Shown here: in pieces, positions 1 through 64,000 of the stretch
Position numbering within the stretch: position 1 is the first letter of the stretch
Layout: each line of letters begins with the position of its first letter
Notes under the pieces: model-generated
Seen by the model: the letters and a program-made list of their open reading frames with translations, nothing else
What the model was told of the DNA's origin: nothing
Database searches by the model: none
Position numbers and translations under genes: made by a program
From: an archaeon
GTDB lineage: Archaea > Thermoproteota > Nitrososphaeria > Nitrososphaerales > Gagatemarchaeaceae
Length of the DNA stretch: 64,000 nt
NCBI GenBank assembly: GCA_016432545.1
Contig: CP066694.1
Coordinates: forward strand, 1,178,001 to 1,242,000
Direction: 5' to 3'

Positions 1-2
1 GG

Positions 3-1289
3 AAGTTCAGGGGGAAACTTCTCAAAGATCTTACCAACCGGATAGGCCCTTGCAACAAGGAGTACCCCGGCGACTGCGTCTTTCTCGTGGACATTAACTT
101 GCTGCGTTACAACTTCGAAAACCGCAGAATCAAGATATACCTTAAGGAGAGAGTGCAAGAGAAGGCAGGTTCCAAATCGATATCTGGTTCCTTGACCGTC
201 TCCGAAACGAACAAGGAAGACGTCGAGTGGCTAGAGAGCCTACTTCTCGGGAAGAAGGACATCATCGGGGTGGTTTCTAACGCTCCAGGTTTCGAGCAAG
301 AGCTCATTACCAGCCACCAACTCGAACCCGCAGTAATCACGAGAGACGGTACGCTTCGGAACGGCAACAGGCGGAAGGCGATTTTCCACGAAATCCTCCG
401 GAAGATTGCGGCCGGGGTCAAGACCGCTGAGATGAACTACGGCAAACTCGACCCTGAGAACTTCAAGTATCTGAAAGTGATCATTCTACCTCACGACATC
501 ACCGACGACGATCTCTTCGACCTTGAGAACTTCCTTCAGACAAAGAAGGAGTGGAAGCAAGTTTACGACCCGATCTCAACCCTGATGATCATAAAGGAGG
601 CCTACGAGGAAAGGCACTACACCTTCGAGGACATCAGACGGAAGTACCTGCATGACGTTAGCGCATCCAAGATTCAATCAGACTACAAAAAGATCATTGC
701 CATCGACAAGTATCTCACATCAATCAATAAGCCGGGTCAGTATAGACTAATTCAAAACCAACAGGAGATGTTCGAGGACTACGTCAACTACGACTTCGCA
801 AACACTGGGCTTGCATCCTTGCACAAGGAAAAGGCTGCTGAGAAACAGGCGATAACGAGGAAGAGGGACGAATTCTTCTACGACTTAGTGTCAGCTAACC
901 ACTACAACCCTGAGGTCCTGAGACCTAGCGAGAAGGCAGTGAGGAGCATTGCTTCTGACGTATTCAAGAGTGTAGGAAAGAACCCCTCGAGCATCATCGC
1001 AAAATTCTACTCCGGCATAGATCGCAAGAAGCTCATCCGAGGCGAAGAGACCATGACACTCAGGTTCTCGACTAATGTAGCTTCAATAGTCGATGAATAC
1101 AAACTCAAGAAAGCCGACCTTGCTCCTCTGGAGAAGCTAAAACAGATTGCGCTGGACCTTAACAAATTCAGCACTTCGGCCAGGGGGCTCCTTGCTAGAA
1201 AGAGGGAGACTGGTAAGTATGTTAAGCTAGCCAAGGAGGGCTTATCAAAGATTGAACTAGAGGTCGCCAAACACAAGAAAGAGGATTGA
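3..1289 (+). CDS. ParB/sulfiredoxin-fold-like protein, 5' end outside window
   Basis: The reading frame is open to the left edge, and the bases before the first in-frame GTG (87) already read as protein, including the ParB-like lead-in LVDINLLRYNFENRRI. The gene therefore probably starts outside the window. The GNRRKAIF stretch (about residue 93 counted from the GTG) resembles the GxRR loop of ParB/Srx-type nucleotide-binding domains. The rest is charged and helical, as in ParB HTH regions, but I do not recognise a named family. It heads a four-gene plus-strand run: its TGA overlaps the TTG start of the helicase gene. Third-position use is more A/T-rich than in the housekeeping genes here. 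A DNA-binding or sensing role in defence is inferred from context. Confidence 0.72.
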   Translation, partial: KFRGKLLKDLTNRIGPCNKEYPGDCVFLVDINLLRYNFENRRIKIYLKERVQEKAGSKSISGSLTVSETNKEDVEWLESLLLGKKDIIGVVSNAPGFEQELITSHQLEPAVITRDGTLRNGNRRKAIFHEILRKIAAGVKTAEMNYGKLDPENFKYLKVIILPHDITDDDLFDLENFLQTKKEWKQVYDPISTLMIIKEAYEERHYTFEDIRRKYLHDVSASKIQSDYKKIIAIDKYLTSINKPGQYRLIQNQQEMFEDYVNYDFANTGLASLHKEKAAEKQAITRKRDEFFYDLVSANHYNPEVLRPSEKAVRSIASDVFKSVGKNPSSIIAKFYSGIDRKKLIRGEETMTLRFSTNVASIVDEYKLKKADLAPLEKLKQIALDLNKFSTSARGLLARKRETGKYVKLAKEGLSKIELEVAKHKKED

Positions 1290-3298
1290 CCTTGGTCCGG
1301 CTTCACTTCCAAGGGACAGTGCTTGTATTGGCCCCAGAGGGCAATAGCTCCCTCTTGGGTGGTACGTTGAAATCTTCGTTAGTTTACGACGCTGGATTCG
1401 AATTTGATGAGGGATCCTCATCCTTCATCCTCAGGAGGGAAACAGATCTAAGGCCTGGTCTAGAATACGCCTTTAACTTGCTGAAGAGCGAGGGAATCGG
1501 TTTCACGCAGGATGAGAGCGTTAGGAAACTTCGCCTCACCATAGAGAACCAGGTGAAGGCCCTTGTCGAGTCCATTGGGGCTGGGGAGAGAATCAAGAAA
1601 GAGGCAGTTCAAAGCGAATCGTATCCTCACGGCTTCAAACTCCCACTACTCCCATCCCAGAGAAAGGCCGTCGCCTTGCATCTCGGCTTGCCTTATTCGG
1701 CCGATTTCAGCGTCCCTGGTGCTGGGAAAACATGGATTGGCTATGCGGTCTTTTCCACTCTGAGGAGAAGAAAACAGGTAAAGAAGCTCCTAGTGGTCGG
1801 ACCCATCAGCTCATTCAGACCTTGGGAGGAAGAGCACTTGCTGATATTTGGCAAGAAGGCAAACTTCAGGGAGATCAAAGGCTCAAGAGCAGAGAGGCAC
1901 TTGGCAATCAAGGAAGGAATCAAGAACGAGATTCTCCTTATATCCTACCACAGCATCAGCAATGATGAACAGAAGGTCGCTGAACTCCTTAGCCTTGATG
2001 ACTTCATGGTCATCCTCGACGAGTCGCACAACGTCAAACAACCGGAAGCGAAACGTACGAACGCGGTCTTGCGCCTAGCGAAACTATGCAAGCATAGGAT
2101 GATACTGAGTGGAACGCCAATTCCGCGTTCGATCGAAGATATCTACACACAATTCGCTTTCCTCGACCCAGACAGAGATGTCCTTGGCCAAGAGAGTGAC
2201 TTCATCGGGATGGTGGACCAGGACGAATCACTGGAGCTATTGAAGCAGAGGATCTCGTCCTTCTACTACAGGATTCGCAAGTCCGAATTCGACCCCAAGC
2301 TCCCAAATGTGGAATTCTTCAAGGAATCCATCTCGATGGGTTCAGGCGAGGTCATGGGTCCTGGTGGAAAGCTGGTTGGGAAGGTAGCCCCATGCCCTAA
2401 CCAGGAGTCGATATACTTTGCAATCGAAGGGCGTGTCTACAACATGATTCAGAAAGAGAGAAAGAGGAAAGGCTCGGTGTACGAGAGATGGGAGGAGATC
2501 GCACAGCTGAAGTACTGGCAGAGGGCAAGGCTGTTGAGGCTCCTGCAGGTAGCGTCGAACCCAGCGCTGCTCATGAAGGAAGACCTCCAGCTCGGGGTCG
2601 ACAAATTAGACTCAGTGGGTCTCCCTATCTACCAGAGGATACGCGAATACTCAAGGCTCAACGAGAAACCTGTCAAACTGCAGAGGGCCGAGGACCTGGC
2701 CAAGTCCTACCTGAACCGCGACTCCGATTCGAAGGTCCTGATTTGGACCAGCTTCGTCCGAAACATTTTCGAACTCAAGAAGGGTCTGAAAGACTATTCC
2801 CCGGCGATTGTCCACGGCGACATAGCCAAGGACCCTGATGAGAATGTCTACTTCAACAGGATAGACGAGGTTGCGAAATTCAAGAACACCTCGAAATGCA
2901 GGGTCCTGATTGCGAATCCTGCATCGCTCGCGGAATCTGTCTCACTCCACAAGAACTTTCGTGGAGAGGTCGTGTGTAGCACTGCCATCTATGTTGATCG
3001 CACCTTCAACGGGGCCCATTATATGCAAAGCCTCGACCGCATCCATAGAATCGGGCTGAAGAAGGATCAGAAGGTGACCTATCACATCCTTCACGCAGCA
3101 CAAACGGTAGACCTGGACGTCGATGATAGCCTCACTAACAAGATCCAGAACATGGAAAGATTCCTTGACGATGACATCCGTCAATTCAACTTGGAGGTGA
3201 ACTACGGCGACATAACTGACGGAATTTCGGACAAAGAGGACTACGAAAGGGTCGTCAAACGCCTCGAACAACACTCGAGGGAGGGAAGGTTTGATTAG
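1286..3298 (+). CDS. SNF2/DEAD-family helicase (defence-type ATPase)
   Basis: A 670-residue superfamily 2 ATPase, which would translocate on or remodel DNA using ATP. Motif I is PGAGKT at residues 144-149, motif II DESH at 245-248 and motif III SGTP at 275-278. The C-terminal RecA lobe contains IWTSF, NPASLAESVSLH and the motif VI signature SLDRIHRIG, which is typical of the SNF2 group. The first 120 residues resemble nothing I can name. It starts with TTG overlapping the upstream stop and ends 8 bases inside the next gene, so translation is probably coupled across the operon. Together with the methyltransferase it looks like the motor of a restriction-like or DISARM-like system; that role is inferred. 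Confidence 0.9.
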   Translation: MTLVRLHFQGTVLVLAPEGNSSLLGGTLKSSLVYDAGFEFDEGSSSFILRRETDLRPGLEYAFNLLKSEGIGFTQDESVRKLRLTIENQVKALVESIGAGERIKKEAVQSESYPHGFKLPLLPSQRKAVALHLGLPYSADFSVPGAGKTWIGYAVFSTLRRRKQVKKLLVVGPISSFRPWEEEHLLIFGKKANFREIKGSRAERHLAIKEGIKNEILLISYHSISNDEQKVAELLSLDDFMVILDESHNVKQPEAKRTNAVLRLAKLCKHRMILSGTPIPRSIEDIYTQFAFLDPDRDVLGQESDFIGMVDQDESLELLKQRISSFYYRIRKSEFDPKLPNVEFFKESISMGSGEVMGPGGKLVGKVAPCPNQESIYFAIEGRVYNMIQKERKRKGSVYERWEEIAQLKYWQRARLLRLLQVASNPALLMKEDLQLGVDKLDSVGLPIYQRIREYSRLNEKPVKLQRAEDLAKSYLNRDSDSKVLIWTSFVRNIFELKKGLKDYSPAIVHGDIAKDPDENVYFNRIDEVAKFKNTSKCRVLIANPASLAESVSLHKNFRGEVVCSTAIYVDRTFNGAHYMQSLDRIHRIGLKKDQKVTYHILHAAQTVDLDVDDSLTNKIQNMERFLDDDIRQFNLEVNYGDITDGISDKEDYERVVKRLEQHSREGRFD

Positions 3299-4292
3299 GA
3301 GTCTGGAGGAGGTAAACAGACTTCTACAGTACTTCGATCAGTACGGACTGAAGTCCACCGAGGAGGAGGCTCTTCTGAAACAGCTTTCGAGATCCCCCGT
3401 CATAACCCAGTCGTCACTCGACCACAGGTCGACTGTAGCTTTCTGCGTCTTGGCAGGACTATTGGTAAAGTCAGGCACTAGGCTGTCATTGACTTCGTCC
3501 GGACAGGAGTTGACTGCACTGGCGAAGACGAACAAGCCGTCATACCTCATAGACTTCAACCAAAGAGAGTGCCAGTACATCAACTGCAAAGTCTTCTTGG
3601 GCTCCAGTTTCGACTCGCCAATCCGGCCAGTTCTTCGAGAATACTTCGAGAGGGACGACCTAAGCAAATCCTGGCGCTACAACTATCGAGGGGAGGAGCC
3701 ACTTCCCCAAGACTTCATGGAGTATGTCAACCTTCTCAAACAGTCAGGGCTCTTGCTTGAGCACTCCGGCCTATACGAAATCAATCCACAATACTCCCCC
3801 CAGGTTTCCGTCCTTGTATCAGAGAGGCCCCTGCTCTCTCAAGAAGAACTTGAAAACATTAGGGATGGACAAATGAAAACAGGGCAAGACGCTGAAAGGA
3901 TCGTGACAAACCATGAAAGAGAGGAGCTACGGCGATTGGGCTGCGTAGAGGAAGCTAGGCTTGTAATTCGGGTCAGCACCTGGGATACAGCTGCAGGATA
4001 CGACATCAAATCGTTCGCAGGACCAAGCAAGACAAAGAGGCATGACAAGTTCATCGAGGTGAAGGGATCAACGAGGGAGTCGCTTAGATTCATTTGGTCA
4101 GCAAACGAAATCGAAAAAGCAAGAGTACTGAAGCATCACTACTGGCTCTACTTTGTAGGCGGGGTCGCAGGGAAAAAGAGCACCAGCCTCCGGAAGTTTC
4201 AGGACCCAGTCCGCAACATACTGAACTCTTCGAAATTCGACAAGAAGAGCACCGGTTTCGTGGTCAGGGAGGCAAGGAGGGGTCGGTCCTGA
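3291..4292 (+). CDS. DUF3883-like (C-terminal) protein of the defence operon
   Basis: A 333-residue protein. The N-terminal 190 residues look like a helical or winged-helix region with no family I can name. The C-terminal 120 residues carry the DUF3883/NOV-type pattern: GYDIKSF, then FIEVKGS, then a W/SANEIEKA segment and YWLYFVGG. In relatives this domain has a restriction-endonuclease-like core (D...ExK), and GYD and EVK match such a core, so nuclease activity is possible but unproven. The TTG start lies inside the helicase gene, and the stop abuts the methyltransferase frame. DUF3883 domains are common in helicase-containing antiviral islands. Confidence 0.75.
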   Translation: MIRSLEEVNRLLQYFDQYGLKSTEEEALLKQLSRSPVITQSSLDHRSTVAFCVLAGLLVKSGTRLSLTSSGQELTALAKTNKPSYLIDFNQRECQYINCKVFLGSSFDSPIRPVLREYFERDDLSKSWRYNYRGEEPLPQDFMEYVNLLKQSGLLLEHSGLYEINPQYSPQVSVLVSERPLLSQEELENIRDGQMKTGQDAERIVTNHEREELRRLGCVEEARLVIRVSTWDTAAGYDIKSFAGPSKTKRHDKFIEVKGSTRESLRFIWSANEIEKARVLKHHYWLYFVGGVAGKKSTSLRKFQDPVRNILNSSKFDKKSTGFVVREARRGRS

Positions 4293-6508
4293 CAGCCGCG
4301 AAGGCATTCGGGTGGAAAGAAGATCTTGGCACAATCCCAGGGCCTCAGGTTTCCTTCCTCGAGAAACGCCTGCCCGTCCGCCGCCTTCATCAGATCGCAA
4401 TGGTCGAGGGAAACTCGAAGCGTCCAATCTATCAGCTTCATAAGTGGTGGGCCAGGCGACTGGGGAGTGTATTCAGGGCCCTGATTCTCTCGTCAGCCCT
4501 ATCCTCGACCGAGTCGGAAAAGGTGTTTTGGGAGAGGTATTACAACGGGCTTTCCCTCAAAGAGCTGACACTTTACGACCCCATGATGGGGGGTGGCACG
4601 AGCATCGTCGAAGGAATCCGCCTCGGTTGCAAAGTAATCGGAGCTGACTTGAACCCAGTCGCCTGGTTCGTGACTAAGAAGGAAGTCGAACCATATGAAG
4701 AGAAAGCCACAGACGCCTATTTTCGGAAGCTGGAAGAGGCAGTGGGAGAGCGGGTCAGGGCGCTCTACAAGACGAGATGCTTGCTCGGGCACGACGCCGA
4801 AATTGTCTACGGAATTTGGATTAGGCAGGTGAGATGCGCAAATTGTAATCGTCTCGGGGACCTCCCGGGCGGGACTCGCATCAGAGAAAGAGTAGTGGGA
4901 AAGCCGAGTGGGAAGAAAGTCCTCGCTACTTTGGTTTGTGGTAACCCGGAATGCGAGAATGTTTTCAGCTCGTGGGCTGAATCTCCTGTCTGCTCCAGAT
5001 GCGGAGCGACGTATCATCCCGAAGTCGAAGTACCTAGAGGGATGTTCAAATGCAAGGCCTGTAAGAACATGGAGAAGGTTACCGAGGCGACTCGTCGAAG
5101 GGGGACGTTTTTGGAATCGCGCCTCAACGTAATCCAATTTCATTGCCTGATGTGCGGAACCAACTTCAAGAAGCCTGACCAGCATGACCTAGATCTGTAT
5201 CACGCAGCCTCGGAGGCATTGAAGGCAAACCGAAAGTCACTTCACTTTCCCAGACAGCGAATATCGGTAAGAGGGAGGGCGGACCGCAGACCCGTCAATC
5301 ATGGATTCAGGTACTACAGCGACCTCTTCAACGGTCGACAACTCCTCGCTCTGTCCATCACCCTCAACGCGATAAAGCGCATCCCGGACGCTTCTGCCCG
5401 CGAATTCCTGCTCCTAGCGTTCTCAGCTTCCCTGGAAACAAACAACGTGCTCTGCAAGTACGAATCGAAATGGGGCAAGATTTCTGCTTTGTTTGGGGTA
5501 CCGGGGTACCATGTGCCCAACAGATATGGTGAGAACAATCTCTGGGGAAGGGGGCGAGGCAGTTTTGTGCGGTCATACGCCAAGCTGAAGCGGGGAAAGA
5601 AGTACGCGATGAGGCCCTATGAGGTTCTCTTCGAGTACGGTAATCTACAGGAGGGGACGCGAGGCCAGAAGATGTATCTTGAGGAAAACGTCTCCACAAT
5701 GGTAAACCACTCAGCTGAATCCGAGGACCAAAGTCGCCCTCTAATCCTATGTACGGATTCGAGGAGAGTGCCGGAAATCAGGGACAAGACAGTCGACATC
5801 GTCCTGACTGATCCACCTTACTATGATAACCTGGTGTACTCCGAGTTGGCTGACTTTTTCTACGTTTGGCTCCGTCTGGTCTTGAAGCGCGAGTACGAAT
5901 ATTTTTCAGGTCAGACATCAAGGAGAAAACAAGAGATTCTCGTAAATGAACATTCGAAGAAGGGGGGGGCGAAATTTGCGAGCGACCTCGCTCGAGTCCT
6001 CAAAGAGTGCAAGAGGGTCTTGAAGGATGAAGGACTGATCGTCTTTACGTTCCACCACTCCAACCCTGTTGCTTGGGCCAGCCTGAGAAGGGCTATCTCT
6101 TCAGCCGGCCTTTTCGTCACTGCATCTCCAGTCCTAAGATCTGAAGGGAAGAGTGGATACAGGGCGGGCAATATCAATTACGATGTTGTTGTCGTTTGCC
6201 GGAAGCTGCCCCTTAGTTACCGAAGAGAAACAGAGGACGCCGATTATCTCTTCGATGCCTCGCTCGATTCGGTAAGGGAGATTTATGCGTTGGATCGCAC
6301 GATAAGCGACTCGGACATTCTCACCGTGGTCATGGGCACCTTTCTCAGGATCAGGGGCAAGGCAACGAGAGATTTGACGGAAAGTGTGGGTGAAGCAGTC
6401 GTCAAGCTAAGGAATTCGCTTCGAGAACCTGAAGAAGTGCAGCCTCCTGAGCTCAAGACTCTTCAACAATTCGGCTCTTCGAGCACCCCCGATCAAAACC
6501 CTAGTTGA
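4289..6508 (+). CDS. DUF1156-type DNA methyltransferase with zinc-ribbon insert
   Basis: The amino-MTase SAM site is YDPMMGGGTSIVEGI, followed by GADLNPVAWF. The catalytic motif is TDPPYYDNLVYSE near base 5810, the DPPY type that methylates adenine N6 or cytosine N4. The N-terminus (FLEKRLPVRRLHQ, then LHKWWARR) matches DUF1156 methylases. Between the motifs lie at least five CxxC knuckles (about bases 4830-5160), a zinc-ribbon insertion. The frame runs open back to an ATG at 4094, but that part overlaps the conserved end of the previous gene. The likely start is CTG at 4289, overlapping that gene's TGA, or ATG 4400, which would cut into the domain. Modification arm of the system is inferred. 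Confidence 0.82.
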   Translation: MTAAKAFGWKEDLGTIPGPQVSFLEKRLPVRRLHQIAMVEGNSKRPIYQLHKWWARRLGSVFRALILSSALSSTESEKVFWERYYNGLSLKELTLYDPMMGGGTSIVEGIRLGCKVIGADLNPVAWFVTKKEVEPYEEKATDAYFRKLEEAVGERVRALYKTRCLLGHDAEIVYGIWIRQVRCANCNRLGDLPGGTRIRERVVGKPSGKKVLATLVCGNPECENVFSSWAESPVCSRCGATYHPEVEVPRGMFKCKACKNMEKVTEATRRRGTFLESRLNVIQFHCLMCGTNFKKPDQHDLDLYHAASEALKANRKSLHFPRQRISVRGRADRRPVNHGFRYYSDLFNGRQLLALSITLNAIKRIPDASAREFLLLAFSASLETNNVLCKYESKWGKISALFGVPGYHVPNRYGENNLWGRGRGSFVRSYAKLKRGKKYAMRPYEVLFEYGNLQEGTRGQKMYLEENVSTMVNHSAESEDQSRPLILCTDSRRVPEIRDKTVDIVLTDPPYYDNLVYSELADFFYVWLRLVLKREYEYFSGQTSRRKQEILVNEHSKKGGAKFASDLARVLKECKRVLKDEGLIVFTFHHSNPVAWASLRRAISSAGLFVTASPVLRSEGKSGYRAGNINYDVVVVCRKLPLSYRRETEDADYLFDASLDSVREIYALDRTISDSDILTVVMGTFLRIRGKATRDLTESVGEAVVKLRNSLREPEEVQPPELKTLQQFGSSSTPDQNPS

Positions 6509-6619
6509 AGAGATGAGGGCCTCCAGGCTGGGAGAAGAATGCCACGGTTCGGCGTTATGCGTCGGCTTGGTGTTGAACTAGGTAGCATCCGACAATAGAG
6601 TTCAGTTTTGCGTTCCTCG

Positions 6620-7282
6620 CTAAACCTGCTTCCATTGAAGGCGGATTCCCGAGTCCGAAGCTAGCTTGCTAATCATTGACATAGGTATCATCTCGCCGTA
6701 GCCCAAAGGCAAGGACATGCTGCTTCCAGGCTCACTTTCTTCGTACAGCAAGCTCTGCGATGCGATTCCCATGACAATTCCGTGCTCGTTGAAGACCGGA
6801 CCCCCTGAGTTCCCACGGTGTAAGAGGGCACTTAGCATTATCGGTTGGCCCTTGCTCCTCCATAGTGAGATTACCCCTAGGGTAACAGTAGGCGGATGGG
6901 TCAGTATTCCCTCGTCTTCCTCCCTTGGAGTGATCCACGGATAACCACAAGCAGCCACAACCGTTCCTAGTTCAATAGACTTTCTAGAGGTCAGGAATCT
7001 CAAGGAAGGGGTTGGTCCTCCCATTCCCAAGTATTTCCGGAACGACGGGTCGACCTTCAGTATCGCTGTGTCAGCTTCCTTGTCATACGCCACAACTTCG
7101 TACTCTTCCTCAGCGTCCTCATGCCCGTACCAGTTGACTAGGCCCTCTAGTCTGTGTGGAACGACATGAGCGCACGTGGCGACGTAGCAAGAACTGTCCA
7201 GGACAATTGCGCTGCCTTGACCCTTCCGATTTACGACCTTGACGGTGCTAGCTGCGATGTGGTCAGTGTCGAGGAATTTCAC
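6620..7282 (-). CDS. Trypsin-like (HtrA-type) serine protease, no PDZ domain
   Basis: A 220-residue chymotrypsin-fold protease with its triad visible: His39 in CAHVV, Asp71 in ADTAIL and Ser159 in GNSGGP, plus the oxyanion-loop context LLHRGNSGGPVF. There is no signal peptide, membrane segment or PDZ domain, so it is probably cytoplasmic and effector-like rather than a secreted quality-control protease. It lies last in a minus-strand run behind two DarT-like genes and converges on the methyltransferase gene. Stand-alone trypsin-like proteases occur as effectors in several prokaryotic immune systems; membership here is inferred from location. Confidence 0.85.
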   Translation of the reverse strand: MKFLDTDHIAASTVKVVNRKGQGSAIVLDSSCYVATCAHVVPHRLEGLVNWYGHEDAEEEYEVVAYDKEADTAILKVDPSFRKYLGMGGPTPSLRFLTSRKSIELGTVVAACGYPWITPREEDEGILTHPPTVTLGVISLWRSKGQPIMLSALLHRGNSGGPVFNEHGIVMGIASQSLLYEESEPGSSMSLPLGYGEMIPMSMISKLASDSGIRLQWKQV

Positions 7283-7331
7283 GACAGCAATTCGAGAGGA
7301 TTGTCATTAAGGAGCGTGATGAGTCCGCGAT

Positions 7332-7997
7332 TCAATCGGGTAGCCGAGACACGAATGTCGGCGGGGAATCTTCTTCGCTTATGCCGCTCAAAGCCAATTT
7401 CTGACCCACCAACGCAGCCACAGACTCATTGTCAACTACAATCGCCTCAATGTCTTGGGGAAAGCCAACCCATCCCTCGTCATCGTCTAATAGATCGACC
7501 TCGCAGTAAAGCGAACCATGTCTGACCTGGTTGCGTAACGTGCTCAGCAAGTCAGATCCATTCAGAGTCTCGATTCTATTGGCATGCTCCTTGACCGCAA
7601 TATCGGTAAAGAGGAGCAACCTTCTCGCATCAGCGAACTTGAGCACCAGGTCTTCCCTGATTAGTAGGATTACTATTTCCCTGTAGTACGACCTTCGCCT
7701 AAGGACCTTGTGGAGAGACCCGTAGAAGCTGGGATTCTGGACCCTTGGGTCGTCATAATTGCTTTGGAGGTAGATGTCGAGCCCCGTTCCCCTTTGATGC
7801 GAATAGAAACCTGCAAACGTGGGAAGGTAGTTGGTCAACCCAAGCGAGGATCTCTTGGGTTGACGAAGATCTATGGAAACGTCCTTGAATGTAGTCGTAG
7901 TCGACTTCAAGCGAGCCCTACTTCTGAGAGCTGCTTGGCTGATGATGCTATCGATATTGTCGAGATGTGTGTAATGAAAGAGCGGAATCCTTGTCAC
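7332..7997 (-). CDS. DarT-like (DUF4433) ADP-ribosyltransferase-fold protein
   Basis: A 221-residue protein. It opens with FHYTHLDNIDSIIS, the DarT/DUF4433 signature in which the His-Thr-x-x-N segment binds NAD. A FAGFY segment sits at 61-65, where DarT has its aromatic-Phe-Tyr-Phe motif. The candidate catalytic glutamate is Glu166 in YCEVDLL, followed by a strand ending IEAIVVDN, as in ADP-ribosyltransferases. The Arg-Pro element that follows the FYF motif in classical DarT is not clear, so it is a divergent relative whose target may not be thymidine. It is four bases from the DarT-macrodomain fusion gene, probably in the same transcript. Confidence 0.7.
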   Translation of the reverse strand: MTRIPLFHYTHLDNIDSIISQAALRSRARLKSTTTTFKDVSIDLRQPKRSSLGLTNYLPTFAGFYSHQRGTGLDIYLQSNYDDPRVQNPSFYGSLHKVLRRRSYYREIVILLIREDLVLKFADARRLLLFTDIAVKEHANRIETLNGSDLLSTLRNQVRHGSLYCEVDLLDDDEGWVGFPQDIEAIVVDNESVAALVGQKLALSGISEEDSPPTFVSRLPD

Positions 7998-8000
7998 AAA

Positions 8001-9284
8001 CTAAGATAACCTGCCCTGCATTAGGTAGTCCTTCATGATGTACTTGTCTGGGACGTGCTTTTCGGCAGGAAGGTAGACTTGGACCGGTATGTCGAGGCTG
8101 AGGTAGCGACACATCACTGGTCCAATATCTTTCCAATCCAGACCTCCAAGCCCACATCCTAACGCGGGAACAGCAAGAGAGGTTATGCCGATCTGTCGAT
8201 AGTTCTCCTTGATCCACTCCAGGCCTCGCTCGATGTATCTGATGTCCGACATCTCGCGCCAATGATTCTTGGTCGGAAACAGTATGAACCAGGTCCTCGC
8301 ATTCGCATGCTCGAGGCTCTTTGGTTCGTCGGCTAGTTCCTCGTCGAAAGATGACTCCCTCTTGTATATGTTCGGCTTTCCAAGCTTTAGCCTTCCGCTC
8401 CGGCACTTATCTTGATAGTCGACGTAGACGTCGGGGAACTGATACTTAGCCCGTGAAGCGAGCCCCTTCCCCATGACCCCTACACAGTTGACACTCACCG
8501 TCAGCGTCTGCATTCTCGAGAAGAACATGTCGCCGTCCACGACTGAGAGGTAGGGGGTAAGCCGGGTTTCCCTAGTTGGAGCGAAGAACAATGGAGCCTG
8601 CCACATGACGTAACGGTCGTCTCTGTAGAACTCGTCTCTTAGTGCACCTGCCATGTCTTGCTTACCTACGAATACGGCCTCGACGTACTCGGGAGGCACA
8701 AAATCCGGGATGAGAACTTCTGCCATGATCCTTCGCTTGGACCCGTCGAACGAATTCCACCAGTCTGTGTCGATCTGCCTTAGAATCGATTGCTCTTCCC
8801 TGCCGAACCTGTCGATCGGATAAATGGTAGTCTCTGAACTCGCGGCGTTTCCATCAGTAAAGTAGGCTGCCTTGCTCAAGATGCCCTTCCTTACCGTGAC
8901 AATCGCGATCTTCTCCAAAGGATTGTCGACGAGGACCTTGTACATCATCGGATTGCGTGCTTGGAAGTACAGGTTGGCGAAGCTCCATAGGCTGCTACCA
9001 TCCGGTGTCCTGATCCCCTTTCTGTTTGCAACAATGTCCTTGTTGTAGATAGGTGTGTACTTCACCCCACTCTTCTCGACCATGCTATGCGAGAGGATTC
9101 CTTTCGTAACTATGGACTTCAGGTTATCAACATGCGTAATGTAATAGAGCTCTCTGAAGTCCCTCCTCTTTCGCGATTCTCGAGTTCCTCCCCGTCTGGC
9201 TGAAGCTTCTACCATCATCGCACAGCTGCGTTCCGCATCTGTTATACGCTTCTCTCTGGGGTTGGGATCAGCATGGAAGTTCAA
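8001..9284 (-). CDS. DarT-DarG fusion: DNA ADP-ribosyltransferase plus macrodomain in one chain
   Basis: A 427-residue protein with two joined halves. Residues 44-225 are a DarT-type toxin: YYITHVDNLKSI (47-58), LYFQARNPMMY (105-115, with Arg110) and the catalytic-type glutamate Glu189 in MAEVLIPDFVPPEYVE. Residues 250-400 are a DarG/TARG1-type macrodomain: VNCVGVMGKGLA (265-276, with Lys273), FPTKNHWR (336-343) and PALGCGLGGLDW (373-384). In known DarTG systems DarT ADP-ribosylates thymidine in single-stranded DNA and DarG removes it; these are usually separate genes. All key motifs look intact. The start could be the Met at 23 or 24. It is the first gene of the minus-strand run, next to tRNA-Phe. 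Confidence 0.88.
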   Translation of the reverse strand: MNFHADPNPREKRITDAERSCAMMVEASARRGGTRESRKRRDFRELYYITHVDNLKSIVTKGILSHSMVEKSGVKYTPIYNKDIVANRKGIRTPDGSSLWSFANLYFQARNPMMYKVLVDNPLEKIAIVTVRKGILSKAAYFTDGNAASSETTIYPIDRFGREEQSILRQIDTDWWNSFDGSKRRIMAEVLIPDFVPPEYVEAVFVGKQDMAGALRDEFYRDDRYVMWQAPLFFAPTRETRLTPYLSVVDGDMFFSRMQTLTVSVNCVGVMGKGLASRAKYQFPDVYVDYQDKCRSGRLKLGKPNIYKRESSFDEELADEPKSLEHANARTWFILFPTKNHWREMSDIRYIERGLEWIKENYRQIGITSLAVPALGCGLGGLDWKDIGPVMCRYLSLDIPVQVYLPAEKHVPDKYIMKDYLMQGRLS

Positions 9285-9326
9285 TCGCCCAAAGGGAAAC
9301 AGGGCCGCCCCCCAGGATAGGGAGGA

Positions 9327-9440
9327 TGCCGCGGGCCGGACACTCCCAAGCCTTGCGGCCGGATTTGAGCCGGCGACACCTCGGTCTTCAGCCGAGTGCT
9401 CTTAGGTCCGAGACGATCTCCCAGGCTGAGCTACCGCGGC
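9327..9440 (-). tRNA. tRNA-Phe (GAA) with two non-canonical introns
   Basis: Removing two segments gives a clean 74-nt cloverleaf: acceptor GCCGCGG/CCGCGGC, D stem GCTC/GAGC, anticodon stem CTCGG/CCGAG with loop CTGAAGA (anticodon GAA), T stem GCCGG/CCGGC, discriminator A, no encoded CCA. The first insert is 17 nt in the D-arm (about 9402-9418). The second is 23 nt between the T stem and the 3' acceptor strand (about 9335-9357; its exact edges are ambiguous because TCCGGC is repeated). It has a GCC-GCAA-GGC hairpin. There is no intron at the usual 37/38 site. Archaeal splicing endonucleases can cut bulge-helix-bulge introns at such positions. Confidence 0.9.
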
Positions 9441-9584
9441 ACCGAGCCCCCGCACTCCCGGTTCTTGCTTAAGCCTTTCTGGGGAGAAGAGGGACCGTCG
9501 CAACATCGTTCAGTTTCGTAGGTTTCCCGTTCAATTCCGTTCAATTAAGTTTCCAAGCGCCCATTCAGGTGCCGCTGTCGACGC

Positions 9585-10202
9585 GTGAGCGGAGGCGGCA
9601 CGCAAATGGTGAACATACCAACACAGCTGACCCCGGGACTGGGCGGCATACCAGCCTGGCTCATACCTCTGGCACTGCTCGTAGTTGCTCTCCTTCTGAT
9701 CTTCGCAGGGCGGACGATTGTCAAAGTCATCGCGTTCCTCGTCGTAGGCCTGATAGGCGCCTCGATCGGAGAGATGCTCGCTTCTGGGTACCTCGCCGGG
9801 ACGGGTGCCCTTGGCCAGCTGCTCGGGATCCTGGGCGGGTTCCTCATCGGAGGGATCATCGGCGTAGCCATAGTCGCCTTCGGGATCGGGCTGGCGGTGG
9901 GCTACGGCGCCTACCTGCTGGCCCTCGACCTCTTCGGGAGCCACACCGCGGCGCTCGTGGTCGGGTTCGTCTTCTTCATCATCGGGCTCGCCTTGTACGG
10001 CAAGATCCTGACGCTCGTCACGGCCTTGGCCGGAGGGCTCCTTCTCTTCCACGTCCTCCTCACGTTTGGCTTTGGCCCGACCCTCGCCACGCTCTTCGCA
10101 GCAGCGACTACCATAATCGGCATCGCTGTCGAATACGGCATGACAAGAAGGCCGAAGCCCGCTGCTCCTTCCGCCGGAGGTGGTGCGAGTGCTCCCGGCT
10201 AG
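9585..10202 (+). CDS. Multi-pass membrane protein, function unknown
   Basis: About 205 residues, almost all hydrophobic, with six or seven predicted membrane helices rich in Gly and Ala and small-residue packing motifs (for example VGLIGASIGEML). A short Ala/Gly/Ser/Pro-rich tail follows RRPKP. The start is either GTG 9585 or ATG 9606; the ATG fits better because the first hydrophobic segment begins 10 residues later. The composition resembles DUF4203-type TMEM proteins, but no catalytic or binding motif is visible. It overlaps the next gene by 23 bases. Confidence 0.75.
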   Translation: MSGGGTQMVNIPTQLTPGLGGIPAWLIPLALLVVALLLIFAGRTIVKVIAFLVVGLIGASIGEMLASGYLAGTGALGQLLGILGGFLIGGIIGVAIVAFGIGLAVGYGAYLLALDLFGSHTAALVVGFVFFIIGLALYGKILTLVTALAGGLLLFHVLLTFGFGPTLATLFAAATTIIGIAVEYGMTRRPKPAAPSAGGGASAPG

Positions 10203-10620
10203 GGAGATCAGGGTCCCGCACAACGACGTCGTCAGGGTCTTCGCGGTCTACGCCGACTTCACGGTCAGGGTCGACGACAACTCCCCAGTCCACTTCGACT
10301 ACGACGTCCGGCGCACCGACTCCCAGGGGCTCAACTGGATTCTTACCTTCCGGGTCTACGGCCTCGACAGGAAGGGGCGTCTGATGCTCTTCGAGCACAA
10401 ATGGCCCCACTCCTACCTCCAGTCCCCGCGGAGGAACGAGGTCATCGCCGAGATGGTCGGGAAGTTCGCCGAGCCCCTCAACGCGCTCCCCGGGCGCCTC
10501 GAGATGGTCGACCCCCTCAGTCTTATATCGAGACCTGAGCCTCGCGCGGAGCGAGAAGCCTGGATCCACAACCGGCAGGGACGCCAGAACCGCAAGCGCC
10601 AGCCCGGCCCAAGGGCCTGA
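10180..10620 (+). CDS. Hypothetical protein, probably soluble beta-rich
   Basis: A 146-residue frame starting inside the end of the membrane-protein gene. Alternating hydrophobic and polar stretches (VFAVYADFTVRVDD, then HFDYDVRRT, then ILTFRVYGLD) suggest a beta-sheet domain. The last 30 residues are Arg/Pro/Gln-rich and overlap a TATA-like element (10522-10529) for the next gene, so the true C-terminus may be poorly conserved. I do not recognise a family. Spacing and orientation suggest coexpression with the upstream membrane protein. Confidence 0.55.
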   Translation: MVRVLPAREIRVPHNDVVRVFAVYADFTVRVDDNSPVHFDYDVRRTDSQGLNWILTFRVYGLDRKGRLMLFEHKWPHSYLQSPRRNEVIAEMVGKFAEPLNALPGRLEMVDPLSLISRPEPRAEREAWIHNRQGRQNRKRQPGPRA

Positions 10621-10655
10621 CACTGATTTCAGTCGTCTGGGGAATCTTCGGCGCA

Positions 10656-11102
10656 GTGAACATCTACACCTCCGCCACTACGATCAACACCGACCTCCGC
10701 GTGCTCCCCATGCTCTCAGGCTCCACCGTCGACCCCTGGTTCCAGTTCGGGGTCCCCGCCGAACTGGCGATCAGCATCGCGCTACTTATCGCGGGCCTGC
10801 TCCAGCTCCTGACGGTCTCGGGCCTCTGGTTCGGAAGGAAGTACTCGTACTACATGGCCCTGATACTCCCGGTGGTCATCCTCGCGGTCAACCTGACCTA
10901 CGCCCTGCTCACCTACTCCGCCCCCGAGTCCCTCGGGCTCAGGGACTCCACGCAGTGGAGCTACGTGGTCTCCGGGGTTTTCTGGGTGGCGATCTACTGG
11001 AACTACCTGAGGAAACCGCGCGTCAAGGCCTACCTGAAAGTAGGATTAGACCCGGGCCCCAAACAAGTCCCAGCCGCCATGTCTTCAAGCGCCCCGAGCT
11101 AG
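10656..11102 (+). CDS. Small membrane protein with four helices
   Basis: At least 148 residues with about four hydrophobic segments and a charged C-terminal tail after WNYLRKPRVKAYLKVG. The GTG at 10656 lies within the first membrane helix. The same frame is open back to 10539 and encodes a Pro-rich linker followed by LTLISVVWGIF, so the true start is probably upstream at a CTG (10617 or 10560). A TATA-like TTATATCG (10523-10530) is well placed for such a start. No family recognised. Confidence 0.6.
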   Translation: MNIYTSATTINTDLRVLPMLSGSTVDPWFQFGVPAELAISIALLIAGLLQLLTVSGLWFGRKYSYYMALILPVVILAVNLTYALLTYSAPESLGLRDSTQWSYVVSGVFWVAIYWNYLRKPRVKAYLKVGLDPGPKQVPAAMSSSAPS

Positions 11103-11148
11103 CCAGGACGACTCCCCAGGGGGTCATCGGCACAATGGTGATTATATC

Positions 11149-11379
11149 ATGGCACGCCAACGCAAACACATGGAAGGTTGGACGAACATAGAGATCTCGA
11201 GGGAGACCCTCGGCGAACTCACCTCCCTTCAGAGGAGTTACGGCTCCTCGACTTTGGATGAGACGATAAGACTGTTAGTCCACCGCTACAAACAGGACGT
11301 CTTGAAGTCGATTTCTGGAGCGGACAAAGGAAAGATCACAAGTTTCACTGAGCAAGACCGCGGTGAAGATCGCGACTGA
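11149..11379 (+). CDS. Small ribbon-helix-helix-like regulator
   Basis: Up to 76 residues. The core TNIEISRETLGELTSLQ, followed by TLDETIRLLVHRYKQ, has the strand-helix-helix pattern of ribbon-helix-helix (CopG/MetJ-type) DNA-binding proteins. The TATA element ATTATATC (11136-11143) is only about 10 bases before ATG 11149 but 27-34 bases before ATG 11170, so the leaderless start is probably 11170 (69 residues). It lies just ahead of the permease gene on the same strand and may be a local repressor; that is inferred. Confidence 0.62.
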   Translation: MARQRKHMEGWTNIEISRETLGELTSLQRSYGSSTLDETIRLLVHRYKQDVLKSISGADKGKITSFTEQDRGEDRD

Positions 11380-11405
11380 AGCACGTTCCATGAGCCCGGC
11401 CTAGA

Positions 11406-12797
11406 ATGGCCTCGCTCAAGCGCGACCTGGGCCTCTTCGACCTGACCAACATCGTCGTCGGGGCGATCATCGGGTCTGACATCTACATCGCCTCGGCCCT
11501 CACCGCGAACCTCGTCGGGCCCTTCTCGGTGGTCCTCTGGGTCATCGCGGGTCTCATGGCGATAGTTCTTGCGATGATCTTCGCCTACTCCGCCTACTAC
11601 GTCCCCAAGGTCGGCGGGCCCTTCGCCTACGTCTCCCAGACCTTCAATGACTTCTGGGGCTTCCTGGCCGGGTGGAGCATGTGGGTCGCCGAGGTCATCT
11701 CGCTTCCCGTCTTCGCCATCACCTTCACGAATTACTTGCAGTACTTCGTCCAGCTCTCGGTCCCCGAGCAGCTCCTCGTGAAGGCCCTCTTTCTCTTCGG
11801 GCTGACCGGAGTCAACATAGTCGGGGTCAAGGCTGCAGGGAAGATCAACGACGCCCTGACCTTCATCAAGCTCGCCCCGCTCCTCCTCCTCGTCGTCATC
11901 GGGTTCGGCTCCTTCGCGGTCAACCCTGGCTTCGTCTCGAACTTCTCCCCTCTCGCGCCCAACGGCTTTGCGAACGTCGGGACCTCCCTCGTGCTCATCT
12001 TCTGGGCCTATGTCGGCTTCGAGATGGGGACCCTCCCAGCGGACGAGGTCAAGGACCCGAGCAGGAACATACCGCGGGCGATACTGATCGGCATGGCCAT
12101 CGTCTCGCTCTTCTACATCTCCACCAACTTCGTGATCTTCGGAGCCGTCAGCTCAGGGACCTTGGCAACCACGGCAGTGCCGTTAGTCCTTGTCGGGGCG
12201 ACCCTGCTCGGAGCCGTGGGAGGGTCGATCATGAGCGTCGGCGCCCTCTTCTCAGTCTCCGGCTCGGACGAGTCGGGCATCCTGGGGACTGCCAGGCTCT
12301 CCTACGCCCTCTCCATCGACGGGCTATTCCCCAAGGCCTTCGCAAGGATCCATAGGAAGTTCGGGACGCCGTACGTTGCCCTCTTGGCCCAGGGGACCAT
12401 CGCCTTCGTCCTCTCTGCATTCTCCGGGCTCTCCAGCCTCATCTCCTTCTCGGTCCTTAACCTTGCCTTCTCTTTCCTGTTGGTCTCCATCTCATTCCTC
12501 GTGATGAAGAAGGACGCCAAGGGCCTCCGCGGGCAGAGGGTCCTCCCCTGGCTGGGCATCGCCATCTGCCTCTTCCTGCTCTACTCGACCTCCCTGCAGG
12601 ACAAGCTGGTGGGGTCGCTGGTCATCCTCGCGGGCATTCCCCTCTACGCTTACTTCTCGCCCAAGGTCGACATGGCGGAGCTCAAGGGGGCCTTCCTGTC
12701 CTCGCCTGAGGTCACCCGGCGGTATCTGGAAAGGACCGACCGGTTCCTGGCCAAGCTGGTCAAACTCGCACGGCGGGCCCTTCGGAGCCGGGCCTGA
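11406..12797 (+). CDS. APC-superfamily amino acid permease
   Basis: A 463-residue transporter with about 12 membrane helices. Helix 1 carries the family glycine signature VGAIIGSDIYIASAL, corresponding to the substrate-binding GxG break of APC transporters; GGPFAYVSQTF and the EVKDPSRNIPRAI loop after helix 6 are also typical. It probably imports an amino acid or related amine by cation symport or exchange, with substrate not predictable. The positively charged C-terminal tail (RRALRSRA) is cytoplasmic. It is preceded by a small regulator gene. Confidence 0.88.
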   Translation: MASLKRDLGLFDLTNIVVGAIIGSDIYIASALTANLVGPFSVVLWVIAGLMAIVLAMIFAYSAYYVPKVGGPFAYVSQTFNDFWGFLAGWSMWVAEVISLPVFAITFTNYLQYFVQLSVPEQLLVKALFLFGLTGVNIVGVKAAGKINDALTFIKLAPLLLLVVIGFGSFAVNPGFVSNFSPLAPNGFANVGTSLVLIFWAYVGFEMGTLPADEVKDPSRNIPRAILIGMAIVSLFYISTNFVIFGAVSSGTLATTAVPLVLVGATLLGAVGGSIMSVGALFSVSGSDESGILGTARLSYALSIDGLFPKAFARIHRKFGTPYVALLAQGTIAFVLSAFSGLSSLISFSVLNLAFSFLLVSISFLVMKKDAKGLRGQRVLPWLGIAICLFLLYSTSLQDKLVGSLVILAGIPLYAYFSPKVDMAELKGAFLSSPEVTRRYLERTDRFLAKLVKLARRALRSRA

Positions 12798-12858
12798 AAG
12801 TACGGTCCTGTCAAGACAGGTGAATCAGAGAAATCTTCTTCAAGCGTAGCCTCATCAG

Positions 12859-13518
12859 TCATGATTCCCGATGGCATTTACCCGAACGATAAAGTGTGAT
12901 CGTGCTTAGAATGGGGTCGTCTATTTTCTTGAAGTCTGGAGAGTGACTCACCGTCCTGATGGGGGCGAAGCCTGCTATGTTGGCCTTTGGATATGATTCC
13001 CAAAGCTTCAACGCAGAGGCAATCATCGTAGCGCCTCTTGTAACGAAGTCATCTACCAGAAGGATGTTTTCGGGGTCAGTCAGGAGTTTCTGCTCGACCT
13101 TCTGGGAGTCGTAATGCTCTTCAGCTGAAGCCTTGGTTCCGACCGCGTGAGTTCTGACTAGAGAAGTGGAGACGGACGACCCCAAGCCGACCTTGTGCAT
13201 CGCTGTCGCTACTTTGAGTCCCACCCAGAGAGAGTTAGGCTGGAAGAGCGAGCTTCGGGTAACGGGCACCAGAACTGGATTGCCCTCGAATAGAGGCATG
13301 AATGGAAGGGTAGCCTTGGACTCCAGGATCGCTTGAGGAACCACTTCCGACATGAACATTTCTTTGTCTCCATATTTGACAGTCTGTTCATTCTTGAGAT
13401 AGTATCGATAGTCTCTGGAACGCTTTTCGGTGGGGCTCGGTCCCCACGGAGAGTATGACCAGAGGGCACCATAAGTGAGTATCACGTTTCCGTTAGAAAG
13501 AAAGTCCGAGAACTTCAA
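12859..13518 (-). CDS. Phosphoribosyltransferase-fold protein paired with DprA
   Basis: A 219-residue type I PRTase. The PRPP-binding loop is ILLVDDFVTRGATM (two acidic residues, then TRGAT). Upstream sequence (VLVPVTRSSLF) resembles the ComF/HPRT hydrophobic core. It overlaps the dprA-like gene by four bases (ATGA type), so the two are translated as a pair. ComF and DprA act together in natural transformation in bacteria, but DprA-PRTase pairs also occur as accessory, probably defence or DNA-processing modules. Substrate unknown. Confidence 0.78.
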   Translation of the reverse strand: MKFSDFLSNGNVILTYGALWSYSPWGPSPTEKRSRDYRYYLKNEQTVKYGDKEMFMSEVVPQAILESKATLPFMPLFEGNPVLVPVTRSSLFQPNSLWVGLKVATAMHKVGLGSSVSTSLVRTHAVGTKASAEEHYDSQKVEQKLLTDPENILLVDDFVTRGATMIASALKLWESYPKANIAGFAPIRTVSHSPDFKKIDDPILSTITLYRSGKCHRES

Positions 13519-14210
13519 GCAGGGATCTGAAGGATGCTATGCTTTGACGGAAGATGTTCCAGAAGTTCCTTCGGGTCGCTGAGTTTCATCGCCCCGAACT
13601 TCGCCATCTCCTTCGGCCAGGTGAACGACGAATCGAAGAGCCTTTTCCATATGAAGAGCGGCCTTCCGAGTCTCAGGGCCTCATATCCTTGAGAGATAGA
13701 ACCGCTGTCCTCCCCAGCTTGGACTATGACCGAAGCGTCCGCGATTAGGGCCATCGTCCGGTTCCTGCGGACGAAGTTTGACGGAAAGACTTCCGAGCCG
13801 ACCTTGTATTGGGAGACTGCGAGATGACGTTTGATAATCTCCGCCTGGAGTTCCCTATTCTCGGCAGGATAGGTCCTGTCGAGCGGCGTCCCCAAGACTG
13901 CGATTGTTTTGCCCCCCGATTCTATAGTGAACCTGTGCGCGGCCGTGTCGATTCCTTTGGCGAGACCGCTGACAATCACGACTCCTTCCCTCGTCAGGAC
14001 CCTTGCAATATCTCCAGCGTCCGCTAAGCTCTCGGCTGTCGCCTGCCTTGAACCGACAATTGCGACTCTCGGACGCGGAAGGGGAATCCTCATGGTGCCC
14101 GCAGTGTAGAGCTTGCTTGGGGCGTTCCTCTGTTCAATGTCGTTCAGAGGACGGCCAAGAAGTGCTATGGGCGCCCATGTGGAGATTGCCGGCCCCATCG
14201 CTCTCTCCAT
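13515..14210 (-). CDS. dprA: DprA/Smf-like single-strand DNA-binding protein
   Basis: Rossmann-fold DprA: APSKLYTAG, then PRVAIVGSRQAT, VSGLAKGIDTAAHR, GTPLDRTYPAENREL, FVRRNRTMALIADASVIVQA and SGSISQGYEALRLGRPLFI match the family's core motifs. The frame runs open back to 14474, but the first 88 codons are low-complexity and not protein-like. ATG 14210 is chosen because it sits 25 bases after a TATA-like GTAAATA and gives MERAMGPAISTW directly before the family start. About 231 residues, without the usual winged-helix tail. DprA binds ssDNA and loads recombinase in transformation; the partner PRTase follows immediately. Confidence 0.85.
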   Translation of the reverse strand: MERAMGPAISTWAPIALLGRPLNDIEQRNAPSKLYTAGTMRIPLPRPRVAIVGSRQATAESLADAGDIARVLTREGVVIVSGLAKGIDTAAHRFTIESGGKTIAVLGTPLDRTYPAENRELQAEIIKRHLAVSQYKVGSEVFPSNFVRRNRTMALIADASVIVQAGEDSGSISQGYEALRLGRPLFIWKRLFDSSFTWPKEMAKFGAMKLSDPKELLEHLPSKHSILQIPA

Positions 14211-14498
14211 CGACCTCGCACTACCGCGTTTCCTATTTACATGTTCGCTGTTCTCTCTCATAGCCTTGGAAGAGAGGGGCTTCCCCGAAGCTAAACCTTG
14301 CCTTTCTCTCTCATCTGTCTGGTGACGTTCTGAACAACGGTCAGCATCGGACTCTTCCCTTAAGTCCTGACTTCCGCCGTCTCGGCGGAATGGGGATGAG
14401 CCGACAACTCGACGAAGACTTCTCTGAGCCGTTAGCTTGATAGAACCTCGGAATACGACCCCATATATACTCAAGTCGTGGTCCTATGCTAATCTAAC

Positions 14499-15068
14499 AT
14501 GGCCTTCTGTGCTAGCTGTGGAAAAGAGCTCCCAATGGGAGCGCTCGTCTGCCCGAACTGCGGCACCCCAGTCCCCGGCGCACAGGCCTCAACCACCACT
14601 ACGCAGACTGCACCAGTCAGCGGCATCGACGCCCTGACCAAGGACAGCGGTGCTCAGGACTACTGGCTGCGCAGGTTCGTAGCCTTCGTCGTGGACGCGA
14701 TCATAGTGGGCATCGCCGTGGCCATCATCGGCGTCTTCGCGTTCTTCGCTCTCTTCTTTGCGGGCGGCTTCGGCTTCAGCTTCCTAGTCAACGGGCTCTT
14801 CTCCTTCTTCTTCGGCATACTCTTCGTGCTCTACTTCGCGGTCTTCGAGTCCTCGATGGGCGCGAGCATCGGGAAGAGGCTCATGGGCCTGACCGTGAAG
14901 TCCAAGACCGGGTCAAAGCCCGGCTTCGGAGAGGCTTTCGTCAGGAACATCTCCAAGATCTACTGGGTCTTCCTGCTCCTCGACGTCATCGTCGGCCTTG
15001 CCACTTCGAAGGGCTACCAGCAGAAGTACACCGACCACCTGATGGGCACGACGGTCGCCAAGGCCTAG
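14499..15068 (+). CDS. Zinc-ribbon RDD-family membrane protein
   Basis: A 189-residue protein. It opens with a zinc ribbon (CASCGKEL, then CPNCGTPV), has a Thr/Ala-rich linker, then an RDD domain with three membrane helices. The RDD hallmarks are WLRRFVAFVVDAIIV at helix 1 and SIGKRLMGLTVKSKTG between helices 2 and 3. Some RDD proteins are Na+/H+ exchangers, but most are uncharacterised. A TATA box (ATATATAC, 14463-14470) about 30 bases before the ATG supports this start and a leaderless mRNA. Confidence 0.85.
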   Translation: MAFCASCGKELPMGALVCPNCGTPVPGAQASTTTTQTAPVSGIDALTKDSGAQDYWLRRFVAFVVDAIIVGIAVAIIGVFAFFALFFAGGFGFSFLVNGLFSFFFGILFVLYFAVFESSMGASIGKRLMGLTVKSKTGSKPGFGEAFVRNISKIYWVFLLLDVIVGLATSKGYQQKYTDHLMGTTVAKA

Positions 15069-15119
15069 GCCTGGTCCTCAGCAACCGTTTTACAGCCGGG
15101 CGCAGCTAGGAGTTTCAAC

Positions 15120-16229
15120 TTGACCAAGACCAGCTCGGGCGAAAAGGCGATCATAGTCACCTACCCTGACGAGTTCGCGAAGAAGGAGATCATCGACCTG
15201 GCCAAGGCCGCCGGCTACGTCGTGGACGCCGTGATGACGCAGAAACAGGTGATAAAGTCCGAGTACGGCGTGGGCGTCGGCAAGGCCCAGGAGCTCGAGC
15301 AGATGGTCATCGAGAACGGGTCCAAGGCGATCATAGTCGACGAGACCCTCACTTCGTCCCAGGCCAACAAGCTCGGGGCGACCACCAAGGTGGAGATCGT
15401 GGACAGGGAGAGGCTGATTCTGAACATCTTCGCGAGGAGGGCCATCACCACCGAGGCGAAGCTCCAAGTCCAGCTCGCAGAGCTCCGCTACATGATGCCC
15501 AGAGCAAGGGACATGGTCAGGAACTCCACCCGCGGCGAGCAGGCAGGGTTCATGGGCATGGGCGAGTACGCGGTCGACGTCAAGTTCAGGGACCTCAAGC
15601 GCCAGATGGGCTTCGTCAAGGAGAAGCTCGAAAGGAGCAGGACCGCCCGGGTCCTCCACACGACCGAGAGGCGCAAGCTGGGCCTCCCCTTCGTCTCCCT
15701 CGCCGGCTATACCAGCAGCGGGAAGACCACGCTCTTCAACCGTCTGGCCTCAGAGTCGAAGGAGGAGTCGCCGAAGCTCTTCACCACCCTCGCCACCACC
15801 ACCCGGGCCATAACCTTCCCCAACTCCGACAGGAGGATCATGCTCTCGGACACTGTGGGATTCATCTCCCGCCTCCCGACATACCTCGTCGAGTCGTTCA
15901 AGTCGACCCTGGACGAGCTCACCTACGCAGACCTGGTCCTGCTGATGGTCGATGTGAGTGAGCCGATCGACTCGGTGGACCTCAAGCTCAACAGCTGCAG
16001 GCAGACCCTCGCCGAGTTGGGGGTGGACCCGCTGAAGGTCCTGCTCATCCTGAACAAGGTCGACCTCCTCCCCGACCACGGCTCGAACAAGATAGAACTG
16101 GACCCCCTCTTCAAGGACTTCCAGACCGTCAAGATCTCGGCGACGAGGGGCGACGGCCTGCGCCAGCTCAGGAACAAGATCCTCGACATGACCAGGCCCC
16201 CCTCGAGGAAACGGCTCCCGGCAGCCTGA
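15120..16229 (+). CDS. hflX: HflX-type GTPase
   Basis: A 369-residue GTPase that binds ribosomes and splits or rescues stalled ones in characterised relatives. The N-terminal HflX domain (VTYPDEFAKKEI to VQLAELRYMMPRAR) is followed by a helical hairpin and the G domain: G1 GYTSSGKTT, G2 TTLATTTR, G3 DTVGF, G4 NKVD, G5 SATRG. The TTG start is preceded by CTAGGAG, a plausible ribosome site, so this mRNA may carry a leader. The length is slightly shorter than bacterial HflX, as usual in archaea. Confidence 0.93.
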   Translation: MTKTSSGEKAIIVTYPDEFAKKEIIDLAKAAGYVVDAVMTQKQVIKSEYGVGVGKAQELEQMVIENGSKAIIVDETLTSSQANKLGATTKVEIVDRERLILNIFARRAITTEAKLQVQLAELRYMMPRARDMVRNSTRGEQAGFMGMGEYAVDVKFRDLKRQMGFVKEKLERSRTARVLHTTERRKLGLPFVSLAGYTSSGKTTLFNRLASESKEESPKLFTTLATTTRAITFPNSDRRIMLSDTVGFISRLPTYLVESFKSTLDELTYADLVLLMVDVSEPIDSVDLKLNSCRQTLAELGVDPLKVLLILNKVDLLPDHGSNKIELDPLFKDFQTVKISATRGDGLRQLRNKILDMTRPPSRKRLPAA

Positions 16230-16294
16230 CTTCTTCCCAGAGTCCAGATTCTCCCAGTCAAAGGCGCGCCTTCCTCCTGATGACCGCTCAAGTC

Positions 16295-16795
16295 TCAGGA
16301 GGCCAGAGCCTCGGCCAGTCGTTTCAATTCCGTCACTTCCAAGCCATCCCCGATTTGGGCGATTACATCCCACCTGATGGTCCGACCGCGGCTGGCTACT
16401 AGCTGTCTGAGATCTGCGATGTCTTGAGGCCTTCCGGCCCGGAGCTTGGAGACGATCAGGCCTTCTAGCGAGATCACCTGGATTACCTTCCTTCCCACCT
16501 TGACCGAGACCGATGTCTTCACAATCCAGCCTGCCGGTATCCCGCCAAGGTCCTTTGTGTAGAAGTCGGCCTTGACTCCTCTTGGAGTGTACCAGGAGTT
16601 GCGGGAGCCCTCGATTCTCCGGTACCCAAGCCCCGACAGTTTCCCTTCGTCTGGGAGGTTCACCGCGACAAGGTCGATGTCTCTTGTCCCGCGGAATCTG
16701 GCGTAGTGATTGATGGCCAGGGCACCTACGAAGACCACCTTGCCGAGCTCTCTGGTTATCCTAGATGCTTCCTGTCTGAGATCTACCCTGAGCAA
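16295..16795 (-). CDS. AbiEii-like nucleotidyltransferase (candidate toxin)
   Basis: A 166-residue minimal nucleotidyltransferase-fold protein. VFVGALAINHYARFRGTRDIDLVAV matches the helix-loop and metal-binding DxD of AbiEii/DUF6036-type proteins. The later Asp-Ala/Asp (VKADFY) and SLEGLIVSKLRAGRPQDIADL also fit, where helical K..R..QD segments are conserved. AbiEii toxins transfer nucleotides to tRNA. It overlaps the upstream winged-helix gene by 35 bases in the order antitoxin then toxin, as in AbiE. Assignment as a toxin is inferred. Confidence 0.75.
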   Translation of the reverse strand: MLRVDLRQEASRITRELGKVVFVGALAINHYARFRGTRDIDLVAVNLPDEGKLSGLGYRRIEGSRNSWYTPRGVKADFYTKDLGGIPAGWIVKTSVSVKVGRKVIQVISLEGLIVSKLRAGRPQDIADLRQLVASRGRTIRWDVIAQIGDGLEVTELKRLAEALAS

Positions 16796-17423
16796 TATCC
16801 TCTCTCACCTTCAGGACGTCTTCTGACCTAAACGCCCCCCTAACCCTTGAATCCAGTGCGTCGCCGTGAAGAATCTCGATTGCGATTGCGTCCAACGTGC
16901 TCCTCCCGCCGTAGGCTATGCAGTCCAAGTAGGCCCGCTGCAATTCGTTCCGGAGTGACCCCATGCGGGGCAAGAGCACCACTCGACCGCGTTTCCCTTC
17001 CCAGAACATTTTCTTGCGAAGGATGGAAGAGGCCGTGTCCAGGTCTTCTACGTAGATGAAGAACGAGTAGGGCTCCTGGAGCCCAGTGAGTTCGTAAGCG
17101 CGATAGTCCAGAGTGACCGTGCCCTTCAGGATTTGGCGAGCAGCATTGACGTCGCTCTCGTTGTACGAACGGCCGAAGTGCCGTGCACCTTTCAGGGCGG
17201 ACAGCGATGGGGCCAAGGTCTCCCAGAGATAGAACGGCTGGAATAGGCTGGATCGGACCGTGAAATAGCCCTTCTTCACTTGCTCGGCGAATCCGGCTTC
17301 GCGCAGTTCTCGTAGGGTCCTGTATGCTGTTGCCCTCGAGCCTGTTACTTGTTGCAATTCCTTCAGGACGTAAACCGGCTTTTCTCCCATCTCCTGAGCT
17401 ACCGCAAGCTCTGGTTTCATCAT
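16761..17423 (-). CDS. AbiEi-like winged-helix regulator (candidate antitoxin)
   Basis: About 221 residues. The N-terminal wing-helix (VYVLKELQQVTGSRATAYRTLRELREAGF, about residues 15-43) is followed by a body ending in a helical segment, like AbiEi-type antitoxins and other transcriptional regulators. The frame runs open to 17600, but the leading part is not protein-like. ATG 17423 is chosen because a strong TATA box (17448-17460, minus strand) lies 25 bases upstream, implying a leaderless start. In AbiE systems the antitoxin represses its own promoter; autoregulation here is inferred. Confidence 0.75.
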   Translation of the reverse strand: MMKPELAVAQEMGEKPVYVLKELQQVTGSRATAYRTLRELREAGFAEQVKKGYFTVRSSLFQPFYLWETLAPSLSALKGARHFGRSYNESDVNAARQILKGTVTLDYRAYELTGLQEPYSFFIYVEDLDTASSILRKKMFWEGKRGRVVLLPRMGSLRNELQRAYLDCIAYGGRSTLDAIAIEILHGDALDSRVRGAFRSEDVLKVREDIAQGRSQTGSI

Positions 17424-17447
17424 CGGCGGAATTCTTTGCTTTGGAGG

Positions 17448-17460
17448 AATATAAATATAT
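17448..17460 (-). promoter_or_regulatory. TATA box of the AbiE-like pair
   Basis: Read on the minus strand this is ATATATTTATATT, a close match to the archaeal box A. It is centred about 30 bases before ATG 17423, the start of the winged-helix gene, and supports that start over the longer open frame. Confidence 0.7.
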
Positions 17461-17640
17461 CTCAGAAATGAGACTAGCCCGCAATGTCCAAAGACAGATG
17501 CCAAGCCAAGGCGTCCAGCGCACGTCGGTCGGTATCGTCTGCGAACTTGCTCCTGGTCTCTCGACTTCTCTTGACCTAAACCCCAAATCCACCCGGGCAA
17601 CGGCTATATCCTCTCTCTGGACTTTGCGAAATCGAATCAC

Positions 17641-19551
17641 TTGTCAGGCGGAGAAAGGCGGCTTGCTGCCATAATGTTCACAGACCTAGTGGGCTACACC
17701 CGCCTTGCCCAGGCTGACGAGAAGATGGCCCTCAGGCTCCTCGACGAGCACAGGGCCCTGCTCAGGCCGGTCTTCGCCTCTCACGGGGGCACGGAAGTCA
17801 AGACAATAGGGGACGGCTTCCTGCTCGAGTTCAGGAGCGCCCTGGACGCGGTCGAGTGCGCAGTCGAGCTTCAGAAGAAGATGACAGACCGCAACTCCGG
17901 CGGGGACCCCTCCGGGAAGCTCGAGCTGAGGGTCGGGATCCACCTGGGGGACGTAGTCCACGGCGCAGGGGACGTCCATGGGGACGCGGTCAACGTCGCT
18001 TCAAGGATCGAGCCGCTCGCGCTCCCGGGCGGAGCCTGCATCACCCAGCAGGTCTACGACAGCATCAGGAACAAGACCAGCCTCGACTTCACTAGGATGG
18101 GAGAGATTAACCTAAAGAACGTGGAACTTCCTGTGATGGTCTACAGGATCAACATGTCGTGGAGCGCTCAGTCAAGGGCCGAGGGCCCGGCCCCGAGGGA
18201 GAGGCTGGCCGTCCTGCCCTTCGTCAACATCAGCCCCGACCCCAACGACGAGTACTTCGCCGACGGCCTCACCGAGGAGCTCATCTCGAAGCTCGCTGAG
18301 ATCAGCTCGCTCAAGGTGATAGCGAGGACCTCGGTCATGAACTACAAGAAGAAGGAGAAGAAGGCCTCGGAGATAGGCCGGGAGCTCGGAGTAGGTTCGA
18401 TCATCGAGGGGAGCGTCCGTAAGGCGGGCACCAAGATCAGGGTCACGGTCCAGCTCATAGACGCCAACTCCGAAGAGCACCTCTGGGCCTCAAACTACGA
18501 CAAGGAGATGGACGACATCTTCGCAATCCAGAGCGACGTCGCTTCCAAGGTGGCCAGCTCGCTCAAGGCAGGAGTCTTCTCGGGGGTGAGGACGAAGGAC
18601 ACCGAGGACCTCGAAGCCTACACCCAGTACATCAGGGGCGTCCAGCTGGTTCACGAAGGCTCCGAAGAAGGCCTCCGCGCCGGGCTCGCGTTACTTGAGA
18701 CAGCGGTCGCGAGAGACCCCAAGTTCGCCAGGGCCTACGCCTCGCTCGGCTTTGCCTGGGGCGCTCTGGCAAGCTCAGGGTACGAAGACTTCTCGAAAGC
18801 CAAGAACGCGGAGGAGGCCGCGGCAAGGGCGCTCGAGCTGGACCCTAACTGCGCGGAGGCTCACAGCTCCATGGCCCTGGCCCACAGCCTGATGGACAGG
18901 TTCCCAGACGCCATCGCAGAGGCGGAGGCTGCGCTCCGCCTGAACCCGAGCCTCGCGGGCGCGCACACGACCCTCGGCATCCAATACGCTTCGGCCGGAG
19001 ACCTGGAGAAGAGCATCGGAGTCTTCAGGAAGGGGTACGAGATCGACCCCCTTTCATTCGCCGCCGGGAACATGTATTCCCTCACCCTCCGAACGGCAGG
19101 GCATCATCAGGAGGCGGTGGCCGTCCTCGAGCAGATGAGGAAATTCATGCCCCACACGGCGAGGATCTACGTGGGCCTGGCCGAGTGCTACATGTTCGTC
19201 AACGACTTCGCAAAGGCGCAGGAGTACCTGGACCAGGCTGCGAAGATCAACCCAAACGAGCCTCTGATGATCCTGGGGCAGGGGACGCTCTACGCCTTCA
19301 CTGGCAGGAGAGAAGAGGCAGAGAAGACCCTTGCGCGGGTCAACGCCACCCCGACGGAGTCTGTGAGGCTCTTTGGCGAACTCTTCATCAACGCCAGCCT
19401 TGGAAGGCTCGACCCCGCCTTCAAGGCCTTGGACAGGATGGCCGTGACCCACTCCTGGCCGTTCCTCCTGAAGACGCTCCCGGTCTTCAAGGAACTCAGG
19501 GCCGACCCAAGGTTCTCGGAATTCTGCGCCAAGATCGGGCTCAAGCCGTAG
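17641..19551 (+). CDS. Class III adenylate cyclase with TolB-like and TPR domains
   Basis: A 636-residue signalling protein. Residues 6-165 are a class III cyclase catalytic domain with both metal aspartates (MFTDLVGYT and IGDGFLLEF), the adenine-selecting Lys (EVKTIGD) and Asp, and the transition-state Asn/Arg (NVASRIE). Residues 185-305 are a TolB-N/FlgO-like domain (LAVLPFVNISPDPNDEYFADGLTEELI). Residues 340-620 are repeated tetratricopeptide motifs. No membrane segment is seen. It is likely to make cAMP, with the TPR region as a sensor or partner dock. TTG start, with a TATA-like CTATATCC upstream. Paralogues are at 30333 and 36414. Confidence 0.9.
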   Translation: MSGGERRLAAIMFTDLVGYTRLAQADEKMALRLLDEHRALLRPVFASHGGTEVKTIGDGFLLEFRSALDAVECAVELQKKMTDRNSGGDPSGKLELRVGIHLGDVVHGAGDVHGDAVNVASRIEPLALPGGACITQQVYDSIRNKTSLDFTRMGEINLKNVELPVMVYRINMSWSAQSRAEGPAPRERLAVLPFVNISPDPNDEYFADGLTEELISKLAEISSLKVIARTSVMNYKKKEKKASEIGRELGVGSIIEGSVRKAGTKIRVTVQLIDANSEEHLWASNYDKEMDDIFAIQSDVASKVASSLKAGVFSGVRTKDTEDLEAYTQYIRGVQLVHEGSEEGLRAGLALLETAVARDPKFARAYASLGFAWGALASSGYEDFSKAKNAEEAAARALELDPNCAEAHSSMALAHSLMDRFPDAIAEAEAALRLNPSLAGAHTTLGIQYASAGDLEKSIGVFRKGYEIDPLSFAAGNMYSLTLRTAGHHQEAVAVLEQMRKFMPHTARIYVGLAECYMFVNDFAKAQEYLDQAAKINPNEPLMILGQGTLYAFTGRREEAEKTLARVNATPTESVRLFGELFINASLGRLDPAFKALDRMAVTHSWPFLLKTLPVFKELRADPRFSEFCAKIGLKP

Positions 19552-19611
19552 CCGCTGGGCCGTTCTCGTCCATAGAACTATCAATCCACGCCTGCGCAAG
19601 GAGGCCAGTGC

Positions 19612-20499
19612 ATGAGGGACCTAAAGGCACTCTCGCTCGTGGTAGTACTCGCAGGATCGGTGATGACGCTCTCAGCCTTGAGCCAACGAGTCAACCCCGA
19701 CACGAACCTCGCCATTCTCGGCATCTTCGCAGCCTTCTCAGGGCTCCTTCTCCTGACCTTCGATTTCCTCAAAGGGCTGCGCTTCATCAATGAAAGGAGA
19801 CAGTACTTCCTTTGGGTCTTCTGGCCAGTCTTCTCGTCTGGACTCCTACTCTGGCTCTATGGCCTCAGCCTCGGCGGAATGGTGGCGTGCTTCGGGCCCC
19901 TGGGGGGCGGAGGATGCAGCATACCTCAGGCTTACTCGGATGTCGTCACAGTTGGCGAGGCGATCGCTCTCGTCGGCGGCATCGGGGTTCTGGTGGGACT
20001 GGCAGTCCCACGCCGGAACAAGGATCAGAGTGTATGGAAGCCGAGACTGAAGGGAAGGACCGCGTCGACCGTAAGCTTGGCGGTCACATTCATCGCGGTC
20101 CTCGGCTTCTTCTCGTACTCGCCCGCGGTCACGATCACCAGCATCTTCCAGGTCACCCAGTTTCCCCACGGGGCCGACCTGCGCGTAATTCCATTCTACG
20201 GCTTCGTCCGTGCTGATTCCCCGACGAGCCATGGCCCAGTCCTGTCAGGCTCGGGAGAGGTCCTTCCCGTCGGAGGGAGCTTCGACTACGTGCTGGTCTT
20301 CAGGAGCGTCCAGAACTTCTCTTCATACACTGTTTCGCACCTCGGGGTCGGACAGGGATTCTCTATCCTCAAGACGAACCCAGCCCTTCCAGTCTCAGTC
20401 TCATCGAGCCAGCCTAACGCCTCCGTCGATATCACGATCCAGGCCCCGTACTATCCGTACTACGGACCACTCGGCGTCGAGATCAACGTCACGCAGTAG
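19612..20499 (+). CDS. Membrane protein with C-terminal outside domain
   Basis: A 295-residue protein with about five hydrophobic helices (the first from residue 5; the last near FIAVLGFFSYSPAVTI, about 157-172). It ends in a 110-residue beta-rich domain facing outside, with strands such as FDYVLVFRSVQNF and a C-terminal VDITIQAPYYPYYG. A GGAGG-like ribosome site precedes the ATG. Family not recognised; no enzyme motif. Confidence 0.65.
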   Translation: MRDLKALSLVVVLAGSVMTLSALSQRVNPDTNLAILGIFAAFSGLLLLTFDFLKGLRFINERRQYFLWVFWPVFSSGLLLWLYGLSLGGMVACFGPLGGGGCSIPQAYSDVVTVGEAIALVGGIGVLVGLAVPRRNKDQSVWKPRLKGRTASTVSLAVTFIAVLGFFSYSPAVTITSIFQVTQFPHGADLRVIPFYGFVRADSPTSHGPVLSGSGEVLPVGGSFDYVLVFRSVQNFSSYTVSHLGVGQGFSILKTNPALPVSVSSSQPNASVDITIQAPYYPYYGPLGVEINVTQ

Positions 20500-20520
20500 T
20501 GCACTCGGTCCTGGAGACGG

Positions 20521-21153
20521 TCAGAGTCTCTTCCTGACCACGTAGAGCCTTTCCAGCTTCTTGTGCACCTCGAAGCCCGCTTTCTCGTACATGCTCAGCG
20601 AGCCCTTGAAGCTGAGGTTCTCACCCGGTATCTCATGTTCGTTCAGCGGAAGGTCTGGCCTCCGGGGATAGGCCTCCACCACTGACATCCCCCATCCGCG
20701 TACCAGTTCGCACGCAGACTCGAGCAGCCTCTTCGCGATGCCCTGCCCTCTGTATCCCTGCAACACCAGGAAACAGGTGATCGCCCCTACGTCTTCGCCC
20801 GTGTTCACTGCCAGAGCCAGGTGTCTGAGGTTCGCGAAGCCGCCCCTCGACCTGACGTTGCACCATCCCACGGCCTTTCCGTCGACGTAGGCCAACAGAC
20901 CGCTTGCGCGCCCGTCCTGAATCGTCTTCCTCCTCGCTTCCCGGTTCTCGCCTCTCTTGTCCTTGGAGGCTTTGACCTCGTCCTCGCTCCGCACATCGTC
21001 GTAGAAGGTGCAGTAGCATCCTCCCCAACCCTGGTTCTCTTCGTATCGGAGCCACTTGTCATGGTCGTAGACCTCGTCGAAGAATGCAAGGTAGTCGTCC
21101 GCCATCTCGGGTTCGAGCTCTCTTACCGTGATCTTGCCCTCCACGACGCTCAC
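20521..21153 (-). CDS. GNAT-family N-acetyltransferase
   Basis: A 210-residue GNAT. The acetyl-CoA pyrophosphate loop is QGYRGQGIAKRLLE, preceded by strand beta4 (AITCFLVL) and followed by SMYEKAGFEVHKKLERL. The acceptor substrate is unknown. The frame is open further upstream, but GTG 21153 is chosen: its GTGA overlaps the stop of the next gene upstream, which is itself a GNAT of the same subfamily, so translation is probably coupled. Cys residues in GGCYCTFY match the CWCIYY motif of the partner, suggesting a shared ancestor. Confidence 0.85.
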   Translation of the reverse strand: MSVVEGKITVRELEPEMADDYLAFFDEVYDHDKWLRYEENQGWGGCYCTFYDDVRSEDEVKASKDKRGENREARRKTIQDGRASGLLAYVDGKAVGWCNVRSRGGFANLRHLALAVNTGEDVGAITCFLVLQGYRGQGIAKRLLESACELVRGWGMSVVEAYPRRPDLPLNEHEIPGENLSFKGSLSMYEKAGFEVHKKLERLYVVRKRL

Positions 21154-21731
21154 CCCTTCACTTTCTTCCTCATGAGCATCAGGCTCGTCCCCAGGGGAGA
21201 GACCTCCTCGAACCCTTCGTGCTCGAACATCCCGGTCGTGCCGAACCACTTCCACTCCGGCACTGCCAGCATCTTCTTGGAGACGACCGGGTAGGCCTCC
21301 ACGACCCCTCCGCCCTTCTTCTTGATCGATTCCAGGGCCGAACGGAGCCCGGCCTTGGCCACTCCCATCCCCCTGTGGTCCTTGTCCACGAAGAAGCACG
21401 TTATCCTCCAGAGCCTCTCCGGCCCTTGCGGCGGCCCTAGCTTCTTGTAGTTCCTCATCGCGTCGATCCTCGGCAGCTCATCGGCCACCCCGTACTGGCA
21501 CCACCCCACCGGCTTGGAGCCGTCGTAGACGATGGCCGCGTGGGCCCTGTCCTCCTTGACCAGCTTCCTCTTGTCCCGGACGTTCCTTTCCCTCCTCTCA
21601 TCCGGGGTCATCCCCCTCGTAGCAGGCCTTGCTCTTTGATAGTAGATGCACCAGCAGCTCCCCTGCTGGACGGCCAGCTTCTCAAAGTCCTTCAGGGTCC
21701 TCTGGCTGAGCTCCTTGGTCTCGTAGGGCAC
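21150..21731 (-). CDS. GNAT-family N-acetyltransferase, tandem paralogue
   Basis: About 193 residues. GSCWCIYYQ (about 27-35) and ITCFFVDKDHRGMGVAKAGL form the same layout as the downstream GNAT: a Cys-rich N-terminal motif, then the CoA loop (HRGMGVA). GTG 21731 is taken as the start because the longer frame to 21887 has 52 non-family residues, and a TATA-like TTTTAGAG lies about 27 bases before 21731. It overlaps its partner by four bases. Substrate unknown. Confidence 0.78.
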   Translation of the reverse strand: MPYETKELSQRTLKDFEKLAVQQGSCWCIYYQRARPATRGMTPDERRERNVRDKRKLVKEDRAHAAIVYDGSKPVGWCQYGVADELPRIDAMRNYKKLGPPQGPERLWRITCFFVDKDHRGMGVAKAGLRSALESIKKKGGGVVEAYPVVSKKMLAVPEWKWFGTTGMFEHEGFEEVSPLGTSLMLMRKKVKG

Positions 21732-21765
21732 GGCCCCTGCGGGTCTGCCTCTTTCTCTAAAACCC

Positions 21766-22011
21766 TTGGCGCGCAAGTTCAAATCCAGTCCATCCCGAGT
21801 GAGAGTATTGATCCAATACTCTGCCTCCGACTTCAAGAGGGCCCTGCTGCTCTGCGGGATCGTGGGGGCGTGGCTGGTCGCGATCAATCAGGGGAGCGAA
21901 CTTCTCGCCGGGCACTTCAACGGAGTCCTGGCCCTGAGGATCTTCCTCGACTTTGCGACCCCCTTCACGGTCTCGAGCCTGACCGCTCTGATGAGAAATA
22001 AGGCGAATTAG
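21766..22011 (+). CDS. NrtS-like small membrane protein (nitrate/nitrite transport family)
   Basis: An 81-residue protein with two membrane helices: LLLCGIVGAWLVAINQGSEL and LRIFLDFATPFTVSSLTAL. The G-x-x-L-x-x-INQG and DFATPFTVSS pattern fits the NrtS family, which is linked to nitrate/nitrite transport in some bacteria. The role is inferred from the family only; no nitrate genes are nearby. The GTG at 21803 is an alternative start. It is divergent from the GNAT pair. Confidence 0.65.
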   Translation: MARKFKSSPSRVRVLIQYSASDFKRALLLCGIVGAWLVAINQGSELLAGHFNGVLALRIFLDFATPFTVSSLTALMRNKAN

Positions 22012-22020
22012 AAGCTAATC

Positions 22021-23277
22021 TCAGCGGGCCAGCTGCGTCGCGACCACGTCGAGGACCCTCCTCGCGACCTCGACCTTGGGCCGCCCCTCAACTCGGATCG
22101 CCTTACCCTTCCCGAGGATCAGGACGCTGTTTTCGTCGGCGCCGAATCCCCTCCCTCCGCTCACATTGTTCGCTATTACCAGGCCAGCCCGGAGCTTCTT
22201 CCTGAAGTTCTGAGCCGTCCTCTCCAGCTCCTTGTCCGAACCGGCGGTCTCAGCCTTGAAAGCCACCATGAAGATCTTCGGCCACTTCTTCCTGACCACC
22301 TCGACTATCTTCGGGGTCGGCTTGAGAGCCAGCTCGAACCTTCCTCCGGCCGTCGGTATCTTCTTCCTGGCCCTCGTGACCGGCGCGAAGTCGGACGGGG
22401 CTGCAGCCGAGATGTACGCGTCGAATTTCGACGAGCCCAGGGCTTTCATGACCGCCGCCGACATCTCTTCGGTCGTCCTGACTTTGACAGAGTCGACTCT
22501 CGAAGGAGCCTCCAATTCACCCCCGTAAACATAGACCACCTCCGCGCCTCTCCTTGCTGCGTCCGCAGCCAGCGCCAGGCCCATCTTCCCGGAACTCATG
22601 TTAGTGATCACCCTCACAGGGTCGATGAACTCCACCGTCGGGCCTCCCGTCACTAGGATCCTGAGACCCCTGAGGTCCTGCTCGGTGAAGACTTTCACAG
22701 CCTCCTCGACGATCTCCTCCACCGCGGCCATCTTGGCCTTCCCCTCGAGGTGGACGGGGCCGACGAATGCGACGCCCCTCTGCTCAAGGCTCCTGATGTT
22801 CGCCTGGACCGCCGGGTTCCTGTACATCGGCTCGTGCGCTGCAGGCGCGACTACCAGGGGGATCCCTCCCCCGAGCGCCATCGACGCGATCGTGGTCACC
22901 GGCGTGTCGTCTATCCCGAGCGCGACCTTCGAGATCGTGTTGGCTGTGCACGGCGCGACCAGGACGAGGTCGGCCCTTCCCTTCCACTCTCCTGCCAGCC
23001 TCACATGCTCGGTCGCTCCGGTCAGCCTTCTCACCACGGGATTCCCAGTGGCCCACTCAAGGGTCTCCGGCCGGACGAGCTTCTCCGCCGCCTCCGACAT
23101 GACCGCGTGGACCTCAGCCCCGTGGCGCATCAGCTCTCTTGCCAGCGAAGGCACTTCGATCGACGCCACGCTCCCGGTGACGCAGAGGAGGACCTTCCGG
23201 CCCTTCAGCTCCTTCCCCTTCGACGAGGTGATGTCCTTCAGAGGGTCACCCTCCTTGAGCGAGCCCATCTCTCCCAT
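22021..23277 (-). CDS. coaBC: CoaBC: phosphopantothenoylcysteine synthetase/decarboxylase
   Basis: A 418-residue bifunctional coenzyme A enzyme. The N-terminal flavoprotein half has CVTGSVASIEVPSL, the catalytic His in TGATEHVRLA and VAPCTANTISKVALGIDD, and decarboxylates phosphopantothenoylcysteine. The C-terminal half (from ILVTGGPTVEFIDPVR, then NMSSGKMG and KIPTAGG) ligates cysteine to phosphopantothenate. Full length for the family. It is divergent from the nitrilase gene. Confidence 0.95.
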   Translation of the reverse strand: MGEMGSLKEGDPLKDITSSKGKELKGRKVLLCVTGSVASIEVPSLARELMRHGAEVHAVMSEAAEKLVRPETLEWATGNPVVRRLTGATEHVRLAGEWKGRADLVLVAPCTANTISKVALGIDDTPVTTIASMALGGGIPLVVAPAAHEPMYRNPAVQANIRSLEQRGVAFVGPVHLEGKAKMAAVEEIVEEAVKVFTEQDLRGLRILVTGGPTVEFIDPVRVITNMSSGKMGLALAADAARRGAEVVYVYGGELEAPSRVDSVKVRTTEEMSAAVMKALGSSKFDAYISAAAPSDFAPVTRARKKIPTAGGRFELALKPTPKIVEVVRKKWPKIFMVAFKAETAGSDKELERTAQNFRKKLRAGLVIANNVSGGRGFGADENSVLILGKGKAIRVEGRPKVEVARRVLDVVATQLAR

Positions 23278-23360
23278 CTGGCTCCGGAGGCTCCGAGTAG
23301 ATATCTCCTCGGCCAGCGGACTGGTTCAAACAGAAATAGCACGCCCGGCCCGCCCTTCGC

Positions 23361-24158
23361 ATGAAGGTCGCCGCTGTCCAGCTGGGCCTCTACCCAAAGA
23401 ACACCGAGAAGGCGCTTGACTCCGCCGAGGCTCTGGTCAGGGCTGCTGCGAAGAGGGGCGCAAGGCTCGTCTGCCTCCCCGAGCACTGGCTCCTGTCGAG
23501 GGTCATTGAAGAGGACGACCCGATCAACACTCGCTTCGAGTCGCTGGCGAAGGAGCTCGGGGTCTACCTGAACCTGGGCGCGAACTTCCAGAAGCGCGGG
23601 AAGAGAGTCTTCATGGCCAGCCCCACGATCTCTCCACGCGGGCGGATACTGGCGACGCAGGACAAGGTCCACCTCTATCGCAGGGAGAAGAAGGCAGCCT
23701 CTCCAGGAGAAGGGCTCCACTTGTTCAAGGTCGACGGGTACACCGTAGGGGTCCTCGTCTGCCACGACCTCGTCTTCCCCGAGCCGGCACGCACCGCCAC
23801 TCTGTTGGGCGCCGAACTCCTCGTCGTGCCTTCCCTGATCGAGGCGACGGGAGGAGAGCCGTGGCTTGCATACCTCCGAGCCCGTGCTCTGGAGAACCGA
23901 ATCCCCATCGTCTCCGCGAACGCCTACGCGCCACCGAGGTTCCTCGGGATGACCTTCATCGTCGACCAGAAGTACGACAAGAAGAAGCACATCATGCTCC
24001 TTGACGAGAAGAAGGCAGGGCCAGGAGCAGGCCTGCTCATGGCCGACATAGACCCGAAGAGCGCGTCCCGGCCCAGAGCTGAGAGGCTAAGAGAACTGAA
24101 GGAGTCTCGGGCCGTAAAGGGCCTCTACGAGGCCGCGCGCGTCACGGGGCGCGCCTGA
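23361..24158 (+). CDS. Carbon-nitrogen hydrolase (nitrilase superfamily)
   Basis: A 265-residue amidase-type hydrolase with the Glu-Lys-Cys triad: Glu in CLPEHWLL, Lys in QDKVHLYR and Cys in VLVCHDLVFPE. It hydrolyses an amide or nitrile C-N bond; the exact substrate (for example omega-amides) cannot be told. ATG start, leaderless-like position. It converges with the membrane-protein gene, overlapping its end by 17 bases. A second, distinct member lies at 45166. Confidence 0.9.
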   Translation: MKVAAVQLGLYPKNTEKALDSAEALVRAAAKRGARLVCLPEHWLLSRVIEEDDPINTRFESLAKELGVYLNLGANFQKRGKRVFMASPTISPRGRILATQDKVHLYRREKKAASPGEGLHLFKVDGYTVGVLVCHDLVFPEPARTATLLGAELLVVPSLIEATGGEPWLAYLRARALENRIPIVSANAYAPPRFLGMTFIVDQKYDKKKHIMLLDEKKAGPGAGLLMADIDPKSASRPRAERLRELKESRAVKGLYEAARVTGRA

Positions 24159-24921
24159 ACCCAAAGAATCCGACGAGGTAGAGGGCGCCTCCTGCCGCGA
24201 GGGCATAGGCTCCCAACTCCCCGCCGAGCGCCACAATCACCCCGACTCCTGCGACAATCGCCAGGATCCCACCCAGCAACGAAAGCCTCCTTCTCAACAG
24301 GCCCAGCCCTCCCGCGATGAGAGCGACAGGGACCAGGGCGATCGCCAACAGCGCCGCTCCGACCTCGGCCGGCGCCAGCATCAGAGCTGGAAGGCCCGTG
24401 CGCAGGAATATCCCTGAATAGACTGAGAGAAGCGAAAGAGGAGACGAAGACCTGCTGATCAAGGGAAGAAACAAGGAGAGTAGTACCACGAGCTCCGCGA
24501 CGAGGACAAGAATCCGATAGTTCCTCGTGATGGGGACCGGCGGATGCAGAGCCAACTCCTCGGCCGTCTTCTTCTCCCGCAGCGCGACTAGGACTGCTAT
24601 CTCAAGCGCCAAGAAGACGACTCCGAGAGGTCCCAAGAAGATCGCCGCGAAGAGAGCCAGGAGCGGGATCTGCACCACTGTGTTGGCGTAGAAGAACCCC
24701 CTCCGGCCCGACTTCCTCGCCACGAGGGCGATGTCGACCACGGAGAGCACGAACAACAGCGCCGCGACTGGGAAGACAACAAGGAAGACCGGCTCGTCGG
24801 TGAGCCTCGGGTACGTCGAGCCCATGACCACCGCGGAGAAGACCAGCAACGCGACATCCCTGACCGCCTGAAGGACCCTCGCAATTCTCCGCAAACCGGA
24901 CGTGCCTGCACTAGCCGGCAA
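24142..24921 (-). CDS. Integral membrane protein, about eight helices
   Basis: A 259-residue hydrophobic protein with about eight membrane helices and short basic loops. Examples are LVFSAVVMG, VVFPVAALLFVLSVVDIALV near the start, and LLGGILAIVAGVGVIVALGG near the end. No catalytic motif seen. Function unknown. Confidence 0.7.
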   Translation of the reverse strand: MPASAGTSGLRRIARVLQAVRDVALLVFSAVVMGSTYPRLTDEPVFLVVFPVAALLFVLSVVDIALVARKSGRRGFFYANTVVQIPLLALFAAIFLGPLGVVFLALEIAVLVALREKKTAEELALHPPVPITRNYRILVLVAELVVLLSLFLPLISRSSSPLSLLSVYSGIFLRTGLPALMLAPAEVGAALLAIALVPVALIAGGLGLLRRRLSLLGGILAIVAGVGVIVALGGELGAYALAAGGALYLVGFFGFRRAP

Positions 24922-24984
24922 ATCGAATCATATTAGAATTCAAGCGCCCGGCGGAAGTCGTATGGGTAAGGCTATCGAAGCTAC

Positions 24985-25015
24985 TAGGCCTAGCGTCCCC
25001 GAAAGGCGGGGGATT
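24985..25015. other. Intergenic palindrome and GC-rich hairpin
   Basis: Between two minus-strand genes lies CTAGGCCTAG (a palindrome, 24985-24994) followed by a CCCCG/CGGGG stem with an AAAGG loop (about 24999-25013). It sits just after the end of the 25020-25322 gene and could serve as a terminator or part of a small RNA. I see no open reading frame in it that looks like protein. Confidence 0.3.
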
Positions 25016-25019
25016 CTGG

Positions 25020-25322
25020 TCAGACCTTGCCCAGGATCGGCAGGATGAGGCCTACGCGCAGGGCGCAGGTGATGTGGTACTTCCTGTAGCTGATGTGGTG
25101 CTTTGCTATGAATGGGTAGCTCTGGATCATCTTCTGGCAGACGTCGCATGAGGTTGGGAGCCTCGGCGAGTGGTTCTTGGCGTTCTCCACGAGCCTCACG
25201 GCGCGGCTCGGGAAGGCGAGGCCGAAGTACGCGGCTCTCTCATAGCTGATCTCGTTGCTGAGACCGCTGGGGTCGAATCCGCCGTCCTTCGAACTTCCGC
25301 TCAAAGCCTTTGGCTTTGCCAA
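25020..25322 (-). CDS. Small protein with CxxC...HxxC zinc-like motif
   Basis: A 100-residue protein. CDVCQKMI is followed by AKHHISYRKYHITC, giving two cysteines, then histidines and a further cysteine: a candidate zinc site. It ends in a hydrophobic patch, LRVGLILPILGKV. A TATA-like AAGTATAATT on the minus strand lies about 35 bases before the ATG. No family I can name; probably a conserved archaeal small zinc protein. Confidence 0.65.
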   Translation of the reverse strand: MAKPKALSGSSKDGGFDPSGLSNEISYERAAYFGLAFPSRAVRLVENAKNHSPRLPTSCDVCQKMIQSYPFIAKHHISYRKYHITCALRVGLILPILGKV

Positions 25323-25441
25323 GGGTCAGATTTAGGCGCGGGAGTCACAATTATACTTTTGCAAATCCCCCTCCCCCGCATGAAGCGACCCTTCCTATTC
25401 CGGCCCTTTCCTTATTATCAAACCACCCCGGGAGCCGTCCC

Positions 25442-26362
25442 ATGGACGAAAAGGACGTCAGGATCTTCTGCGAGATAGCCTTCAGGGACCTCAGTTACAG
25501 CTCCACCACGCAGCGCCACGTCAGCCCGACCGAGATCGGGAGGAAGCTGGGCCTCGACGAGAAGACGGTCAGGACCCGGATCGCAGCGATGGAGAAGGAC
25601 GGCTTCATCAAGTACTACCAGGCGATGCCGAGCCTCGCCCTCTTCGACAAGAAGGTCCTCGGGCTCTACAGGCTCGAGGCGATGAACATCCACACGAAGC
25701 ACAAGGTGATCCAGAGCGTCCCGGAGATTCCGGGGATAGTCGAGGCGATAGACTACCTCGGCCCCAAGGTCTCGGTCGACCTAGCGGGCGAATCCCCAGA
25801 CAGCGTGAAGGCAGTCGCCGACCAGGTCGCGAGACGGTTCGAGCTGACTCCGATGAGCCTCGGGCTCAGGGAGGTGCGCCCCATCACCGTCCGGGTTGAC
25901 CGGCTCGACTGGCAGCTGATCAAGGAGCTCAGGTACGACGCAAGGATGACAACAACAGCCATCGCCAAGGACCTCTCGATCACGCCACGCATGGCAGAGT
26001 ACAGGATCGAAAAGCTCCTCGACGACGGAGCCCTCCTGATCAGGGCCGTCGTCAACACCCAGAAGCAGGCCGGACTGGTCTTTTACGAGCTCGAGATCTC
26101 GATGGACGAGGCGAAGAAGGGCGCTCTCCTCGATGCACTGAAGAAGACGTTCGAAGACAAGTTCTGGAACGTAAGCTCTCCCTCGCCCGGCCTCATCCTT
26201 GCGAACCTCTTCGGCTTTACCCTCGGAGAGCCCGAGGATGCCGCCCTTTCGGTCTCAAAGCTACCGGGCGTCAGATACTGCCACCTGCTGATCCTCAAGG
26301 AAACGATAGAGCCGAAGCCGAGCTGGGCCGACCGTCTCATCGATGAGAAGATCGCTGCCTAG
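25442..26362 (+). CDS. Double winged-helix (AsnC-like) transcription regulator
   Basis: A 306-residue regulator with two winged-helix domains: the first at about 12-60 (SPTEIGRKLGLDEKTVRTRIAAMEKDGF), the second at about 155-205 (LIKELRYDARMTTTAIAKDLSITPRMAEYRI). Each is followed by a sheet-like ligand or dimerisation region. ATG 25442 is chosen because TTATTATC lies about 30 bases upstream; the longer frame is not protein-like. It has the same architecture as the gene at 28683, so the two are paralogues. Targets unknown. Confidence 0.8.
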   Translation: MDEKDVRIFCEIAFRDLSYSSTTQRHVSPTEIGRKLGLDEKTVRTRIAAMEKDGFIKYYQAMPSLALFDKKVLGLYRLEAMNIHTKHKVIQSVPEIPGIVEAIDYLGPKVSVDLAGESPDSVKAVADQVARRFELTPMSLGLREVRPITVRVDRLDWQLIKELRYDARMTTTAIAKDLSITPRMAEYRIEKLLDDGALLIRAVVNTQKQAGLVFYELEISMDEAKKGALLDALKKTFEDKFWNVSSPSPGLILANLFGFTLGEPEDAALSVSKLPGVRYCHLLILKETIEPKPSWADRLIDEKIAA

Positions 26363-26514
26363 ACGGTCCTTATCATCTTCTTGATCTCTTCCTCGCTGAC
26401 GGAGGTGTCCGGATGCACGTCCGTCAGGTGAATCCGGGTGTGCTTCGTAGCCTGCCCCTCCCCCTGAGGCGAGATCACAGTCCATCCGCAAGGGCACGTC
26501 GACATGCTAGCCAT
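26359..26514 (-). CDS. DUF1059 small protein
   Basis: About 51 residues: MASMSTCPCGWTVISPQGEG, followed by TKHTRIHLTDVHPD. The CPCGW with paired histidines downstream is the DUF1059 signature, a probable metal-binding mini-domain. ATG 26514 (or 26505) is preferred over the longer frame since a TATA-like CATAAATA lies 25 bases upstream. Function unknown for the family. Confidence 0.75.
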   Translation of the reverse strand: MASMSTCPCGWTVISPQGEGQATKHTRIHLTDVHPDTSVSEEEIKKMIRTV

Positions 26515-26624
26515 GCCGCCTCGGGAAGTGCTCCCGTATTTATGGAAACGAGACTCCGCGTTTGGTGTCTTGCGGGCGTCCGACTCCCGCGCCGTATATG
26601 TCAGCGCAAGGGTATCTGAATCCC

Positions 26625-27032
26625 ATGGAAAAAGGCGAACTACTGTACGAAGGAAAAGAGATGACCACATCGGTCAACATCAGGGAATTCAGCGCCCAGG
26701 GCGCGCGCCTCGACGTCACGCTGGCCGGTAAGGTCAGCGGAAAGGTCTCAGGCCTGCGCATGACCACACACAACGCCCTCATGAAGCCCGACGGCACCGT
26801 CGAGGCAGACGTGAGAGGCATCATCTTCAGCAACGGCGAGCCAATCTTCGTCTGGGGCAAGGCGACCGCAAAGGGCGTCGACCCTGCACCGATCCTCCGC
26901 ATCGAAGAGAACCTCACCTTCCAGACACCCTCCCAGAGACTCTCTTTCCTCAACAACACCAAGGGCTGGTCCGAAGGATTCGACAACTTCGCGACCGGCG
27001 AATTCACGTACAAGGTCTACGCAGTCAAGTAA
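26625..27032 (+). CDS. Conserved hypothetical beta-rich protein
   Basis: A 135-residue protein from ATG 26625, the Met with a TATATG element about 30 bases upstream. Repeated strand-like segments (ARLDVTLAGKVSG, TVEADVRGIIFS, GEPIFVWGKATAKG, GEFTYKVYAVK) indicate a small beta-barrel or lipocalin/DUF3224-like fold. No signal peptide. Function unknown. Confidence 0.65.
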   Translation: MEKGELLYEGKEMTTSVNIREFSAQGARLDVTLAGKVSGKVSGLRMTTHNALMKPDGTVEADVRGIIFSNGEPIFVWGKATAKGVDPAPILRIEENLTFQTPSQRLSFLNNTKGWSEGFDNFATGEFTYKVYAVK

Positions 27033-27098
27033 CGGGCGTAGACCCCTCCCTTTGTTTTCCGGCGCTCTTAATACGAGACCGTCGCGGTGACCGGTTAG

Positions 27099-27572
27099 AT
27101 GGAGCAGCCCCGCATAGACGTCGAGGCAGCTAGCTTCAGGCTGACGATCATCACGAGCTTCCTCCTCGGAGCGACCATGATAACGCTCTCGCTCAACGTC
27201 CCCATCATCAAGCTGAGCCTACTCTCAGGGACGGCAGGGATCGTCGAGGGAGCGCTCGCCGTGTCGATAGCCCTGATGCTCTTCGCCACGCTGATCATGC
27301 TCTTCATGTCGTATGTCATCCTCGCCACCATACCTCTCGCCCTGTTCACCGTGGAGGAGAAACTTCAGAGGATCGCCAGGGTCCGCGTGCTCGTCGGACT
27401 GGCGTCGATCTTCATTATGACCTCCTTCGGGTCGACCTTCATCGTCGCTCTTGGGGTCAGCTCCCCATGGTCCTGGCTCTTCGGCGGGATCGGGTACGGC
27501 AGCGGCGTTGTGTGGGCGCTCCTGCGGGCATACTATCTCACGAAGTACGTCAACCCAAAACGTCCCCAATAG
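27099..27572 (+). CDS. Four-helix membrane protein
   Basis: A 157-residue protein with four hydrophobic helices (about residues 16-35, 45-75, 93-115 and 120-145). The second holds the long run IVEGALAVSIALMLFATLIM. A TTAATACG element about 30 bases before ATG suggests a leaderless start. No family motif. Confidence 0.68.
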   Translation: MEQPRIDVEAASFRLTIITSFLLGATMITLSLNVPIIKLSLLSGTAGIVEGALAVSIALMLFATLIMLFMSYVILATIPLALFTVEEKLQRIARVRVLVGLASIFIMTSFGSTFIVALGVSSPWSWLFGGIGYGSGVVWALLRAYYLTKYVNPKRPQ

Positions 27573-27645
27573 CGGGCCTGTTTCTGTCGCTTTCGGGTGC
27601 GCCTCTCCCGCCTGTATGATATCAGCCGGGGCACATCGAGAAGCC

Positions 27646-27927
27646 ATGGAAACATCCAGCCGAATGAAGATGACTGCGCTCCTAGCACTAGGGGCGACAC
27701 TCGTCGCACTCTCACTCACACCACACACACTCGCTGCTACGCCCGTCCAGGCAAACTGCCTTGGGAAGGACATCAGCAGCTTCACCAAGATCTCACCGGG
27801 ATTCGTTGGCTCGATCGCGAGCGCCCTTTCCGCAGGAGGCTTCGATGAGGAGATCCTTGCCCACAAGCAGGGTATCCCCCCGATCAGCTCCTGCCCGGAC
27901 AACGGGTTCCCAACACCACTCCACTAG
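27646..27927 (+). CDS. Small secreted protein with signal peptide
   Basis: A 93-residue protein. METSSRMKMTALLALGA begins a classic signal peptide, ending near LAATPVQA; the mature part has two cysteines and no known motif. ATG 27646 is favoured because TATGATAT lies about 30 bases upstream. Similar in style to the secreted protein at 39335. Function unknown. Confidence 0.55.
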   Translation: METSSRMKMTALLALGATLVALSLTPHTLAATPVQANCLGKDISSFTKISPGFVGSIASALSAGGFDEEILAHKQGIPPISSCPDNGFPTPLH

Positions 27928-27972
27928 CCGCCTGATTGGGCCCTGACCAGGGCCCTTCCCCATTCTTGCGCC

Positions 27973-28686
27973 TCAGACCGACAACTTCTCGGCCAGCCTC
28001 TTCGCGAGTACCGCGTTCTCTCCCGTCTCGTCGTGCCGGAGATAGACAAAGGCCTCAGGAAGGCCTCTGACCAACTTCCCGATCTTCCCGGCCCAGGCGT
28101 CGACTGCTTTCGCATCGTACGAGTCCAGCCTCAGGCGGAAGTAGGCGAGCCCTCCCGTCGCCTTCAAGACCGGCGCCAAGTCCTCCGTCTCCGCCACGCA
28201 GAACCCAGCCCCGTGCTTCTCCAGGAGCTCGTAGGTGGAGTCCTGGAGCCATGACTCGTGCCTGAACTCAAAGACCCGGCCCTTGATCTTCGAGGTCTCC
28301 GTCAGGAATCCTTCCAGGAGCTTCTGGTCCTGCTTCAAGAAGGGTGGAAGCTGGAACAAGGCAGGCCCTCTCTTCTCCCCCAGCTCCTCCAAGGTCGCAG
28401 AGAACCTCTCGGAAGCCTCTGCGGAGCCCTTCCCGAGCTTCAGGGTGTGCGTAACCAGTTTCGGCGCCTTGAAGGAGAATCTGAACTCTTTGCTGACCTT
28501 CTCGCCCCAGCCCTTCACCACCTCTGCTCTGGGCGGAGCGTAGAACGAGCTGTTGATCTCGACGGTCCGCAGATTCTTGGAATAGAACGGCAAGAATTCC
28601 TCGCTCTTGGTCGTTTCGGGATAGAACTTCCCCCTCCATGAAGCGTAGCTGAACCCCGAGACGCCGACCCAAACCCTGTTCGTCAA
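27973..28686 (-). CDS. DUF72 (YecE-like) protein
   Basis: A 237-residue TIM-barrel-like DUF72 protein: WVGVSGFSYASWRGKFYPE at the start, TVEINSSFY, FRFSFKAPKLVTH, FEFRHESW and VYLRHDETGENA match the family's conserved points in order. Activity unknown, although the fold and conserved residues suggest a hydrolase. Its start overlaps the end of the regulator gene at 28683 by four bases, so the two are probably cotranscribed. Confidence 0.9.
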   Translation of the reverse strand: MTNRVWVGVSGFSYASWRGKFYPETTKSEEFLPFYSKNLRTVEINSSFYAPPRAEVVKGWGEKVSKEFRFSFKAPKLVTHTLKLGKGSAEASERFSATLEELGEKRGPALFQLPPFLKQDQKLLEGFLTETSKIKGRVFEFRHESWLQDSTYELLEKHGAGFCVAETEDLAPVLKATGGLAYFRLRLDSYDAKAVDAWAGKIGKLVRGLPEAFVYLRHDETGENAVLAKRLAEKLSV

Positions 28687-29654
28687 ACCCTTCCTCTCCT
28701 AGGTAGTGGAACAGGTGCCCTTGCCCGAGCTGCCTCGCTTACCTTCCGCTCAATCAGGCCGTCGACCAACTGCGGATACTCCGTGACCCGCTTGTACAGC
28801 ATGAGTTCTACCGACTTGACGCCGCGAATCCTTCTGGCCGACAGCATCGAGTTCTCCACGCCTTCCAGGTCTTCGGCCCACATCGCGAGGAAGACGCTCC
28901 CTGAGCGAGTGACCATCTTCACAAAACAGTTCACCGAACAGGTGACCACCAGGTCCAGCTCCTTGATCGCTTCCTCCCTCAGCTCCGATTCAAGGGCGAC
29001 CGCGATCCCGAAGAAGATGAGCCCTTTGACCCTTGTCACGTCGAAGATGCTCCTGACGAAGAACGCGTTAGAGGCGACTAGCTTCTCGAGGTGCGCCCTG
29101 ACGGTCTTTCTGGTCACGCCAAGCTCGTCCGCAATCCTCCCGATGGGCTTCATCGCTCCCCTCCTCATCGCACCCAGAATCTGCCAGTCCAGGCCTGAGA
29201 GCTGCGTCTCGACCGGGCCGAACGGCTCGTCCAGGAACCTCTGAATCTTCCTGCTCTTCGTCACCTCCTCAAGGAGGGCGTGCCTCTTCGCCAGCTGGTC
29301 CTCGTCTTCGTACACGAGCCAGACCAGGATCTTGTCCCCAAGGAAGTCCAAGACCGAGGTGACGCCATCGATCAGGTGGATCTTCCCCAAAGCTGCCTCC
29401 TTCTCACTCGGGTCTGCCATCTCGACCATGAACGAGGTCGACCTGATCCCGAAGAGCCGATAGTTGGGGATCGCCTGATAGTATTGGAGGAGCCCGCTCC
29501 TTTCCCAGTTCCTGACCCTGGCCTTGACCGTCCTCACGTCCATCTGGACCATCTTTGCGACCTCCCTGGGCCCAGGCCTTCTCACGGATGCGGAAGTCGG
29601 CTCAAAGTAGCAGTCCTTGAGCAGGCAGAACAGGCGGGCATCAGAGGTATCCAA
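28683..29654 (-). CDS. Double winged-helix (AsnC-like) regulator, paralogue of 25442
   Basis: A 323-residue protein with the same two-winged-helix layout as the 25442 gene. Wing 1 is PREVAKMVQMDVRTVKARVRNWERSGL, then YYQAIPNYRLFG; wing 2 is IGRIADELGVTRKTVRAHLEKLVASNAF. A basic Arg/Ala/Pro-rich tail ends the chain. It is translationally coupled to the DUF72 gene. Putative local transcription regulator; ligand and targets unknown. Confidence 0.82.
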   Translation of the reverse strand: MDTSDARLFCLLKDCYFEPTSASVRRPGPREVAKMVQMDVRTVKARVRNWERSGLLQYYQAIPNYRLFGIRSTSFMVEMADPSEKEAALGKIHLIDGVTSVLDFLGDKILVWLVYEDEDQLAKRHALLEEVTKSRKIQRFLDEPFGPVETQLSGLDWQILGAMRRGAMKPIGRIADELGVTRKTVRAHLEKLVASNAFFVRSIFDVTRVKGLIFFGIAVALESELREEAIKELDLVVTCSVNCFVKMVTRSGSVFLAMWAEDLEGVENSMLSARRIRGVKSVELMLYKRVTEYPQLVDGLIERKVSEAARARAPVPLPRRGRV

Positions 29655-29759
29655 ATCCTACGAACCTCTGCAGAAATGGGTAGTAAAAAGGATAGGCTCC
29701 CCGTTCTAACCGCTTCACTGCGCCAAGCTACATTACCCAGGCGCAGGACAGTCGGAGAC

Positions 29760-30212
29760 ATGGCACGATTCACCAGAACGCAGGAAGTTCAGGCTCCCCC
29801 CGAGAGGGTTTTTCAGAGCCTCACCGACGTGGAAAAGTTCCCCGAACTCTTTCCCGACATCTTCAAGAAAATGGAAGTGGTCGGAGCTGAAGGTTCCTCC
29901 CGAATCATCCTCTGTGAGGAGAAGTGGGCGGGCCGCAGCTTCAGGTACAAGATGAAGGAGACTCTCTCTCCGCCCGATAAGATAGAGCACTCCATCACCG
30001 AGGGCAACGGCAAAGGCAGCATGGAGACCATCAACCTCGAGAAGACTCCGGGCGGGACCCGGTTGACGATGGTCATGGATGCGAAGGGACTCGCAGCTGC
30101 GGTCCTCGGAAGGCTCTTCCGCAAGCAGTTCGAGGCAGAGATGAGCCACATCTTCGACGGCTACATGAAGGTCGTCGAAGCAGAGTCGAGAGACTCGGGT
30201 CTGAAGGTCTAG
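29760..30212 (+). CDS. SRPBCC (START/Bet v1-fold) protein
   Basis: A 150-residue SRPBCC ligand-binding protein: VQAPPERVFQSLTDVEKFPELFPDIFKKMEV at the start and a long C-terminal helix (FRKQFEAEMSHIFDGYMKVVE) give the helix-grip fold. ATG 29760 is the first protein-like start in a longer open frame. It may bind a lipid or other hydrophobic ligand; identity unknown. It is divergent from the 28683 regulator. Confidence 0.85.
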   Translation: MARFTRTQEVQAPPERVFQSLTDVEKFPELFPDIFKKMEVVGAEGSSRIILCEEKWAGRSFRYKMKETLSPPDKIEHSITEGNGKGSMETINLEKTPGGTRLTMVMDAKGLAAAVLGRLFRKQFEAEMSHIFDGYMKVVEAESRDSGLKV

Positions 30213-30332
30213 TACCGAAGACTCCTTCAGAAGTTCGGGCTGGCTGAGAGCACTTTCGGGGTAAACGACTGCCTTCTCGTCGACTTCTTCCGTAAATGAT
30301 TTATTCGCACCGCCGCGGGTCGCCCCAAGAAG

Positions 30333-31382
30333 TTGTCCAGGACCAAGAGAAGGCTGGCGGCGATCATGTTCACAGACATCGTCGGGTACACCGCCCTCAC
30401 CCAGAAGGCCGAGCGCAGGGCGCTCAGGCTCTTGGCGATCCATCGTAGGCTCATCCGCAGCAAGCTTGCCCTCCATCAAGGAAGGGAGATCAAGACCATG
30501 GGGGACGCCTTCCTCGTCGAGTTCTACAGCGCTCTCGAAGCACTCGAATGCGCCGTCGACATCCAGAACACCATCCACGACAACCCAAGGCTCAGGAAGG
30601 AGAGACTAGAGGTCAGGGTGGGGATCCATGTCGGCGACGTCGTGGAGAAGGACGGGGACGTCTTCGGAGACGCAGTCAACATCGCCTCCAGGATCGAGCC
30701 TCTCGCGCACGGCGGTGACATCTGCATTTCAGAACAGGTCTACGACCAGGTGCGCAACAAGATCAGCTACCCGCTTGCGAAGCTCGAGTCGCAGGACCTG
30801 AAGAACGTAGCCTTCCCTGTGGACGTCTATTGCGTCCTGCTGCCCTGGACCAAGCAGATCCAGCCCCACGCGCAGAGCAAGCCTGCGGTGAGCCTGGTCA
30901 GAAAGTACACTCCCACGCCCGGCAAGCCGGCGGAACGGGGAGTCTGGAAGAGCAGGTACATCTCAAAGATGGTCCTGAAGAACAAGATCGTCGACATCGT
31001 GCTGCTCAACTCTCCCGAGAACGCCTCGGCCCTTGCAAAGTTCGGTGGAGAGGTCGACTTCTCGCGTGGCGAGACTCTTCACATGGTCTCCGCCCTGGAG
31101 ACCGTCTCTGTTGTGGTCGACGCGAAGAACCAGTCGAAGCTGGTCAGCATGGTCGCCAAGAAGGACATCCTCCGGGTGATGGAGAACCTATCGGAGGTGA
31201 TAATCTCCTTCGCGGAAGAGGCCCTCAGGGTGCCAGGAGTCGCGGCGACGATCACCGAAGCGCTCGCAGCGAGCGGGGTCAACATCATCGAGTACATCAC
31301 TGCGACCCTCAACGCCATCGTAATCGTCGAATCGAAGGACGCGATGAAGTGCTACCAATCGATTGAAGCGCTAACGGCCTGA
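30333..31382 (+). CDS. Class III adenylate cyclase fused to a C-terminal ACT region
   Basis: A 349-residue protein. Residues 5-160 are a cyclase domain with MFTDIVGYT, IKTMGDAFL and GDAVNIASRIE (metal, adenine and transition-state residues present). There is no TolB or TPR region. Instead, residues 225-349 form an aspartokinase-like paired ACT region, ending RVPGVAATITEALAASGVNI and ITATLNAIVIVESKD. ACT domains usually bind amino acids, so cyclase activity may answer to an amino acid; that is inferred. TTG start, TATA-like ATTTATTC about 32 bases upstream. Confidence 0.85.
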   Translation: MSRTKRRLAAIMFTDIVGYTALTQKAERRALRLLAIHRRLIRSKLALHQGREIKTMGDAFLVEFYSALEALECAVDIQNTIHDNPRLRKERLEVRVGIHVGDVVEKDGDVFGDAVNIASRIEPLAHGGDICISEQVYDQVRNKISYPLAKLESQDLKNVAFPVDVYCVLLPWTKQIQPHAQSKPAVSLVRKYTPTPGKPAERGVWKSRYISKMVLKNKIVDIVLLNSPENASALAKFGGEVDFSRGETLHMVSALETVSVVVDAKNQSKLVSMVAKKDILRVMENLSEVIISFAEEALRVPGVAATITEALAASGVNIIEYITATLNAIVIVESKDAMKCYQSIEALTA

Positions 31383-31398
31383 ATCCACCCAGAACTGC

Positions 31399-31788
31399 CT
31401 AGGCGCCTTTGCGGGTCGCGATGTACCACACGTTCCCCGCCACGTCCTTGACGCCGGCCTCCCTGTCACCGTAGTCCTGGTCCATAGGTTCGTACAGAGA
31501 CTCGGCTCCAGACCCTATCGCCTGCCTGTAGGCGTCGTCGACGTCGCTCACATAGAGGTGGATAGCGCAGGGCATCGGCTGCCACTTGCCATGCGCCTCG
31601 CTCAGCTCGAGCATCGAGTCGCCTATCCTGACCTGAGAGTGAGCCACTGTCCCGTCTGGCTTCGAGACCCGGTTGACCTCTTCGGCCCCGAACGCCCGAC
31701 CTAGGAATTCAATCAGGGCCGCTGCCCCTTTGACGTGCAGATACGGCGTCAGGGTGTGGAAGCCTTCGGGAACATGTTTCGCCAACAC
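31399..31788 (-). CDS. VOC-superfamily (PhnB/glyoxalase-like) protein
   Basis: A 129-residue VOC protein: LTPYLHVKGAAALIEFLGRAF, then VAHSQVRIGDSMLELSE, then IHLYVSDVDDAYRQAI and DVAGNVWYIAT. These strands form paired beta-alpha-beta-beta-beta modules like PhnB-type glyoxalases. Candidate metal ligands are His, Glu and Asp in these strands. A TATA-like TTTATTCG on the minus strand lies about 30 bases upstream. Substrate unknown. Confidence 0.85.
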   Translation of the reverse strand: MLAKHVPEGFHTLTPYLHVKGAAALIEFLGRAFGAEEVNRVSKPDGTVAHSQVRIGDSMLELSEAHGKWQPMPCAIHLYVSDVDDAYRQAIGSGAESLYEPMDQDYGDREAGVKDVAGNVWYIATRKGA

Positions 31789-31897
31789 GGGGGCGAAAGC
31801 CCACTTCCTCGAATAAAGAGTTACGCTCGCAGACGCCCACGAGCAGGTGACGCGCTACAGTCAAGGAGATTAAGACCCCTTCCTGAACCCTCAGACC

Positions 31898-32938
31898 TTG
31901 GTAAGCAAAGCCGTCTCCTGGCTCCTAGAGCCCGAGAACCCTCCAGTCAGGATGTTCACCCTCACAGACGTCTTGGGGAAGCCCCAGAACGACAAAGAGG
32001 TGAAGGAGGCGAAGAGCCGGATCCTCTCCTACAGGCCCATCCAGAAACTCAAGACCGCCCAGAAGGGCAAGGGCTACTGGGCCCCTGACGACACTTGCTA
32101 CAACCCGAAGTTCACCTCGACCGTCTGGCAGCTGCAGCTGCTCGGCGAGATGGGCGCCCCAAGGACGCCGTGGATCGAAAGCGCAGTCGAGCGCTTCCTG
32201 GACCAGCACCAGATGGACAACGGCGCCTTCGCATGTCCGAGCGTCCTCGAGGAGAAGCGCTTCCAAGCGAAGCACCCGAAGTCAAAGAGGGACGCGGAGC
32301 CGTGCCTCACTGGGAACATGGTGAGGACGCTGATCGCTTTCGGGTACCTCGGGGATAAGAGGGTCAAGAGGGCCATCGAGTGGATGCCTGAGGACCAACA
32401 GAAGGACGGAGGCTGGAACTGCGACTACCCGATGCAGAAGCCGACGCACAGCTCGTTCATGTCTACCATCGAGCCGCTGTGGGCCTACTCTGAGATCCCG
32501 CGCCCCTTCTGGACGAGAAAGATGAAGGACTCGGTCGAGCGCGGGGCAGAGTTCCTCCTGGCCCACCACCTCTTCAAATCCCATCGCGACTGGAAGCCCG
32601 TAGAGTTCCGGGGCCTGGACAAGGTCTTCCCAGGGAACCCCGTCACGAAGTTCCACTTTCCAATGTATTACTACTATGACGTCCTGCACGCGCTCAGGGT
32701 GCTGAGCCGCCTCGGCTACGCCGGCGACAAGAGAATGGAGGCCGCGGCGCATCTCATGCTCTCGAAGCGGGCTCCCGACGGGAAGTGGCTGCTGGAGGGG
32801 GACTGGAGCAGGGAGAGGATTGACGGGAAGCGCAAGGCCCTGGCTCCCATCGAGGAGCTGGACCAGCCGAGCAAGTGGGTGACTCTGAACTGCTACAGAG
32901 TCATGAAGATGTCAGGCACGCTCAACCTCTCGAACTGA
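31898..32938 (+). CDS. Terpenoid-cyclase/prenyltransferase-fold protein
   Basis: A 346-residue alpha/alpha-barrel protein with QW-like repeats, such as FLDQHQMDNGAF and EDQQKDGGWNCDYP, and repeated helical pairs (TVWQLQLLGEMG, LHALRVLSRLGYAGDK). The fold is that of squalene-hopene cyclases and prenyltransferase beta subunits, but the acid DxDD motif of class II cyclases is not seen, so cyclase chemistry is doubtful. TTG start with GATTAAG about 30 bases upstream. Substrate unknown. Confidence 0.75.
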   Translation: MVSKAVSWLLEPENPPVRMFTLTDVLGKPQNDKEVKEAKSRILSYRPIQKLKTAQKGKGYWAPDDTCYNPKFTSTVWQLQLLGEMGAPRTPWIESAVERFLDQHQMDNGAFACPSVLEEKRFQAKHPKSKRDAEPCLTGNMVRTLIAFGYLGDKRVKRAIEWMPEDQQKDGGWNCDYPMQKPTHSSFMSTIEPLWAYSEIPRPFWTRKMKDSVERGAEFLLAHHLFKSHRDWKPVEFRGLDKVFPGNPVTKFHFPMYYYYDVLHALRVLSRLGYAGDKRMEAAAHLMLSKRAPDGKWLLEGDWSRERIDGKRKALAPIEELDQPSKWVTLNCYRVMKMSGTLNLSN

Positions 32939-32966
32939 TATCCAAAGGGGACCTCCGGACTCAGAG

Positions 32967-33491
32967 TCAATAGATGTAGGGTATCAGCCGCTTTGTCTTA
33001 CGGACGTATTCCACGTATTCCTGCCCGAAGGTGGAAGCAAGGACCTTCTCCTCAAATCTGACCCTGACGATCAGCATCGGCATCAACGCCAGTATGGTCA
33101 CGAAGCCGTAGAGACTGCCAAGGACGGTGGGAATCGAGAACGCGAAGAGGATCACGGCCAAGTAGATTGGGTGCCTGATGTAGCGATAAGGCCCGCGCAT
33201 GATCAACCTGTGCCCAGGTTTGATCTCCACTGTCTCCGAGAAGAACCTCCCAAGGGTCAGACGTGCGGCTACGTAGATGGCTATCCCGGCAACAAACAAG
33301 GCGAGTCCAAGCCCTTCGAAAGCACCGGGGATGAACCTCCCGTGCCGGAGGATCACTATGTCAAACGCACTGACGGCGAGGCCCGCAATGACGACCGCGC
33401 GGCCCAGTACAGGGAGCAGCCACCTATCGGCCGACTTTGCTTTTCCCGTCTCCGCAGGAGTAGTGTCCGCCATTTCAGTCGGCAACGGCAA
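32967..33491 (-). CDS. Isoprenylcysteine methyltransferase-like membrane protein
   Basis: A 174-residue integral membrane methyltransferase of the ICMT/PEMT group. Four membrane helices precede the signature GPYRYIRHPIYLA, which forms part of the SAM site, followed by the RFEEKVLASTFGQEYVEY tail. It probably methylates a lipid or isoprenoid-linked group; the target is unknown. The start is near ATG 33491 with no strong promoter visible. Confidence 0.85.
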   Translation of the reverse strand: MPLPTEMADTTPAETGKAKSADRWLLPVLGRAVVIAGLAVSAFDIVILRHGRFIPGAFEGLGLALFVAGIAIYVAARLTLGRFFSETVEIKPGHRLIMRGPYRYIRHPIYLAVILFAFSIPTVLGSLYGFVTILALMPMLIVRVRFEEKVLASTFGQEYVEYVRKTKRLIPYIY

Positions 33492-33543
33492 TCAATCGAG
33501 GGGTATTAGAGCTCCAGACCGCCAGGCAAGAAGGAGGAGTCAG

Positions 33544-33990
33544 CTAGGGTTTGGTCCCAAAGTAGGCGAAGGTCTTGCTGACGTTCATGTCCAGCAGGAC
33601 GTGATAGCGGCAATAGCCGTCCATCAGGGTGTCGTCCTCGGCCCTGATGATCAGGGGCGAGATGACCGTTCCGAACTTGACCATCGCGCGCCTGAGCTCG
33701 TCCTTCCGTTCTGCCAGTCTCTTCCTGAAGTTGTAGTCGAGGGCGGGATTGGCGTAATCCATCGTCTTCGGGTCCAGCCGGATCCTATCAAGCTCGACAA
33801 CGTCCAGTCTCCAAGTCCTCTTTGCTAGGCCGTCGAGCCAGTCCCGTGTCTCCTCTGACTCGCTGAGGGATAGGTCGAATTCCCACTCCTTTTGGATGTT
33901 CATGACCATGAGCCGTCCAATCTCATCCGGGTCTTCAGTCACCCAATATGAAGCACCTTCAAGTTCTCGAAGGACGGTCAACGGTTTCAC
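33544..33990 (-). CDS. ParB/sulfiredoxin-like small protein
   Basis: A 148-residue protein. VVELDRIRLDPKTMDYANPALDY is followed by LRRAMVKFGTVISPLIIRAEDDTLMDGYCRYHVLLD: the ParB/Srx pattern of strand, then GxxxPLxV-like strand, then DG-x-RY/H helix. A lone domain of this kind may bind nucleotide or have cysteine-sulfinate/ADP chemistry; the role is unclear. It has no visible partner. The accessory-type surroundings suggest a mobile origin. Confidence 0.65.
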   Translation of the reverse strand: MKPLTVLRELEGASYWVTEDPDEIGRLMVMNIQKEWEFDLSLSESEETRDWLDGLAKRTWRLDVVELDRIRLDPKTMDYANPALDYNFRKRLAERKDELRRAMVKFGTVISPLIIRAEDDTLMDGYCRYHVLLDMNVSKTFAYFGTKP

Positions 33991-34082
33991 TTTCAGGAAC
34001 GACTCCCCATCTCATGGAGTTGGGGTCAGAATCCATAAGAACACTACCTAGGCCTTCCCGTTCCGGACTTCGCAACTTCGCC

Positions 34083-34760
34083 ATGACAAAGTTTGTCTTA
34101 GTGCCCGGGGCCTGGCTGGGAGGCTGGGTCTGGGAGAGGATTGTTCGCATGCTCAAGGAAAAGGGGCACGAAGCGGTCCCCGTCACTCTTACTGGAATGG
34201 GAGATAGGGTCCACCTCGTTTCCAAGGACGTCGGAATTGAGACAGCGATTCAGGACGTACTGAACCTGATAGAGTACAACGACCTCGAAGATTTCGTCCT
34301 GGTCGGACACAGCTTCGCCGGGAAAGTGGTGGCGTCCGTGGCGGACCGTGTGCCCAAGAAGGTGAGGCTGCTTCTCTACCTAGACGCCTTCCGGCCTCAG
34401 AAGGTCGGGACGCCACAGGGGAGTTTCACCGATGCGGCCGGCGCAGGACTGACGATCCCTCTCACGGATGAGATCCTCAATAGCATAGGGAAGGACGTGC
34501 AAGGCGCAGACCTCGAGTGGTTGCGGTCCAAGGCAACACCCTGGCCCACGAGGTACGCTGGCGACCCCATCACCATCTCAGCCGCCCTTGACTCGGTGAA
34601 GAAGGCCTACATCTTCTGCACCCTCGGAGGTGACAGCTTAGAGGAGATCCTGAAGGAGGAACTCGACGGTCCGAAGAGGATAATCGAATCGGGTCACTGG
34701 CCCATGATAACGAAGCCGGACGAGCTCGTCAGAGACCTGCTCCAGTTGTCCGAGGGCTGA
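34083..34760 (+). CDS. Alpha/beta hydrolase
   Basis: A 225-residue esterase-like hydrolase. FVLVPGAWLGGWVWERI gives the oxyanion-hole region, and VLVGHSFAGKVV holds the nucleophilic Ser elbow (GHSFAG). The catalytic His is in ESGHWPM and an acid follows the HHxxD-like strands. It resembles methyl esterases of the salicylic-acid-binding type. ATG 34083 is the family-matching start. Substrate unknown. Confidence 0.88.
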   Translation: MTKFVLVPGAWLGGWVWERIVRMLKEKGHEAVPVTLTGMGDRVHLVSKDVGIETAIQDVLNLIEYNDLEDFVLVGHSFAGKVVASVADRVPKKVRLLLYLDAFRPQKVGTPQGSFTDAAGAGLTIPLTDEILNSIGKDVQGADLEWLRSKATPWPTRYAGDPITISAALDSVKKAYIFCTLGGDSLEEILKEELDGPKRIIESGHWPMITKPDELVRDLLQLSEG

Positions 34761-34824
34761 CGGTTCCAATAGCTCAGGTTTTTCCCTAGGTTCGTCAAGA
34801 TCATCAAGGACCTGGGGGTCCCCT

Positions 34825-35334
34825 TCATCCTTCCTCGCCGACCAACCTGAGGCCAAATCTTGCCTTCAATGTCGGAACCCACTCTGAGCTGAAACTCAGT
34901 CCATACCTGTTGCGAAGCTCAGCGAGCTTCGCTTCATTGGGCTGCCCGCCCTTATTGAGAATTCCTGCCAACTCTTCGAAATAGTTGGCGAACGCCCCTG
35001 GCGTTATGATCTCTATGAGTCTCGCCTCCTCCGTTCCAGCATTCCAGAAGGTGTGTTGGACGCCCCTGGGTTTGAACACCCAAGTGCCGGGTCCCGCCTT
35101 GGACTCTAGTTCACCGACTCTGATGCCGACCTCCCCCTTGGTAGTGTACGAGACTTCGTCTTCGCGGGTGTGGATGTGCGGCCTGACCAGCCTACCCGCT
35201 TCTATAGGATGCTCGACGACCGCAAGTGCTCCGCCCGTGTCTTGAGGTAGGACCTTGAAGATCACGCCCAACCCTCCCAGCGATAACGACCTGCCTTCTT
35301 CAGGAAGCTTCAGGAACGGCGTCTTGATTGGCAT
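34825..35334 (-). CDS. Cupin-domain protein
   Basis: A 169-residue cupin: RPHIHTREDEVSYTTKGEVGIRVGE is motif 1 (HxH...E) and PRGVQHTFWNAGTEEARLIEI is motif 2 (with its His). A helical region follows (FEELAGILNKGGQPNEAKL). A metal-binding beta-barrel; the enzymatic role is not clear. Convergent with the hydrolase at 34083. Confidence 0.85.
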   Translation of the reverse strand: MPIKTPFLKLPEEGRSLSLGGLGVIFKVLPQDTGGALAVVEHPIEAGRLVRPHIHTREDEVSYTTKGEVGIRVGELESKAGPGTWVFKPRGVQHTFWNAGTEEARLIEIITPGAFANYFEELAGILNKGGQPNEAKLAELRNRYGLSFSSEWVPTLKARFGLRLVGEEG

Positions 35335-35492
35335 GGTTGTCTGGCATAGGAGTGTTCACGATAAGACTTGTGGATATCGGTCAAGACAACTCGCCTTCGC
35401 GCCAAACGTTCCGTAGGTCTCGGAGAAATTCTAATAGCCTTAATTGTGCTCCCGCGCCCGAGCCCTGAAGGAAAGGATCGCAGAGTCCAGGC

Positions 35493-36305
35493 ATGCCGAA
35501 GATTCAACTCGCCGACGCAACCCTTCACTACGTCGAAAGTGGTGCCGGTCAGACAGTAGTGCTTGTCCACGGCGGCCTGGCTGACTACAGGCTCTGGGGC
35601 GTCCTGTCCGGGGCCCTCTCCCCAAAGTTCAAAGTAATTTCATACAGCCGTCGGGGTGCCTTCCCGAACGAAGCCCCTCAGAAAGACGCATCGGGGATAC
35701 CGATGCATTCAGCAGACCTAGCAGCTCTGATTTCGCAGCTGTCCGAGGGCCCTGTCCACCTGGTCGGAGAGTCCTATGGTGCATACGTTGCGGCGCACTG
35801 CGCTCTCCACAACCCAGACAAGGTCCGTTCCCTCGCAATCGACGAGCCGCCGATCTTGCCCTTACTGATGGAGAACGATAGCGACAGGGCAGAGTTAGAG
35901 CACTTCGAAAACGACGTCCTGAAGCCAGTACTCGGGTGCTACAAAGAAGGGAAACCTGAAGACGCTGCCAGGGCCCTTCTTGGATTCCTAGAGGGGTCCC
36001 GTGACGTCTATGATTCTCTCCCAGGGGAAATCAAGGAGGCCATCATGGTTAATTCCGGAGCGATGTTCGAAGATCTGAAGGGAGGTTTCGACGGCATCAA
36101 GAGGGAAGAGGTGGCCGGGTTGAACGCTCCCACGTTGCTGATGAAGAGCGAGCTTGGGCCACCGCTCCTCAAGCGAGTAGTCGACCATCTTCACTTGCTG
36201 GTTCCGAAAAGTGCCGTAACTGAGATAGCAGGAACTTCCCACGGAACAATCGTCGACTCGCCGGCCTATTGCGCCTGCGTCCTGGGATTCCTCAGCCAGT
36301 TCTGA
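35493..36305 (+). CDS. Alpha/beta hydrolase
   Basis: A 270-residue hydrolase: VVLVHGGLADYRLWG holds the oxyanion-hole HGG, and HLVGESYGAYVAAHCAL holds the nucleophile elbow GESYG. The catalytic His is near TSHGTIVDSP and the acid lies between. Full length. TTAATTGTGC lies upstream of the ATG. Substrate unknown; not obviously paired with the 34083 hydrolase. Confidence 0.88.
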   Translation: MPKIQLADATLHYVESGAGQTVVLVHGGLADYRLWGVLSGALSPKFKVISYSRRGAFPNEAPQKDASGIPMHSADLAALISQLSEGPVHLVGESYGAYVAAHCALHNPDKVRSLAIDEPPILPLLMENDSDRAELEHFENDVLKPVLGCYKEGKPEDAARALLGFLEGSRDVYDSLPGEIKEAIMVNSGAMFEDLKGGFDGIKREEVAGLNAPTLLMKSELGPPLLKRVVDHLHLLVPKSAVTEIAGTSHGTIVDSPAYCACVLGFLSQF

Positions 36306-36413
36306 AGCCCGCAGGAACGAGAACCCGGGGAACTAGGTAGGTATTCTGTCGGCGCGGCTTCCGTTCCCACAAGGGATTTATCGCCAGCAAAAGAGGAACT
36401 TGAGACTAGGGAC

Positions 36414-38348
36414 TTGTCCCAAGGGCAGCGTAGACTGGCCGCGATAATGTACACCGACATGGTAGGCTACACCGCTCTTGGCCAAAGGAACGAGTCACTC
36501 TCTCTGGCGATGGTCGACGAACAGAGGAGGCTGATCAGGCCCATTCTAAGCAGGCACGACGGAAGGGAAGTGAAGACCATGGGGGATGCGTTCCTCATCG
36601 AGTTTCCGAGCGCACTTGAAGCTGTGAGATGCGCATACGACATACAGCGAGCAGCCAAGGAGTTCAGCTTCTCCCTCTCCGAAGACCGAAGAATCCACCT
36701 CAGGGTGGGCGTTCACCTCGGCGACGTGGTGGAGTCTGACGGTGACATTTCGGGGGACGCAGTCAACGTTGCTTCCAGGATTGAACCCTTCGCAGAGGAT
36801 GGCGGAGTCTGCATCACACGTCAGGTCTCTGACAGCGTCCAGGGCAAATTCGAACTCCCGCTGGTGAGCCTCGGGCTCAAGACCCTGAAGAACGTAGTCG
36901 AACCGATGGAGGTGTTCAAGATGTCCATGCCATGGGACGACCCCAGGCAGAAGGGCGCTTCCCGATTCGATGCGAGAAGAGTGGCGGTCCTGCCGTTTGA
37001 GAACATGAGTCCTGACCCAAACGATGCCTACTTCGCGAACGGGATGACTGAGGAACTCATCACCACTCTCTCGAAGATCGGGCAGCTCACCACGATCGGA
37101 AGGACCTCGGTGATGCGTTACAGGAATTCGACGAAGGGCGTCGGGGAAGTCGCGCGCGAGCTCAACTCTGGGAGCCTCATCGAGGGAAGCGTCAGGAAGG
37201 CCGGGAACAAGGTCAGAATTACGGTCAAGCTGTTAGATGTGAACACCGAGGGCAACGTTTGGGCAGAAACTTACGACCGAAATCTCGATGACATATTCGA
37301 GATTCAAACGGACGTCGCCAAACGGGTAGCGGAAGCCCTGCAGGTCAAGCTTCTCGCAAGCGAAAAGGAGAGCATCGAGAAGAAAGGATCCGAGAGCACT
37401 GAGGCCTACACCCTCTACTTGAAAGGCCGGAACTATGTCAACGAAAGGACTCGCCAGGGGTTCGAGAGAGCAATGAAGTACTTCGAAGCCGCAGTAGAAC
37501 GCGACCACAACTACGCGGCTGCCTACACAGGCCTGGCTGACTGCTATCACCTCATGGAGAACTGGGGATTCATGCATCCAAGCATCGCATGGCCCAAGTC
37601 GAAAGAATTCGCTTCCAAGGCGCTCGCGATCAACGACATGCTGGCTGAGGCGCACACCTCGATGGCCATGGCGCTTGCAATCTTGGACTGGGACTGGAAG
37701 GGTGCAGAGGGAGAATACAAGAGGGCTCTGAGTCTCAATCCAAATTACGTGACGGCCCATCACTGGTACGCTGTCCATCTGTTGATTGCGCAGAAGAGAT
37801 GGGACGAAGCAATCATGGAGATGACCAGGGCGCAGGAACTCGACCCATTCGCCGCGGTGATAGCAACGAACTTGGGCCGGGTTCTCTTCATCTCAGGGCG
37901 CGAGGAAGATGGGATTAGGCAGTATCAGAAGGCGTTGGAGATAGACCCGAACTTCGCCTATGCGCACCTACTTCTAGGAGTGGCACTGGTTAGGAGGTCC
38001 TCGACGAAAGAAGGCCTGATTGAAGTCACGGCAGCTGACGCTCTCTCTCCCGGGTATGTCGCCGCCAAGACTGGCCTGGCTTACGCCTTCGCTGAGGCTG
38101 GCAGGAAGTCAGACGCCAAGGAGATCCTGGAGAAGTTGTTGGGTGATGCTGCTGGTGGATACGTCCCGTCCACATCGATTGGAGGCATCTACGCCGCCAT
38201 GGGGGACACTGACCGGGCCTTCGAGTGGTTGGGCAAAGCAGCGACAGAACACAGCAGTGCGTTCCCCGAGTTCTATTCAGAGCCGATGTTCGACTCTATC
38301 GCGCAAGATCCAAGGATGGGCCTCCTGCTGAAGAGCATCGGATTGTGA
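36414..38348 (+). CDS. Class III adenylate cyclase with TolB-like and TPR domains, paralogue of 17641
   Basis: A 644-residue copy of the 17641 architecture. The cyclase domain (MYTDMVGYTAL, VKTMGDAFLIEF, GDAVNVASRIE) runs to about residue 165, the TolB/FlgO-like domain from about 185 (VAVLPFENMSPDPNDAYFANGMTEELI), and the tetratricopeptide region from about 340. TTG start. Divergence is spread over the whole length with catalytic residues intact, so both may be active and respond to different partners. Confidence 0.9.
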   Translation: MSQGQRRLAAIMYTDMVGYTALGQRNESLSLAMVDEQRRLIRPILSRHDGREVKTMGDAFLIEFPSALEAVRCAYDIQRAAKEFSFSLSEDRRIHLRVGVHLGDVVESDGDISGDAVNVASRIEPFAEDGGVCITRQVSDSVQGKFELPLVSLGLKTLKNVVEPMEVFKMSMPWDDPRQKGASRFDARRVAVLPFENMSPDPNDAYFANGMTEELITTLSKIGQLTTIGRTSVMRYRNSTKGVGEVARELNSGSLIEGSVRKAGNKVRITVKLLDVNTEGNVWAETYDRNLDDIFEIQTDVAKRVAEALQVKLLASEKESIEKKGSESTEAYTLYLKGRNYVNERTRQGFERAMKYFEAAVERDHNYAAAYTGLADCYHLMENWGFMHPSIAWPKSKEFASKALAINDMLAEAHTSMAMALAILDWDWKGAEGEYKRALSLNPNYVTAHHWYAVHLLIAQKRWDEAIMEMTRAQELDPFAAVIATNLGRVLFISGREEDGIRQYQKALEIDPNFAYAHLLLGVALVRRSSTKEGLIEVTAADALSPGYVAAKTGLAYAFAEAGRKSDAKEILEKLLGDAAGGYVPSTSIGGIYAAMGDTDRAFEWLGKAATEHSSAFPEFYSEPMFDSIAQDPRMGLLLKSIGL

Positions 38349-38461
38349 TGACGCCACTCAGGCTTTTTTCTATCTCCGTTCAAACGCCCTGATTCGATCA
38401 CGGACTAGCCGGCGTTCAAAGTCTGTCGAGAAGAGGAGTTCCTGATTGAGAGTCTTAGGAC

Positions 38462-38947
38462 CTAGGACAAGCCGATCTGTTTCATCAATCCGACTAGATC
38501 ATAGAAGAGCCGCTCTTCACGAATCTCTCCCTTTTCACTCCAGTGGGCGATCGTACAGAATTCGACAAGGAAGCTCTTGTTCGTCGGAGGTATCATCTTG
38601 CCATCAGCCGTCTTCATCGGGCCTTTCATGGTTCCAGAGAAATCAGCTACAGTGCAGGTGTAATCGCCCTGGCCGAAGAAGATCTTGTAGGGGTTGTTGA
38701 TCAGATGGTTGTCGGGAAAGGTCTTGAAGAATTCTACGGCTTCAAGGTCGTGGTTGCGTCGCCCCGTTGTAGGCGGGGACCCGCCAGGCCAATAGACGGC
38801 TACGTCTTCGGCATGACGCTTCCTGAAGGTCTCCCAGAGGGGGCTTCCAGGTCCGGCGTTCCAGGCATCGTCGAGGGTCTTCATGAGGCCCAGGTTGCGA
38901 CTGACAACGGACTCCATGGGTTGAGTTTCTTGTCCGGTCATATTCAA
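38462..38947 (-). CDS. SnoaL-like (NTF2-fold) protein
   Basis: Up to 161 residues. A helix (LDDAWNAGPGSPLWETF), then HAEDVAVYWPGGSPP, then FFKTFPDNHL and a beta-strand series (CTVADFSGTMKG, FLVEFCTIAHWSEKG) form the NTF2/SnoaL fold, sometimes with polyketide-cyclase or isomerase activity. The first protein-like Met may be at 38917, because the longer TTG start is poorly supported. Substrate unknown. Confidence 0.8.
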   Translation of the reverse strand: MNMTGQETQPMESVVSRNLGLMKTLDDAWNAGPGSPLWETFRKRHAEDVAVYWPGGSPPTTGRRNHDLEAVEFFKTFPDNHLINNPYKIFFGQGDYTCTVADFSGTMKGPMKTADGKMIPPTNKSFLVEFCTIAHWSEKGEIREERLFYDLVGLMKQIGLS

Positions 38948-39334
38948 GTTTTCCCAGAGGAACGGGTGTTGTCGAGACGTATTGTCGACGGGATTTCCGA
39001 CTTCATATGTGCTCTAAAATTCCCCAATGAGACAAGCGTTTTTTGGAACTATCTGCAGTGCGGGGGTGGGATTTCAGCACTATAAATTGTGCTCAAAGCC
39101 GCATCTTAACCTCTGGTATCATGCCGCTGCCGGGATTGAAGCCCTTTGGGTTCTGATCGTCGACGAGTTCTTGGTTTGTTGCTGCGGGTCAGCGTTAAGC
39201 CCTTTGGCCGAGGACCGGACCGGCACCTAGCCACTCGGTGCAATGCCAGTCAGGGACAAAATCTAACTCAGAAAGAGATAGAACGGGCTGGAGTTCGCCC
39301 AGCCCTTTCACAGGTCACGATCTGTCGGCTTGTC
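38948..39334. other. Gene-poor stretch with an inverted-repeat TATA element
   Basis: No convincing reading frame. It holds AGCAC-TATAAATT-GTGCT (39076-39093), a TATA sequence flanked by a perfect 5-base inverted repeat, and two nearly matching AAGCCCTTTGG copies (about 39148 and 39195). It could be a promoter or operator for a small RNA; that is inference. Confidence 0.35.
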
Positions 39335-39736
39335 TTATGGCTGAATGGGGCAGAGGAAGTCGTTTGCTGGTACGGCGGTGACTGTCACGTCTCCTGCCAC
39401 TTGGGCTGCGAGAACCGCTGCCTCTGATGTCAAGAGATAAGGCGACACGTTCCAGGTTACTGAAGAGAACTTCCAGTGGCCACCATGATAGCCCACATCG
39501 CCCGGAGCGACCGCGACGACGCCTTTTTGACCAGGGACGCCGTAGAAATTATCGATGCCCGTATTGGGAAAGGCGGAAGGGGGTACTACGGTGCGGACTA
39601 TGGTGCCCGCGTGGTAACAACATCCACTTGGAAAGACGAATCCTGGCTGGGCAGCGAAGGTCGCACTTATTGGAAGAGCGAAGAGCGTTCCAAGGACTGC
39701 GAGAGCGACTATTGACCCACCGAATCTTGTTTTCAT
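39335..39736 (-). CDS. Secreted protein with signal peptide
   Basis: A 133-residue protein: MKTRFGGSIVALAVLGTLF leads a signal peptide, likely cleaved after ATFA. The mature part has a paired-cysteine GCCYH segment, GGHWKFSSVTWNV and one more Cys near the end, suggesting disulfides or metal binding. No family recognised. The gene is lower in GC than the housekeeping part of the window. Confidence 0.65.
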   Translation of the reverse strand: MKTRFGGSIVALAVLGTLFALPISATFAAQPGFVFPSGCCYHAGTIVRTVVPPSAFPNTGIDNFYGVPGQKGVVAVAPGDVGYHGGHWKFSSVTWNVSPYLLTSEAAVLAAQVAGDVTVTAVPANDFLCPIQP

Positions 39737-39910
39737 GAGGTGAGCGACAGCTCTAAGCTATTTGGCGATTTGTCCAGTTTAGCTCCAATTCAATTCCAAA
39801 TCTCCTACCAATCTACCGAGTAACTGTTCGGCTACGGCTTCGCTCGTCCTTCCGACCAAGTCCTGCGTTGGATTCCCGGTGTAGCTTGCGTTAACGTCAG
39901 ACTTGAGTGG

Positions 39911-40225
39911 TCATGCGTGCTCTTCGGGCTTGAATCCGAGCGTTGTGCATATTTCGTCAAAGATGTCAACATGTCCCTTCATCCAGGAACTTAGAGAATA
40001 TGTCATTCCGTACTTCTCACCGCTCGCAATGAGGAGCGAGCTCCGATGAAGCACTTTGATGTGATGCTGGACAGCCTTGTACTGAAGATCGAGGTCGTTG
40101 GCCAACTGATTCATGTTGCTGGGACGGACCCGAATCTTCTGGAGTATCCTAGCCCTGTTCTCGCCTCCCCTTGTGCCCCCCAGAAGGAACCAAAGCAGGC
40201 CTCGGAGCTCCGGGTCGTCCTGCAT
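39911..40225 (-). CDS. Winged-helix (ArsR-like) regulator
   Basis: A 104-residue winged-helix protein: NRARILQKIRVRPSNMNQLANDLDLQYKAVQHHIKVLHRSSLLI holds a full helix-turn-helix and wing, as in ArsR/MarR-like archaeal regulators. No metal-site cysteines are seen. It is divergent from the small membrane-protein gene at 40336, about 110 bases apart, and may control that gene; this is inferred. Confidence 0.8.
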   Translation of the reverse strand: MQDDPELRGLLWFLLGGTRGGENRARILQKIRVRPSNMNQLANDLDLQYKAVQHHIKVLHRSSLLIASGEKYGMTYSLSSWMKGHVDIFDEICTTLGFKPEEHA

Positions 40226-40335
40226 TGTAGTTTATTCAGTTCCAGTCTATTTATCCATTGGACGAGCCTAATCGAATTGGAACAGATTTGGACAAAGAGT
40301 TAAGCGCGATGGAGGTGTCTCATCGTTGAAAGAAG

Positions 40336-40620
40336 ATGGTCCTGCTCATGGATCTGGCGATTCTTTTTGCAGCACTAAACACTGCACTTCTTTTGGGGTT
40401 GCTTTACCTCTACGGTAAGATTTTCCGCAGGAGCAGGGCCGTATATACCGCCGGTCTCCTGATCTTCGCCGCTGCGCTATTTCTGCAGAACGCCATGACA
40501 GTCTTTGCCTATTTCACCATGACGTCCTTCTTTGCGGAGGGAGTCCTACCATATCTATTCGCCATAGCGATACTGGAGTTCGCCTCGGTTGTTGCAGTGT
40601 TCAGGATTACGATTATCTGA
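40336..40620 (+). CDS. Small membrane protein
   Basis: A 94-residue protein with three hydrophobic helices (AILFAALNTALLLGLLYLYG, then VYTAGLLIFAAALFLQNAM, then LPYLFAIAILEFASVVAVF). Such proteins often sit next to winged-helix regulators in archaea. Function unknown. Confidence 0.68.
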   Translation: MVLLMDLAILFAALNTALLLGLLYLYGKIFRRSRAVYTAGLLIFAAALFLQNAMTVFAYFTMTSFFAEGVLPYLFAIAILEFASVVAVFRITII

Positions 40621-40752
40621 AAGCCTCAGTCCTGAAGCCTTTCAAGAACTGTTGGACGGAGTCTCCATCGAACGCTATTGCCTTGGTCGACTGCATACAG
40701 GATAGATACAGTAAGCATCTCATAAGCTCAGCGATTTGAGACTACATAGGTG

Positions 40753-40845
40753 TGCGGTCGCCGGGATTTGAACCCGGGTTACAAGCTTGGAGGGCTTATG
40801 TCCTAGACCAGAATTTCCTCTCAAAGAGATCTGGACGACGACCGC
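40753..40845 (-). tRNA. tRNA-Gly (UCC) with an intron in the D-loop
   Basis: Removing an 18-nt insert (about 40813-40830, between CCAG and TCTGG) gives a clean 75-nt tRNA: acceptor GCGGTCG/CGACCGC, D stem GTCC/GGAC, anticodon stem TAAGC/GCTTG, loop CCTCCAA with anticodon TCC, T stem CCGGG/CCCGG, discriminator A, no encoded CCA. The insert's TCTC-TTT-GAGA hairpin sits between CCAGA and TCTGG. Position 33 reads C instead of the usual U. No intron at 37/38. Confidence 0.9.
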
Positions 40846-40873
40846 ACGACCCCCCGAGCCTCGCCGAGTCCTT

Positions 40874-41548
40874 TTAATCGTTCATTCGCGACGAAGCCTT
40901 CTCGATCTCATACACGAGCCTCGAAGCCACGACATGCGCCTCCAGCGGCCTCTTGTCGATCCTGAGCACCTCGTCGAACGTGGCGGCCGTCGAGTCGGCG
41001 AAGTGCCCGTGCGGGAATCCCCCGATCACCACACAGGGATTCTTCAAGCCCGAGACCTTCTCGCCGACTTCCTCCAGGTTCGTGGCCTTCCCTCGAACAG
41101 AAAAGCCGATGACCGCGCCCGCCCTGACATCTCTAACCAATTCCTCGAATCCCATCCTCCTGGCTTTGACCAGTCCCCCGCCTGCCTCCTCGCGCAGCCC
41201 CTGCTCCATCAGCCCCCTGAACCTCTCGTAGCTCTTGGGAATCCTCGTCTCCTCTGCGATCTCCAGGACGATGTCCGGGTAGGTATGGACGTACAACTTG
41301 ACCATCCCGTCCAGGTACAGCGGCGTCCCGGTGACGCTCAGGACTGCCGCGTGCACAAGGTCAGGCCTCCCCCTCTTCTCCCCGTCTCTGAGCTTCTCCA
41401 TGGCCGCGTGGTGGAAGCTCCTGTCAAGGAGGATCCCGCCCGCCTCTACCCCCCTCCTCCTCGAATCGCTCGCGACCGCCGGATGCTTCCTGAGGCCTTC
41501 GGGGACCAGCTCCAGCGCAGACTCCGCGAGCACGAAGGTGAGCTTCAC
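40874..41548 (-). CDS. nep1: Nep1/Emg1 rRNA pseudouridine methyltransferase
   Basis: A 224-residue SPOUT methyltransferase that N1-methylates a pseudouridine in 16S rRNA and acts in small-subunit assembly. LTFVLAESALELVP at the N-terminus, GILLDRSFHH, GRPDLVHAAVLSV, LYVHTYPDIVLEI and VIGGFPHGHF (SAM-binding knot) are family motifs. It is divergent from the RNase P subunit gene. Confidence 0.93.
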   Translation of the reverse strand: MKLTFVLAESALELVPEGLRKHPAVASDSRRRGVEAGGILLDRSFHHAAMEKLRDGEKRGRPDLVHAAVLSVTGTPLYLDGMVKLYVHTYPDIVLEIAEETRIPKSYERFRGLMEQGLREEAGGGLVKARRMGFEELVRDVRAGAVIGFSVRGKATNLEEVGEKVSGLKNPCVVIGGFPHGHFADSTAATFDEVLRIDKRPLEAHVVASRLVYEIEKASSRMND

Positions 41549-41580
41549 GGAGCGAGGCCGGCGAGCGCAGGGTTAATTCT

Positions 41581-41913
41581 TTGCAGCCCGCAGCTCCTCG
41601 CGTGAAGCCCCAGCGTAAGGACAGGGAAGGCGCCGCAGCGGTCGTAAGGCTCCTGACCGAGTCGGCCGTACGCCTGTCCTCGTCCGACCCCGAGCTCGCG
41701 AAGGCGCAGGCCGCCCTCGCCCGCAAGCTCCGCCTGAGGTTCAACATCCGCCTCGACCCTTCCCTACGCCGGTTCGCCTGCCGGGGCTGCAAGGGCATCC
41801 TCGTCCCCGGGGTCAACGCAAGGGTCCGGCTCGGCCACGGCAAGCCCCCGATCCTCCGGGTAACCTGCTCCGATTGCGGCCACGTAAATCGAAAATCGCT
41901 GGGTATGCCTTAA
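41581..41913 (+). CDS. rnp4: RNase P protein Rpr2 (Rnp4)
   Basis: A 110-residue RNase P subunit, helping tRNA 5' maturation. Its helical N-terminus with RRFACRGCKGILVPG and RVTCSDCGHVNRK contains the two Cys pairs (CxxC...CxxC) of the zinc ribbon. Start TTG 41581 or GTG 41602. It lies before the S19e gene, a common archaeal neighbour. Confidence 0.9.
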   Translation: MQPAAPRVKPQRKDREGAAAVVRLLTESAVRLSSSDPELAKAQAALARKLRLRFNIRLDPSLRRFACRGCKGILVPGVNARVRLGHGKPPILRVTCSDCGHVNRKSLGMP

Positions 41914-41955
41914 ATACAGTAAAGCACGGGTCGGATTTCCAATTCGTGAGACAGT

Positions 41956-42411
41956 ATGGTCAACGCACTAGACGTCCCATCCGCGAAGCTGATTGGCGCC
42001 CTAGCGGAGCAGATGAAGTCCGTCGCCACCATCCAGCAGCCCGAGTGGGCCCAGTGGGTCAAGACCGGCTCACACGCTGAAAGGCCTCCCAACAGCGCCG
42101 ACTGGTGGTTCACCAGGGCGGCCTCCCTGATGCGCAAGCTCTACCTCCACGGCCCCGTGGGGCTCACCGACCTCGAGAGGGTCTACGGCGGCACCAAGGC
42201 ACTTCACTACTATCCGAAGCACCACAGGGATGCCGGAGGCTCCTCCATCCGAAGGCTCCTCCACCAGCTGGAGCAGGCGGAGCTTGTCGCGAAGACCTCG
42301 AAGGGGCGCATCCTCACCCCCAAGGGAAGGGCGATGCTGGACAAGACGAGCAGGCAGCTTTTCACTACCATGGCAGAAGGCAACAAGTCTCTAGCGAGGT
42401 ACGGCCAGTGA
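41956..42411 (+). CDS. rps19e: Small-subunit ribosomal protein S19e
   Basis: A 151-residue S19e: [17 protein letters not shown], then [31 protein letters not shown] and RGRMLD-type tail ([12 protein letters not shown]) are archaeal/eukaryotic hallmarks. It stabilises the small subunit head. The stop overlaps the next start (TGATG), so translation is coupled to the PDCD5 gene. Confidence 0.95.
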
Positions 42412-42686
42412 TGTCCTCGCCGGGGCAAAAACAGCCCGAGAAGGACCAGGGCGAGAAGAAGGCCATGCGCGAAGCGACACTCAGGATGGCCTTCACCTCC
42501 GAGGCCAGGCAGCGTCTCGCCAATGTGAAGATGGTCAGGCCCGACCTCGCCTCCTCCATAGAAGAGTACGTCATTCAGCTCGCCTCCTCCGGCCGCCTCA
42601 AGAAGGCCGTGGACGACGAACAGGTAAAGCAGATGCTCGCTTCGATGCAGGACAAGAAGCGAGAGATGAAGATCAGGAGGATCTAA
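42411..42686 (+). CDS. PDCD5-family DNA-binding protein
   Basis: A 91-residue PDCD5/TFAR19 relative: [32 protein letters not shown] and [14 protein letters not shown] define the three-helix family. Its cellular role in archaea is uncertain. It is always found in this ribosomal cluster, and it overlaps S19e by one base. Confidence 0.92.
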
Positions 42687-42688
42687 GC

Positions 42689-42847
42689 ATGGCGCGAGTA
42701 AAGGACACTTCGAAGAAGAACAGGCTCATCAAGGCCGGGAAGCAGTCAAGGTCAGTTCCCACGTGGGTCATCCAGCGGACCAACAGGAGCGTCCGCTCCA
42801 ACCCGAAGCGGCGGAGATGGCGCCAGCGCAAGCTGGGCCTGAAGTGA
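42689..42847 (+). CDS. rpl39e: Large-subunit ribosomal protein L39e
   Basis: A 52-residue, very basic L39e: [20 protein letters not shown], then [19 protein letters not shown], ending GLK. It lines the polypeptide exit tunnel. Two bases after the PDCD5 stop. Confidence 0.95.
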
Positions 42848-42853
42848 TAGGGA

Positions 42854-43135
42854 ATGTCTGAGAAATCCGAGCCGCTGACAAGGACGTACAACGTTCCTCT
42901 GGGAGTAGTCTACGAGGCTCCCCCCTACCGCAGGGCCAAGAAGGCGATCATCATCATCCGCGAGTTCACCACCCGCCACATGAAGGCCAAACAGGTAAGC
43001 GTCGACACAAAGGTCAACGAAGTGCTCTGGGCCCGGGGCATCAAGCACCCTCCCAGGCGGATCAGGCTGGAGATGGAGCGGGACGAAGACGGGATAGTCA
43101 CAGTCAAGCTCCCTCCCGAGCCGGACCGAGCGTAG
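42854..43135 (+). CDS. rpl31e: Large-subunit ribosomal protein L31e
   Basis: A 93-residue L31e: RTYNVPLGVVYEAPPYRRAKKAI, then IREFTTRHMKAKQVSVDTKVNEVLWARGIKHPPRRIRL. The sequence is a full-length match to archaeal L31e. It sits at the tunnel exit. It is followed immediately by the eIF6 gene. Confidence 0.95.
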   Translation: MSEKSEPLTRTYNVPLGVVYEAPPYRRAKKAIIIIREFTTRHMKAKQVSVDTKVNEVLWARGIKHPPRRIRLEMERDEDGIVTVKLPPEPDRA

Positions 43136-43136
43136 C

Positions 43137-43802
43137 ATGGGCCTGCACCTGCTAGACATCTACAGAAGCCCCAACATCGGCGTCTACATGAAGGCCAACG
43201 ACCGCCACCTCCTCGTGCCCAAGGGCCTCGCGTCGACAAAGTCCGACAAGCTCTCGGAGCTGCTCGAAGTCTCTGCCGTCCCCACCTCGATCGGAGAGTC
43301 GCGCCTCCTGGGGCCGCTCGTATGCATGAACGGCAACGGAATACTCGTCTCAAGGCTCGCCGAGGGAGAGGAGATTTCTGAGATCAGCGCAGCAACCGGC
43401 CTCAACGTCTCAAAACTCGACTCCAAGTTCACCTCGGTGGGCAACCTGGTCGCAGCCAACGACAAGCGCGCCATCGTCTCCCCGATCCTCGACGGCCGCG
43501 CCGTCTCCCAAGTCAGGGACGTACTCGGGACCGAGGTCGAGCAGGCTCCGATCGGAGAGTACTACCAGGTCGGCTCGCTGGTCGTCGCGACCAACAAGGG
43601 CGCCGCAGTCTACCCCGGGCTAGACGAGGCTGAGGTAACGCGCCTCGGAGGCCTCCTGGGCGTGGACGCCTACCCCACTTCGGTCAACAGGGGGGTCCCC
43701 TACGTCGCATCAGGGGTCGTGGCCAACTCGAAGAACGCGGTGGTCGGGAGCCAGACGACCGGACCTGAACTTGTCTTTATAACGCGGGCACTGAGCGTCT
43801 GA
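43137..43802 (+). CDS. eif6: Translation initiation factor aIF6
   Basis: A 221-residue pentein-fold factor: NIGVYMKANDRHLLVPKGLAS, TSIGESRLLGPLVCMNGNGILVSRL and VNRGVPYVASGVVANSKNAVVG show the internal repeats of IF6. It keeps the large subunit apart from the small one. The usual archaeal L20A (LX) gene is not found between this gene and prefoldin alpha. Confidence 0.95.
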   Translation: MGLHLLDIYRSPNIGVYMKANDRHLLVPKGLASTKSDKLSELLEVSAVPTSIGESRLLGPLVCMNGNGILVSRLAEGEEISEISAATGLNVSKLDSKFTSVGNLVAANDKRAIVSPILDGRAVSQVRDVLGTEVEQAPIGEYYQVGSLVVATNKGAAVYPGLDEAEVTRLGGLLGVDAYPTSVNRGVPYVASGVVANSKNAVVGSQTTGPELVFITRALSV

Positions 43803-43823
43803 AATTCGCCCAGACGATCACTC

Positions 43824-44255
43824 TTGAGCAAGCAGCCCACAGCGGAGGAGACGGTCAACGCCCTGGTCGTTGAGATAAGGGTCCTCGAGGGGACGTTCAA
43901 CGAGCTCTCAGCGCGCCAGAACCTTCTGGAGCGGGCCCTCATCGAGAGCCGCGCCGCCCTTGACGCGATCAAGAACCTCGGCGCCGCGCCGGCCGGGGAG
44001 GTCCTCGTCCAGATCGGAGGCGGAGCGATGCTCAGGTCTCCCCCGCCGGAGACCGGCAAGGTGCTCATCAGCATTGGCTCTGGGGTCGTGGTCGAGAAGC
44101 CCAAAGACGAGGCGACCTCGATACTCGAAGGAAGGACCAGGGACCTGGAAAAGTCGATCATCTCCATCGCCGGCCAGAGGAACGAGATCGCCGAGAGGCT
44201 CAACTCCGACCGGCAGATCCTGAACAACTTCATGGCCCAGCAGAACGAGGAGTAG
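43824..44255 (+). CDS. pfdA: Prefoldin alpha subunit
   Basis: A 143-residue prefoldin alpha: two long coiled-coil helices (VVEIRVLEGTFNELSARQN... and ...LEGRTRDLEKSIISIAGQRNEIAERLNSDRQ) flank a beta-hairpin core (VLVQIGGGAMLRS, VLISIGSGVVVEK). It works with beta as a hexameric chaperone for unfolded proteins. TTG start; 3 bases before the FtsY start. Confidence 0.93.
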   Translation: MSKQPTAEETVNALVVEIRVLEGTFNELSARQNLLERALIESRAALDAIKNLGAAPAGEVLVQIGGGAMLRSPPPETGKVLISIGSGVVVEKPKDEATSILEGRTRDLEKSIISIAGQRNEIAERLNSDRQILNNFMAQQNEE

Positions 44256-44258
44256 CCT

Positions 44259-45164
44259 TTGTTCGAGAGGCTGAAGCAGGCCTTCTCGGCCGTGACCAGC
44301 GCGGTCCGCGAGAAGGAGTTGACCGACGCGCAGTTAGACGAAGTCGCGTTCAACTTCCAGCTCTCCCTGATCGAAAGCGACGTAGCCCAGTCGGTCGCCG
44401 AGGCCCTGACCAAGGAAGTCCAGAAGAGCCTCACCGGGACCAAGGTCGACCGATCCGCCGACCCCTCAGAAGTCGTCGGCGAAAGGCTCTCCACCGTCCT
44501 CGAGGCTGCCTTCTCGAAGGCCGGCGCCGTCGACCTGGTCCAGAACGTAGCCGAGAAGAAGAAGTCCGGCGAGCCCTACTCTGTCCTGTTCCTCGGGATC
44601 AACGGGGTCGGCAAGACCACGACGATCGCCAAGGTCGCGAGCTTCCTCAGGAAGAAGGGCCTCAGCGTGGCCCTGGCCGCGGGCGACACCCACAGGGCGG
44701 GCGCCATCGAACAACTGACCGAACACGCTGACAGGCTCGACGTCAAGGTCGTCTCCCAGCGCTATGGGGCGGACCCTGCCGCAGTCGGGAGGGACGGCAT
44801 CCTCTACGCCAAAGCCCACCACATCGACTGTCTCCTCATCGACTCCGCCGGACGGATGCAGACCAACCAGAACCTGATGGAGGAGATGGCCAAGATAGTA
44901 AGGGTGGTAAGACCCGACCTCAAGGTCTTCGTAGCCGACGCCCTGACCGGCAACGACGCGGTCTCCCAGGCAGAGCTCTTCAACAAGCACGTCGGGTTCG
45001 ACGGCGCGGTCCTAACCAAGGCCGATGCGGACGTCCGGGGAGGAGCGGCGCTCTCCATAGTCTACTCCACCGGCAAGCCTGTGATGTTCCTTGGAGTCGG
45101 GCAGGCCTACGAGGACCTCGTCCCCTTCGACACACCCAAGTTTCTCTCCTCGCTGCTGAAGTGA
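44259..45164 (+). CDS. ftsY: Signal recognition particle receptor FtsY
   Basis: A 301-residue SRP receptor GTPase of the NG type: GINGVGKTTTIAKVA (G1), GDTHRAGAIEQL, DSAGRMQTNQNLMEEM (G3), LTKADADVRGGAALSI (G4) and GVGQAYEDLVPFD (G5/closing loop). It binds SRP54 at the membrane to deliver ribosomes. No acidic A domain is seen, as is common in archaea. TTG start. Confidence 0.95.
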   Translation: MFERLKQAFSAVTSAVREKELTDAQLDEVAFNFQLSLIESDVAQSVAEALTKEVQKSLTGTKVDRSADPSEVVGERLSTVLEAAFSKAGAVDLVQNVAEKKKSGEPYSVLFLGINGVGKTTTIAKVASFLRKKGLSVALAAGDTHRAGAIEQLTEHADRLDVKVVSQRYGADPAAVGRDGILYAKAHHIDCLLIDSAGRMQTNQNLMEEMAKIVRVVRPDLKVFVADALTGNDAVSQAELFNKHVGFDGAVLTKADADVRGGAALSIVYSTGKPVMFLGVGQAYEDLVPFDTPKFLSSLLK

Positions 45165-45165
45165 C

Positions 45166-45939
45166 CTAGTCGGGACCCAGGACGTCCCTCGGGTGCCTGC
45201 CCTTGGCCCTGTCCGCCTCCGCCGGGTCGACAGTCACTGTCACGAACGGCGACTCTTCATTGGTGAGCCCCAGCACGTCCCCGTCCGGGCCCACGACCCA
45301 TCCGCGCCCTCCGAACTCCGCCTCTCCCCTCTTGCCCGTCCTGTTCGAGGACAGGCAGAAGGCCCCCGATACGATCGCCGCCGCCTTCCCTCCGGTGACC
45401 CACTTCTCCACGCTCCCCCGCCCTGTCGCCCTCGGCACAGCGATCATCTGGACCCCCTGCTTCCCATACTCCCTCGCCTTCGTGAGGGCCCAGAGGTCGC
45501 TGCAGATCATCAGCCCCATCTTCGCGCCGCCCTCCTCGAACGGCCTGAACGTCCTGTCGCCCCTCTGATACCACCTGGCCTCGTAATACCCGGCCTCGTC
45601 GGGGAGGTAGCTCTTGACGTGGACCGCTTTGGTTTCACCGTCCTTCCTCCAGGCGAACCCCTCGTTGAGCCTGAGCCCTCCCCTGTCGACCGGCCTCGAG
45701 CCCAGCACAATGCCCACTCCCAACTCTGGAAGCCTTCCGACCCACTTCTGATGCGACTCGACGGCACGGCCCCAGACTCCGGCGTCGTACTTCGGCTCCG
45801 CGCAGAACCACGAATCGAACGGCATCTCCGGTAGCAGGACCAGGTCGCTCTGCGCCGCCTTCACGTGCTCCCTAAGCCGTCCCCACTCCTGCGAAAACAG
45901 GTCTCGGTCGTCGCTCATCTGCGTGACCGTCATCTTCAT
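45166..45939 (-). CDS. Carbon-nitrogen hydrolase (nitrilase superfamily)
   Basis: A 257-residue member with Glu in LLPEMPFDSW, Lys in VHVKSYLPDE and Cys in LMICSDLWAL (Glu-Lys-Cys triad). It is distinct in sequence from the nitrilase at 23361. Its gene ends two bases after FtsY's and faces the ACT protein gene. Substrate unknown. Confidence 0.9.
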   Translation of the reverse strand: MKMTVTQMSDDRDLFSQEWGRLREHVKAAQSDLVLLPEMPFDSWFCAEPKYDAGVWGRAVESHQKWVGRLPELGVGIVLGSRPVDRGGLRLNEGFAWRKDGETKAVHVKSYLPDEAGYYEARWYQRGDRTFRPFEEGGAKMGLMICSDLWALTKAREYGKQGVQMIAVPRATGRGSVEKWVTGGKAAAIVSGAFCLSSNRTGKRGEAEFGGRGWVVGPDGDVLGLTNEESPFVTVTVDPAEADRAKGRHPRDVLGPD

Positions 45940-45984
45940 CGTCTGTCCATCCCTGCCTCTCCTGCCACTTCTTATCGGTGAGCC

Positions 45985-46719
45985 CTACCTGTCGTGCCCG
46001 TCCCCGAGCTTCCTCTGCTCCTCCACGACAAGCTCCGTAAGGGCCTCGAAGGCCTTCCCGGCGTCCTTCATCCTGACCACGAGGATCGTGTCGGTGTAGC
46101 AGGAGACTGTGTCCTCCACGTTCACGTGGCGCCTCGAGAGCTGGTCGTAGAACGCGCTGATGCATCCAGGAGTGGCAATGATCTCCTTGGGGCTGTGGAC
46201 CGTTATCGCCGCGCACTCCTCCCCCTCCTCGAGGAGCTCCCCGCCGCCCATCGCCCTCTTCACCTTCTTGTGGAGCCTCTGGTCGAAGATCAGAGTGATC
46301 GAGGAGAGCGACTCGGAGACCTGGATGAACTCCTCCTGGTGCTCAGCCAGCAGGGCGCTCACCGCCTGGAGCGTCCTCCTCGTCTTCTCGACCGAGAGCC
46401 TCGAAACGTGCGTCCGGACGCTGACCACGCTGCCCGCGATCACGCTCCCCACCTGCCCCGTGACGCTCGAGTAAGAACCCCTGAGCCGCTTGAGGGCCGT
46501 GATCACGCTCTGCTCGCTCACCTCCCTGGGCTTCCTCCCAGTCTTTGCGGCGACCTTGGGGGCGAGCATCCTGGCGAGCTTGCTGAGGTTCGCATAGTCC
46601 CGGGCTATCGCGTCCTGGACTGAAAAGTCGAAGTCCACCTCGTCCCTCACGGCTCCCGTCACGGAGCCCTTGACCGATTTCAGGTCACGACGAGCCAATT
46701 TTGGGTCAATCAAGGCCAA
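45985..46719 (-). CDS. ACT-domain protein next to argG, possible amino-acid sensor
   Basis: A 244-residue protein. A helical N-terminal half (VITALKRLRGSYSSVTGQVGSVIAGSV) is followed by two ACT-like units: SSITLIFDQRLHKKVKRAMG, then AAITVHSPKEIIATPGCISAFYDQLSRRHVNVEDTV, and TILVVRMKDAGKAFEALTEL. The C-terminal half resembles that of the cyclase at 30333. It is divergent from argG over a short shared promoter region, so it may sense arginine or lysine; that is inferred. Start TTG 46719 or further down. Confidence 0.7.
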   Translation of the reverse strand: MALIDPKLARRDLKSVKGSVTGAVRDEVDFDFSVQDAIARDYANLSKLARMLAPKVAAKTGRKPREVSEQSVITALKRLRGSYSSVTGQVGSVIAGSVVSVRTHVSRLSVEKTRRTLQAVSALLAEHQEEFIQVSESLSSITLIFDQRLHKKVKRAMGGGELLEEGEECAAITVHSPKEIIATPGCISAFYDQLSRRHVNVEDTVSCYTDTILVVRMKDAGKAFEALTELVVEEQRKLGDGHDR

Positions 46720-46721
46720 AA

Positions 46722-46731
46722 TCTATAAAAG
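46722..46731 (+). promoter_or_regulatory. TATA box of the arg/lys operon
   Basis: TCTATAAAAG centred about 32 bases before the TTG start of argG (46759). The distance fits a leaderless mRNA. The region is also just upstream of the divergent ACT-protein gene. Confidence 0.75.
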
Positions 46732-46758
46732 CATTTCCCACGCGCAGAATCTAGAAAT

Positions 46759-48003
46759 TTGCGCAGGGCCGTTGTTCTCGCCTTCTCAGGCGGACTAGAC
46801 ACTTCAGTTTGCGTCAAGTGGCTCCAAGAGAAGTACGACTCCGATGTCGTGACCCTCACCCTTGACCTCGGCCAGAGGGACGACCTCGACGAAGTCGAGC
46901 GGAGGTCTAGGGAGATCGGCGCCAAGGAACACTACACCCTCGACGCCAGGGACGAGTTCGTCAACGACTACGTCTTTCCCTCTATCCTCGCCAACTCCCT
47001 GTATCAGGGAAAGTACCCGCTGAGCACGGCGCTGGGAAGGCCCCTGATCGCCAAGAAGCTCGTGGAGGTGGCCCACAAGGTCGGAGCCACGGCCGTGGCC
47101 CACGGCTGCACCGGCAAGGGCAACGACCAGGTCCGGATAGACGTCACCGTGAGGGCCCTCGACCCCGCCCTGGAGGTGATCGCCCCAGTCAGGGAGTGGA
47201 ACATGAGCAGAGACCAGGAGATCGAATACGCCAAGGAGCGCGGACTCCCGGTCAAGGCCTCAAAGTCAATCTACAGCGTCGACCAGAACCTCTGGGGGAG
47301 GTCAGTCGAGAGCGGGCCCCTGGAGAACCCCGAACAGGAGCCCCCCGAGGAGGCCTTCGAGTGGACCGCATCTCCCGAAGAGGCCCCCAACACCCCCGCC
47401 TACCTCGAGCTCGGGTTCAGGGAAGGCTTGCCGGTCAAGGTCAACGGCAAACCCATGCCCCCGCTGGAGCTGATCGCCTGCGTCAACGAGCTTGCCGGGA
47501 CCCACGGAGTCGGGCGCATCGACCACATCGAAGACCGCCTCGTGGGGATCAAGTCGCGCGAAGTCTACGAATGCCCAGCCGCCTCGGTCGTCATCGAGGC
47601 GCACAGGGACCTTGAGAAGCTCGTCCTGACCCGCCACGAGCTCGACTTCAAGGCTCAGGTGGAGAGAGAGTGGGCTTGGCTCGTCTACTCGGGCCTCTGG
47701 CTCGAGCCCCTCCGCCTCGCGCTTGACAGATTCATCGCGGCGACCCAGCACAGGGTGACCGGGTCGGTGAAGGTGAAGCTCTTCAAGGGCTCCGCCCGCG
47801 TCGTCGGGCGCTCCTCCGACTATTCCATCTACGACGCGTCCGTCTCCACTTACAACCGCGGCTCCACCTTCGACCAGAGGAGCGCGGTCGGATTCATCGA
47901 ACTCTGGGGGCTCCAGTCGAGGGCGGCCGCGAGCCTCGCTTCTAGCGCCGAGGAAAAACGAGCAAATGGACATCCGAGGGCCAAGGCTAAGGAAGCAGAG
48001 TGA
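46759..48003 (+). CDS. argG: Argininosuccinate synthase
   Basis: A 414-residue ArgG, joining citrulline and aspartate with ATP. VVLAFSGGLDTSV is the PP-loop, then TLTLDLGQRDDL, AVAHGCTGKGNDQVR, VKASKSIYSVDQNLWGRSVE and KVKLFKGSARVVGRSS are the family motifs. TTG start follows a TATA box. Its end overlaps argH by 38 bases. Confidence 0.96.
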   Translation: MRRAVVLAFSGGLDTSVCVKWLQEKYDSDVVTLTLDLGQRDDLDEVERRSREIGAKEHYTLDARDEFVNDYVFPSILANSLYQGKYPLSTALGRPLIAKKLVEVAHKVGATAVAHGCTGKGNDQVRIDVTVRALDPALEVIAPVREWNMSRDQEIEYAKERGLPVKASKSIYSVDQNLWGRSVESGPLENPEQEPPEEAFEWTASPEEAPNTPAYLELGFREGLPVKVNGKPMPPLELIACVNELAGTHGVGRIDHIEDRLVGIKSREVYECPAASVVIEAHRDLEKLVLTRHELDFKAQVEREWAWLVYSGLWLEPLRLALDRFIAATQHRVTGSVKVKLFKGSARVVGRSSDYSIYDASVSTYNRGSTFDQRSAVGFIELWGLQSRAAASLASSAEEKRANGHPRAKAKEAE

Positions 48004-49447
48004 CGAGGCCCTCGCGTTCACCTCCTCGAGCACCTCCGACTCGAGGATCGCGCGCCACGTCATCAGGATCAACCTGGCCCACATGCTCGCATTGATCACC
48101 TCACGCGAAGTCAGCACGGGTACAGGCTCCGCCTGCGTAGGCTTCCTTCTGAAAGCATCTCCGGAGCCCAAGCCCGGCCGGCTCTCCGAGGACTTCCACC
48201 AGCAGCTCGAGCAGCAGGCAGTCGACGAACTCGGGACACGGACCGCAGGCTTCCTCAACTACGGCAAGAGCCGCAACGACCAGGTCGCGACCGCAATCCG
48301 GATGGAACTGAGGGAGCGCATCCTGGACCTCGCGGGGGCCCTCCGGTCTCTCCAGCGGTCTTGCCTGGGCGTCGCCTCAAAGTACGGGGCCTCCCTCGTC
48401 CCGGGCTACACGCACCTGCAGAGGGCCCAGCCCTTGACCGTCGCGCACCACTTCCTCGCCCACTTCGACGCTTTCCAGCGCGACGTCGATCGCCTCCTCC
48501 AGCTCTACGAGCGCGCGAACCTCTCCCCGATGGGCTCCGCTGCCCTCGCGGGCACCAGCGCCCGTCTGGACCGGAGCAAGGTCGCTTCCTCGCTGGGGTT
48601 CTCGGGTGTCGTCAGGAACTCCATCGACGCGGTCTCCTCAAGGGACCTCTCCGTCGAGGCGCTCTCCTGCGCCACGATTGCGCTCCTCGACGCAGCGAGG
48701 CTGGCAGAAGAGCAGATACTCTGGAGCTCCAAAGAATTCGGCTTCGCCGAGCTGGACGACGCCTACTCGGCCTCGAGCAGCATCATGCCACAGAAGAAGA
48801 ACCCTGTCGTCGCCGAGATGGTCCGCGCCAAGTCCGGCTCGGTCCTGGGCAGCCTCGTCTCCGTCTGCGCGATCCTGAAGGCCCTCCCGTATTCTTACAA
48901 CCTCGACCTCCAGGAGGCCACGCCCCACCTCTGGCAGGGCTTCGACGACGCAGTCGGCTCCGTCACCGCTCTCTCCGGGTCCGTGTCGACCATGGTCCTG
49001 AGCACCAGGAAGATGACAAAAGCGGTCCAGGAGGACGACTCGACAGCGGTGGCCCTCGCCAACTTCTTGTCAAAGCGGGGCCTCTCCTTCAGGGAGGCTC
49101 ACTCCGTCGTGGGGGAACTCGTCAAGATCTCGACAACCGAAGGGACCTCCCTGGCCGAGGCGACAGCGGCCCACCTCCCAAAGGCTTCCAAGAGGTTCGG
49201 CAGGAGCCTCTCAGTCGACCTCAAGACTGCGAAGGAGATCCTCGACCCAAAGTCGTTCCTCTCCGAGATCAAGACGGCGGGCGGGAGCAACCCCGCACGC
49301 ATCAGGGAAGACCTCGCGGAGCGCAACAGAGACCTGGCGGCCAGCGGAGCCGCGCTCTTGAAGCTGCGCTCCTCGCTCAGGGCCTCCGAGAAGAGGCTGC
49401 TGGGGCGCGCATCGGGCCTGGCCCTGGAGGTGAAACCTGAAAATTGA
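47966..49447 (+). CDS. argH: Argininosuccinate lyase
   Basis: A 493-residue ArgH, cleaving argininosuccinate to arginine and fumarate. GKSRNDQVATAIRM and GSSIMPQKKNPVVAEM motifs (here ASSSIMPQKKNP, catalytic Ser loop) are clear, with the HLQRAQPLTVAHHF motif. The N-terminus is shorter than in bacteria. It overlaps argG by 38 bases and lysW1 by four. Confidence 0.95.
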   Translation: MDIRGPRLRKQSDEALAFTSSSTSDSRIARHVIRINLAHMLALITSREVSTGTGSACVGFLLKASPEPKPGRLSEDFHQQLEQQAVDELGTRTAGFLNYGKSRNDQVATAIRMELRERILDLAGALRSLQRSCLGVASKYGASLVPGYTHLQRAQPLTVAHHFLAHFDAFQRDVDRLLQLYERANLSPMGSAALAGTSARLDRSKVASSLGFSGVVRNSIDAVSSRDLSVEALSCATIALLDAARLAEEQILWSSKEFGFAELDDAYSASSSIMPQKKNPVVAEMVRAKSGSVLGSLVSVCAILKALPYSYNLDLQEATPHLWQGFDDAVGSVTALSGSVSTMVLSTRKMTKAVQEDDSTAVALANFLSKRGLSFREAHSVVGELVKISTTEGTSLAEATAAHLPKASKRFGRSLSVDLKTAKEILDPKSFLSEIKTAGGSNPARIREDLAERNRDLAASGAALLKLRSSLRASEKRLLGRASGLALEVKPEN

Positions 49448-49617
49448 ACACTGACTGCGGCGAATGCGGAGCCGGAATCTCCGTTCCGGAGGACGCGATC
49501 GTGGGAGAGATATTCTCATGCAAGGACTGCTCCTCCGAGTACGAAGTCGCCGAAATCTCAAACGGCAGGGTCCTGCTGAAGCCCGCCGAGCAGGTCGGGG
49601 AGGACTGGGGAGAGTAG
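49444..49617 (+). CDS. lysW: LysW-type amino-group carrier protein, copy 1
   Basis: A 57-residue carrier: CGECGAG near the start and CKDC at 26-29 make the zinc site, and the chain ends EQVGEDWGE, the EDWGE tail whose terminal Glu is joined to the amino acid being made. It overlaps the argH stop by four bases (TTGA). Translation also couples to the ligase gene: its stop overlaps the next GTG (TAGTG). Confidence 0.95.
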   Translation: MNTDCGECGAGISVPEDAIVGEIFSCKDCSSEYEVAEISNGRVLLKPAEQVGEDWGE

Positions 49618-50465
49618 TGCAGCTCTCCATCGCCTTCGACCGACTGCGCTGGGAGGAGAAGGCCCTCAAGGAGGCAGCCGACAAGGCCGGCCTCCAGGCC
49701 TCGCTGGTGGATGTCAAGGGACTCGTCTTCGAGCTGCCCAAGAAGCACCCCGAGCTGGGCGACGTGGTCCTCCAGCGCTGCATCAGCCACTACCGCTCCC
49801 TCGTCCTCTCGAGGACCCTTGAGGGGGCCGGCCTGACCGTCGTGAACAGGCACGAGGTAGCGGAGGTCTGCAGCAACAAGCTAGCGACGAGCATCGCACT
49901 CCTGCGGGCCGGGATACCCACGCCAAAGACCCTCGTGGCTCTCTCTTCAGAGACCGTGGAGAAGGCCGCCGAGGAGCTGGGGTACCCGCTGGTCCTGAAG
50001 CCTTTCAGCGGGAGCTGGGGACGCATGGTCACCATCGTCAGGGACCCTGAAACTCTCCAGTCGCTCCTCGAGTACAAGGAGGAGCTCTCGAACCCCCTCG
50101 AGCAGATGCACTACCTGCAGAAGTACGTGGAAAGGCCCCCACGCGACATCCGTGCGATAGTCGCAGGTGACGAGCTCGTCGCCAGCGTCCGCAGGTACGC
50201 CCCTCAGGGCGAGTGGAGGACGAACGTGGCACGGGGAGGGACGACCGAGGCCTTCACCCCTGAGCCCGAGCTCCGCGAGATGGTCATGAAGGCGAGCGAA
50301 GCAGTAGGAGGAGGCGTCCTAGGAGTAGACGCCATGGAGTCGCCCGAAGGCTACATGGTCCACGAAGTCAACAACACCGTAGAGTTCAAGGGGGCACAGT
50401 CAGCGGTCTCCGCAGACATCTCTGCCCGGATCATCGACTACGTCTCCAAGGTGGGTAAGCGATAG
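49617..50465 (+). CDS. argX: LysW-amino acid ligase, copy 1 (probably ArgX, glutamate)
   Basis: A 282-residue ATP-grasp ligase that couples the carrier's last Glu to the amino group of glutamate or alpha-aminoadipate. AFDRLRWEEKAL starts the chain; VLKPFSGSWGR, DIRAIVAGDELVAS, WRTNVARGG and VHEVNNTVEFKGAQSA are motifs. Its adaptation loop differs from Thermus LysX (which reads like copy 2), and it follows argGH and precedes argC, so glutamate use is inferred. GTG start overlaps the carrier gene's stop. Confidence 0.88.
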   Translation: MQLSIAFDRLRWEEKALKEAADKAGLQASLVDVKGLVFELPKKHPELGDVVLQRCISHYRSLVLSRTLEGAGLTVVNRHEVAEVCSNKLATSIALLRAGIPTPKTLVALSSETVEKAAEELGYPLVLKPFSGSWGRMVTIVRDPETLQSLLEYKEELSNPLEQMHYLQKYVERPPRDIRAIVAGDELVASVRRYAPQGEWRTNVARGGTTEAFTPEPELREMVMKASEAVGGGVLGVDAMESPEGYMVHEVNNTVEFKGAQSAVSADISARIIDYVSKVGKR

Positions 50466-50466
50466 G

Positions 50467-51528
50467 TTGGTCCGCGTCGGGATTCTCGCCGCTTCCGGAT
50501 ACATCGGGGGAGAGCTCCTCAGGCTCCTCCTCCAACACCCAGGTGCCGAGGTCAAGGTCGCGACCTCGAGGAAGTACGCAGGCGAATACCTCTTCAGGGT
50601 CCACCCCAACCTGCGGGGCGTCACCGAACTCCAGTTCTCGGCCCTCGACCCCTCCAAGATTGCAGACTCTGTCGACGTCGTCTTCGCGGCCCTTCCCCAC
50701 GGCGAGTCCGTCAAGGTCCTCCCGCAGCTCGCAGAGACCGGGCTCAAGGTCATCGACCTGAGCGCAGACTTCCGCCTCAGGGACGGCGGCCTCTATCCGG
50801 CATGGTACGGGTACGAACATCCCCGCCCCGACCTCCTGGAGGCCTTCGTCTTCTCGGTGCCCGAGCTCAACCGCGACCAGGTCAGAGGTGCCCGGCTCGT
50901 CTCCTCCCCCGGCTGCATGGCGATAACCACTATACTCGCCCTGGCCCCGCTCCTCAGAGAAAAGTCCCTGGGTATCGACCCTGAGAGGATAGTAGTCGAC
51001 GCGAAGATCGGATCTTCCGGGGCTGGCGGCAAGCCCTCCATCTCCACCCACTTCTCCGAAAGGTTCAACGTGGTCAGGCCCTACAAGCCCGCAGGCCATC
51101 GCCACTCCGCAGAGATAGAGCAGGTCCTCTCCGCCGAGGCGGGGACCCCTGTCAAGGTCTCCATGTCGGCCCACGCCGTGAACATGGTCAGGGGGATCCT
51201 CAGCACTTCCCACCTCTTCACCTCCGCCGAGGTAAAGCCCCTCGACGTATGGAAGGCCTACCGGAGCGCGTACTCCGGCTCGTACTTCATCCGCCTCGTC
51301 AGGGACAAACAGGGGCCCTTCCGCCTCCCTGACCCCAAGGTAGTGATCGGCTCCAACTTCTGCGACATCGGCTTTGAGATCGAGGAGCGCACCAAGAGGA
51401 TAGTCACACTCTCTGCGACTGACAACCTGATCAAGGGCGCAGCCGGCAACGCGGTCCAATCGATGAACCTGATGCTCGGGCTCGACGAAAAGACAGGGCT
51501 CGCCATGGCGCCCCTCCACCCGGTGTAG
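50467..51528 (+). CDS. argC: [LysW]-glutamyl/aminoadipyl phosphate reductase
   Basis: A 353-residue ArgC/LysY NADPH dehydrogenase: VGILAASGYIGGELLRLL (Rossmann loop), VSSPGCMAITTILALAPL (catalytic Cys) and GSSGAGGKPS, with PAGHRHSAEIEQVL. It reduces the carrier-bound acyl phosphate. TTG start, two bases after the ligase stop. Family-length. Likely shared by both pathways. Confidence 0.92.
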   Translation: MVRVGILAASGYIGGELLRLLLQHPGAEVKVATSRKYAGEYLFRVHPNLRGVTELQFSALDPSKIADSVDVVFAALPHGESVKVLPQLAETGLKVIDLSADFRLRDGGLYPAWYGYEHPRPDLLEAFVFSVPELNRDQVRGARLVSSPGCMAITTILALAPLLREKSLGIDPERIVVDAKIGSSGAGGKPSISTHFSERFNVVRPYKPAGHRHSAEIEQVLSAEAGTPVKVSMSAHAVNMVRGILSTSHLFTSAEVKPLDVWKAYRSAYSGSYFIRLVRDKQGPFRLPDPKVVIGSNFCDIGFEIEERTKRIVTLSATDNLIKGAAGNAVQSMNLMLGLDEKTGLAMAPLHPV

Positions 51529-51532
51529 CAGG

Positions 51533-52342
51533 ATGAAACTCGTAATCAAGGTCGGAGGGAGCCTGATGAAAGGGGACCTGCCGAAGGGCCTAATCGAAGA
51601 CGTGGCCTCCCTCGCGGCGAAGAACTCCGTCGTCCTCGTGCACGGAGGCGGGGACGTCGTCACCGAAGTGGCGACAAGGATGGGCAAGGAGCAGAAGTTC
51701 GTCGTCTCGCCCGGGGGGATGCGGAGCAGGTACACCGACAAGGAGACGGCGGAGATCTACCAGATGGTCATGACCGGAGTCCTCGGCAAGAAGCTCGTCC
51801 AGGCCCTCGCAAGGGCGGGCTCGCGGGCTGTCTCGATTTCAGGGACCGACGCCACCCTCCTCCAAGGCAAGAGGAAGTCGCGCGTAATCGCGGTCGACGA
51901 CAGGGGACGGAAGGTCGCGATGGACGGCGGATACACCGGCAAGGTCCAGGCCGTGGACCCGACCCTCGTCGACCTGCTCCTCGGCAGCGGATTGGTGCCC
52001 GTGGTCTCTCCTGTGGCTTCGAGCGAAGAGGCAGAGCCGCTCAACATCGACGGCGACAGGGCCGCCGCATCACTGGCGGCAGGCATCGGGGCGGACGCCG
52101 TAGTCTTCCTCACGAACGTCGACGGCCTGACCCTCGAGGGGGGCCTCGCGGAGAGGTTGACCCCGGAGGAGGCCGAGACGAGCCTACCCCAGGTCGGATT
52201 TGGGATGCAGAAGAAGGTCCTCGCGGCGATAGAAGCGGTCAGAGCCGGGGTGGGCGAGGCGATAATCTGCTCGGGCACGAAGCCGAATCCTGTCAGCGCC
52301 GCCCTTGCGCACGAGACGTGCACAGTGGTGACCTCGGGATGA
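51533..52342 (+). CDS. argB: [LysW]-glutamate/aminoadipate kinase
   Basis: A 269-residue amino acid kinase (ArgB/LysZ): IKVGGSLMKG (Gly-rich Lys), VLVHGGGDVVTEVA, and GSGLVPVVSPVASSEEAEPLNIDGDRAAASLAAGIGADAVVFLTNVDG. It phosphorylates the gamma/delta carboxylate of the carrier-bound amino acid. ATG start; the stop overlaps argD by four bases. Confidence 0.93.
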   Translation: MKLVIKVGGSLMKGDLPKGLIEDVASLAAKNSVVLVHGGGDVVTEVATRMGKEQKFVVSPGGMRSRYTDKETAEIYQMVMTGVLGKKLVQALARAGSRAVSISGTDATLLQGKRKSRVIAVDDRGRKVAMDGGYTGKVQAVDPTLVDLLLGSGLVPVVSPVASSEEAEPLNIDGDRAAASLAAGIGADAVVFLTNVDGLTLEGGLAERLTPEEAETSLPQVGFGMQKKVLAAIEAVRAGVGEAIICSGTKPNPVSAALAHETCTVVTSG

Positions 52343-53526
52343 GCGCGGAGATGCAGCTGGAGGATGCCTTCGCGACCCCGGCCTTCCAAAAGTTCCAGAT
52401 CTCCATCGCCCGGGGCAAGGGTTCCTCCGTCTGGGACGCCGAGGGAAAGGAGTACATCGACTTCATGACTGGGTACGGGGTCGCACTGGTGGGGCACTGC
52501 AACGACGCCGTCGTCAGCGCAGTCGCCGACCAGGCCTCGAAGCTGATCACGTGCCACGGCTCATTCTACAACGAGGTCAGGGGCGCTCTCCTCGAGAAGC
52601 TGGCCAAGGTCTCTCCAACGGGGCTCACGCGCGCTCTCCTGACCAACAGCGGGACCGAGACCGTCGAGGCGGCGATCAAGCTCGCACGCAAGCACACCGG
52701 GCGCCGGAAGGTCGTCTCCATGAAGGGCGGGTTCCACGGAAAGACCTACGGCTCCCTGTCCGCCACCTGGAGCCGCAAGTATCGCGATCCCTTCATGCCC
52801 CTGCTCGACGGCTTCGACTTCGCCGAGTACGGCGACCCCGCTTCCCTCTCCAGCCTAGTGGGCCCGGAGACCGCGGCCGTGATCGCAGAGCCGATCCAGG
52901 GCGAAAGCGGGATCGTAGTCCCGCCCCCGGACTACCTGCGACAGGTGAGGGAGGTCTGCGACAAGGCGGGCGCCCTCCTGATCCTCGATGAGATCCAGAC
53001 CGGCCTGGGCAGGACGGGCAAGATGTGGGCGTCCGAGCACTGGGGGGTCGTCCCGGACGTAATGACAGTCTCCAAGGGGCTCGGCGGGGGACTCCCGATC
53101 GGGGCCGCGATGTCGAGGGAAGACGTCGCCAAGAGCCTCAAGGGCGGAGAGCACACCAGCACCTTCGCCGGAAACCCTCTGTGCTGCGCCGCTGCCCTCG
53201 CTACGCTGAACTACATCGAGGGCAACCGCCTCCCCGAGAGGGCCGCACGCCTCGGAGAGACTATGGCAGGCGGGCTTAGGAAGGTCGCCGCAGCCCACAA
53301 GCTGGTCAGGGAGGTGAGGGGCAAGGGGCTCATGCTCGCCCTTCAGACCAGGGTCGACATCCACTCCCAGCTGGTCGCGGCTCAGGAGCGCGGGGCGATC
53401 TTCGCATACTCCGGAAGAGACGCCTTCAGGTTCCTCCCGCCGCTTATGATCGAAGAAGAAAAAATAGGCAAGGGCCTCGAGATTCTGGAGGGAGTCATAG
53501 GTGAAGAAGAAGCAAGAAGACTCTGA
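52339..53526 (+). CDS. argD: [LysW]-aminoadipate semialdehyde/glutamate semialdehyde transaminase
   Basis: A 395-residue class III PLP aminotransferase (ArgD/LysJ): VALVGHCNDAVV, TNSGTETVEAAIKLARKHTGRRKVVSMKGGFHGK, LLILDEIQTGLGRTGKMWASEH, SKGLGGGLPIGAAM (PLP lysine) and TFAGNPLCCAAALATL. It adds the amino group to the carrier-bound semialdehyde. Start ATG 52339 overlaps the argB stop. A single gene serves both products. Confidence 0.93.
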   Translation: MSAEMQLEDAFATPAFQKFQISIARGKGSSVWDAEGKEYIDFMTGYGVALVGHCNDAVVSAVADQASKLITCHGSFYNEVRGALLEKLAKVSPTGLTRALLTNSGTETVEAAIKLARKHTGRRKVVSMKGGFHGKTYGSLSATWSRKYRDPFMPLLDGFDFAEYGDPASLSSLVGPETAAVIAEPIQGESGIVVPPPDYLRQVREVCDKAGALLILDEIQTGLGRTGKMWASEHWGVVPDVMTVSKGLGGGLPIGAAMSREDVAKSLKGGEHTSTFAGNPLCCAAALATLNYIEGNRLPERAARLGETMAGGLRKVAAAHKLVREVRGKGLMLALQTRVDIHSQLVAAQERGAIFAYSGRDAFRFLPPLMIEEEKIGKGLEILEGVIGEEEARRL

Positions 53527-53935
53527 GAAGATCGACGACCTGCTGCTGGCCATCCTCAGGGAGGACTCGCGGCTTCCCAACACCACGATAGCCCAGAAGC
53601 TCAACCTCTCCGAGTCAGCGGTCCGCAGGAGGATCTCGAACCTGTCCTCCCGTGGCAGGATCAGAAAGTTCACCGTAGAGGTGGAGGACAGCGGGCTGAG
53701 CAGCGCGATCACCTGGGTCTCAGTGAGCCCCTCGGTCCCGACCAAGGAGGTGAGCGAAAAGATCCGTTCGGTCAAGGGGGTGGAGACTGTCTACGAGACC
53801 GCAGGGCAGTTCGACGTCGCCGTCATCCTGAGAGGTGCGAACATCGTCGCAGTCAATGCGAGTATCGAGGGGGTCCGCCGGATACCGGGCGTACTCAACA
53901 CGAACACCACCATGGTCCTGAGGACTATTCGCTGA
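53501..53935 (+). CDS. Lrp/AsnC-family regulator (LysM-like)
   Basis: A 144-residue Lrp: DLLLAILREDSRLPNTTIAQKLNLSESAVRRRISNL is the helix-turn-helix, followed by a RAM domain (ITWVSVSPSVPTKEVSEKIR... and ...FDVAVILRGANIVAVNASIEGVRRIPGV). In Sulfolobus, LysM of this type controls lysine genes and senses lysine; a similar job here is inferred. GTG start 26 bases inside argD. Confidence 0.88.
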   Translation: MKKKQEDSEKIDDLLLAILREDSRLPNTTIAQKLNLSESAVRRRISNLSSRGRIRKFTVEVEDSGLSSAITWVSVSPSVPTKEVSEKIRSVKGVETVYETAGQFDVAVILRGANIVAVNASIEGVRRIPGVLNTNTTMVLRTIR

Positions 53936-53948
53936 TTTCGGCCGAATA

Positions 53949-53956
53949 TCGATAAA
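53949..53956 (+). promoter_or_regulatory. TATA-like element ahead of lysW2
   Basis: TCGATAAA about 40 bases before ATG 53995. It argues that the earlier in-frame ATG (53956) lies within the promoter and is not a start, and that the second half of the cluster may have its own transcript. Confidence 0.45.
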
Positions 53957-53994
53957 TGAGCTCTGACATGATAGCCCCTCTTGGAGAACTCCGG

Positions 53995-54165
53995 ATGAAC
54001 TGTCTCGAATGCGACGCCCGACTCGAGTTGCCCACCGACGCGATCCAAGGGGAGATCGTCTCCTGCAAGGATTGCAGCACGTCGTTCGAGCTGGTCAAGG
54101 AACAGTCCGGAGGCCTCTTCTCCCTCCGCACCGCCGAACTGGAGGAAGAAGACTGGGGCGAGTAG
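53995..54165 (+). CDS. lysW: LysW-type amino-group carrier protein, copy 2
   Basis: A 56-residue carrier: NCLECDARL and CKDCST give the zinc cysteines and the chain ends LEEEDWGE, with the same EDWGE tail as copy 1. ATG 53995 is chosen over 53956 because it matches the length of copy 1 and follows TATA-like GATAAA and a GGAG motif. It differs from copy 1 over most non-motif residues, so the two are old paralogues or have different partners. Confidence 0.9.
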   Translation: MNCLECDARLELPTDAIQGEIVSCKDCSTSFELVKEQSGGLFSLRTAELEEEDWGE

Positions 54166-54169
54166 TAGG

Positions 54170-55018
54170 ACGCCCTCGTTTTCGCTACTCTACGACACGG
54201 TCCGCTGGGAAGAGAAGGCCATAGCCGCCGCTGCTGAAAAGCGCGGCATAGGGGCCAACCTGGTCGACGCCAAGGCGCTCTCAATCGAGCTTGGTTCGAA
54301 GGCCGAGGGTCTAGACGAACTGGTGCTCCAGCGCTGCGTCAGCCACTTTCGGGGCCTCCACTCCACGGCCGCCCTGGAGGCCGCCGGGCACAGGGTCGTC
54401 AACACCTTCTCGTGCGCCTCAACCTGCGGCAACAAGGTCTTCGTAACTCTCGAGCTGGCGCGGCACGGCATCCCCACGCCCAGGACCAAGCTCGCCCTCT
54501 CCGAGGACTCCGCGCTCCAGACCGCCAGCGCCATGGGATACCCAGTCGTCCTCAAGCCCGCAGTGGGAAGCTGGGGGAGGCTCGCCGCCCTCCTCAAGGA
54601 CCACGACTCGGCACGGGCGGTCATCGAGCACCGCGAAGAGATGTTCCCCCTCTACCAGGTCTACTACCTTCAAGAGCTCGTCAGGCGCCCTCCCCGGGAC
54701 ATCCGCTCTTTCGTGATCGGCGGGAGGACCGTGGCTGCGATCTACAGAATCTCAGACGGGTCAGACTGGCGGACCAACACGGCCCGGGGCGGCAGAGCCG
54801 AGGCCTGCCCAGTGGGGAAGGAGTTGGACGAGCTCTCGGTCAAGGCCGCCGAGGCCGTCGGAGGAGAAGTCGTCGGTGTCGACCTGATGGAGACCGACCA
54901 GGGCCTGGTGGTACACGAGGTGAACGGGACGACCGAGTTCAAGAACACAGTGCCCGCGACGGGGATCGATGTCCCGGGCCTGATAGTAGAGTACCTGGCC
55001 GGGGCCGCGAAGCGTTGA
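54170..55018 (+). CDS. lysX: LysW-amino acid ligase, copy 2 (probably LysX, aminoadipate)
   Basis: About 282 residues: LLYDTVRWEEKAIAAAAEK starts the protein-like part; VLKPAVGSWGRLAALL, WRTNTARGGRAEACPV, GGEVVGVDLMETDQGL and HEVNGTTEFKNTVPATGIDVPG follow. The end of this list resembles the Thermus LysX pattern as I know it, supporting alpha-aminoadipate. No ATG, GTG or TTG exists in frame between the lysW2 stop and base 54323, which would remove the N-terminal 50 residues. The true start must be near base 54170 and use a rare codon, or there is a sequence error. Confidence 0.85.
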   Translation, partial: TPSFSLLYDTVRWEEKAIAAAAEKRGIGANLVDAKALSIELGSKAEGLDELVLQRCVSHFRGLHSTAALEAAGHRVVNTFSCASTCGNKVFVTLELARHGIPTPRTKLALSEDSALQTASAMGYPVVLKPAVGSWGRLAALLKDHDSARAVIEHREEMFPLYQVYYLQELVRRPPRDIRSFVIGGRTVAAIYRISDGSDWRTNTARGGRAEACPVGKELDELSVKAAEAVGGEVVGVDLMETDQGLVVHEVNGTTEFKNTVPATGIDVPGLIVEYLAGAAKR

Positions 55019-56121
55019 CCCTCTCCAAGGCCGCTGCCGTGCGCCTGCTGCTCGACTCCCTCAAGATCTACTCCCCTTCCTCTCAGGAAGCGGAGCTCGG
55101 TGTCCTGCTACGCCAACAGATGGAGGACCTAGGATACTCCCGCGTGAGGAACGACACGGCTGGAAACGTCATCGGAGAGATAGGACGAGGAAGGACGAAG
55201 GTTCTGCTCTGCGGCCACATGGACACAGTCCCAGGCCCACTTCCCGTGCGTAGGTCGGGCGGATTCATCCGGGGCCGCGGAGCCGCGGACGCAAAGTCTC
55301 CGCTGTGCGCGCTCCTCCTCGCAGGGGCGATGAGCGCAGACTCTGGACTGCGAATCACGTTCGCGGGCGCGACCCGCGAGGAGAGCGACAGCCTCGGCGT
55401 AGAGACGCTCATGCAGAACGGGGGCAAGTTCGACTACGCGGTCTTCGGGGAGCCCGGGGGTGCTTCGAAGATCACTGTCGGATACAGGGGGAGGGCCGCC
55501 CTGAGCCTTACGGTCAGGACGGGCGGGGGCCACGCGGGGGCTCCGTGGGCCCATCCCAGCGCCTTTGGCGAGTTCACCTCAATCCTCGGGGAGCTCAAGG
55601 AGTACGAAGCGAAGAAAGCTGTCCCGAACGACCACTTCCGCTCGCTCTCCATCACACCAACCCTGGTCTCCGCAGGCAGGTCGCACAACGTGCTCCCCGA
55701 CTCTTGCGAGGCGACCTTGGACATGAGGGTCCCGCCCACCATGAGGGCCTCTGAGGCAGTCCGCGACGTCAGGGCCATCGTAGAGAGACATCGAGAGGGT
55801 TCGACGCAGAGCCTGACCGCCGGAGAGGTCACCGAGCCGTACGAGGCTGGGGCCAGCTCAACGATCGTCAGATCCTTCCAGAGGGCGATAATCTCGACCC
55901 TCAAGGCGAAGCCGACACTTGTCCGCAAGACCGGGACCGGCGACATGAACACCTTCGCCCCGCGCTCGGGCGCCGAGTGCCTCACATACGGTCCGGGGGA
56001 GTCCAAGACCAGCCACACGGACGCCGAGGCTGTCGAGGTGCGTGACTACCTTAACAGCATAGAAGTGCTGGCGGAGGCGTTCAACCAGTTGGGGAGCCTC
56101 GGTTCGAGGGGGCCACGATGA
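55015..56121 (+). CDS. lysK: [LysW]-lysine/ornithine hydrolase
   Basis: A 368-residue M20-family metallopeptidase (ArgE/LysK): VLLCGHMDTVPGPLPVR with its His and Asp, RGAADAKSPLCALLLAGA, ATREESDSLGVETLM (catalytic Glu) and GPGESKTSHTDAEAVEV. It releases lysine or ornithine from the carrier. TTG start overlaps the ligase stop (TTGA). The C-terminal end overlaps argF by four bases. Confidence 0.92.
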   Translation: MTLSKAAAVRLLLDSLKIYSPSSQEAELGVLLRQQMEDLGYSRVRNDTAGNVIGEIGRGRTKVLLCGHMDTVPGPLPVRRSGGFIRGRGAADAKSPLCALLLAGAMSADSGLRITFAGATREESDSLGVETLMQNGGKFDYAVFGEPGGASKITVGYRGRAALSLTVRTGGGHAGAPWAHPSAFGEFTSILGELKEYEAKKAVPNDHFRSLSITPTLVSAGRSHNVLPDSCEATLDMRVPPTMRASEAVRDVRAIVERHREGSTQSLTAGEVTEPYEAGASSTIVRSFQRAIISTLKAKPTLVRKTGTGDMNTFAPRSGAECLTYGPGESKTSHTDAEAVEVRDYLNSIEVLAEAFNQLGSLGSRGPR

Positions 56122-57074
56122 AGGGTAAGGACTTCCTGACCCTCGCCGAACTGACGCCCACCGACCTCAATTCCATGCTCGAGCTCTCGTCGACCCTCAA
56201 GCGGGGGCGCCTGCGCCGGCTCGGGTCGTCTGCCCTCGCAGGGAAGAGCGTCGCCCTCGTCTTCGAGAAACCGAGCACCCGGACAAGGGTGAGCTTCCAA
56301 GTGGCCTGCTCTGAATTGGGAGCCCATCCCATGGCCCTCACCTCCTCGGAGCTCCAGCTCGGGCGGGGCGAGACGGTCGAGGACACGGCCAGCGTCCTCT
56401 CCCGGTACGTGCACTGCATCATGGCCAGAGTAAACGAGCACAGGCAGCTCGTCCGCCTTGCTCGCGCCGCGTCTGTTCCAGTGATCAACGGGTTGAGCGA
56501 CATTCACCACCCGGTCCAGGTCCTTGCCGACCTCCTGACCCTCAAGGAGCACAAGGGGAGGCTCAAGGGCCTCAAGGTCGCCTGGGTCGGCGACGGGGAC
56601 AACGTCTGCAACTCCTGGGCGATCGGGGCTGTCCTAAGTGGAATCAGGTTCGTGGCGGCGACCCCGCCCGGCTACGCACCTTCGTCCGATGCAGTCGCCA
56701 TGGCTTCCAAGATCTCCTCCTCGACCGGCGGAGAAGTCGAAGTGGTCCGCGACCCCCGGGATGCGGTCGAGGGGGCCGACTGCGTGATGACAGACACCTT
56801 CGTCTCCATGGGACTCGAGGGAGAGTCAAGAAAGCGAAAGGAGGCCTTCCTCCCGAAGTTCCAGGTGACCGAGGCTCTGATGCGAAGAGCCAAGCCGGAC
56901 GCCGTCTTCCAGCACTGCCTCCCTGCCCACAGGGGCGAGGAGGTCACGGCCGGGGTCATCGACGGGCCCCAGTCGGTGGTCTTCGACGAGGCGGAGAACC
57001 GCCTCCACACTACCAAGGCCTTGTTGTGTACGCTTCTTCTTGGGAAGAAGGAGCTTTCGGCGCTCAGACCCTGA
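56118..57074 (+). CDS. argF: Ornithine carbamoyltransferase
   Basis: A 318-residue OTC, forming citrulline from ornithine and carbamoyl phosphate: FEKPSTRTRVSFQVACSELGAHP holds the carbamoyl phosphate site, then INGLSDIHHPVQVLADLLT and FQHCLPAHRGEEV. It ends the cluster and links LysK's ornithine to argG/argH. It overlaps lysK by four bases and DtdA's end by 11. Confidence 0.95.
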   Translation: MKGKDFLTLAELTPTDLNSMLELSSTLKRGRLRRLGSSALAGKSVALVFEKPSTRTRVSFQVACSELGAHPMALTSSELQLGRGETVEDTASVLSRYVHCIMARVNEHRQLVRLARAASVPVINGLSDIHHPVQVLADLLTLKEHKGRLKGLKVAWVGDGDNVCNSWAIGAVLSGIRFVAATPPGYAPSSDAVAMASKISSSTGGEVEVVRDPRDAVEGADCVMTDTFVSMGLEGESRKRKEAFLPKFQVTEALMRRAKPDAVFQHCLPAHRGEEVTAGVIDGPQSVVFDEAENRLHTTKALLCTLLLGKKELSALRP

Positions 57075-57888
57075 CCGTCTCGAGCCCAAAGGTCGAGGCG
57101 AGGCCCACAATCTTCTCCTTGTGAGTCCCCAGCCCCTTCCAATCGAGGACCGCGTACCGGACGGGGCCGCTCGTCCTCTGAACCATCCTCCCCATCATCT
57201 CCTCGTCGATGAGCCCTAGGGAGTGCTTTGGAGCTATGAACGAAAACGCCATCTCCTCTTCAATCGTCATCTTCGTGAACTTCTCCGGATAGTGAGTCCC
57301 CCCGAAGCCCAGCGCGATCTTGCTCCAGATCGTCTTCTCTGTTAGGCTCTCTACAAGGGCTTCCCCCACTACCGCCGCCGCCTTCGTGTCGCCCCAGTAC
57401 TTCTCCGACGACCCGAGCTCGACGAACAGGACGGGCTTCTGCAGCGAGGTCGGCCCGTGGTGGGTCGCCTCCATCGTCAACTCGTACTCCGCTACCTTGG
57501 GCTTCCTCTTCGCAAGGGCCACCAGGTAGTTCTTGAGGAGGGACGGGTCAGACCTTCCCAGCTCGCGGTCCGTCCCGCCGAACTTGGCCTCCCCGTAGTT
57601 GCCAACCGAGTGCGCGGTAAGCGACGCGATGCCGGACTCGGCGCTGTGCCTTGAGAGGAAGATGTAAGCCTGGGGGTTGAAGAAGTTGTCCAGCTCAGGG
57701 GGGTTGACTATTATCCCGTCGAAGAAGGCAAGCAACAGGGACTCCCTCATGTAGACATCCTTACCGAACAGGTTGACCCCGGTCGACTCGAACCCCTGAC
57801 CTTCTATCAGGGCCTCGCCGAGGGTCCTCGAAGCCAGGTCGGTCGCGGAGGCCACGATTACTGTGGCCGGCTCTCCCTGGGGCATCAT
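57064..57888 (-). CDS. dtdA: D-aminoacyl-tRNA deacylase (DtdA)
   Basis: A 274-residue DTD2/GEK1-type deacylase, freeing tRNA from D-amino acids. ATDLASRTLGEALIE at the start, then SRHSAESGIASLTAHSVGNYGEAKFGG, MEATHHGPTSLQKPVLFVELGSSEKYW and GFGGTHYPEKFT are family motifs. Convergent with argF. Confidence 0.94.
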   Translation of the reverse strand: MMPQGEPATVIVASATDLASRTLGEALIEGQGFESTGVNLFGKDVYMRESLLLAFFDGIIVNPPELDNFFNPQAYIFLSRHSAESGIASLTAHSVGNYGEAKFGGTDRELGRSDPSLLKNYLVALAKRKPKVAEYELTMEATHHGPTSLQKPVLFVELGSSEKYWGDTKAAAVVGEALVESLTEKTIWSKIALGFGGTHYPEKFTKMTIEEEMAFSFIAPKHSLGLIDEEMMGRMVQRTSGPVRYAVLDWKGLGTHKEKIVGLASTFGLETVRV

Positions 57889-57983
57889 AGGACCCGGCCC
57901 GACCCCGGAGTGATATTAACGATGAAACGCCTCACGACGCTTTAAGGCATATAAACGGCAGCGGAAACTCGAGAATTCCAAAG

Positions 57984-58151
57984 ATGGGCGTCAGGGAGTT
58001 TCTCAGGTCGGCGGCTGCGATCTTCAGGCTCGCTCACAAGAGCGACAAGGACGAGTTCATGCTCTACCTCAAGCTGGTCGGATTGGGAGTGGCGGTCGTG
58101 GGCGCCATCGGCTTCCTCATCAAACTCATCGGAAGCATCTTCTTCGGTTGA
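57984..58151 (+). CDS. secE: Preprotein translocase SecE (Sec61 gamma)
   Basis: A 55-residue single-span protein: REFLRSAAAIFRLAHKSDKDEFMLYLKLVGLGVAVVGAIGFLIKLIGSIFF has an amphipathic helix, then the membrane helix that clamps SecY. It lies just before the spt5 gene, as in most archaea. A TATA-like element (ATATAAACG, about 57949) is about 33 bases upstream. Confidence 0.92.
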   Translation: MGVREFLRSAAAIFRLAHKSDKDEFMLYLKLVGLGVAVVGAIGFLIKLIGSIFFG

Positions 58152-58201
58152 GAAATCCGCCTTAAGGTTATAAGAACGCCAGAAACCGGCCTGCTTCCGA
58201 C

Positions 58202-58690
58202 GTGTCTGCTTTGAGCGAACAAGAGACGAAAGGCTCGATATTCCCGGTCAAGACCACCGGAGGTCAGGAAAGGACGGTGGCCACCTTCGTTGCCAACAGG
58301 GCCATCCAGAAGAAGAAGCCGATCTTCTCGGTGCTCGCCCTCGACACCTGGAAGGGCTACGTGCTCTTCGAGGCCCCCAACTCCCAGGTCGTAGACGAAA
58401 GCATCCAGGGCTTCAAGCACGTCAGGAGCAAGATCCCCGGAATGATGCAGTACCAGGACATCGAGAAGTTCCTCGTAACAAAGTCCATGGTCGCAGAGCT
58501 CAACGAGGGCGACACCGTCGAGATCGTAGCCGGCCCCTTCAAGACAATGAGGGCCAAGATCTCGCGCGTCGAAAAGGAGAAGCAGGAGATCACGGTCGTG
58601 CTTATCGACACAGCCTTCGCGATGCCGATTACGATCGACGCCACGTACGTCAAGATCGTAGAGCGGGCCAAGCCCGAGCAGCCGAAGTGA
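58202..58690 (+). CDS. spt5: Transcription elongation factor Spt5 (NusG)
   Basis: A 162-residue Spt5: the NGN domain (VKTTGGQERTVATFVANRAI, then YVLFEAPNSQVVDESIQGFKHVRSKIPG) and a KOW domain (LNEGDTVEIVAGPFKTMRAKISRVEKEKQEITVVLIDTAF). It binds the RNA polymerase clamp and supports elongation. GTG start. Six bases before the L11 gene. Confidence 0.95.
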   Translation: MSALSEQETKGSIFPVKTTGGQERTVATFVANRAIQKKKPIFSVLALDTWKGYVLFEAPNSQVVDESIQGFKHVRSKIPGMMQYQDIEKFLVTKSMVAELNEGDTVEIVAGPFKTMRAKISRVEKEKQEITVVLIDTAFAMPITIDATYVKIVERAKPEQPK

Positions 58691-58695
58691 GATAG

Positions 58696-59178
58696 ATGGG
58701 AGAGAAGAAGATAATCAACGTCCTCGTGACCGGAGGCGAAGCGAACGCAGGCCCGCCTCTGGGCCCCGCCTTGGGACCGTTGGGAGTCAACGTCCTTGGC
58801 ATTGTCAACGAGATCAACAAGCAGACTGGAGACTTCAAGGGAATGCGCGTCCCGGTCAAGGTCGAGGTTGACCAGGAGACGAAGGGGTTCACGGTCAGCG
58901 TGGGCACTCCGACAACGTCGGCCCTCATCGCCAAGGAGTCGGGGGCACCGAAGGGGTCGGGCAAGCCCAACACCGACTTCGTTGGTGACCTGACGATCGA
59001 CAAGGTGGTCAGCATCGCCAAGAACAAGATGGCCGGATCCTACGCGTACACCATCCGGTCAGCGGCCAAGGAGGTAGTGGGGAGCTGCGTGAGCATGGGG
59101 GTCAAGGTCGAGGGCAAGGACGCCAGGGAGTTCATGGCCGAGATTGACGCCGGCAAGTGGGACTCCAAGCTTCAGTAG
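58696..59178 (+). CDS. rpl11: Large-subunit ribosomal protein L11
   Basis: A 160-residue L11: VTGGEANAGPPLGPALGPLGVNVLGIVNEINKQTGDFKGMRVPV, with the GPPLGPALG core of the family, then TTSALIAKESGAPKGSGKP. It binds the GTPase-associated region of 23S rRNA. Its mRNA leads to the L1 gene after a short unrelated gene. Confidence 0.96.
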   Translation: MGEKKIINVLVTGGEANAGPPLGPALGPLGVNVLGIVNEINKQTGDFKGMRVPVKVEVDQETKGFTVSVGTPTTSALIAKESGAPKGSGKPNTDFVGDLTIDKVVSIAKNKMAGSYAYTIRSAAKEVVGSCVSMGVKVEGKDAREFMAEIDAGKWDSKLQ

Positions 59179-59239
59179 TCTCTCGGCCCGACGGCCGTCG
59201 ATGGAACGCATAAGTGCCCTGAGCTTGCACTGAATTCCT

Positions 59240-59413
59240 ATGATGATGGAGAACCTGACGAACCCACACGTCCACCCCGGAATCCACTTGGTGCCTGGTC
59301 CCACCTACGATTCAGGCTGGCCCACCCTGATAATGATAATAGCCATCGTAACAATCGCATTTCTTGGGGTCATGGGTCTGAACGCTTTCCTCGAAAGTAG
59401 AAGGTCGAAGTAA
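59240..59413 (+). CDS. Small single-span membrane protein between L11 and L1
   Basis: A 57-residue protein, too short for many gene callers. MMMENLTNPHVHPG is followed by a membrane helix (LIMIIAIVTIAFLGVMGLNAF) and a basic tail (ESRRSK). A CATAAGTG element about 30 bases before ATG suggests its own promoter. Function unknown; inserted in an otherwise standard ribosomal operon. Confidence 0.6.
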   Translation: MMMENLTNPHVHPGIHLVPGPTYDSGWPTLIMIIAIVTIAFLGVMGLNAFLESRRSK

Positions 59414-59525
59414 TCGGCCGCCAGCAGGGTACCTTGAAACTGCCCTGACCGAACAGAAACACTCATCGTGACACAACGCTTTTATTCGCTTCACCGAGGC
59501 TCAGGTAGGAATTCGTGAGTAGCGC

Positions 59526-60176
59526 TTGCTATCGAACCAACAGCTCGCAGAACTTGTCAAGAAGGGAAAGGACCAGGGCACAGAGCGCAAGTTCACCCAG
59601 TCCGTAGAAGTAATCTTCACACTCAAAGACCTCGACCCGAAGAAGACCGACCTCAACGTAAACGAGATCGTCTACCTCCCTCACCCCACCAAGAAGCAGG
59701 CCAAGATCTGCTTCATCGGCTCAGGGGACCTCGCGGTCAGGGCCCGCAACGCGAAGGCAGACCTCGTCATCGACCCGTCCCAGCTTGAGAACTACGGAGG
59801 CACTAAACGCGACTCTAAGAAGCTCGCGCGGGCATACGACTTCTTCCTTGCCGACACGGCCCTCATGCCGAGAATCGGAAAGATCCTGGGCCAGGCGCTC
59901 GGCCCCAAGGGGAAGATCCCTTCCCCGGTCCCGCCCAACGCTTCAGTCGAGGGAATGATCACAAGGATGAGGACCGCGGTCCGGGTCAGGAGCAGGGGCT
60001 CCCTCGGCGTCATGGCAAAGGCCGGGGACAGCACCCTCACCGAGCCGCAGCTCGCGGAGAACATCCTCGCCGTGGTCACGGCCGTCACCAAGAAGCTCCC
60101 CAACGGCGACCGAAACATCAAGACGATCATGGTCAAGACCAGCATGGGCAAGCCGGCCAAACAGGCGGTAGACTAG
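59526..60176 (+). CDS. rpl1: Large-subunit ribosomal protein L1
   Basis: A 216-residue L1: KKGKDQGTERKFTQSVEVIFTLKDLDPKKTDLNVNEIVYLPHP, ICFIGSGDL, LVIDPSQLENYGGTKRDSKKLARAYDFFLADTALMPRIGKILGQALGPKGKIPSPVPPNAS are family motifs. It binds the mobile 23S rRNA stalk and often its own mRNA. TTG start with CTTTTATTC about 45 bases upstream. Confidence 0.95.
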   Translation: MLSNQQLAELVKKGKDQGTERKFTQSVEVIFTLKDLDPKKTDLNVNEIVYLPHPTKKQAKICFIGSGDLAVRARNAKADLVIDPSQLENYGGTKRDSKKLARAYDFFLADTALMPRIGKILGQALGPKGKIPSPVPPNASVEGMITRMRTAVRVRSRGSLGVMAKAGDSTLTEPQLAENILAVVTAVTKKLPNGDRNIKTIMVKTSMGKPAKQAVD

Positions 60177-60177
60177 G

Positions 60178-61050
60178 ATGAGCGAAACAGTCCAGGTCCA
60201 CAAGCCGAACCCCAAGAAGGTCGAGACGATCGAGCGCGTCTCAGGCTTGGCGCAGAAGTACCCCGTCGTCGCGATTACCAACCTCACGAAGGTCAGGGCC
60301 ACGCAGCTCATGGCGGTCCGCAAGGCGCTCCGGGGCCACGCCGAAGTCTTCGTGGTCAAGAACCAGCTCGCCATCCTCGGCCTCCAGAAGGCAGGGATCA
60401 AGAACGCGGACCAGCTCCTCTCACACCTCACCGGCCAGAACGCTCTGATCTTCTCTACCTACGACCCGTTCAAGCTCTTCCTCACCCTCGACAAGAACAA
60501 GGTCTTCCTGCCCGCCCGCGCAGGGGACGCCGCCCCGGAGGACATCATCGTCCCGGCCGGGAACACCAGCCTGCCCGCAGGTCCGGTCCTCAGCGAATTC
60601 AGGGAAGCTGGAATCCAGACCAAGATCGAAGGAGGCAGCATATGGGTCAACAAGGACTCCGTGGCCGCGAAGAAAGGCGCGATGATCACGCCCAAGCTCG
60701 CCAGCCTCTTCTCCAAGCTCAACATCAAGCCGATCCGGGCGGGCCTCACCATCGCGCTCGCCTACGAGAGCGGCCTGATCTACGCTGGAGAGCTGGTCGC
60801 CATCGACCTTGAGAAGTACAGACAGAGTCTCCTCGACGCCTACTCGTCCTCGAGGGGCCTAGCGATCGTAATCGGATACGTCACCAAGGAGACAGCTCCC
60901 GACATCCTGGCGCGAGCCTACAGGGAGGCGATGGCCCTCGCGGTCGAGGCGGGCTTCCTGACGAAGGAGACGGCGCCGATGATAATCGGCAAGGCCGAGG
61001 CAGAAGCAGCGGCCCTCGAGGCAAAGGCCAGAGAGAAGGGTTTCGCCTAA
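60178..61050 (+). CDS. rpl10: Large-subunit ribosomal protein L10 (P0), short tail
   Basis: A 290-residue P0: KKVETIERVSGLAQKYPVVAITNLTKVRATQLMAVRKALRGHAEVFVVKNQLAILGLQKAG and GPVLSEFREAGIQTKIEGGSIWV fit the RNA-binding and insertion domains. It anchors P1 dimers. The C-terminus ends EAKAREKGFA and lacks the acidic Ala-rich GLG(A/S)LFG tail of most archaeal P0. One base after the L1 stop. Confidence 0.94.
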   Translation: MSETVQVHKPNPKKVETIERVSGLAQKYPVVAITNLTKVRATQLMAVRKALRGHAEVFVVKNQLAILGLQKAGIKNADQLLSHLTGQNALIFSTYDPFKLFLTLDKNKVFLPARAGDAAPEDIIVPAGNTSLPAGPVLSEFREAGIQTKIEGGSIWVNKDSVAAKKGAMITPKLASLFSKLNIKPIRAGLTIALAYESGLIYAGELVAIDLEKYRQSLLDAYSSSRGLAIVIGYVTKETAPDILARAYREAMALAVEAGFLTKETAPMIIGKAEAEAAALEAKAREKGFA

Positions 61051-61135
61051 GCCGCGAAGACACACAGCTCAGAAAGCGAAGAGCCGTGCAGCAAACAATC
61101 TAGGTTTGAGCGATTCTTGCCGGCCTTAGCCTGGA

Positions 61136-61438
61136 CTAGCCGAAGAGCGAAGCGAGCCCCTGGAGGGCTTCCTCTTCCTTCTTCTCGTCTTCCTTCGGCT
61201 TCTCCTCGGCCTTCGCCGCAGGCGCGCCAGCCGCGGCGGGAGCCGCAGGCGCCGCAGCCATCGCGGCCGCGTTCTTGAGCGCCTCGTCGATGTTGACCTC
61301 GCTGAGAGCCGAAGCTAGGGCCTTGATCTTGACCTCGTCCGGGGCTTGCCCCGTGGCCTTGACCACGCTCGTGAGATTCTCTTCATTGACGGGCTTGCCC
61401 ATCTTGTGGAGGAGCAGTGCCGCGTAGATGTATTCCAT
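61136..61438 (-). CDS. rpl12: Large-subunit ribosomal protein P1 (L12)
   Basis: A 100-residue P1: [22 protein letters not shown] forms the dimer domain, then an Ala-rich hinge and an acidic [21 protein letters not shown] tail that recruits elongation factors. It lies on the strand opposite to L11-L1-L10, whereas archaeal operons usually end with it. Confidence 0.95.
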
Positions 61439-61581
61439 CTTCGAGTCTGGACAGGCGCTCTCAGTTCCGTATATAAGAATTAAAGCGGTCTGGGCAGGAT
61501 TAGACCCGGGCTGCGGGCCGGCGCTCCCAAGCTTATCTAGTGTATGACCCTGAGACCCTCCAACTCAGTGCATCCCTCCGC

Positions 61582-64000
61582 TTGAATGAAAAGAAGGAAG
61601 CCCTAAAGTCGAAGTTCTCCTCAGACTACAAACGCTACTACCTCGTCGACCTGTTCAAGCGCGAGGGCTTCGTCAGGAAAAAGTGCCAGAACTGCGGCCG
61701 CTTCTTCTGGACCCTCGTCCAGGACCGGCGACTCTGCGACGAGCCTCCCTGCTCCCCCTACTCCTTCATCGGGAACCCGATCACGAAGAAGAAGCTCGGG
61801 AGGACCGAGCTCTGGCGGACTGCCGCCCGCTACTTCAAGGAGAACGGGCACCACATCGTCAACAGGTACCCGGTCGTCAGCCGGTGGCGCCCAGACCTCT
61901 ACTTCACGGTCGCATCGATCATCGACTTCCAGAGGATCGAGGCCGGCAAGGTAATCTTCCAGCTCCCTGTCAATCCTCTCCTCGTCCCCCAGGTCTGCCT
62001 GAGGTTCAACGACATCCCGAGCGTGGGCGTAAGCGGCAAGCACGGCACCTCCTTCGTCATGATGGGGCAGACAGCCCTCGACAACAAGGAGGGCTACTGG
62101 AAGGACAGGTGCATCGACCTCGACTTCGAGCTTCTCACCAAGCGCCTTGGAGTCAGCCCCGAGGAGCTTACATTCAACGAGGAGGTCTGGGTCGGGTACG
62201 GTGCCTTCGGCTACTCCCTCGAGTACTTCGCGCGGGGCGCCGAGCTGGGCAACGCGGTCTTCACGGCCTTCGAGGGCGAGCCCAGTCACTACTCAGAAAT
62301 GAAGGAGCGCGTCGTCGACATGGGGGCCGGCCTCGACCGGTGGGTCTGGGCCTCGCAGGGCGCCCCCAACATCTACGAGGCGAACTACGGGTCTCTCATC
62401 CAGAAGATGAAGGACCTCTGCAAGGTCGAAGTGGACCGCAGGCTCTTCATGAAGTACTCCAAGCTCGCCGGGACGATGAACGTGGACGAGTTCGGCCCAC
62501 TAGGAGAACAGCGCCGCCTGATCGCCAAGAAGCTCGAAGTCGACTCGAAGCGCCTCGAGGAGAGCCTGGCCCCGGTCGAGGCAATCTACTCCATCGCAGA
62601 CCACGCCCAGACCCTCCTCTTCGGGATCGCAGACGGCATGCTCCCGAGCAACTCCGGCGGGGGCTACAACCTCAGGATACTCTACAGGCGGGCCTCGAAC
62701 TTCATCAACCACTTCAGGTTCCCCCTCACGCTCTCCGAGGTCGTCAACTGGCAGATTGAGGAGCTCAAGGCCATGTACCCGGAGCTGGCTGAACACAGGG
62801 ACGACGTGGCCCAGGTCCTGAAGGTCGAGGAAGGCCGTCACGCGTCGACCACAGAGCGCGTCTCGAAGATAGTCTCCTCCGTCAGCGGTGCCGGAGGCCC
62901 GGTCTCCACCGAGCAGCTCATCAAGCTCTACGACTCCGACGGCGTCACCCCCGAGCAGCTGATGGACGCCGGCGCCAAGGTGGAGATGCCGGAGGACTTC
63001 TACGAAAAAGTCCAGGCCAGGCACGTCACCCGCAAGGTCGACGAGCCCAAGGCCCAGCTCGACGTCGGCTCACTGCCAGCAACGAAGCTCCTCTACTACG
63101 GCGAGAAGGACGACTTCGAGTTCAGCGCCAAAGTCCTCAAGGTCCTCCCCCGCGGCAGGGTCGTCCTCGACCGGACCTTCTTCTACCCGCGGGGAGGCGG
63201 CCAAGAGCCCGACCGGGGGACCATCGGGACCGCGAAGGTCGTCGACGTGGAGAAGTACGGAGAGGTCGTGATCCACTCCCTAGGGGGCCCCGCCCCCAAG
63301 GCGGGCGCGAAGGTCACCTGCAAGGTGGAGGTGAGGAGGAGGACGCGGATCACCCAGATCCACACAGCCACCCACATCCTCAACGGCTCATCGAGGCAGG
63401 TCTTGGGGCCCTGGGTCTGGCAGCACTCTGCCTTCAAGGAGGAGGACTACGGGCGCCTCGACATCACCCACTTCTCCCACCTGACCCCCAAGGAGGTCCA
63501 GGCGATCGAGGACCTCGCCAACGAGGTCGTCCGCAAGAACCTGACGATCAAGAACACGTTCATGCCCAGGCAGGTAGCTGAACAGAAGTACGGCTTCAGG
63601 CTCTACCAGGGGGGAGTCGTCCCGGGCAAGAGCATCAGGGTCGTAGACATCGGGGGCTGGGACATCGAGGCATGCGGCGGCACGCACACCAGGACCACGG
63701 GCGCGGTCGGGTTCATCAAGGTCACCAAGGTCGAGCGGATCCAGGACGGGGTCGAGCGTCTCGAGTTCGTAGCCGGCGAGGCGGCCATCGAGTACATGCA
63801 TCGGCTCGACGTCGAGATGGACGAGCTTTCTGACATCCTCGGGACGCAGAGGGTCAACCTCCCCAAGGTCGCCCGCACCGTCCTGCAGGACCTCGACCAG
63901 GCCCGGGCCCGCGAGAAGGCCCTGGGGGAGGCTGTCGTCGACCTCTCGTCCTCCGAGGTCTCCCGCTCGGCCAAACCGATCCGCTCGGCAAAGCTTTACG
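61582..64000 (+). CDS. alaS: Alanyl-tRNA synthetase, 3' end outside window
   Basis: The frame starts at TTG 61582 (MNEKKEALKSKFSSDYKRYYLVDLFKREGF) and runs off the right edge after about 806 codons. The archaeal N-terminus has KKCQNCGRFFW and LCDEPPC cysteines, a catalytic domain with LKENGHH-like and FTAFEGEPSHYS regions, then the editing domain: HTATHILNGSSRQVLG (HxxxH), and ACGGTHTRTTGAVGFIKV. Charges alanine to tRNA-Ala. It is divergent from the P1 gene. Confidence 0.95.
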   Translation, partial: MNEKKEALKSKFSSDYKRYYLVDLFKREGFVRKKCQNCGRFFWTLVQDRRLCDEPPCSPYSFIGNPITKKKLGRTELWRTAARYFKENGHHIVNRYPVVSRWRPDLYFTVASIIDFQRIEAGKVIFQLPVNPLLVPQVCLRFNDIPSVGVSGKHGTSFVMMGQTALDNKEGYWKDRCIDLDFELLTKRLGVSPEELTFNEEVWVGYGAFGYSLEYFARGAELGNAVFTAFEGEPSHYSEMKERVVDMGAGLDRWVWASQGAPNIYEANYGSLIQKMKDLCKVEVDRRLFMKYSKLAGTMNVDEFGPLGEQRRLIAKKLEVDSKRLEESLAPVEAIYSIADHAQTLLFGIADGMLPSNSGGGYNLRILYRRASNFINHFRFPLTLSEVVNWQIEELKAMYPELAEHRDDVAQVLKVEEGRHASTTERVSKIVSSVSGAGGPVSTEQLIKLYDSDGVTPEQLMDAGAKVEMPEDFYEKVQARHVTRKVDEPKAQLDVGSLPATKLLYYGEKDDFEFSAKVLKVLPRGRVVLDRTFFYPRGGGQEPDRGTIGTAKVVDVEKYGEVVIHSLGGPAPKAGAKVTCKVEVRRRTRITQIHTATHILNGSSRQVLGPWVWQHSAFKEEDYGRLDITHFSHLTPKEVQAIEDLANEVVRKNLTIKNTFMPRQVAEQKYGFRLYQGGVVPGKSIRVVDIGGWDIEACGGTHTRTTGAVGFIKVTKVERIQDGVERLEFVAGEAAIEYMHRLDVEMDELSDILGTQRVNLPKVARTVLQDLDQARAREKALGEAVVDLSSSEVSRSAKPIRSAKLY

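Follow-up and report, generated by a model that had tools for sequence, protein, structure and literature searches.

In a 64,000-nucleotide stretch of contig CP066694.1, a complete archaeal-type genome (positions 1,178,001 to 1,242,000; hereafter, the window), we identified a gene that encodes a DarT ADP-ribosyltransferase and a DarG-type macrodomain in a single polypeptide and that probably represents a DarTG2-class (macrodomain-linked) toxin–antitoxin system carried on one chain, with the ADP-ribose eraser acting in cis. The gene adds one member to an already known and structurally solved type of fused DarTG, and the fusion itself is not new; the window copy extends this type to the defense island of an archaeal-type genome. 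The fused DarTG splits the two antitoxin mechanisms that are usually joined in DarG, with the eraser kept and the sequestering domain gone.

Identification of the fused gene and its relatives

The fused DarT–macrodomain gene occupies positions 8001-9284 on the minus strand as one open frame of 427 aa, which opens at TTG and contains no internal stops; the ATG at 9218 is the likely start codon and would yield a protein of 405 aa. Residue numbers given here refer to the 427-aa reading. The DarT half comprises residues 47-214 (8643-9146) and the macrodomain half residues 248-414 (8043-8543), and the inter-half junction, running from the end of DarT into the macrodomain, lies at 8544-8660 (FFAPTRETRLTPYL), all on the minus strand. 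The presence of a DarT toxin and a DarG macrodomain in one polypeptide had been proposed from a sequence-only reading of the window, and profile searches bear this out for each half: the Pfam DarT profile matched residues 47-214 (129 bits; cut-off, 22.5) and the Pfam Macro profile residues 334-387 (30.8 bits; cut-off, 22), and the PADLOC DarT and DarG profiles matched residues 40-219 (1.5e-30) and 247-413 (2.4e-46), respectively. The NCBIfam equivalog cut-offs are not reached by the fused protein (74 of 150 bits for DarT and 152 of 250 bits for DarG), in the case of DarG partly because positions 3-157 alone, of the 338 in the profile, are matched.

The top match in the PDB (phmmer) was 7OMU, which aligned with residues 42-422 of the query (443.7 bits, 6.4e-132). 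This entry, listed by Foldseek under the title “Thermosipho africanus DarTG in complex with ADP-ribose” and released on 2021-06-23, is presumably part of the 2021 Nature study of DarT. The AlphaFold2 model of the fused chain (mean pLDDT 86, pTM 0.84) superimposes on 7OMU over the full chain (Foldseek; TMt 0.93, rmsd 2.1 Å, 382 columns), and the two proteins share ~53% identity, both domains in equal order and spacing, the same triad motif ([Y-Y-E], see below), and the lack of the DarG C-terminal domain. They differ in the host, which is a member of Thermotogota in the case of 7OMU, and at the catalytic Glu, where the window copy is wild type. A protein from a Thermosipho genome (L014) is the same as the 7OMU chain over 388 aligned residues except for this Glu, which is replaced by Ala in the crystallized chain, a substitution that we infer to be engineered. 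Inactivation by Glu to Ala serves to express toxic DarTs (PMC11543638), and its presence in the crystallized copy suggests that the wild type is troublesome to express.

A search for other fused DarT–macrodomain proteins across 84,980 species genomes yielded 26 full-length homologues from independent assemblies, with 36-56% identity, in hosts that include WOR-3, Chloroflexota, Cyanobacteria, Thermosipho, Poribacteria, Planctomycetes, Omnitrophota, Bacteroidia, Aquificaceae, and one Thermoplasmata archaeon. Further copies were found in three genomes of the window's own order (G123, G125, and G473) and a single one in a viral-contig set (L036), so that about 30 full-length fused relatives are available altogether, the homologues being single chains of ~390-430 aa with the C-terminus just past the macrodomain. 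Within the window's phylum, the occurrence of the fused gene is sporadic, with about four clear copies in 398 genomes. The view that known DarTG pairs are two genes thus needs correction, given the natural fusion in 7OMU, available since 2021, and its wide spread among microbes. A search of the available literature retrieved neither a paper describing a DarT–DarG fusion nor a report on the activity of any fused DarTG.

The inter-half segment has an identical length, with no indel, in all 27 homologues compared; the motif FF.P, aligned by eye to the WYY end of separate DarTs, is invariant near the DarT end of the junction; and the junction is confidently modeled by AlphaFold2. The two halves are fused without an added flexible linker. 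In the unrooted trees of both halves, a single branch with 99-100% bootstrap support splits the fused proteins from a small sample of five separate pairs, and the pairwise identities of the two halves correlate (Mantel r 0.80, 0 of 2000 permutations). The single clade recovered for each half, together with the correlated identities, fits one fusion event followed by joint inheritance.

Catalytic residues and domain composition

The residues of the DarT half were mapped by alignment to the Thermus DarT residues given in PMC11543638, the numbering of the PDB chain being 1 ahead of the published one. The key residues are Y48, R88 (equivalent to R51 of the Thermus aquaticus enzyme), Y106 (Y71), R110, M113 (M78), N146 (H119), and E189 (E160). 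The catalytic ART glutamate, E189, is present in 31 of 31 fused proteins, as are Y106 and M113, and R88 is conserved in 29 of 31, with His in L017 and Ile in L018 at this position. Of the two residues that the sequence-only reading had singled out as catalytic-type, Glu189 is indeed catalytic and invariant, whereas Arg110 is the invariant Arg of an R-N-P-M motif, the catalytic Arg51 equivalent being R88. Furthermore, the conservation of the catalytic Glu in all 31 proteins contradicts a predicted loss of activity of one half in all relatives, which had been considered as a possible refutation.

The ART [H-Y-E] motif is incomplete in the window protein, which contains Y48-Y106-E189, that is, [Y-Y-E]. 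The first position of the motif is occupied by Tyr in 31 of 31 fused proteins (LYYITH), in contrast to His in all nine intact separate DarTs (IYHITH, ungapped). The tenth sequence of the separate set (L128) is a truncated frame with Tyr at this position and stands outside the nine intact DarTs; this locus, from another genome of the phylum (1462-1932), appears to be a truncated copy of a fused gene that retains the DarT part only. From the H-x-S/T motif of the family, we take the IYHITH position to be that of the ARTD triad His. Tyr at this position could alter NAD+ handling, and its family-wide presence may explain, in a way open to testing, how cells tolerate such a toxin. The base-contacting position (N146) is Asn in all fused proteins and in eight of the nine intact separate DarTs, and Thermus DarT2 has His; because Asn is common to the fused and most separate DarTs, residue N146 leaves the choice of base undecided.

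The macrodomain half retains the two motifs already noticed in the sequence-only reading, VNCVGVMGKG and PALGCGLGG. The former (N266-GxMGKG) carries the DarG catalytic Lys (K273, the Lys80 equivalent), with Lys in 25 of 27 homologues and Arg in two. The DarG C-terminal DarT-binding domain is absent after the macrodomain in the window protein and in all fused members, and no other match to DarG was detected in the host genome. In separate DarG, this C-terminal domain binds and blocks DarT (PMC7003065; PMC11481870), and plasmid-borne separate DarGs include the C-terminal region, most of them being 344-362 aa long and the Klebsiella DarG shorter (225 aa). In EPEC experiments, the macrodomain alone rescued DarT toxicity in E. 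coli (PMC7003065), which makes an eraser-only antitoxin plausible.

Compared with the two-gene DarTG2 systems of Thermus aquaticus, EPEC, and M. tuberculosis, the window protein shares the DarT fold, the equivalents of R51, Y71, M78, and E160, and a DarG-type macrodomain with the catalytic Lys, but differs from them in being encoded in one frame, in missing the DarT-blocking C-terminal domain, and in having Tyr instead of the triad His. DarTG1 (DarT1 with a NADAR antitoxin) likewise combines a DarT-fold transferase with Asn at the base-contacting position; however, it is guanine-specific and relies on NADAR as the eraser (PMC11543638), where the fused protein has a macrodomain. The ALC1-like macrodomain hydrolases TARG1 and SCO6735, which strip ADP-ribose from DNA, belong to the same macrodomain class as the second half of the fused protein but have no transferase fused to them.

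Proposed mechanism and alternatives

The leading explanation is a writer and an eraser that operate in cis. By analogy with the families named above, the DarT half would use NAD+ to ADP-ribosylate single-stranded DNA on one of its bases, presumably thymine, and the mark would stop replication of invading DNA, providing phage defense, while the macrodomain half, attached at an unvarying spacing on the same chain, would strip the mark. As there is no sequestering C-terminal domain, restraint would have to come from erasure in cis, to which a steric block of DarT by the attached macrodomain possibly adds. Infection might generate much single-stranded DNA or upset the balance between writer and eraser, such that marking exceeds removal; damage is expected to accumulate only under these circumstances, for example, on single-stranded DNA of a replicating invader. 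The two enzyme halves with their retained catalytic residues, the conserved junction, the agreement with 7OMU, and the location in a defense island support this explanation; Tyr in the triad, the missing R88 equivalent in two homologues, Asn at the base-contacting position, and scores beneath the equivalog cut-offs weigh against it.

We also considered the less likely scenario in which the fused enzyme is attenuated or re-purposed, with [Y-Y-E] slowing or changing the use of NAD+, so that it would mark DNA only transiently, for regulation or in conjunction with repair, rather than act as a lethal defense toxin. The replacement of the triad His by Tyr, which is universal among the fused proteins and is not seen in any of the nine intact separate DarTs, would suit such an enzyme, as would the lack of the sequestering domain in every member and the location of the fused gene just downstream, at a distance of ~50-300 bases, of a gene for an MrfA/HRQ1-like helicase in three Chloroflexota-type loci (L004, 5694-7979; L006, 5662-7962; L026, 4887-7703), a neighbor that possibly links the fused DarTG to DNA-adduct repair. 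However, the fused proteins keep the essential Glu and Met and, in nearly all cases, the Arg; the inactivating substitution in the crystallized copy hints that the wild type is hard to express; and defense genes lie beside some copies, namely, a DUF1156 methylase (L028) and a restriction helicase (L016), with housekeeping genes elsewhere. We similarly regard as improbable the notion that the fused subfamily is a distinct DNA-marking cycle and not a classical toxin–antitoxin, in which the transferase, with its [Y-Y-E] motif, would handle NAD+ differently and would be checked solely by a rigidly attached cis eraser, with no sequestering domain.

The cis writer and eraser also have to be weighed against readings that involve the neighboring genes. 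The gene at 7332-7997 (minus strand), which starts 3 bases past the stop of the fused gene and is probably co-transcribed with it, encodes a divergent DarT-like protein of 221 aa, and the two genes could form a unit in which the fused DarTG restrains the DarT-like product. The match of the latter to DarT is weak in Pfam (21.9 bits) and PADLOC (3.4e-5), where it covers the first 60-65 residues, and HHalign gave 95.6% over 179 columns, with mainly the two ends aligned. We consider such a two-gene unit very unlikely, since this protein lacks RxPM and TDGN and its central motifs are unrecognizable, AlphaFold modeled it poorly from the single sequence (pLDDT 34), and no relatives were detected in 398 genomes of the phylum, in plasmids, in viral contigs, or beside other fused genes. 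Even less credible is liberation of the toxin by proteolysis of the linker, as in the previously suggested effector released by cleavage. A trypsin-like protease gene does lie two genes away, as had been noted, in the downstream direction and on the same strand (6620-7282, minus strand), and this or another protease would be the agent; nevertheless, the constant inter-half length, the invariant FF.P, and the confident model across the junction all speak against cleavage, and neither such a protease, absent from the scanned neighbors of the relatives, nor the small DarT-like neighbor is common to the relatives, which also argues against this route. More generally, no conserved partner gene was found in common among the 20 neighboring genes of the relatives scanned, apart from the helicase gene of the three loci above, and, given this variability, the fused gene appears to function on its own. 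Finally, a sequencing or assembly error that merged two genes, envisaged in the sequence-only reading, is practically precluded: the frame is stop-free, the host genome is 100% complete in one contig, and the same fusion recurs in >26 assemblies made independently of one another, as well as in a protein solved by crystallography.

Genomic setting

The fused gene lies in a low-GC island of ~13 kb (GC 0.49-0.54, against about 0.59-0.66 in the flanks and 0.59-0.61 in the genome), which extends from about -4000 to 9000 in window coordinates, its left edge being located ~4 kb outside the window (L121). The plus strand of the island encodes an SNF2 helicase, a NOV_C protein, a DUF1156-type methylase, and a probable ParB-like protein, the last of which was named by eye and has no family match. 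These four genes might constitute a defense operon; as a whole, the set fits no named PADLOC system. On the minus strand, the order is the trypsin-like protease, the DarT-like gene, the fused gene and, beyond it, a tRNA gene. The region looks like a horizontally acquired defense island, which agrees with the scattered distribution of the fused gene in the phylum.

The tRNA gene (9354-9437, minus strand; Rfam tRNA, 32.5 bits) lies at the island's edge, upstream of the fused gene. It contains ~17 extra bases in the D-arm and was missed by ARAGORN; by eye, it is a tRNA-Phe (GAA) with a possible non-canonical intron. A genome-wide search for a second copy of the 3' end of this tRNA, as expected for an attachment site, found none at ≤2 mismatches, and the one tRNA match within ~74 kb, of 13 bases, derives from another part of the tRNA.

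Additionally, we identified a probable ShosTA toxin–antitoxin defense pair at 12859-14474 on the minus strand, in a segment of locally low GC, which consists of adjacent genes for a phosphoribosyltransferase matching PADLOC ShosT (3.5e-11) and a DprA-like protein matching ShosA (1.3e-67).
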